IMG/VR virus record: IMGVR_UViG_3300030380_003749
Coordinates: 1-21,214 of that record
Reading direction: 5' to 3' (one strand)
Length of the DNA: 21,214 nt
Source of the DNA: a virus
Positions 1-21,214 of this stretch are shown piece by piece (position 1 is the stretch's first letter; each line of letters begins with the position of its first letter). The notes under the pieces were generated by a model. The model was not told where the DNA came from, ran no database searches, and was given only the letters and a program-made list of their open reading frames with translations. The position numbers and the translations under genes were made by a program.

Positions 1-483
1 GACAAAGAGTTTATAGCATCACGCATCGCATCACTCACAGGTGGTGTAGGTGTGATCAACGTCGGTGGGAATACTGACCTAGAGCAGAAGGAGCTGTATG
101 ACCGCGTTGATGACGCTGTGTGCGCAGTTCGCTCAGCACTTGTGGAGGGGATACTACCTGGAGGAGGGCTCGCTCTATGGGAGGCTAGTGAGAAAATTGT
201 GAAATCAAAAACGATCGCTGACGCGATGTTGTATAGAGCCTTGCAGGCTCCACTAGACCAGATACTTTTAAATGGGGGGATCACGAATTGGTCACCTGAG
301 ATATCTAAGCAAGGCCATGGTCTTGATGTGAAAAACAAAAAAACGGGAGACATGATTAAGATGGGCATCATTGATCCTATGAAAGTAACAAAGACCGCCC
401 TGCAAAATGCTGTCTCAGTGGCAGTTACTATTTTATCAACCAACGCCATAGTTACTATGGCCCGAACATATGACTCAAAATGA
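1..483 (+). CDS. groEL: Phage chaperonin GroEL (Hsp60), C-terminal part, 5' end outside window
   Basis: Reading frame 1 is open from the first base to the TGA at 481-483, giving the last 160 residues of a GroEL-type chaperonin, the ATP-driven folding chamber. The fragment covers the end of the apical/intermediate domains and the equatorial domain. Visible hallmarks are RVDDAV, which holds the aspartate equivalent to E. coli Asp398 needed for ATP hydrolysis, EGILPGGG at the nucleotide pocket, and MGIIDPMKVTK, which holds the equivalent of Asp495. The protein ends VTMARTYDSK and lacks the GGM-repeat tail of bacterial GroEL. The missing tail and the divergence fit a phage copy, not a host housekeeping gene. 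It overlaps the next gene by ATGA and is two genes upstream of a groES-like gene, the reverse of the usual bacterial groES-groEL order. The match in motifs and their spacing is strong. Confidence 0.94.
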   Translation, partial: DKEFIASRIASLTGGVGVINVGGNTDLEQKELYDRVDDAVCAVRSALVEGILPGGGLALWEASEKIVKSKTIADAMLYRALQAPLDQILLNGGITNWSPEISKQGHGLDVKNKKTGDMIKMGIIDPMKVTKTALQNAVSVAVTILSTNAIVTMARTYDSK

Positions 484-716
484 AAAAAATAATTATACTA
501 CTTAGCTTATTAAGCTTATCGTTTACAACAATTGATGACCCCTACTGTGATGGTTGGGAGGACGGCTACTGCGAGGGGTGGCAATATGTGAAAGGGGAGT
601 GGGCTGTATGCCCCGTACCGCCTATATGCCCTATACCTCGTATTAATGAAGAGGGCTACCGAGATGGCTATAACAGAGGATTTGTAAAAGGACGTAGACA
701 GGCTAAAAATCCATGA
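480..716 (+). CDS. Small exported cysteine-rich protein between groEL and groES
   Basis: 78 residues. The N-terminus looks like a signal peptide: MKK, a hydrophobic stretch at about residues 4-16 (IIILLSLLSLSF) and a probable cleavage region near TT-ID. The mature part has four cysteines (23, 31, 44, 50) and glycine/aromatic repeats such as DGWEDGY, CEGW and RDGYNRGF, with a basic C-terminus. There is no lipobox cysteine right after the hydrophobic core, so a soluble periplasmic protein is more likely than a lipoprotein. The start overlaps the groEL stop as ATGA and the stop overlaps the next start the same way, so all three genes are probably translationally coupled. I recall similar proteins from flavobacterial phage genomes but know no function. 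Placement inside a chaperonin operon is odd for an exported protein. Confidence 0.82.
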   Translation: MKKIIILLSLLSLSFTTIDDPYCDGWEDGYCEGWQYVKGEWAVCPVPPICPIPRINEEGYRDGYNRGFVKGRRQAKNP

Positions 717-970
717 GGCCAATAGGAAAATACGTTGTTATTAAAACTATAGAGGAGGAGCTTAAAACCTCCTCTGGTCTGTTACTATCTGCTGAAGATG
801 CGAATCAACTTCGCTATAAGAAGGGCCGGATTGTCGCAGTAGGCACTGATGTTGTAGCTATTGATAAAGACAGCGAGATATACTACGATAAACGAGCGGG
901 TTATACGATGCTTATTCATGATGAGCCTTATACTATAATTCGAGAGAATGACATTGTTCTTGTCGTATAG
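713..970 (+). CDS. groES: GroES-like cochaperonin (cpn10 fold)
   Basis: 85 residues, slightly shorter than the 95-97 of bacterial GroES. The N-terminus MRPIGKYVVIK matches the GroES pattern RPLxDRVxVK. The segment SSGLLLSAEDANQ lies where the mobile loop (GGIVL in GroES) contacts the GroEL apical domain. KKGRIVAVG matches the GroES strand TRGEVLAVG, and the end RENDIVLVV matches the ESDILAIV terminus. It would cap the GroEL ring encoded two genes upstream. The start overlaps the preceding stop (ATGA). Its last 38 bases overlap the 3' end of the convergent minus-strand gene. The mobile-loop hydrophobic triplet (LLL rather than IVL) is conserved in character, so it should be functional. The assignment as a cpn10-fold protein is confident; pairing with the phage GroEL and not the host GroEL is inferred. 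Confidence 0.9.
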   Translation: MRPIGKYVVIKTIEEELKTSSGLLLSAEDANQLRYKKGRIVAVGTDVVAIDKDSEIYYDKRAGYTMLIHDEPYTIIRENDIVLVV

Positions 971-1385
971 CCTCGTTCATTTTTTCAATCATCTTGCGGT
1001 AGACCTTATCGCTATACCCGGCTTGTGCTAAAAAGATAGGGTTCTTGCTTTTAGCCATTGGAATGGGACCCCCCTCTAGCTTATCATATATTGATCGGAT
1101 AAGGTGTGAGCTCTTAAATGATAGGCCGTATAGGGCTTTAGGCCCTCCAAACTTATAGGGCTTTATCACATCTATCCACCCTTCGCGTCTAAGTTTTTCA
1201 AATCTATTTCTATTCCAACCAAGTAAAGCATTAAACTCTTTGAACTTATCAACATTGAAGTATTCTTCACTGTATAAAAAAAAGAGCATGTCTAGCTCTT
1301 GGGTGTTTAGTTTATATTTACGCTTTACGAAATAACGGATGACTCTCCAGTATTTCATGTAGTCTCTTTCACGTTTATTTTTCAT
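933..1385 (-). CDS. Winged-helix-like DNA-binding protein, putative transcriptional regulator
   Basis: Only convincing minus-strand gene of the window, 150 residues from the chosen ATG at 1385. A longer reading from an ATG at 1454 exists, but it would run through the promoter motifs and the start of the rightward gene. The chosen ATG is preceded by AATCTA, as at 20657. A helix-rich block (about 27-70: NTQELDMLFFLY, FNVDKFKEFNALLGW, NRFEKLRREGWI) looks like the helices of a MarR-like winged helix. VIKPYKFGGPKALYGLS would be the wing, and HLIRSIYDKLEG a dimerisation helix. The N-terminus is very basic. I recall similar proteins in flavobacterial phages, often as a single gene opposing late genes. 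Its divergent position beside the first late-gene promoter suggests it controls the switch. The fold is inferred from sequence pattern only. Confidence 0.82.
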   Translation of the reverse strand: MKNKRERDYMKYWRVIRYFVKRKYKLNTQELDMLFFLYSEEYFNVDKFKEFNALLGWNRNRFEKLRREGWIDVIKPYKFGGPKALYGLSFKSSHLIRSIYDKLEGGPIPMAKSKNPIFLAQAGYSDKVYRKMIEKMNEAIRQEQCHSLEL

Positions 1386-1399
1386 TAGATTAAATTTTA

Positions 1400-1407
1400 T
1401 AACTTTG
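1400..1407 (+). promoter_or_regulatory. Bacteroidetes-type -7 promoter element (TAACTTTG) for the rightward operon
   Basis: TAACTTTG fits TAnnTTTG, the -7 consensus of the Bacteroidetes primary sigma factor. It lies 17 bases before the ATG at 1425, in the only divergent gap of the window. A clear -33 TTTG is not seen; the region 1374-1383 is T-rich. A start of transcription near 1414 would give a very short leader. Confidence 0.55.
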
Positions 1408-1409
1408 TA

Positions 1410-1417
1410 TAAAGATA
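1410..1417 (-). promoter_or_regulatory. Candidate leftward -7 element (TATCTTTA) for the regulator gene
   Basis: On the minus strand this reads TATCTTTA, one base off TAnnTTTG and identical to the motif at 14355-14362. It ends 24 bases before the chosen start at 1385, followed by a leader ending AATCTA-ATG as at 20657. It lies only two bases from the rightward motif at 1400-1407, so polymerase could not occupy both at once. Confidence 0.4.
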
Positions 1418-1424
1418 ACAAGTT

Positions 1425-1769
1425 ATGACAAATGATAGAAAAGAAGTAAGACATTACATGGGAGCAGCAGGGATATTTGTCCTGATTGTGGCTCTATTGT
1501 TGTTTCTTAGCTTTGTCGAGATACCACCTGTCAACAAAGATTTGTTTGTTGCTATTGTGGGTACTCTTGTATCTTCACTTGGTATGGTGGTCTATACTAT
1601 AATTGGTCAGCAGCCTGATGAGGTGAATAAACTTCAGAAGAAAAACGAGTCGCTTACTTCCATAAATGATCAGATGGAGACGCGTAACGATCAGCTTGAG
1701 CAAATGATAATTGATATGCAAAAAGAAATGATTGAAAAATTAACCGATCTTAAAACACACAAAAAATAA
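1425..1769 (+). CDS. Small membrane protein with C-terminal coiled coil
   Basis: 114 residues. Two hydrophobic segments at about 12-32 (MGAAGIFVLIVALLLFLSF) and 42-61 (FVAIVGTLVSSLGMVVYTII) form a hairpin. A charged helical tail follows (about 65-112), with heptad-like spacing in KLQKKNESLTSIN and QLEQMIIDMQKEM, suggesting a coiled coil. First gene of the rightward run, behind the TAACTTTG motif. It could be a holin-like or virion membrane-interacting protein, but nothing diagnostic is present. A second protein of one membrane span plus coiled coil follows at 2683, so the two may act together. Confidence 0.8.
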   Translation: MTNDRKEVRHYMGAAGIFVLIVALLLFLSFVEIPPVNKDLFVAIVGTLVSSLGMVVYTIIGQQPDEVNKLQKKNESLTSINDQMETRNDQLEQMIIDMQKEMIEKLTDLKTHKK

Positions 1770-1773
1770 AATT

Positions 1774-1893
1774 ATGGCAAACACTAAAAAAACTGCAGAT
1801 AAAAAAGCTGCACCGAAAAAAGAAAAAAAAGAAGCTGCTCCAAAAACAAGACAACATTGGAATGGTGAAAAGTATATAACTGTAAATATTTAA
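1774..1893 (+). CDS. Very small lysine/alanine-rich basic protein
   Basis: 39 residues, beginning MANTKKTADKKAAPKK. The N-terminal two thirds are almost only K, A, P and E, resembling the tails of histone-like proteins. The C-terminus QHWNGEKYITVNI is of ordinary composition and may be the folded or docking part. Net charge is about +7 by count. The start is preceded by AAATT (AAATTATG), a context shared by at least six other starts here. Only three bases separate its stop from the next ATG. No function recognised; DNA or RNA binding is an inference from charge. Confidence 0.68.
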   Translation: MANTKKTADKKAAPKKEKKEAAPKTRQHWNGEKYITVNI

Positions 1894-1896
1894 ATT

Positions 1897-2049
1897 ATGC
1901 CGACTGTAAAAACTAAAAACATGACAAGAGTATTTCCTTACAACGCAGTAGGGAAAGCGCAAGCCGATTCATTTGCTAAAATGAAAAAAGGAAAAATATC
2001 TTATAACCCTGGTTATGGGATGGAGAAGAAAATGGGATCAGGCTACTAA
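1897..2049 (+). CDS. Small basic protein beginning MPTVK
   Basis: 50 residues: MPTVKTKNMTRVFPYNAVGK, then KAQADSFAKMKKGK and a glycine/tyrosine/methionine-rich end (YNPGYGMEKKMGSGY). The start MPTVK recurs in the protein at 3335, hinting at a shared origin or docking segment. The FPY plus lysine pattern resembles tiny proteins I recall from many marine phages, without known function. It has an AAATTATG start context, and its stop overlaps the next start in TAATG, implying translational coupling. Confidence 0.7.
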   Translation: MPTVKTKNMTRVFPYNAVGKAQADSFAKMKKGKISYNPGYGMEKKMGSGY

Positions 2050-2204
2050 TGGCTGGACGTACCAAGAAAAAAGGAAACAAGATTTGCCCTGCGGGCATAG
2101 CTTGGGCTAAGCGTACTTTTGACAAGTACCCCTCTGCTTATGCTAATATGGCCGCAAGCAAATATTGTAAAGATCCTAATTACGCAAAAAAAAGTAAAAG
2201 ATAA
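2049..2204 (+). CDS. Small cationic protein with conserved AW-KR-YPSAYAN-ASK core and two cysteines
   Basis: 51 residues with about 14 K/R against 2 acidic residues. The central pattern CPAGIAWAKRTFDKYPSAY followed by ANMAASKYCKD is one I recognise from small proteins in many marine phages and some large eukaryotic viruses; its function is unknown as far as I know. Two cysteines (13 and 40) flank the conserved core. Both ends overlap the neighbours as TAATG, so expression is coupled to the rest of the cluster. A virion-packaged or nucleic-acid-binding role is plausible from charge and conservation, but not shown by the sequence. Confidence 0.75.
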   Translation: MAGRTKKKGNKICPAGIAWAKRTFDKYPSAYANMAASKYCKDPNYAKKSKR

Positions 2205-2326
2205 TGGACGGAAAAAAATTAAAAGAGATAGCCTCTCAACTAAGAAAGGCATCAGCCTTGCATAAGGGTCAAGCTGCAAAGATTGATCGTATGATTAAGG
2301 TAATGAATAAAAGCAAAAAGAAATGA
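2204..2326 (+). CDS. Very small helical basic protein
   Basis: 40 residues predicted to be almost wholly helical: LKEIASQLRKASALHKGQA and AKIDRMIKVMNKSKKK form two short amphipathic helices around a glycine. The start overlaps the previous stop (TAATG) and its own stop overlaps the next start (ATGA). I recall similar small helical hairpins in marine phage late regions, without function. It could be a packaging or virion accessory protein. Confidence 0.66.
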   Translation: MDGKKLKEIASQLRKASALHKGQAAKIDRMIKVMNKSKKK

Positions 2327-2454
2327 GTAAGATGAATAAAAAAATGCGGAAGAAGAAACGTCCTGCATTTGGTATGCTTAGTGTAAAAGCTGGTATAGAT
2401 AATAACCCCAATCCTACTCAGGCCGATAGAATAGCTGGAGCTCAAATGAAATAA
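2323..2454 (+). CDS. Very small basic protein with NPNPTQADRIAGA segment
   Basis: 43 residues. The lysine/arginine-rich N-terminus (MSKMNKKMRKKKRP) is joined to a neutral C-terminal segment (SVKAGIDNNPNPTQADRIAG). The two halves suggest a nucleic-acid- or membrane-binding tail on a docking segment. The ATGA overlap with the previous gene supports it as a translated gene. The C-terminal segment looks familiar from other marine phage mini-proteins; no function known. Confidence 0.64.
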   Translation: MSKMNKKMRKKKRPAFGMLSVKAGIDNNPNPTQADRIAGAQMK

Positions 2455-2456
2455 AG

Positions 2457-2690
2457 GTGGGTGAGTTAAAAAAATGGCGAGAGCAGAAGTGGGTTCGCAT
2501 AGGAACCGACGGCAAGATTAAGGGTCCATGCGGGACTAGCAAGAATAAAAAAAATCCTGACCGCTGCTTGCCACTTGCCAAAGCTAGGCGACTTAGTAAA
2601 AAAGCATTAGCAGCGACTGCAAAAAAGAAAAAAGCTTCTGGCGGCAGAAAACAATTTATAAGAAACACACGAGCAGTAAGAAATGCCTAA
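2457..2690 (+). CDS. Small basic protein with GPCGTSK-N-KNPDRCLP motif, GTG start
   Basis: 77 residues. There is no in-frame ATG: upstream the frame is closed by TAG at 2427-2429 and the first usable start is GTG at 2457, two bases after the preceding stop. The core WVRIGTDGKIKGPCGTSK and NPDRCLPLAKARRLSK, with cysteines 25 and 37, is a pattern I recognise from small phage and large-virus proteins of unknown function. The second half is a lysine-rich helix (AATAKKKKASGGRK). The stop overlaps the start of the next gene. It may bind nucleic acid; the two cysteines could pair or contribute to a metal site between monomers. Confidence 0.75.
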   Translation: MGELKKWREQKWVRIGTDGKIKGPCGTSKNKKNPDRCLPLAKARRLSKKALAATAKKKKASGGRKQFIRNTRAVRNA

Positions 2691-3006
2691 TAAAGCATCT
2701 TTATCGCAAGACTCTAAAGTTAGTCTAGATATAAAGGCGCTTGTAGGGATGGTTATAGGAATTGTATCTATAGCTGGTGTTTGGTTTTCATTAACAGCAG
2801 AGATTGCACAACTACAATTAAACGTAGTTCGGATGGAGGATGCTGTTCATTTAAACGAAGAGTTTAGAATTAAATGGCCAAGGGGAGAGATGGGCGCGCT
2901 TCCAGATGACGCTAAGCAAGATTTAAAAATATTGTATCTTCAATCTGAAGTTGAAGAACTAAGAAAAATAGTAAAAGAATTAGAAATAGCTAACGCAAAA
3001 AAATAA
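2683..3006 (+). CDS. Single-span membrane protein with coiled coil
   Basis: 107 residues. One membrane span at about 18-38 (IKALVGMVIGIVSIAGVWF) follows a short polar N-terminus. It is followed by a helical region with AEIAQLQLNVVRMEDAV and a terminal coiled coil (LYLQSEVEELRKIVKELE). The arrangement recalls phage spanin-like or holin-associated proteins, but no lysis gene is adjacent, so that remains a guess. Overlaps its neighbours at both ends: the previous stop, and TAATG with the next gene. Confidence 0.8.
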   Translation: MPNKASLSQDSKVSLDIKALVGMVIGIVSIAGVWFSLTAEIAQLQLNVVRMEDAVHLNEEFRIKWPRGEMGALPDDAKQDLKILYLQSEVEELRKIVKELEIANAKK

Positions 3007-3296
3007 TGGCTAATAAATCTAAAATGAAATGCAATGTCGTAACCAAAAGCGATAGAGCAGGAAAAAAGAAAATGGTAAAAGCTTGTTCGGGAGGTAAAGA
3101 GAAGCTAATACATTTTGGAGCGACTGGATATGGACATAATTATTCTTCTGCCGCACGCAAATCTTTTCGGGCTAGACACAAGTGTGGTACCGCTACTTCA
3201 AAGCTTACGGCAAGATATTGGTCTTGCAAAAAACTATGGTCAGGACCAGGAGGTTCGACTAAAAGCTCACCCAAAAATAGGAAAGGAAAATATTAG
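3006..3296 (+). CDS. Small basic four-cysteine protein (LIHFGATGYGHNYS / ARYWSCKKLW)
   Basis: 96 residues, strongly basic. The pattern KMVKACSGGKEKLIHFGA, GYGHNYS, KSFRARHKC and LTARYWSCKKLWSG belongs to a small-protein type I have seen in many marine phages and some large DNA viruses, with no known function. Four cysteines (9, 27, 60, 74) and several histidines could form a zinc site or disulfides. The tail GGSTKSSPKNRKGK is disordered and basic. Coupled to the preceding gene by TAATG. Last gene before the next promoter motif, so it may end one transcription unit. Confidence 0.78.
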   Translation: MANKSKMKCNVVTKSDRAGKKKMVKACSGGKEKLIHFGATGYGHNYSSAARKSFRARHKCGTATSKLTARYWSCKKLWSGPGGSTKSSPKNRKGKY

Positions 3297-3304
3297 TATC
3301 TTTG
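3297..3304 (+). promoter_or_regulatory. Bacteroidetes-type -7 element (TATCTTTG) before the 3335 gene
   Basis: TATCTTTG is an exact TAnnTTTG match just after the stop at 3296, in a 38-base AT-rich gap, and 30 bases before the ATG at 3335. No TTTG is seen at the expected -33 distance. A start near 3311 would leave a leader of about 24 bases. Confidence 0.55.
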
Positions 3305-3334
3305 TTGTATGTTTAATTTAAAAATACAGAAATT

Positions 3335-3562
3335 ATGCCTACAGTAAAATATTCACAAGGATACAACTCTAGACTAGACGAGTCACTAGGAATGAAAAAT
3401 GGTAAAAAATCTCAAAGCTTAAAATCTCGAAGAGATGAAAGTAAGGCAATGTCAAAAAAACTTTATGGACATGCGTATGGAGGAGATCATTCAATGGCTT
3501 ACGAGTCACATTCAGAAAAGGGAAGTGTAAAAAGTCACATTGGATCTTTGATTAGAAAGTAA
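3335..3562 (+). CDS. Small basic protein, DESLGMKNGK / SRRDESK type
   Basis: 75 residues. Starts MPTVK as the 1897 protein does, then RLDESLGMKNGKKSQSLK and SRRDESKAMSKKLYGHAYGG, with a histidine/serine-rich second half and a basic end. The repeated R-x-DES pattern is familiar from small marine phage proteins of unknown function. First gene behind the TATCTTTG motif, with an AAATTATG start context. The stop overlaps the next start in TAATG. Low complexity suggests it is disordered or folds only on binding. Confidence 0.72.
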   Translation: MPTVKYSQGYNSRLDESLGMKNGKKSQSLKSRRDESKAMSKKLYGHAYGGDHSMAYESHSEKGSVKSHIGSLIRK

Positions 3563-3768
3563 TGGCAGTTAGAGGTAGAACAAAAAGAGGTGCTTTTCCT
3601 GAGATAAAGGAAAAGAACCAAGGTAAGTTTACTCGTTGGGTAAAGAACAACATGCCTGGTAAAAGCACTTGTAGTGCTGCTTCGGCTGTAATGAGAAATA
3701 AGTCTAAATATTCAAAGGGTATAGTTGCTATGGCTAACTACGCCAATAACTTTGGATGTAAAAAATAA
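3562..3768 (+). CDS. Small basic protein with two cysteines (KSTCSAASAVM-NK-KYSKG)
   Basis: 68 residues. After a basic N-terminus (AVRGRTKRG) comes a helical part: KFTRWVKNNMPGKSTCSAA, then VMRNKSKYSKGIVAMANYA and NNFGCKK. Cysteines at 37 and 66 bracket the helices. It resembles the 2049 protein in general plan (MA-GRTK start, aromatic ANY/AN segment, C-terminal Cys-Lys), though I cannot show homology by eye. Start overlaps the preceding stop. No function recognised. Confidence 0.72.
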   Translation: MAVRGRTKRGAFPEIKEKNQGKFTRWVKNNMPGKSTCSAASAVMRNKSKYSKGIVAMANYANNFGCKK

Positions 3769-3772
3769 TAAA

Positions 3773-3919
3773 ATGAAATCAAGAGGGTTTGGAGATACAG
3801 TTGCGAAGTTTACAAAAGCCACAGGTATTAAATATGTAGTCGACAAGGTTACAGATGGAGACTGTGGATGCGATGAAAGACGTGACACCCTAAATAGAGT
3901 ATTTCCATATAAAAGATAA
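3773..3919 (+). CDS. Small protein with DCGC-ERR-LN-FPYK motif
   Basis: 48 residues from the ATG at 3773. The same frame stays open upstream inside the previous gene, but this ATG follows that gene's stop by four bases and is A-rich upstream. The N-terminal half is a short helix or hinge (GFGDTVAKFTKATGIKYVV). The end DGDCGCDERRDTLNRVFPYK is a motif I recognise as recurring, alone or at protein ends, in marine Bacteroidetes phages. The paired cysteines (31 and 33) with nearby acidic residues suggest a metal or disulfide role. Function unknown. Confidence 0.75.
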   Translation: MKSRGFGDTVAKFTKATGIKYVVDKVTDGDCGCDERRDTLNRVFPYKR

Positions 3920-3924
3920 TAACT

Positions 3925-4434
3925 ATGGCATATCAAAAATTACAAGCAGGTAAAGCATTTACAGTAAATCCAAGTGATAATACTAATTTGCCTGACCCAG
4001 GTGTCAAGGGACCAACTGGCGCCACAACAGGAACAGGCGGAGCGGGCAAACAGCTTATAGACTCAAACAGAACTGGCGATAGCGCAAGTGATTTTGCTAC
4101 CCTAAAGTTTACATTAGCTGGAATCAAGCCAGGTATGATTGCTATTAATACAACTGACGGCACTCAATCAGAAGTAGCTTCAGTAATAGATGCTACTACT
4201 ATAGAATTAAGAGAAGCTATATTTGGGTCCTCACCTAAGAATTATGCAATATATGGTGCTGAAAAAGACGGCGCTGTGTTCTATGTAGGTGGCACAGGAA
4301 ATGTAAAAATTACTACTGCTGCGGGTGACGATGTTACCCTAACAGGTTTGCCTACGGGATCTTTTGTTCCTGTACAAACTATAAAGATTTTTAGTACAGG
4401 CACAACAGCCACTAATATTGTAGCTTTGTGGTAA
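3925..4434 (+). CDS. Putative virion structural protein (small beta-rich)
   Basis: 169 residues, rich in T, G, A and V, with predicted beta strands. It has a glycine-rich linker (GPTGATTGTGGAGK) and a C-terminal domain ending SFVPVQTIKIFSTGTTATN. That ending is a pattern I recall in small structural proteins of marine phages, where GNVKITTAAGDDVTLTGL precedes a SFxPVxxxKxFSTGTTATNI tail. It starts the block of surface genes. It might be a head decoration, head-completion or fibre-base protein; the sequence does not decide. Confidence 0.75.
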   Translation: MAYQKLQAGKAFTVNPSDNTNLPDPGVKGPTGATTGTGGAGKQLIDSNRTGDSASDFATLKFTLAGIKPGMIAINTTDGTQSEVASVIDATTIELREAIFGSSPKNYAIYGAEKDGAVFYVGGTGNVKITTAAGDDVTLTGLPTGSFVPVQTIKIFSTGTTATNIVALW

Positions 4435-4457
4435 TAGGAATTATAATAAATTTGTAA

Positions 4458-4598
4458 ATGGGAAATTTAATTGCAATTGCTAATTATATAGGTTTAAATA
4501 TAATAGGGCCCGCAGCTCCTGCAGAGCAAGATATTGTTACCGAGCTTTCCGCACAGATTATTACAGAGAACACAAGTCAAAATATGATAACAGAATAA
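4458..4598 (+). CDS. Very small hypothetical protein with C-terminal ITE repeats
   Basis: 46 residues: a hydrophobic N-terminal part (MGNLIAIANYIGLNIIGP) followed by an acidic/polar helix with a repeated I/V-TE pattern (DIVTEL, IITENTS, MITE). The ATG at 4458 fills the gap between two structural genes, and its stop is seven bases before the next ATG. Small proteins of this plan occur beside fibre genes in other marine phages as I recall. A membrane or virion-peptide role is possible; function unknown. Confidence 0.6.
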   Translation: MGNLIAIANYIGLNIIGPAAPAEQDIVTELSAQIITENTSQNMITE

Positions 4599-4605
4599 AG
4601 AAATT

Positions 4606-5994
4606 ATGGCAGTTAAATTTTCACAGTTTACCACGGAAAACAATGCAGCAAATATTACTAGTATTGTAGGATACACAACTGGTGGTAACTTAAACGTACA
4701 AATCCCCCCCGCAAATCTTGACACTACATATACCTTAGCATCTTCAGCTTCGGGATCAGATGTTGTGTTAACTCTTGATGGCACAAAGCCAGGGGGGACC
4801 GCAACTGATGATACCATCACAATAACACAAGGATCAGGAATATCATTCTCAAGCGTCACTGCGGCCGGGTTTACTATTGAAGCCAGTGGCGCTGTAACTA
4901 CGGTTGATGAAGGAACGCCTACTGCATCAACAGGTGCTCCTTTAACCGTCAATCCTACAACGGGTGACGTTAAGGTTATAGCTCACACATACAACGGTAC
5001 AACTAACGTCGGTTATGTTCCAACGGGCGGATCCTCATCTACATTTTTAAGAGGTGACGGTACATGGGTAACACCAGGTGGTAGCTTTACAGGATTCGAT
5101 ATATCAGGAGACACAGGTACACAGACCGTTGGAAACGGAGACACTATTACTTTTGCGGGAGGAACAAACATCGCAACAGCTGTAACAGCAACTGACACAG
5201 TGACTATTAACCTTGATACTGCAGCTACTATTTGGACTTTAGCAGGAGGAGATGCAGCGGGCACAAGTCAGGCAATAACCCCAGGTAACACTGCACAATT
5301 TAAAGAAAATGATGGAACAGTTGTAAATAGTGTTCAAGTCGGAGGAGGCATTCAAACAAAAGCAGCTGCTACAGATCAACTACTACTAGATCAAACTTCT
5401 GAGCAAGTAATTACCGTAGGAGGTGGTGTGTTTGTTGTTGATGGAGCTTCACAACCAACGATTGTTTTGCCGCGAGGATTTACTTATGAGTTCAATCAAG
5501 ATGCAGCTACAAACGATGGCCATCCTCTTGTTATAGGAACAGCATCAGGTTCAAGCCCCTACACCACAGGTATTCAATATTATGGGAGCACTTCGGCAAA
5601 TACATTAACGCCTGTTGCTCAAAATGTTTATGAAAACACAACAAATTTTAACTCTTACGCTACAAGAAGAGTAAGATTAAGAATAACACAAAATACACCT
5701 GCGCTTTATTATTATTGTTCTGTACATGGAGCAGGAATGGGTGGCTCAATAGCTTATGGTGGTTCAGCTGGTGTAACAAAAACCGTAGATTCATTTGCAA
5801 TTAGTAATGCATCAACAAATAGTATAACTGTCACATCTGCAACTGATCCAACTAGTAAAGACTATATTGATGTATATATCAATGGAGTTTATCAAGCCAA
5901 AGCTAATTTTAGCGCATTATCTGGAAAAGTATTAACATTAGCCGCGGGTAATTTCCCTAATGGCTCGACAGTAGAAGCAGTAACAACAACATAA
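4606..5994 (+). CDS. Virion fibre/structural protein with cupredoxin-like metal-site domain
   Basis: 462 residues, T/G/A/V rich and beta-repetitive, as in phage fibres. About 1-130 is a beta-rich N-terminal part. STFLRGDGTWVTPGG (145-159) is a well-known phage tail-fibre segment. About 277-382 resembles a cupredoxin: VVDGASQPTIVLPRGFTYEF, then GHPLVIGT with His306, and ALYYYCSVHGAGMGGSI with Cys371, His374 and Met378. These match the H...C-x2-H-x3/4-M ligands of plastocyanin-like type 1 copper sites. The C-terminal domain (395-462, with DVYINGVYQ) is a small beta module common in fibres. AAATTATG start context. The structural role is confident; metal binding is inferred from ligand spacing. 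Confidence 0.85.
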   Translation: MAVKFSQFTTENNAANITSIVGYTTGGNLNVQIPPANLDTTYTLASSASGSDVVLTLDGTKPGGTATDDTITITQGSGISFSSVTAAGFTIEASGAVTTVDEGTPTASTGAPLTVNPTTGDVKVIAHTYNGTTNVGYVPTGGSSSTFLRGDGTWVTPGGSFTGFDISGDTGTQTVGNGDTITFAGGTNIATAVTATDTVTINLDTAATIWTLAGGDAAGTSQAITPGNTAQFKENDGTVVNSVQVGGGIQTKAAATDQLLLDQTSEQVITVGGGVFVVDGASQPTIVLPRGFTYEFNQDAATNDGHPLVIGTASGSSPYTTGIQYYGSTSANTLTPVAQNVYENTTNFNSYATRRVRLRITQNTPALYYYCSVHGAGMGGSIAYGGSAGVTKTVDSFAISNASTNSITVTSATDPTSKDYIDVYINGVYQAKANFSALSGKVLTLAAGNFPNGSTVEAVTTT

Positions 5995-6006
5995 TAATAA
6001 AGCTCA

Positions 6007-7725
6007 ATGGCAACAACCAAAGTAACTACAGATGTAATTGACATGAGTGGTAACGCTGGAGGGCTTACCTGGGTAAAGGGCACTACTGCTCAACGGCCTT
6101 CAGGAGTCATCGGTGAAATCCGAGAAAACACTGAGACAAACCGTACTGAAGTATATACCAATCAAGTAGGCACACCCCCAAGTATATCAACTTGTGACTA
6201 TCCTGCTGGAGCAGGAGCGCAAGCCTTATATCAATTTGATACTGCTACTTTAACTACAGATACTTGTGGTAATTATAGTGCAGGTACAAATAATAATGTG
6301 ACTCAAAACACAACTGTAAAAAAGTTTGGAACGAGTTCGGCAGAGTTTAATGGCACAACAGCTGATATTGATTTAGAATCAGGATTAGATTCTACTACTA
6401 TGTCTGTCTCGTTTTGGATATATATAGACGCAACAATTACTACTAATGGAGTAGTAGTGGAACTAGAAAACGGATATGGGGTGTGGTTTATTGCTTCTGC
6501 ATCAGGAAAATTAGGAGTACAAAATAACAACGCCAATAATGAGGCTACCTTATCGAATGCTCAATTAGGAACAGGAGCTTGGCATCATGTGGCTGCTGTA
6601 TGGACAGGAGTTGGCGGTAGTTCAAACAGAACATTTTATTTAGATAATGTAGTTCAAACAGGGGGTACAGTGAATGATTATTTAACTTGTAATGAAAACA
6701 CTTTAGGTTCACGAAGAAGTGGAGAATTTTTTGACGGATATTTAGACCAAGTTAGATTTTACAATACTGCATTAACAGCATCGCAAGTCGATGATTTGTA
6801 TAATGAAACTTCTACATCAACAGGAAACGAGTGGAGGAATCTAAAGGAGTCTTCAGCATCTTCGTCTTTTACAGCAGACTATTTAATAGTTGCTGGTGGA
6901 GGTGGAGGCGGAGGCGGCGCAGGTGGTGGCGGCGGAGCCGGAGGCTACTTAACATCTTTGTCGGGAGCAAATGTGCCTTCGGGAGGCTCAGTACAATCAA
7001 GTCTTACACTTACCACAGGAGTTACTTATACAGCTACTATCGGTCCAGGTGGCGCAGGAGGAGATTATAACACTTCTACTAGAGGTGGAAACGGAACAGA
7101 TTCATCAATATCAGGAAGCGGATTAACAACAGTAACCGCTACTGGAGGCGGTGGCGGTGGAACAAGAAGACCGGGGATTTATTCAGGTCTTTCTGGAGGT
7201 TCTGGTGGTGGTGAAGCAGGAGATAATTCAGGAAGTGCCGGAACAAGAACCCCAAGCCCAGTACAAGGAAGAGATGGTGGAGATAGTACAGGTGGAACTG
7301 GTGCTGGCGGCGGCGGTGGCGCTGGCGGTGAAGGAGCAACAAGTAGCACCAATAACGGGGCTGATGGTGGTGCAGGCTTAGAAAACAATATTATTGGAGG
7401 AACAGGAAACTTTTACGCTGGCGGCGGCGGCGGCGGCGGACAGACTGGAGGGTTATATACCCCTGGTTCTGGAGGCAGTGGAATAGGTGGTAATGGAGGA
7501 ACTTCTGGAGCTGGAAACGCAGGAACAGCTAACACTGGCAGTGGTGGTGGTGGTGATGGTAATTTAGATAATGTCGGAGGTCAAGGGGGTTCAGGAGTAA
7601 TTATATTCCGTTATCCTAGCAGTATATCAGCCACTTTAGGAACTGCTACTGGAATAGTTGACCAACCAGTAGGGTCTGATAGATATGCAAAAATAACGCT
7701 TACAGGAACAATAACATTTAATTAA
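6007..7725 (+). CDS. Tail fibre with LamG-like lectin domain and glycine-rich region
   Basis: 572 residues. The N-terminal anchor (1-55: MATTKVTTDVIDMSG...GLTWVKGTTAQRPSG...GEIRENTETNRTEVY) is shared with the proteins at 8783 and 9700. A LamG/concanavalin-like beta-sandwich follows (about 70-267: ALYQFD, AEFNGT, MSVSFWIYI, AWHHVAAVW, DGYLDQVRFYNTALT). EWRNLKES (275-282) looks like the displaced end of the anchor. DYLIVAGGGGGGGG (291 on) opens a glycine-rich region with GGGxGG runs to about 530, as in phage adhesins that form polyglycine bundles. The end is a beta strand segment (YAKITLTGTITFN). Probably binds host surface glycans. No cleavage or chaperone domain is seen. Confidence 0.88.
   Translation: MATTKVTTDVIDMSGNAGGLTWVKGTTAQRPSGVIGEIRENTETNRTEVYTNQVGTPPSISTCDYPAGAGAQALYQFDTATLTTDTCGNYSAGTNNNVTQNTTVKKFGTSSAEFNGTTADIDLESGLDSTTMSVSFWIYIDATITTNGVVVELENGYGVWFIASASGKLGVQNNNANNEATLSNAQLGTGAWHHVAAVWTGVGGSSNRTFYLDNVVQTGGTVNDYLTCNENTLGSRRSGEFFDGYLDQVRFYNTALTASQVDDLYNETSTSTGNEWRNLKESSASSSFTADYLIVAGGGGGGGGAGGGGGAGGYLTSLSGANVPSGGSVQSSLTLTTGVTYTATIGPGGAGGDYNTSTRGGNGTDSSISGSGLTTVTATGGGGGGTRRPGIYSGLSGGSGGGEAGDNSGSAGTRTPSPVQGRDGGDSTGGTGAGGGGGAGGEGATSSTNNGADGGAGLENNIIGGTGNFYAGGGGGGGQTGGLYTPGSGGSGIGGNGGTSGAGNAGTANTGSGGGGDGNLDNVGGQGGSGVIIFRYPSSISATLGTATGIVDQPVGSDRYAKITLTGTITFN
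6895..6945 (+). repeat. GGN-rich low-complexity run encoding polyglycine
   Basis: Seventeen codons, nearly all GGN (Gly with two Ala), inside the glycine-rich fibre region. Codons are mixed (GGT, GGA, GGC), so the run is less slippage-prone than the pure GGC tract at 7420. Confidence 0.7.
7420..7440 (+). repeat. (GGC)6-GGA trinucleotide tract
   Basis: Six GGC units followed by GGA, encoding seven glycines in the fibre. It is the purest simple repeat in the window and stands out in AT-rich DNA. Gain or loss of units would keep the frame. Confidence 0.8.
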
Positions 7726-7726
7726 C

Positions 7727-8779
7727 ATGGCATATTACGCAAAAATATCAAATGAGGAGTTCACAGTAAGTGAGAGAGCAAGGCTTAGAGAAGCGCAGTC
7801 TGAAAAAGGTGTTATTGAAGCAAATAACAGAGCAAGCGAAGAATATGCAACGCTTAAAACCGCATACGAAGATTCATTTACCTCAGCTACTCTGCAAACT
7901 CTTGAAAGTGAATTAGCGGCATTGCAGGCTCAATATACTCCTGAATTGACTGAGGAGGAAAGAGAAGCACTTAATGCTTCAATAGCCGCAAAGCAAGCAG
8001 AGGTAGATGCTGAGAAAGCAGCCCTTGTTCCAGGACAAGAATCGGCGCTAGCTAGTCTTAACGCTAAAGAAGCTGAAGGAACACAAGCTCTAACTACTGA
8101 GATCGAAACACTTAATGCTGCAATAGCCAATGCTCTATGCCGAGTGTCGGCAGTGTATACTGGAGCCGATGAGATTGAGATGGTGGCAGGAGACTCATCA
8201 GCAATACAAGCAGAGATAGAAGCTCTTGAAGAAAGCAAGAGAGATATTGACTATACTCAGGATGAAGAAGTTGTTAAGGCAGAGCAAGAAGCTATACAAG
8301 TTCAGATTAGAGCAAAGCTTGAGGAGATGAACGCAGTGCCTCAGGTTGAAAAAGATAACACAGTATACTGGGAAGGGTATTATGGCGGATGCAAAAGAAC
8401 ATCATACAACACACAAGGAGGTGTTCATAAGTTAGGCGGCACACCTTTTAGAAAAAATTATGCAGGGGTAGGGTATATTTACGACCCTGTAAGAGATGCG
8501 TTTTATATAGAGCAGCCCTATGCAAGTTGGACACTAGATGAGTCTTCTTGCAACTGGCAACCACCAACACCTAGACCTGAAGGCGCGGATTGGTACTGGA
8601 AAGACGACACAACTGAGTGGGTCGACTATGTATATATAAATCCAGACAACAACCAGCCTTATCCTAGCTGGACATGGGACACAACAAATGGAACATGGAA
8701 TGCTCCTGTAGAATATCCAAACGATGGTATGCCATACAGGTGGGATGAAGAAGGACAAAAATGGGTTTCAATAATATAA
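7727..8779 (+). CDS. Virion protein: long coiled coil plus conserved tryptophan-rich fibre module, duplicated
   Basis: 350 residues. MAYYAKISNE resembles the start of a small virion protein common in marine T4-like and other phages (MAxFAKI...). Residues 12-205 are a long Ala/Glu-rich coiled coil (LESELAALQAQY, ALNASIAAKQAEVDAEKAAL, IQAEIEALEESK). The C-terminal half returns to the known family: CKRTSYNTQGGVHKLGGTPF, RKNYAGVGYIYD and QPYASWTLDESSCNWQPP. A second, similar module follows (QPYPSWTWDTTNGTWNAP...YRWDEEGQKWV, 310-347). The coiled coil therefore looks inserted into the family's N-terminal part. The start follows the preceding stop by one base. Probably a fibre accessory or trimerising protein; exact role unknown. 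Confidence 0.82.
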   Translation: MAYYAKISNEEFTVSERARLREAQSEKGVIEANNRASEEYATLKTAYEDSFTSATLQTLESELAALQAQYTPELTEEEREALNASIAAKQAEVDAEKAALVPGQESALASLNAKEAEGTQALTTEIETLNAAIANALCRVSAVYTGADEIEMVAGDSSAIQAEIEALEESKRDIDYTQDEEVVKAEQEAIQVQIRAKLEEMNAVPQVEKDNTVYWEGYYGGCKRTSYNTQGGVHKLGGTPFRKNYAGVGYIYDPVRDAFYIEQPYASWTLDESSCNWQPPTPRPEGADWYWKDDTTEWVDYVYINPDNNQPYPSWTWDTTNGTWNAPVEYPNDGMPYRWDEEGQKWVSII

Positions 8780-8782
8780 ATT

Positions 8783-9688
8783 ATGGCAACAACTAAGGTA
8801 ATAACAGAGTTAACGGATTTAAATCAAGCCAATTCAGAGAGTGGACTTAGAATGCCTACGGGTGGAGCTTTTTCAGGAACGCCTGTTCCAGGAATGATGC
8901 GTAACGACACTACTCAAAGCTCTGCAAGTTCAGCATCTACCATGCAACACTATAACGGTGCTGAATGGAAAAACTTTGTTAATGTTGATTCATGTACTTT
9001 AAATAAGTGTGATTATCCAACAACAGGGACTGCTTTGTATCAATTTGATGATACAGCGGATAGTAGTTGTACCCCTGCTTACAATGGAACTTTTACTAAT
9101 CCTAGTTATGTTGCTAGTATGACTGGTTTTGGTAAAGCAGCTGATTTTAATGGAAGTAATACGAGTATTAATATTGGGGCTTCAAACAACTTTGCTAGTG
9201 ACAAATTAACAATTAGTTTTTGGGCAAACCCAGGGACAGGAAATCCATCTAATTATCAAATGCTATTTTCTAATTATATAGGTCAAAGCGTTGCCGATTA
9301 TGATTTTATCATGAACAGGCAAACTAGTCAAAAACTAGAAGTAGGGATTTCTGGGGCAGGAAGCGCATACCTTTATGTTGGGACAGATTCAGCGATATTT
9401 ACAACAGGAACATGGAAAAATTATGTTATAGTTTTTGATACTACAGAAAGTGCAAATGTTGATAAAATAAAAATTTATGTTAATGGTACTTTAGAGGCTC
9501 GTTCAGAAATTGCTTCTTCTGGAACTGTAACGGGTTCTTTGCTTGACACAAGCGATGATTTGCTTATTGGAGATTGGCCACACGATACAACACATATATA
9601 TAGTGGTCTTATGGACCAAGTAAGAATATTTTCTTCAGCCTTATCACCAACAGACGTAACAAAAGTAGCAGGAGAAGTAGGATGTTAA
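8783..9688 (+). CDS. Short tail fibre with anchor and LamG-like domain
   Basis: 301 residues. The N-terminal anchor MATTKVITELTDLNQ...GLRMPTGG, then MMRNDT and QHYNGAEWKNF (to about 66), is related to those at 6007 and 9700. A LamG-like beta-sandwich fills about 80-298: CDYPTTGTALYQFDD, AADFNGSNTSINIG, LTISFWANPG, TWKNYVIVFDT, IKIYVNGTLEA and SGLMDQVRIFSSALS. It ends right after that domain with a C-terminal cysteine. There is no glycine-rich or distal domain, so it may be a shorter side fibre or the base of a composite fibre. AAATTATG start context. Confidence 0.86.
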   Translation: MATTKVITELTDLNQANSESGLRMPTGGAFSGTPVPGMMRNDTTQSSASSASTMQHYNGAEWKNFVNVDSCTLNKCDYPTTGTALYQFDDTADSSCTPAYNGTFTNPSYVASMTGFGKAADFNGSNTSINIGASNNFASDKLTISFWANPGTGNPSNYQMLFSNYIGQSVADYDFIMNRQTSQKLEVGISGAGSAYLYVGTDSAIFTTGTWKNYVIVFDTTESANVDKIKIYVNGTLEARSEIASSGTVTGSLLDTSDDLLIGDWPHDTTHIYSGLMDQVRIFSSALSPTDVTKVAGEVGC

Positions 9689-9699
9689 AAAATTAAATT

Positions 9700-12600
9700 A
9701 TGGCAATAACAAAAATAGGAACACCGGAATTATTTGACTTTAGTGCAACAAATACAGCGCTACAATTGCCAACGGGTACATCGCTAGAAAGACCCACTTC
9801 GGCTATAGCAGGTCAGTGGCGATATAATACAGATGAAAAGTATGTTGAATATTATGATGGTACAACTCCCTACGACGCTACTAAGTGGTTTCAAATAGAC
9901 ACTGAAGCTCCTACAAACCCCAATGACTTTCCTAGTGAGAATTTCAACGTCAACACATACTTTGGTAATGGAGGCACTCAAACACTAGATGCTAAGTTTA
10001 ATGAGGCTGCGAATTTTAATGGGAGCTCATCTTATATTGAAATAAGTCAAACATTATTAGGAAGCGGAACGCTAAAAACTTGGTCTACCTCTTTCTGGTT
10101 TAAAACATCGAGCTCAACAGAACAATATTTGAATAACACAGCAGCAGCAAGTAATAATTCAGGATATGGTGTATATATAAAAAGCTCTGGTTACTTAATT
10201 TTTACTACAAGTAGTGGCGGCGGTGGAATTTCTGAAAAAGGATTAGAATATCAAACAGATTTAAGTGACGGAGCCTGGCATAATGTTGTAGCTACTTATA
10301 CATCAGCTGGAGGCACAAATGATGCAACTCTTAAACTATATGTTGATGGAGCAGATGTAACTAGTTCAAGTGTTGCCGTAAATGGATATGTAGCGGGGTC
10401 TGGGTCTACCTATAATAGTTTTACTATACCAAGAATTGTATTAGGGAGATGGGCAGATACTGGGTCTGCTGTAGCGGTGATGAAAGGAGCTATGGATCAA
10501 GTAAGATTTTTTAATACAACATTAACTGATGCTCAAGCAATAGATTGTTATACAGATGAAACAACAACAACAGCGGCTACATTAAACTTCCCAGTGGGAG
10601 CAGGGTGTATCGCTGCTTATCAGTTAGACGGTGACGCTTCAGATGTAGGCGGTACCTATGGAGGTGCAGAAACAAACATCGGATATACAGGATTAAAATT
10701 TACCCCTGACCTTACATGGATAAAAATAAGAACAACTTATAATTATGATCATAATTTGTATGATACAGTAAGGGGTGCTGATGGTCAAAGCGGTACAAGA
10801 GATAAAGTTTTAATGACAAATTCAAACTCCCAACAAGAGCAAGGGAATGGTGATGTAACAATTTTAACAAATTCTGTAAAGCTAGTTGAAACTAATGTAG
10901 GTGCATCAGGTCAAGAGGTAAATAAAGATGGAGAAGAATTTGTTTCTTGGAATTTCAAAGCAGGAGGAGCACCTACACAAGATAATTCAGGAGGAAGCTC
11001 ACCAACTCCAGGTAGTATTATGGTAGATGGTTCTGCTTACACAACAACTTTAACAGGTACAATTGTTCCAAAAAGAGCTACTGCAAATACAGCTGCAGGA
11101 TTTTCGATTATTAATTACGATGGTTCAGGTATATCAAATGGAACTTTAAACCATTTTTTAAGTGCCGCTCCAGAACTTTATATCTGGAAAAGAATAAGCT
11201 CTAGTAGTGATTGGAGTGTAGCGGGCAAAGACATTAATAATTACCAAGGATATTTGGAGTTAAATGACGATGTTATCATTAATGTAGATTCAACAATGCA
11301 AGCTCCAACAAGTAGCCTTATAAAATTTAACACTACTTCTGCTAGTTATAATGGATCAGGTCAAGAGTGGATGTTATATGTTTTTCATTCAGTAGATGGT
11401 TATCAGAAGATAGGGAGTTATACAGGGACAGGAAATGCTAGTGGAAATTACGTTTTTACAGACAGCAATGGAGACGGCACAGGCACAGGTGCTTTTGAAC
11501 CAGCGTTTTTATTAGTAAAAAGAACAGATGTAGCCGCGGATTGGTTTATATATGACAACAAAAGAGTTTATGGAAGTGAAGCTCCAGCCAACCCTTTAGA
11601 TGGTGAATTAAGGGCAAATAGAGATTTAGCAGAAGATGACTACGATGGATATAATTTTTACACTAATGGATTTGAAGTGGCTAACAACGGAACTAATATG
11701 AATGCTGCAGGAGGAAATTACATCTTCTTAGCCATAGCCGCTGATAAAGATAGTTCAGTGCCTACTGTAACAAATAGTTTTTCTCCTACTTTATATACGG
11801 GTGATGGTGCGAGCTCAAGAACTATTATCACAGGTATTGATAATGATTTTGTTTGGATAAAAAAGAGAGGGCCATCTACTGGTAATAATTTACTACAGAA
11901 TACAGTTCAAGGTGGAGGAACAAATTCTGCAATGTCCTCTAACTCAACTACAGCGGCAGGTAATTTTGACCAATATGGTTACATATCTGCATTTACAACA
12001 AATGGGGTTAGAATACAAGGAGGTACAAGTGGAAGTTATCCTAACGACAATGCAAATGAAAATAATTCTACATATGTAGCTTGGGCTTGGAAAGTAGGAG
12101 GGTTACCGACATTAAATAGTGACGGGAACATTACAAGTATAGTCAGCGCAAATCAGGCGGCTGGTATGAGTATTGTGGAATACAAAACAGCAGGTTCAAA
12201 AACTATTGGTCACGGACTCCTTCAAGCACCAGAATTAATAATTCAGAAACGAATTGATGTTACATCCTTATGGGTAGTATATACAGCTACGACTGGATTA
12301 CAAAATTATTTACAACTTCAAGATACAGCAGCAGTAGCGCCAGATGCAAATTTTATGACGGCAGTTGGAACAAGTACTTTTACCTCTCAATGGTCGTCAA
12401 ATACTCATAACTATATAAATTATTGCTTCCATTCAGTAGCAGGTTATGTGGATGTGGGGAGTTACGCTGGTGTAAGTACAGGGACTAGAACTCATGTAAC
12501 TGGATTCGAGCCGTCATTTGTAATGATTAAGGGAACAAATTTTAGCGATAGCTGGTATGTGTATGATAATAAAAGAAGAACTCCTCCCTCGAGTATTTTA

Positions 12601-12759
12601 TTTGCTGATTTAGCCGATGCTGAATACACTATAGATAATTCTGCTTTATATGTAACATTTGTCTCAGGAGGAGCAGGAGTGGGAGGATTTACTACCTCAG
12701 GGGTTGTATCAGGAATAGATGGAGCAACAAGAAATTTTATATATTTAGCAATCAAATAA
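9700..12759 (+). CDS. Long tail fibre: anchor, LamG-like domain and two tandem distal modules
   Basis: 1019 residues, the largest gene here. Anchor 1-66 (MAITKIGTPELFDFS...LQLPTG...RPTSAIAGQWRYNT...YYDGT...KWFQI). LamG-like domain about 83-290 (AANFNGSSSYIEIS, STSFWFKTSS, AWHNVVATYTS, GAMDQVRFFNTTLT). A fibre segment from 295 has IAAYQLDGDASD, FTPDLTWIKI and NLYDTVRGADGQSG. Two related modules follow, about 415-680 and 793-1019. Each has W(N/A)(F/W)K(A/V)GG-PT, AAG(F/M)SI, APEL-I-KR, (V/C)FHSV-GY-(K/D)(I/V)GSY, FEP(A/S)F-(L/M)(V/I)K and W(F/Y)(I/V)YDNKR, and ends (Y/F)I(F/Y)LAI. Such modules are known in marine phage fibres. Likely the main host-binding fibre. AAATTATG start context. Confidence 0.9.
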   Translation: MAITKIGTPELFDFSATNTALQLPTGTSLERPTSAIAGQWRYNTDEKYVEYYDGTTPYDATKWFQIDTEAPTNPNDFPSENFNVNTYFGNGGTQTLDAKFNEAANFNGSSSYIEISQTLLGSGTLKTWSTSFWFKTSSSTEQYLNNTAAASNNSGYGVYIKSSGYLIFTTSSGGGGISEKGLEYQTDLSDGAWHNVVATYTSAGGTNDATLKLYVDGADVTSSSVAVNGYVAGSGSTYNSFTIPRIVLGRWADTGSAVAVMKGAMDQVRFFNTTLTDAQAIDCYTDETTTTAATLNFPVGAGCIAAYQLDGDASDVGGTYGGAETNIGYTGLKFTPDLTWIKIRTTYNYDHNLYDTVRGADGQSGTRDKVLMTNSNSQQEQGNGDVTILTNSVKLVETNVGASGQEVNKDGEEFVSWNFKAGGAPTQDNSGGSSPTPGSIMVDGSAYTTTLTGTIVPKRATANTAAGFSIINYDGSGISNGTLNHFLSAAPELYIWKRISSSSDWSVAGKDINNYQGYLELNDDVIINVDSTMQAPTSSLIKFNTTSASYNGSGQEWMLYVFHSVDGYQKIGSYTGTGNASGNYVFTDSNGDGTGTGAFEPAFLLVKRTDVAADWFIYDNKRVYGSEAPANPLDGELRANRDLAEDDYDGYNFYTNGFEVANNGTNMNAAGGNYIFLAIAADKDSSVPTVTNSFSPTLYTGDGASSRTIITGIDNDFVWIKKRGPSTGNNLLQNTVQGGGTNSAMSSNSTTAAGNFDQYGYISAFTTNGVRIQGGTSGSYPNDNANENNSTYVAWAWKVGGLPTLNSDGNITSIVSANQAAGMSIVEYKTAGSKTIGHGLLQAPELIIQKRIDVTSLWVVYTATTGLQNYLQLQDTAAVAPDANFMTAVGTSTFTSQWSSNTHNYINYCFHSVAGYVDVGSYAGVSTGTRTHVTGFEPSFVMIKGTNFSDSWYVYDNKRRTPPSSILFADLADAEYTIDNSALYVTFVSGGAGVGGFTTSGVVSGIDGATRNFIYLAIK

Positions 12760-12767
12760 ATATAATT

Positions 12768-13067
12768 ATGAACACAACAATTTTAATATTAATCGGATTA
12801 GTAGTTTTACTAATTGTAATTAACATAGCCGCGATATGGCTCACAAAGAAAGGTCTTACTAAAGACGAGAACAACAATATGATTCCTGACATCTTAGAGG
12901 CGAAATTTGCTCAGATGAAGGCTGATGTATCTAAACGTGTTGATCGTGTCGGAGAAGAGCTTAAAGACGTTACTAAGGCTATTAAAGAGGTGGGTAACCA
13001 AATCGGAGATGTGCCTAGTGCAATGAAAGGTCAGAATAGATCTGGAAAAAAATCAAAGAAAAAATGA
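12768..13067 (+). CDS. Single-span membrane protein, lysis region (holin-like or accessory)
   Basis: 99 residues. An N-terminal membrane span (4-24: TILILIGLVVLLIVINIAAI) is followed by LTKKGLTKDENNNMIPDILE, a short D-x-N-x-N-like segment reminiscent of calcium loops. An amphipathic helix comes next (KRVDRVGEELKDVTKAIKEVG) and then a lysine-rich tail (SGKKSKKK). N-terminal span, helical body and basic tail fit some small holins and phage membrane adaptors. It opens the lysis block, four genes before the M15 peptidase region ends. Stop overlaps a tiny ORF start (ATGA). Confidence 0.78.
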   Translation: MNTTILILIGLVVLLIVINIAAIWLTKKGLTKDENNNMIPDILEAKFAQMKADVSKRVDRVGEELKDVTKAIKEVGNQIGDVPSAMKGQNRSGKKSKKK

Positions 13068-13147
13068 ATTACGTGCAAGATACCACAGCTGGAGAGATAA
13101 CAGTAAACTACATTTATGTTGAATCTAAAAAAATTAAGTGTGACTGA
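13064..13147 (+). CDS. Possible 27-residue leader ORF
   Basis: A tiny frame starting in ATGA overlap with the preceding stop and ending inside the next gene (stop 13145-13147). Its 27 residues (MNYVQDTTAGEITVNYIYVE...) show no motif. It may exist only to couple translation to the holin-like gene starting at 13116, or not be a gene at all. Confidence 0.3.
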   Translation: MNYVQDTTAGEITVNYIYVESKKIKCD

Positions 13148-13289
13148 TGCAAAAATTTATGCTCTTACAGTAGGAGCTTTAGCTACGTCAATGACAGACA
13201 TTGATGTAGTTCTTAAAATTATTGCAACAGTTGTTGCCATAGGATATACCTTGCACAAATGGTATATAATGCATGGAAAAAATAAGTGA
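13116..13289 (+). CDS. Small holin-like membrane protein (57 aa)
   Basis: MLNLKKLSVTDAKIYALTVG starts the protein; two hydrophobic segments follow (about 14-29 and 33-50: VVLKIIATVVAIGYTL) around a short TDID turn, with a basic end (HKWYIMHGKNK). Size, hairpin topology and charged tail fit a class II-like holin, and it lies immediately upstream of the peptidase, which it overlaps by 17 bases. I recall similar proteins in marine phages upstream of endolysins. It would form membrane lesions that release or activate the lysin. ATG at 13116 is the only good start. Confidence 0.72.
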   Translation: MLNLKKLSVTDAKIYALTVGALATSMTDIDVVLKIIATVVAIGYTLHKWYIMHGKNK

Positions 13290-13734
13290 GCACGTATCGT
13301 ACAAAGAAGGTGTAAAGTCAAACACCGCTACTAGGTTAAACATCGACAATACACCTGGCTCATATGAGCTTTCTAACATGGGTATCTTGGCTGATAATCT
13401 TTTTGAGCCATTACGTAAATGGGTAGGTGGCCCTATAAAAATAAACTCTTTTTTTAGATCGGAAAATTTGAATCAAGCCATTGGCGGCAGTTCCCGAAGC
13501 CAACATTGCCAGGGACGCGCGATTGACCTAGATGATACCTTTGGACACAAAACAAATGCAGAAATGTTTTATCATATAAAAAATAACCTATCTTATGATC
13601 AGATAATATGGGAGTTTGGTGATGACACTAATCCTGACTGGGTACATGTGAGCTACGTCTCAGATAGTGAAAACAGAGGTAGAGCATTAAAGGCTGTAAA
13701 AGAAAACGGTAAAACAACATATCAAGTAATATGA
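13273..13734 (+). CDS. M15-type peptidase endolysin
   Basis: 153 residues, the length of a single catalytic domain of the Peptidase M15 (D-Ala-D-Ala carboxypeptidase or L-Ala-D-Glu endopeptidase) group. Zinc-site residues are visible: SRSQHCQGRAIDLD gives His78 and Asp85 (SxHxxGxAxD), IIWEF gives the catalytic Glu114, and WVHVSY gives His125. INSFFRSENLNQAIGGSSRS is the conserved approach strand and loop. It has no signal peptide or membrane anchor, so it needs a holin for access to the peptidoglycan; three candidate membrane proteins flank it. The stop overlaps the next start (ATGA). Family call is strong; the exact bond cut is not determined. Confidence 0.9.
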   Translation: MEKISEHVSYKEGVKSNTATRLNIDNTPGSYELSNMGILADNLFEPLRKWVGGPIKINSFFRSENLNQAIGGSSRSQHCQGRAIDLDDTFGHKTNAEMFYHIKNNLSYDQIIWEFGDDTNPDWVHVSYVSDSENRGRALKAVKENGKTTYQVI

Positions 13735-14225
13735 GCAAGCCTAAGAAAAAATTTGGCCAGACGGTTGTAGGGAAACTTTTAAAAGCCTCTGTAGGTTTAA
13801 TAAATCCAACTCTTGGAAGTATTATACAAGGAGACATGTCTGTAGAGCAAGTAGTCTCATCAATTAAAAATTCAGATGCGCCAGCAGAAGACAAGATAAG
13901 AGCTCAAGAGATGGTGCTCGAAGCTTATGAGGCTGAAGTTCAAGACAGAGCGTCTGCTAGGCAGAGAGAAATAGCAGCTCTAAATTCAGGATCAAATGAT
14001 GTTCTTTTTAAAACTGTAGGGTGGGGAATTACTCTTTGTTTTATAGGTGTTATTGCAGGAGCAATAGGTTTGTGGCAAATACCTGAAGAGTCTCAGAGAT
14101 TATTCGACATGGGATTCGGAGCAGTAGTAGCAGCCTTTACTCAAGTAATAGGATACTACTTTGGATCGTCGGCAGGGAGCAAACAAAAAACTAATCTAAT
14201 CAACGGCAATGGCGAAAGCAATTAA
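13731..14225 (+). CDS. Putative holin of the 3TM / GTA-holin type
   Basis: 164 residues. The cytoplasmic N-terminal half is helical (KLLKASVGLINPTLGSII, then EDKIRAQEMVLEAYEAEVQD), followed by DRASARQREIA, a hallmark of this family. Two clear membrane spans lie at about 93-115 (LFKTVGWGITLCFIGVIAGAI) and 126-144 (MGFGAVVAAFTQVIGYYF). The tail GSSAGSKQKTNL matches the YYFGSSxGSKxK end of these proteins. Gene-transfer-agent and phage 3TM holins have the same DRxSAR and YYFGSS signatures. Starts in ATGA overlap with the lysin. It is the best-supported holin candidate of the window. Confidence 0.8.
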   Translation: MSKPKKKFGQTVVGKLLKASVGLINPTLGSIIQGDMSVEQVVSSIKNSDAPAEDKIRAQEMVLEAYEAEVQDRASARQREIAALNSGSNDVLFKTVGWGITLCFIGVIAGAIGLWQIPEESQRLFDMGFGAVVAAFTQVIGYYFGSSAGSKQKTNLINGNGESN

Positions 14226-14346
14226 TATAGCAACTTACCAAACTAAATCAAAAGTTAGAAGACCAGGGATACACTCAAAAACAAAAAGCTCAGCTCTTAA
14301 GTCTTCTAAGAACTACCGTAAGCTTTACCGCGGGCAAGGGCGTTAA
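14209..14346 (+). CDS. Very small basic protein ending SKNY-KLYRGQGR
   Basis: 45 residues, mostly basic and serine-rich: KSKVRRPGIHSKTKSSALKS and SSKNYRKLYRGQGR. The RRPGxHSK...LKxSKNYxKxYRGQGR pattern is one I recognise from tiny proteins of many marine phages, frequently close to lysis or terminase genes. Function unknown; a nucleic-acid or packaging role is plausible from charge. It starts 17 bases inside the end of the preceding gene and is separated from the next gene by a promoter-like motif. Confidence 0.75.
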   Translation: MAKAINIATYQTKSKVRRPGIHSKTKSSALKSSKNYRKLYRGQGR

Positions 14347-14354
14347 AATATTTG

Positions 14355-14362
14355 TATCTTTA
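14355..14362 (+). promoter_or_regulatory. Candidate -7 element (TATCTTTA) before the 14385 gene
   Basis: One base off TAnnTTTG and identical to the minus-strand motif at 1410-1417. It sits directly after a TTTG (14351-14354) and 22 bases before the ATG at 14385, with a leader ending AAATCTAATCAA. It makes the annotated-looking upstream TTG start at 14352 unlikely, since that would lie inside the promoter. Confidence 0.42.
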
Positions 14363-14384
14363 TATTCAAATTAAATCTAATCAA

Positions 14385-14609
14385 ATGGATATAAGGAAAA
14401 TTTCCGTAGGTCCAGATTACAAATCTGGGGCAATGCACTACATAGTAGGCCAAGAAATACTTAATGGCAAATACTTTATACACCTAATTCAACAAGACTC
14501 CAATAAACAATCTATTAAGATATGGATTCAACGCAAAGATGAAATATTATTATGGAAAGAGTTTAGTTCGGACGTGCCCGTGTCTATAGAATATAATATT
14601 AACTTTTAA
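14385..14609 (+). CDS. Hypothetical protein (74 aa)
   Basis: 74 residues from the ATG at 14385; a TTG 33 bases upstream is in frame but falls in the promoter-like region. Sequence alternates hydrophobic and charged residues in beta-strand style: MHYIVGQEILNGKYFIHLIQ, IKIWIQRKDEILLWKEF. This suggests a small beta-barrel or sheet protein, with no membrane span. First gene of the packaging block and coupled to the next by TAATG. I do not recognise it. Confidence 0.75.
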   Translation: MDIRKISVGPDYKSGAMHYIVGQEILNGKYFIHLIQQDSNKQSIKIWIQRKDEILLWKEFSSDVPVSIEYNINF

Positions 14610-15172
14610 TGAAATCACCGTTTTACTTTATAGTTGAGCCTGTAGAAGGCAAACGATATAACAATACTAAAAATATATCAGGGTTAGATTTTATTACTAG
14701 CACAAGCGAGGAGGATTTTACAGTATCAAATCGAAAAGGTATTGTTAAGGAAGTTCCTTTAAACTACCAAGGTCCAATTAAAATTGGAGACATACTTTTG
14801 GTTCACCACAACGTGTTTAAATATTACAACGATATGAAAGGCAGACAGAAAAGTGGTAAAAGTTTTTTCAAGGATAATTTATTTTTTATAGACAATGATC
14901 AGTTTTTTATGTATAATCAAAATAATCAGTGGTATAGCCACGATAGATATTGTTTTGTAAAGCCAATAAAAAAACAAAAGTCATTTATGTTTAAGCGTGG
15001 AAAAGAAGAGCCATTAATGGGAGAAATGGTTTTTCCAAATGATTATCTTTTATCTCAAGGAATAAAACCAGGGGCGCAAGTAAGTTTTCAGCCAGACAGT
15101 GAGTATGAGTTTGATGTAGATGGAGAGAAACTTTATCGAATGTATGACCATCAAATAACCTTAAGCTTATGA
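14609..15172 (+). CDS. Second cpn10/GroES-like protein, marine-phage type
   Basis: 187 residues. The core resembles a divergent GroES-fold family found near terminase genes in marine phages: NRKGIVKEVPLNY (strand equal to the GroES RGEVLAVG), IKIGDILLVHHNVFKYYNDM, SFFKDNLFFIDNDQFFMY and YCFVKPIKK. About 41-120 is the core. A C-terminal extension (125-187) carries MGEMVFPN, IKPGAQVSFQPDSEYEF and YRMYDHQI, which could be a second small beta domain. Unlike the protein at 713 it has no obvious GroEL-contacting mobile loop. It may assist folding or assembly of a virion protein, but chaperone function is inferred from resemblance only. ATG overlaps the previous stop (TAATG). Confidence 0.65.
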   Translation: MKSPFYFIVEPVEGKRYNNTKNISGLDFITSTSEEDFTVSNRKGIVKEVPLNYQGPIKIGDILLVHHNVFKYYNDMKGRQKSGKSFFKDNLFFIDNDQFFMYNQNNQWYSHDRYCFVKPIKKQKSFMFKRGKEEPLMGEMVFPNDYLLSQGIKPGAQVSFQPDSEYEFDVDGEKLYRMYDHQITLSL

Positions 15173-15657
15173 ATTATATAATGATAGATGATTTTTTAGA
15201 TGATCCTAACAACTATGTTATAGATGTATTAAAAGAAAAGTTTGAGGATGTGGCTGATGGTGATACTGTGTTTAAAGGCATTCAAAAAAGATCAATGGAT
15301 GAGATGCAATATAAAATTGAAGAAGCTTATCCTGATTATGTAGTAACATACAATTTTATAAGACAATCACCTCTTAATCAAGAAGAGCCCAACTTTATAC
15401 ATACAGACGAGATGATGGGTGATAAGACAATTTTATTGTATTTAAATAAACATCATCCTGTAGAGGACGGCACTACTCTTTATAAGTTTAATAAAATTTC
15501 AGATGATTATCTACCTATGTGTACTTTTTATGCACAGTATAATAGGTTAGTGGTTTTTGATTCTTCAATACCTCATTCAAGAAATATATTTGAAAACTTT
15601 GGAAAAGGAGAGTATTCGCGCTTAGTTCAGGTAATATTTTTAAAATTAAAACCATGA
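15169..15657 (+). CDS. 2-oxoglutarate/Fe(II) oxygenase-like protein
   Basis: 162 residues. The metal and cosubstrate signature of prolyl-hydroxylase-type oxygenases is visible: His78-x-Asp80 in NFIHTDEMMGDKTILLYLN, distal His136 in RLVVFDSSIPHSRNIF, and Arg151 in GEYSRLVQVIFL, the usual 2-oxoglutarate carboxylate ligand about 15 residues downstream. N-terminal MIDDFLDDPNNYV is typical of these folds. Such genes are common in marine phages, where hydroxylation of proteins or nucleic acids is suspected. It lies between a cpn10-like gene and the terminase operon, with ATGA overlaps on both sides. Substrate unknown; an all-iron-ligands-present enzyme is likely active. Confidence 0.8.
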   Translation: MNYIMIDDFLDDPNNYVIDVLKEKFEDVADGDTVFKGIQKRSMDEMQYKIEEAYPDYVVTYNFIRQSPLNQEEPNFIHTDEMMGDKTILLYLNKHHPVEDGTTLYKFNKISDDYLPMCTFYAQYNRLVVFDSSIPHSRNIFENFGKGEYSRLVQVIFLKLKP

Positions 15658-15935
15658 GTTCAGAATTACTTAAAGTACAAATTATTGCAGCAGGTAGAAA
15701 AGCCGTAGAACAGCTGATTAAAGTTGCTAAAGAAGACATAATTAAACCTGATCCTGAGGATGAGTTAGCTGCTGATAGATTAAAAAATGCAGCAGCGACA
15801 AAAAAACTTGCTATATTCGATGCTTTTGATATATTAAATAAAATAGATGCAGAGCAAGAAAACATAACTATAAATCAAACTAATGGCGAAAAAATCCAAT
15901 CAAAACAAGGTTTTGCAGAAAGACGATCAAAATAG
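15654..15935 (+). CDS. Putative small terminase subunit
   Basis: 93 residues, mostly helical. The centre VAKEDIIKPDPEDELAADRL and KNAAATKKLAIFDAFDILNK is a pattern I recognise from the gene directly upstream of large terminase in many marine phages. It overlaps the large-terminase start by 53 bases in another frame (15883-15935). By position and helical nature it is the best candidate to be the DNA-recognising small terminase, but no helix-turn-helix is obvious. The overlap with the ATPase gene is long for this window and implies tight coupling. Confidence 0.68.
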   Translation: MSSELLKVQIIAAGRKAVEQLIKVAKEDIIKPDPEDELAADRLKNAAATKKLAIFDAFDILNKIDAEQENITINQTNGEKIQSKQGFAERRSK

Positions 15936-18159
15936 GTTGTTTTATGTAGTAAAAAACTTAGTGCCCAAGACTGTTCTAGCTAATAAAAACAAAGCTAAAA
16001 CATGGGTCTATGGATATAGCAATAAATATGATATGGTGGTCATATCTAAAAGTGGTCAAATCGGGGAGATAGTAAACATCAATGGATTAAACATAGCATT
16101 ACCTATAAAGCCAAATAATATTGTTGAAGAATCTACTAATAAAAGTAAACAGTTTTGGAAGAGAAAAGATTTACCTAAAGAGCTGAGTCGAATTCAGTCA
16201 ATATTTCAATGGAATGAAATGGCAAGTGTTTTTAAAAACAAGTGGGTTGATTATATTGAACAGGAGTTCGATAGGAGAGAATTTGGGTATTGGTTCTACA
16301 ATAATGGCAAGCCTACCTATATGACAGGTTCTCATTACATGTACTTGCAATGGACTAGCATTGACGTGGGTTATCCTGATTTTAGAGAAGCTAATAGAAT
16401 ATTTTTTATTTTCTGGGAAGCATGTAAAGCTGACACAAGATGCTTCGGATTAGTGTATTTAAAGATAAGACGTTCAGGTTTTTCTTTTATGGGGTCATCT
16501 GAATGTGTAAATACAGGAACATTAGTTAAGGATTCAAGGGTAGGTATACTATCAAAAACAGGATCTGATGCAAAAAAAATGTTTACAGACAAGGTTGTTC
16601 CTATAGCCAATAGACTGCCGTTCTTTTTCAAACCCATACAAGATGGTATGGATAAGCCAAAAACTGAGCTTGCATTTAGAATACCTGCTTCTAAGATTAC
16701 TAAAAAAAACATGTATGACGCTGTTGATGAAGAGCTATATGGTCTTGACACCACTATTGACTGGAAAAATACCGATGAAAACTCTTATGACGGCGAAAAG
16801 CTTTTGCTTTTAGTGCATGATGAAAGCGGTAAATGGATAAAACCAAATAATATATTAAACAATTGGAGGGTTACTAAAACTTGTTTAAGACTAGGAAGTA
16901 AAATTATAGGCAAATGTATGATGGGTTCAACCTCAAACGCGTTGAGCAAAGGAGGTGGTAATTTTAAAAAGCTTTACGAAGATTCAAATATAGAAACGCG
17001 TAATCAAAATGGCCAAACAAAAAGCGGCATGTATAGTCTGTTTATTCCTATGGAATGGAACATGGAAGGTTTTATAGACAGGTACGGAATGCCGGTTTTT
17101 CATAAACCTGAGACAAATGTGTTGGGTGTTGATGGAGAAATGATTGGCAATGGAGCGGTAGATTACTGGCAGGCAGAAGTTGATTCTTTAACCCAAGACG
17201 CTGATGCGTTAAATGAATTTTACCGGCAGTTTCCAAGGACAGAGTCTCATGCATTCAGAGATGAAAGCAAAACATCACTATTTAATTTGACTAAGATATA
17301 TCAACAAATCGACTATAATGATTCATTAATTATAGAACAACATGTCACAAGGGGAAAGTTTTATTGGCAAGACGGCGTAAAAGACTCACAGGTTATTTTT
17401 TCTCCAGATCCAAAAGGCAGGTTTAAAGTTTCTTGGATGCCTAATAAAAATATAACAAACAAAAAATATAGAAAATTTAACCATTACTTTCCTATGAATG
17501 AGCACATTGGAGCATTTGGATGTGACTCATATGATATATCGGGAACTGTAGTAGGTCGAGGATCAAATGGAGCACTACATGGATTGACAAAGTTTAATAT
17601 GGAAGAAGCACCAAGTAATGAGTTTTTTCTTGAGTACGTGGCCAGACCGCAGACCGCAGAGATATTTTTTGAGGACGTACTAATGGCTTGCGTTTTTTAT
17701 AGCATGCCAATATTAATAGAAAATAACAAGCCACGTTTACTGTATCATTTTAAAAACAGGGGATATAGGGGGTTTTGTATGAATAGGCCTGATAAGCATT
17801 TTAATAAGCTTTCAAAAACTGAAAAAGAATTAGGAGGCATACCGAATACTTCAGAAGATGTAAAACAATCACACGCCTCAGCTATTGAATCGTATATAGA
17901 AAAACACATTGGTTTGGATTTAACAGGAGCGTATAGGGATGCCACTTCTATGGGGAGTATGTATTTCACTAGAACTTTAGATGAGTGGGCAAGGTTTGAT
18001 ATAAACAACAGAACTAAGTTTGATGCTAGTATTAGCTCAGGTTTAGCGATTATGGCCAATCAAAAAAACCTATATTTACCTGAACAAAAACAAAACAAAA
18101 TAAATCTTAACTTTGCAAGATATGCTAATAACGGAATTTATAGTGAATTAATCAAATAG
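15883..18159 (+). CDS. Terminase large subunit (packaging ATPase-nuclease)
   Basis: 758 residues, long for a large terminase (usually 450-650). ATPase part: VYLKIRRSGFSFMGSSE (191-207) sits at the Walker A position but is degenerate. KLLLLVHDES (306-315) is Walker B with the catalytic glutamate. KCMMGSTSNA (344-353) fits the coupling motif. PTYMTGSHYMYLQW (144-157) is an upstream conserved block. Nuclease part (RNase H fold): GAFGCDSYDISG (543-554) holds the first metal aspartate, and PILIENNK (609-616) a second acidic residue. Packages DNA at the portal encoded immediately downstream; the portal ATG follows the stop directly. The N-terminal 100 residues have no match I recognise. An alternative later start was not seen as better. 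Confidence 0.9.
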   Translation: MAKKSNQNKVLQKDDQNRLFYVVKNLVPKTVLANKNKAKTWVYGYSNKYDMVVISKSGQIGEIVNINGLNIALPIKPNNIVEESTNKSKQFWKRKDLPKELSRIQSIFQWNEMASVFKNKWVDYIEQEFDRREFGYWFYNNGKPTYMTGSHYMYLQWTSIDVGYPDFREANRIFFIFWEACKADTRCFGLVYLKIRRSGFSFMGSSECVNTGTLVKDSRVGILSKTGSDAKKMFTDKVVPIANRLPFFFKPIQDGMDKPKTELAFRIPASKITKKNMYDAVDEELYGLDTTIDWKNTDENSYDGEKLLLLVHDESGKWIKPNNILNNWRVTKTCLRLGSKIIGKCMMGSTSNALSKGGGNFKKLYEDSNIETRNQNGQTKSGMYSLFIPMEWNMEGFIDRYGMPVFHKPETNVLGVDGEMIGNGAVDYWQAEVDSLTQDADALNEFYRQFPRTESHAFRDESKTSLFNLTKIYQQIDYNDSLIIEQHVTRGKFYWQDGVKDSQVIFSPDPKGRFKVSWMPNKNITNKKYRKFNHYFPMNEHIGAFGCDSYDISGTVVGRGSNGALHGLTKFNMEEAPSNEFFLEYVARPQTAEIFFEDVLMACVFYSMPILIENNKPRLLYHFKNRGYRGFCMNRPDKHFNKLSKTEKELGGIPNTSEDVKQSHASAIESYIEKHIGLDLTGAYRDATSMGSMYFTRTLDEWARFDINNRTKFDASISSGLAIMANQKNLYLPEQKQNKINLNFARYANNGIYSELIK

Positions 18160-20595
18160 ATGAAAGACGTAAAAATTAATATTTCATCTGTAGGTTTTCC
18201 CAGTCAGTTTGTATCAGACTCAGAAAAAGCCACCAAGGAATTTGGATTACAGATAGGACAAGCGATACAATATGAGTGGTTTAGAAAAGATTCAAATGGC
18301 TGTAGGTACTATAGTCAGTGGAGAGATTTTAACAGATTAAGACTATATGCAAGAGGAGAGCAGTCAATAGCTAAATATAAAAACGAATTAGCTGTTGATG
18401 GTGACTTGTCTTATTTAAATTTAGATTGGACACCTGTTCCTATTCTTCCAAAGTTTGTAGACGTTGTAGTAAATGGTATGCAAGATCGACTTTTTAAGGT
18501 AAAGGCATACGCCCAAGATGCTTTGTCTCAAGCCAAAAGAAGTAAATATCAAAATATGATAGAGGGGCAAATGGCAGCTAAAGAACCACTTCAAGTCTTA
18601 CAAGAAAACACTGGTTTTAATCCTTTCACCATGGATCCAGATGATTTACCTGCTTCAGATGAAGAGCTTTCGTTATACATGAATTTAAATTATAAGCCTG
18701 CTATAGAAATAGCTGAAGAGGAAGCAATTGACACAATGTTTGCCGAAAGTCATTACGAAGATGTAAGAAAAAGAATAGATTACGATCAGATGGTAGTGGG
18801 TGTAGGTATGGCTAAACATGAGTTTCTTCCCGGAGCGGGAGTTAAAATATCTTATGTAGATCCTGCAAATGTTGTTTACAGTTATACTGAAGATCCTTTT
18901 TTTAAAGATTGTTTTTATTGGGGAGAAATTAAAACAGTTTCTTTAACGGAGCTTAACAAAATTGATCCTTCTCTTACCAAAGAAGATCTTGAAGAAATTT
19001 CTAAATACAGTCAAAGCTGGTATGATTATTATAATACAGCTCAGTATTATGAAAATGATATATTTTATCGTGACACTTGTACTCTTATGTATTTTAATTA
19101 TAAGTCAACTAAAAAAATGGTTTATAAGAAAAAAATTAATGAAGGAGGCGCAACAAGGATGATAGAAAAAGATGACACATTTAATCCACCAGAAGAAATG
19201 TTGGAGGATGGAAAGTTTGAAAAAATCGAAAAGACAATAGATGTATGGTATGATGGTGTAATGGTTATGGGAACAAACATTATTCTTAAATGGGAGCTAG
19301 CCAAAAACATGGTACGACCAAAATCATCTTCTCAGCACGCAATGCCTAATTATGTGGCTGCAGCTCCAAGAATGTATAAAGGGGTGATAGAGTCGTTAGT
19401 TAGAAGAATGATACCTTTTGCTGATCTAATACAAATGACTCATTTAAAATTACAACAAGTTATTGCTAGAGTAGTTCCAGATGGTGTATATATTGATGCA
19501 GATGGATTAAATGAAGTTGACTTAGGGACTGGAGCCGCTTATAATCCAGAAGACGCATTAAGGTTATATTTCCAAACAGGTAGTGTTATTGGCAGAAGTT
19601 ATACTCAAGAAGGTGAATATAATCAAGGAAAAGTACCGATACAACAATTAACTAGCAACTCAGGGGCTTCAAAAACTCAAATGCTTATAGCTAATTATAA
19701 CCACTACTTAGATATGATAAGATCAGTCACAGGTTTGAATGAAGCTAGAGATGGTTCAACTCCAAATCCAGATGCACTAGTTGGAGTTCAAAAATTAGCA
19801 GCCTTAAGTTCAAATACAGCTACCCGCCATATATTAGATGGAAGTCTTTACATATATCGTACGTTAGCAGAAGCGCTAACATATAGGGTAGCTGATATCT
19901 TAGAATTTTCAGATTTTAAAGAAGACTTTATAAATAAAATAGGAAAGTATAATGTAAGTATACTAGGCGAAATATCAAATCTGTATATTTATGACTTTGG
20001 AGTATTTATAGAGCTTTCTCCAGATGAAGAGCAAAAAGCAATGCTTGAGCAAAATATTCAAATGGCTTTATCTAAAGGTGATATAAATTTAGAAGACGCA
20101 ATAGATATCAGAGAAATAAAAAACCTAAAATTAGCCAATCAACTACTTAAGGTAAAGCGAAAGTCTAAGCAAGAACAAGATGAGCAGCGAGAAATGCAAA
20201 AGCAAGCCATGATTTCACAGCAACAACTTAAATCGCAAGAGATGGCTGCGCAAGTTGCTATACAAAAAATTGAACTTGAAACACAAGGGAAGCTTAAATA
20301 TAAGCAAGGTGAAATGCAGTTAGAGATTGAGCGCAATAAAGTAGAGGCGCAACTAAAAAGTCAACTTATGGAACAAGAGTTTAACTATAATCTTCAGTTA
20401 AGGCAAATGGATGGAATGGCATTATCACAACGTGAAAATTCAAGAGAAGAAGCTAAAAGCCAACGAATTAGTCAGCAAAATACAGAGCAGTCTAAATTAA
20501 TAAATCAGCGTAAAAATAATCTTCCACCTCAAAACTTTGAGTCAAATGAAGATAGTTTAGATGGTTTTGACTTGGCTGAGTTTGAGCCTAGATAG
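18160..20595 (+). CDS. Portal protein with long C-terminal glutamine-rich coiled coil
   Basis: 811 residues, in the range of large podovirus/P22-like portals. The ATG follows the terminase stop with no spacer. Typical features: MQDRLFKVKAYAQDALSQAK after the N-terminal WTPVPILPKFVDVVVNG, the wing and stem helices around RMIPFADLIQMTHLKLQQV, and VTGLNEARDGSTPNPDALVG, a conserved portal segment near the crown. The C-terminus from about residue 650 to 790 is a Q/E/K-rich coil (EQDEQREMQKQAMISQQQLK, EMAAQVAIQKIELE), probably the barrel. Portals form the dodecameric channel for DNA entry and neck attachment. The position between terminase and scaffold-like genes agrees. Confidence 0.9.
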   Translation: MKDVKINISSVGFPSQFVSDSEKATKEFGLQIGQAIQYEWFRKDSNGCRYYSQWRDFNRLRLYARGEQSIAKYKNELAVDGDLSYLNLDWTPVPILPKFVDVVVNGMQDRLFKVKAYAQDALSQAKRSKYQNMIEGQMAAKEPLQVLQENTGFNPFTMDPDDLPASDEELSLYMNLNYKPAIEIAEEEAIDTMFAESHYEDVRKRIDYDQMVVGVGMAKHEFLPGAGVKISYVDPANVVYSYTEDPFFKDCFYWGEIKTVSLTELNKIDPSLTKEDLEEISKYSQSWYDYYNTAQYYENDIFYRDTCTLMYFNYKSTKKMVYKKKINEGGATRMIEKDDTFNPPEEMLEDGKFEKIEKTIDVWYDGVMVMGTNIILKWELAKNMVRPKSSSQHAMPNYVAAAPRMYKGVIESLVRRMIPFADLIQMTHLKLQQVIARVVPDGVYIDADGLNEVDLGTGAAYNPEDALRLYFQTGSVIGRSYTQEGEYNQGKVPIQQLTSNSGASKTQMLIANYNHYLDMIRSVTGLNEARDGSTPNPDALVGVQKLAALSSNTATRHILDGSLYIYRTLAEALTYRVADILEFSDFKEDFINKIGKYNVSILGEISNLYIYDFGVFIELSPDEEQKAMLEQNIQMALSKGDINLEDAIDIREIKNLKLANQLLKVKRKSKQEQDEQREMQKQAMISQQQLKSQEMAAQVAIQKIELETQGKLKYKQGEMQLEIERNKVEAQLKSQLMEQEFNYNLQLRQMDGMALSQRENSREEAKSQRISQQNTEQSKLINQRKNNLPPQNFESNEDSLDGFDLAEFEPR

Positions 20596-20621
20596 GCCAA
20601 AAAACGTATATATATTTTATA

Positions 20622-20629
20622 TAACTTTG
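20622..20629 (+). promoter_or_regulatory. Bacteroidetes-type -7 element (TAACTTTG) before the scaffold gene
   Basis: Exact TAnnTTTG match in the 61-base AT-rich gap between the portal stop and the ATG at 20657, 27 bases upstream of it. The leader (AAATCTAAATCTA-ATG) resembles those at 14385 and of the minus-strand gene. A strong promoter here would fit the high demand for scaffold and capsid protein. No -33 TTTG at the usual distance. Confidence 0.58.
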
Positions 20630-20656
20630 TAATAAATTAAATCAAATCTAAATCTA

Positions 20657-21214
20657 ATGGAAATAAAAGTAAGAGAGTTGACGGATGTTGAGGAAAAGTC
20701 AGTACAGCAAGTCGAGCAAGAATTGTTGGACAAGCATGAAGCTCAGCAAGAATTAAAATTTGATGAAGACCAAAAATCTGAATCTAAAAGTGAACCTACC
20801 ACTGAAAAAGTAGAAGCGCCTGAAGAGGCAAAAGAAGTAGTTGAAGAACCAACAGAAGCTACAGAAAAAGAAATTACTTCAGATGAGTTAACTGAAGAAG
20901 ACGTTCTTTCGTTTATTGGAAAAAGATATGGTAGGGAAATCAATTCACTAGATGAATTGGCTGCAGCAAGAGAGGAAACTGAAAAGCTTCCAGAAGATGT
21001 TGCATCCTACTTTAAGTATAAAAAAGAAACAGGAAGAAGCTTAGAAGATTTTGTAAAGTTACAAAGAGATTTTTCTGAAGCCAATCCTGAAACTTTGGTA
21101 AGAGAGTATTTAACAATTACTGAAGAAGGTTTAGATCCTGAAGACATAGACTCACTAATGGAAGACTATGTTTATGATGAGGAGCTAGATGACGAATCAG
21201 TAATCAAAAAAAAC
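20657..21214 (+). CDS. Probable head scaffolding protein, N-terminal part (runs off window)
   Basis: 186 codons visible, open to the last base. It is highly acidic and low-complexity at the start (QQVEQELLDKHEAQQELKFD, then EKVEAPEEAKEVVEEPTEAT). A more ordered part follows (EEDVLSFIGKRYGREINSLD, YFKYKKETGRSLEDFVKLQR, DLDPEDIDSLMEDYV-like segment near the end). Acidic, helical, disordered-start proteins directly after the portal and before the capsid gene are usually scaffolding proteins. Preceded by a TAACTTTG promoter motif. The C-terminus is outside the window, so length and helix-rich capsid-binding tail cannot be checked. Confidence 0.75.
   Translation, partial: MEIKVRELTDVEEKSVQQVEQELLDKHEAQQELKFDEDQKSESKSEPTTEKVEAPEEAKEVVEEPTEATEKEITSDELTEEDVLSFIGKRYGREINSLDELAAAREETEKLPEDVASYFKYKKETGRSLEDFVKLQRDFSEANPETLVREYLTITEEGLDPEDIDSLMEDYVYDEELDDESVIKKN

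What the first reader, a model, noticed from the sequence alone, without database searches (positions are those of the whole stretch)
1774..3919. Run of about ten translationally coupled mini-proteins, most of them strongly basic, several with conserved cysteines
Seen: small genes of 39 to 96 codons at 1774, 1897, 2049, 2204, 2323, 2457, 3006, 3335, 3562 and 3773, with stops and starts overlapping (TAATG, ATGA) or a few bases apart. Lysine/arginine content is very high, and several have fixed Cys/aromatic patterns (GPCGTSK...DRCLP, YPSAYAN...SKYC, ARYWSCKKLW, DCGC...FPYK). Known: patterns of this kind recur in small unassigned proteins of marine phages and some large viruses. Inference: so many tiny cationic proteins, co-expressed at the head of the virion gene block, could be a virion-packaged set that condenses DNA, or proteins injected with it, like a phage counterpart of protamines. 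A second such gene at 14209 sits by the packaging genes.
Basis: partly seen in the sequence, partly recalled or inferred. Interest (0 to 1): 0.75.

Follow-up and report, generated by a model that had tools for sequence, protein, structure and literature searches.

The report
Cluster of tiny basic phage proteins
A flavobacterial phage carries a conserved row of tiny, positively charged proteins whose relatives in other viruses sit among, or are fused to, the proteins that build the virus head, so at least part of the set is probably packed inside the virus particle, although nobody has yet shown what these proteins do.

Summary
Ten overlapping mini-genes lie at 1774-3919, most far more basic than other small genes of related phages, and all are under purifying selection (dN/dS 0.01-0.32).

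The run is composite, with conserved promoter-like sites before 1425 and 3335. The first unit holds P3 (2049), P6 (2457) and P7 (3006). The second (P8-P9-P10) leads into the tail-fibre genes.

P3 and P6 are a near-obligate pair: 105 of 105 distinct pairs share strand and order. In two unrelated phage types they lie among head genes (portal, scaffold, major capsid). P7 belongs with the unsolved viral protein Tlr6F/DUF5754. Its domain is fused to a portal-MuF protein reported in virions by LC-MS/MS and, in both orders, to XkdF prohead proteases, including ICP1 Gp125. A basic mini-protein family from sister blocks contains phi40:1 gp080, an MS/MS-proven virion protein.

Most likely P3, P6 and P7 are capsid-interior, DNA-associated proteins. 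Bulk protamine-like condensation is unsupported and implausible on stoichiometry. Virion presence of the window's own proteins is untested.

The parts
1400..1407 (+). TAACTTTG, Bacteroidetes-type -7 promoter-like element before unit 1
   Evidence: TAnnTTTG found within 70 bp upstream of the 1425-type gene in 9 of 10 relatives; the motif itself is not enriched in the window as a whole
1425..1769 (+). TM1: 114-aa protein with two hydrophobic stretches and a coiled-coil-like tail; first gene of unit 1, not basic
   Evidence: homologues in 17 loci; dN/dS 0.16
1774..1893 (+). a1: 39-aa Lys/Ala-rich basic mini-protein (+7)
   Evidence: homologues in 9 loci; dN/dS 0.32
1897..2049 (+). a2: 50-aa basic mini-protein (+8)
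   Evidence: homologues in 24 loci; dN/dS 0.12
2049..2204 (+). P3: 51-aa basic mini-protein (+12), CPxG...YPSAYANxAASKYC family (phrog_27331)
   Evidence: phrog_27331 E 1.8e-21; 22 invariant columns in 32 sequences; dN/dS 0.01; near-obligate partner of P6
2204..2326 (+). a4: 40-aa basic mini-protein (+10)
   Evidence: homologues in 21 loci; dN/dS 0.08
2323..2454 (+). a5: 43-aa basic mini-protein (+9)
   Evidence: homologues in 8 loci; dN/dS 0.08
2457..2690 (+). P6: 77-aa basic mini-protein (+21), WVRIGTDGxIxGxCGTSKxKxxPDRCLP family (phrog_23735), GTG start
   Evidence: phrog_23735 E 5.8e-28; 28 invariant columns in 36 sequences; model pLDDT 74; no PDB fold match
   Evidence: phrog_20984 E 2.2e-10
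3006..3296 (+). P7: 96-aa basic mini-protein (+23), phage branch of the Tlr6F/DUF5754 superfamily (phrog_7595, phrog_220)
   Evidence: phrog_220 E 5.1e-13, phrog_7595 E 2e-12; DUF5754 19.2 bits, below the 27.4 cut-off; homologue elemoB gp44 44 bits; model pLDDT 78, beta hairpin plus two helices; BFVD matches
3297..3304 (+). TATCTTTG, -7 promoter-like element at the P7/P8 junction, start of unit 2
   Evidence: TAnnTTTG in 17 of 22 relatives here; 0/20, 0/19, 0/21 and 0/22 upstream of P3, P6, P7 and FIB
3335..3562 (+). P8: 75-aa basic mini-protein (+8)
   Evidence: homologues in 33 loci; within 600 bp of P10 in 31 of 70 P10-found loci; dN/dS 0.08
3562..3768 (+). P9: 68-aa basic mini-protein (+14), two Cys
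   Evidence: homologues in 17 loci; dN/dS 0.08
3773..3919 (+). P10: 48-aa mini-protein (+4), GxGD...CGCxxR...LNxxFPY family
   Evidence: 9 invariant columns in 26 sequences; within 600 bp of the tail-fibre gene in 39 of 70 P10-found loci; dN/dS 0.08
3925..4434 (+). FIB: 169-aa tail-fibre-like protein, next gene of unit 2
   Evidence: phrog_12296 tail fiber E 1.9e-11; homologues in 43 loci
14209..14346 (+). RGQGR: 45-aa basic mini-protein (+13), linked to P3 in relatives
   Evidence: immediately upstream of P3 in L006, L008-L010, L020, L021

Best explanation
The run is two adjacent late transcription units of a flavobacterial podovirus. Unit 1 (1425-3296) ends with P3, P6 and P7, which are most likely small capsid-interior proteins: made late, taken up into the procapsid, where their basic surfaces hold them on the packaged DNA near the shell or portal, in modest copy number. 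Unit 2 (3335 onward: P8, P9, P10, tail-fibre genes) is most likely accessory to tail or fibre assembly. Shown: the genes, conservation, selection, module structure, P3-P6 pairing, head-gene neighbourhoods, and fusion of the P7 domain to a portal-MuF protein and to prohead proteases. Inferred: that the free-standing proteins are in virions, that they bind DNA, and everything about copy number and timing. Whether they are ejected into the host is open.
For: P3+P6: 77/80 loci found by P6 carry P3, and 79/80 found by P3 carry P6; 105/105 distinct pairs have the same strand and order. 17 of these pairs lie within 700 bp of head genes: 7 at portal/scaffold of phages with the window's own portal type and 10 at scaffold/major capsid of T7-like phages. 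The isolate P-SCSP2 has a P3 relative, a P6-like protein and other basic mini-proteins between scaffold and major capsid. P7 domain fusions: CL131 gp012 = portal + P7 + InPase + MuF, a portal reported in purified virions by LC-MS/MS (PMC6293099); Aeromonas phage phiA009 gp0107 = P7 + XkdF protease between portal and capsid genes; ICP1 Gp125 = XkdF protease + P7, opposite order, the predicted capsid-maturation protease (PMC9040626, PMC7567579). phi40:1 gp080, a virion protein by MS/MS, is homologous to a basic mini-protein sitting beside P3/P6 in sister blocks; phi40:1 gp069, basic and of similar size, is also MS/MS-proven. Strong purifying selection and high charge.
Against: No virion proteomics found for any phage carrying free-standing P3, P6 or P7. 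In about half of the distinct pairs (54 of 105) the block lies between GroES and the tail-fibre genes, not among head genes. No nucleic-acid-binding fold was recognised: no PDB match for P6 or P7 and no sequence match for P3, P6, P7 or P10. The phi40:1 gp080 family itself is not in the window. Fusion shows compatibility with the head interior, not that the free protein goes there.
Confidence: 0.5

Rival explanations
1. The proteins are made late but stay in the cell: small nucleic-acid- or ribosome-binding factors that reshape the dying host or help replication and packaging, and are not part of the particle.
For: Most blocks are beside GroES, lysis or fibre genes rather than head genes; many basic viral proteins are non-structural; P7 relatives also occur in eukaryotic viruses without a portal (PMC4642659).
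Against: P7 domains fused to portal-MuF and prohead protease; P3-P6 placed beside portal, scaffold or capsid genes in unrelated phages; phi40:1 gp080 in virions.
Confidence: 0.25
2. A phage protamine: bulk cationic proteins that neutralise and condense the packaged genome.
For: High Lys/Arg content; co-occurrence; some placement among head genes.
Against: Half-neutralising 60 kb needs about 517 copies of each, 34 MDa of protein against 39 MDa of DNA. Sequences are not low-complexity Arg tracts but conserved cores with fixed Cys and aromatics. Related isolates phi38:1 and phi19:3 have no detectable P3, P6 or P7 in the roughly two-thirds of each genome searched.
Confidence: 0.05
3. Proteins carried in the head and ejected with the DNA to protect it or disarm the host, functionally like T4 internal proteins.
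For: Small, basic, late-module genes; the P7 domain sits in a portal-InPase-MuF protein, a type of fusion known for cargo domains (own knowledge); mosaic gene content between relatives.
Against: Extreme conservation across phages of different lineages (P3 dN/dS 0.01) is unlike fast-evolving host-directed effectors; no similarity to known internal proteins was found.
Confidence: 0.15
4. Unrelated small morons gathered in a gene-acquisition hot spot, with no common function.
For: Gene content varies between relatives; the run decomposes into modules.
Against: Invariant P3-then-P6 order in 105 distinct pairs, conserved promoter-like site at one junction only, strong purifying selection.
Confidence: 0.05

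Closest known systems
Tlr6F / DUF5754 (PF19058), small viral protein of unknown function
   Same: P7 matches weakly itself; its homologue in elemoB matches above the curated cut-off. The family is known from polinton-like viruses, virophages, giant viruses and some phages (PMC4642659, PMC12220804). The P7 model also matches predicted proteins of Tunisvirus (E 0.002) and, weakly, an iridovirus.
   Different: The window copy scores below the cut-off (19.2 against 27.4 bits); it is a 96-aa phage form with extra C-terminal tail, encoded beside the P3-P6 pair.
Cellulophaga phage phi40:1 gp080 and gp069 (MS/MS virion proteins)
   Same: Small, strongly basic (+24 each, computed on the phi38:1 copies), encoded in the region before the endolysin of a related flavobacterial podovirus.
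   Different: gp080 is a different family, present in sister blocks but absent from the window; gp069 has no homologue in the loci searched other than its phi38:1 copy.
XkdF-type prohead protease with P7 domain (ICP1 Gp125; Aeromonas phage phiA009 gp0107)
   Same: Carries the P7 domain.
   Different: P7 here is free-standing and has no protease domain.
T4 internal proteins (IPI-IPIII)
   Same: Small basic phage proteins, the functional analogy for head cargo (own knowledge).
   Different: No sequence similarity detected; those are hypervariable (own knowledge), these are highly conserved.

Membership tests
Tlr6F / DUF5754 (PF19058) | Score above the curated Pfam cut-off (27.4 bits) | tested here: not met
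   Window P7 19.2 bits, E 0.0013
Tlr6F / DUF5754 (PF19058) | Homology through an intermediate that is a member | tested here: met
   elemoB gp44 44 bits; window P7 finds it by tblastn, 49% identity, E 7e-11
Tlr6F / DUF5754 (PF19058) | Same predicted fold in viral relatives | tested here: met
   BFVD matches E up to 1e-3: CL131 portal, ICP1 ORF125, XkdF protein; Tunisvirus 95-aa protein E 0.002. Models only.
Protamine-like genome condenser | Small and strongly cationic | tested here: met
Protamine-like genome condenser | Low-complexity Arg-rich chain without conserved fold | tested here: not met
   Lys-rich; 22 and 28 invariant columns in P3 and P6
Protamine-like genome condenser | Binds and condenses DNA; thousands of copies per particle | not testable with these tools
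   Charge budget argues against
T4-like internal head protein | Sequence similarity to known internal proteins | tested here: not met
   No such match in PHROGs or Pfam scans of the ten mini-proteins
T4-like internal head protein | Present inside the capsid, ejected with DNA | not testable with these tools
   Needs virion proteomics and ejection assay
phi40:1 gp080 virion protein family | A member is encoded in the window | tested here: not met
   phmmer with gp080 hits sister blocks but not the window

The most novel reading that the evidence does not exclude
A mosaic kit of tiny basic head-interior proteins, shared by unrelated tailed phages and including the phage branch of Tlr6F, acts as a common DNA-handling layer inside dsDNA virus capsids, with Tlr6F doing the same job in polinton-like and giant viruses.
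Probability: 0.2. Interest if true: 0.85.

Novelty: new variant of a known kind. Interest (0 to 1): 0.62.

Why it matters
Tlr6F has been recognised for a decade as conserved across polinton-like viruses, virophages, giant viruses and phages without any known function (PMC4642659). The fusions and gene neighbourhoods here give a concrete, testable hypothesis: it is a head-interior domain. The P3-P6 pair is rigidly kept, occurs in phages of different lineages, and has no function in PHROGs. Such proteins are easily missed in virion proteomics because they are tiny and Lys/Arg-rich.

Tried and rejected
PDB profile searches with P3, P6, P7 and P10 gave no credible relatives. Foldseek of the P6 and P7 models against the PDB gave nothing significant; partial SH2-like hits for P7 had E above 1 and were dismissed. 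A very diverse P7 alignment was too variable to scan genome contigs, so that scan was not made. TAnnTTTG is not enriched in the window as a whole (31 found, 27.6 expected), so only its conservation at specific junctions is used. The P-SCSP1u cryo-EM and P-SSP7 papers say nothing on small internal proteins in the passages searched. The passages of the Cellulophaga phage methylation paper that were read do not list small basic phi38:1 proteins. The 2013 PNAS paper that I believe to be behind the Cellulophaga phage proteomics is not held, so the MS/MS statement rests on the GenBank note of phi40:1. A P7 profile built from an alignment that already contains the CL131, phiA009 and GR7B sequences matches those by construction; their homology rests on the independent tblastn. 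ICP1 was not in that alignment. A first attempt to search the phage collection with a malformed reference failed.
Full report
What the window is. The window is a 21-kb virus record, itself possibly a fragment, of a podovirus of Flavobacteriia. Its TerL and portal fall in phrog_6681 and phrog_6547. By TerL, the nearest record is the uncultured MW202828.1 from Manatee Spring (75%), followed by Flavobacterium elemoviruses (47%) and, more distantly, Maribacter, Cellulophaga and Tenacibaculum phages. The gene order is GroEL fragment, GroES, mini-gene run, tail-fibre genes, holin-like gene, endolysin, second GroES-like protein, TerL, portal.

All ten ORFs are present at the stated positions, each has homologues, and pooled dN/dS among up to eight syntenic relatives is 0.01 for P3, 0.06 for P6 and P7, 0.08 for P8, P9 and P10, and at most 0.32. 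Synonymous sites are near saturation, so the ratios are approximate. Nine of eleven genes in the run exceed +0.10 net charge per residue, against 21 of 97 small genes in three related phages, P = 1.3e-4.

The run is two units. A Bacteroidetes-type TAnnTTTG element lies before gene 1425 in 9 of 10 relatives and at the P7/P8 junction in 17 of 22, but upstream of P3, P6, P7 and FIB in 0 of 20, 0 of 19, 0 of 21 and 0 of 22. The relatives are not independent, and the motif is not enriched in the window overall, so this is suggestive rather than proof of promoters. Linkage agrees with it. In 70 loci found by P10, the fibre gene is within 600 bp in 39, P7 in 32 and P8 in 31, whereas P3 and P6 occur anywhere in the locus in only 25 and 26.

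P3 and P6 are a near-obligate pair. Of 80 loci found by P6, 77 contain P3; of 80 found by P3, 79 contain P6. Among 105 distinct pairs, all are on one strand in the order P3 then P6, and 102 are within 1 kb of each other. Seven pairs lie within 700 bp of the portal, scaffold or capsid gene of phages with the window's portal type, and ten beside the scaffold or capsid gene of T7-like phages; the landmark proteins were checked against PHROGs, where the T7-like scaffold, portal-type connector and capsid are clear and the elemo-type 'scaffold' is an unknown-function family named here only from its position. Fifty-four lie between GroES and the tail-fibre gene, as in the window, 9 in a lysis block, and 25 could not be assigned. 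Among isolates, Prochlorococcus phage P-SCSP2 has a P3 relative, a P6-like protein and a DUF6321-like protein between its scaffold and capsid genes, and Pelagibacter phage HTVC106P has P7, P3 and a P6-like protein after its endolysin. The P6-like assignments in these two are from motif inspection; tblastn links them to each other only weakly.

P7 belongs with Tlr6F. Window P7 matches DUF5754 below the cut-off (19.2 of 27.4 bits), but its homologue elemoB gp44 reaches 44 bits. Tlr6F/DUF5754 is reported as conserved in polinton-like viruses, virophages, giant viruses and some phages, with no known function (PMC4642659; PMC12220804). The P7 model (pLDDT 78, a beta hairpin plus two helices) has no PDB match but matches viral models, including a Tunisvirus protein.

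P7 domains are built into head proteins. In Aphanizomenon phage CL131, gp012 is portal + P7 + InPase + MuF; the authors report the portal among 23 proteins identified by LC-MS/MS in CsCl-purified particles (PMC6293099). In Aeromonas phage phiA009, P7 precedes an XkdF prohead-protease domain in a gene between portal and capsid genes. In ICP1 Gp125 the order is reversed, protease then P7, in the capsid operon where Gp125 is the predicted maturation protease (PMC9040626, PMC7567579). The reversed order suggests separate joining events. All three carrier proteins work at or inside the procapsid.

A direct experimental anchor comes from a sister family. phi40:1 gp080 and gp069, small and strongly basic, are annotated as structural from experimental MS/MS (charge computed on the phi38:1 copies). 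A single-sequence search with gp080 finds basic mini-proteins beside P3 and P6 in related blocks (best E 1.2e-7). That family is absent from the window, so this shows what such blocks can encode, not what the window's proteins do.

Interpretation. The most economical reading is that P3, P6 and P7 are capsid-interior, DNA-associated proteins in modest numbers, and that P8-P10 serve the tail or fibre. Bulk condensation is unlikely: half-neutralising 60 kb would take about 517 copies of every protein, 34 MDa against 39 MDa of DNA (the 60-kb genome size is taken from relatives). The chief gap is the absence of virion proteomics for any phage with free-standing P3, P6 or P7. A non-virion late role remains a serious rival, since about half of the distinct pairs sit away from head genes.

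Novelty. Several of the families exist in PHROGs as unknown-function entries and P7 has a known distant family; what appears new is the rigid P3-P6 pair across unrelated phages, the module structure of the run, and the head-interior placement of the Tlr6F-like domain suggested by fusions. That no paper describes this was checked only within the open-access library searched.

Noticed in passing
L327 (ICP1) 19709-20545, - strand: ICP1 Gp125, the predicted capsid-maturation protease, carries a C-terminal P7/Tlr6F-like domain (aa 183-261) after its XkdF domain; not annotated in the record.
   Followed up: yes
window 14609-15172: A second, larger GroES-like protein (phrog_13932, E 2.2e-24) lies upstream of TerL, besides the GroES at 713-970.
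   Followed up: no
window 933-1454, - strand: An ORF matching phrog_17028 (unknown function, E 1.2e-9), with a very weak transcription-regulator match, overlaps the start of gene 1425 on the opposite strand.
   Followed up: no
window 15169-15657: Protein matching phrog_1644 'minor coat protein' (E 3.4e-16), just upstream of TerL.
   Followed up: no
window 480-716: Small Cys-rich protein with a signal-peptide-like start between GroEL and GroES.
   Followed up: no
L041 9306-9542: DUF6321 mini-protein next to P3-P6; the same domain forms the C-terminus of several large phage protein families (phrog_10346, phrog_3477, phrog_28131) of unknown function.
   Followed up: partly
OR575929.1 125400-125543 (hit H192): A human-gut phage, csAssE-Sib, encodes a relative of the virion protein phi40:1 gp080.
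   Followed up: no
L315 6980, L316 1429: P10 relatives sit between the major capsid and tail-tubular genes of T7-like phages, outside the fibre context.
   Followed up: no
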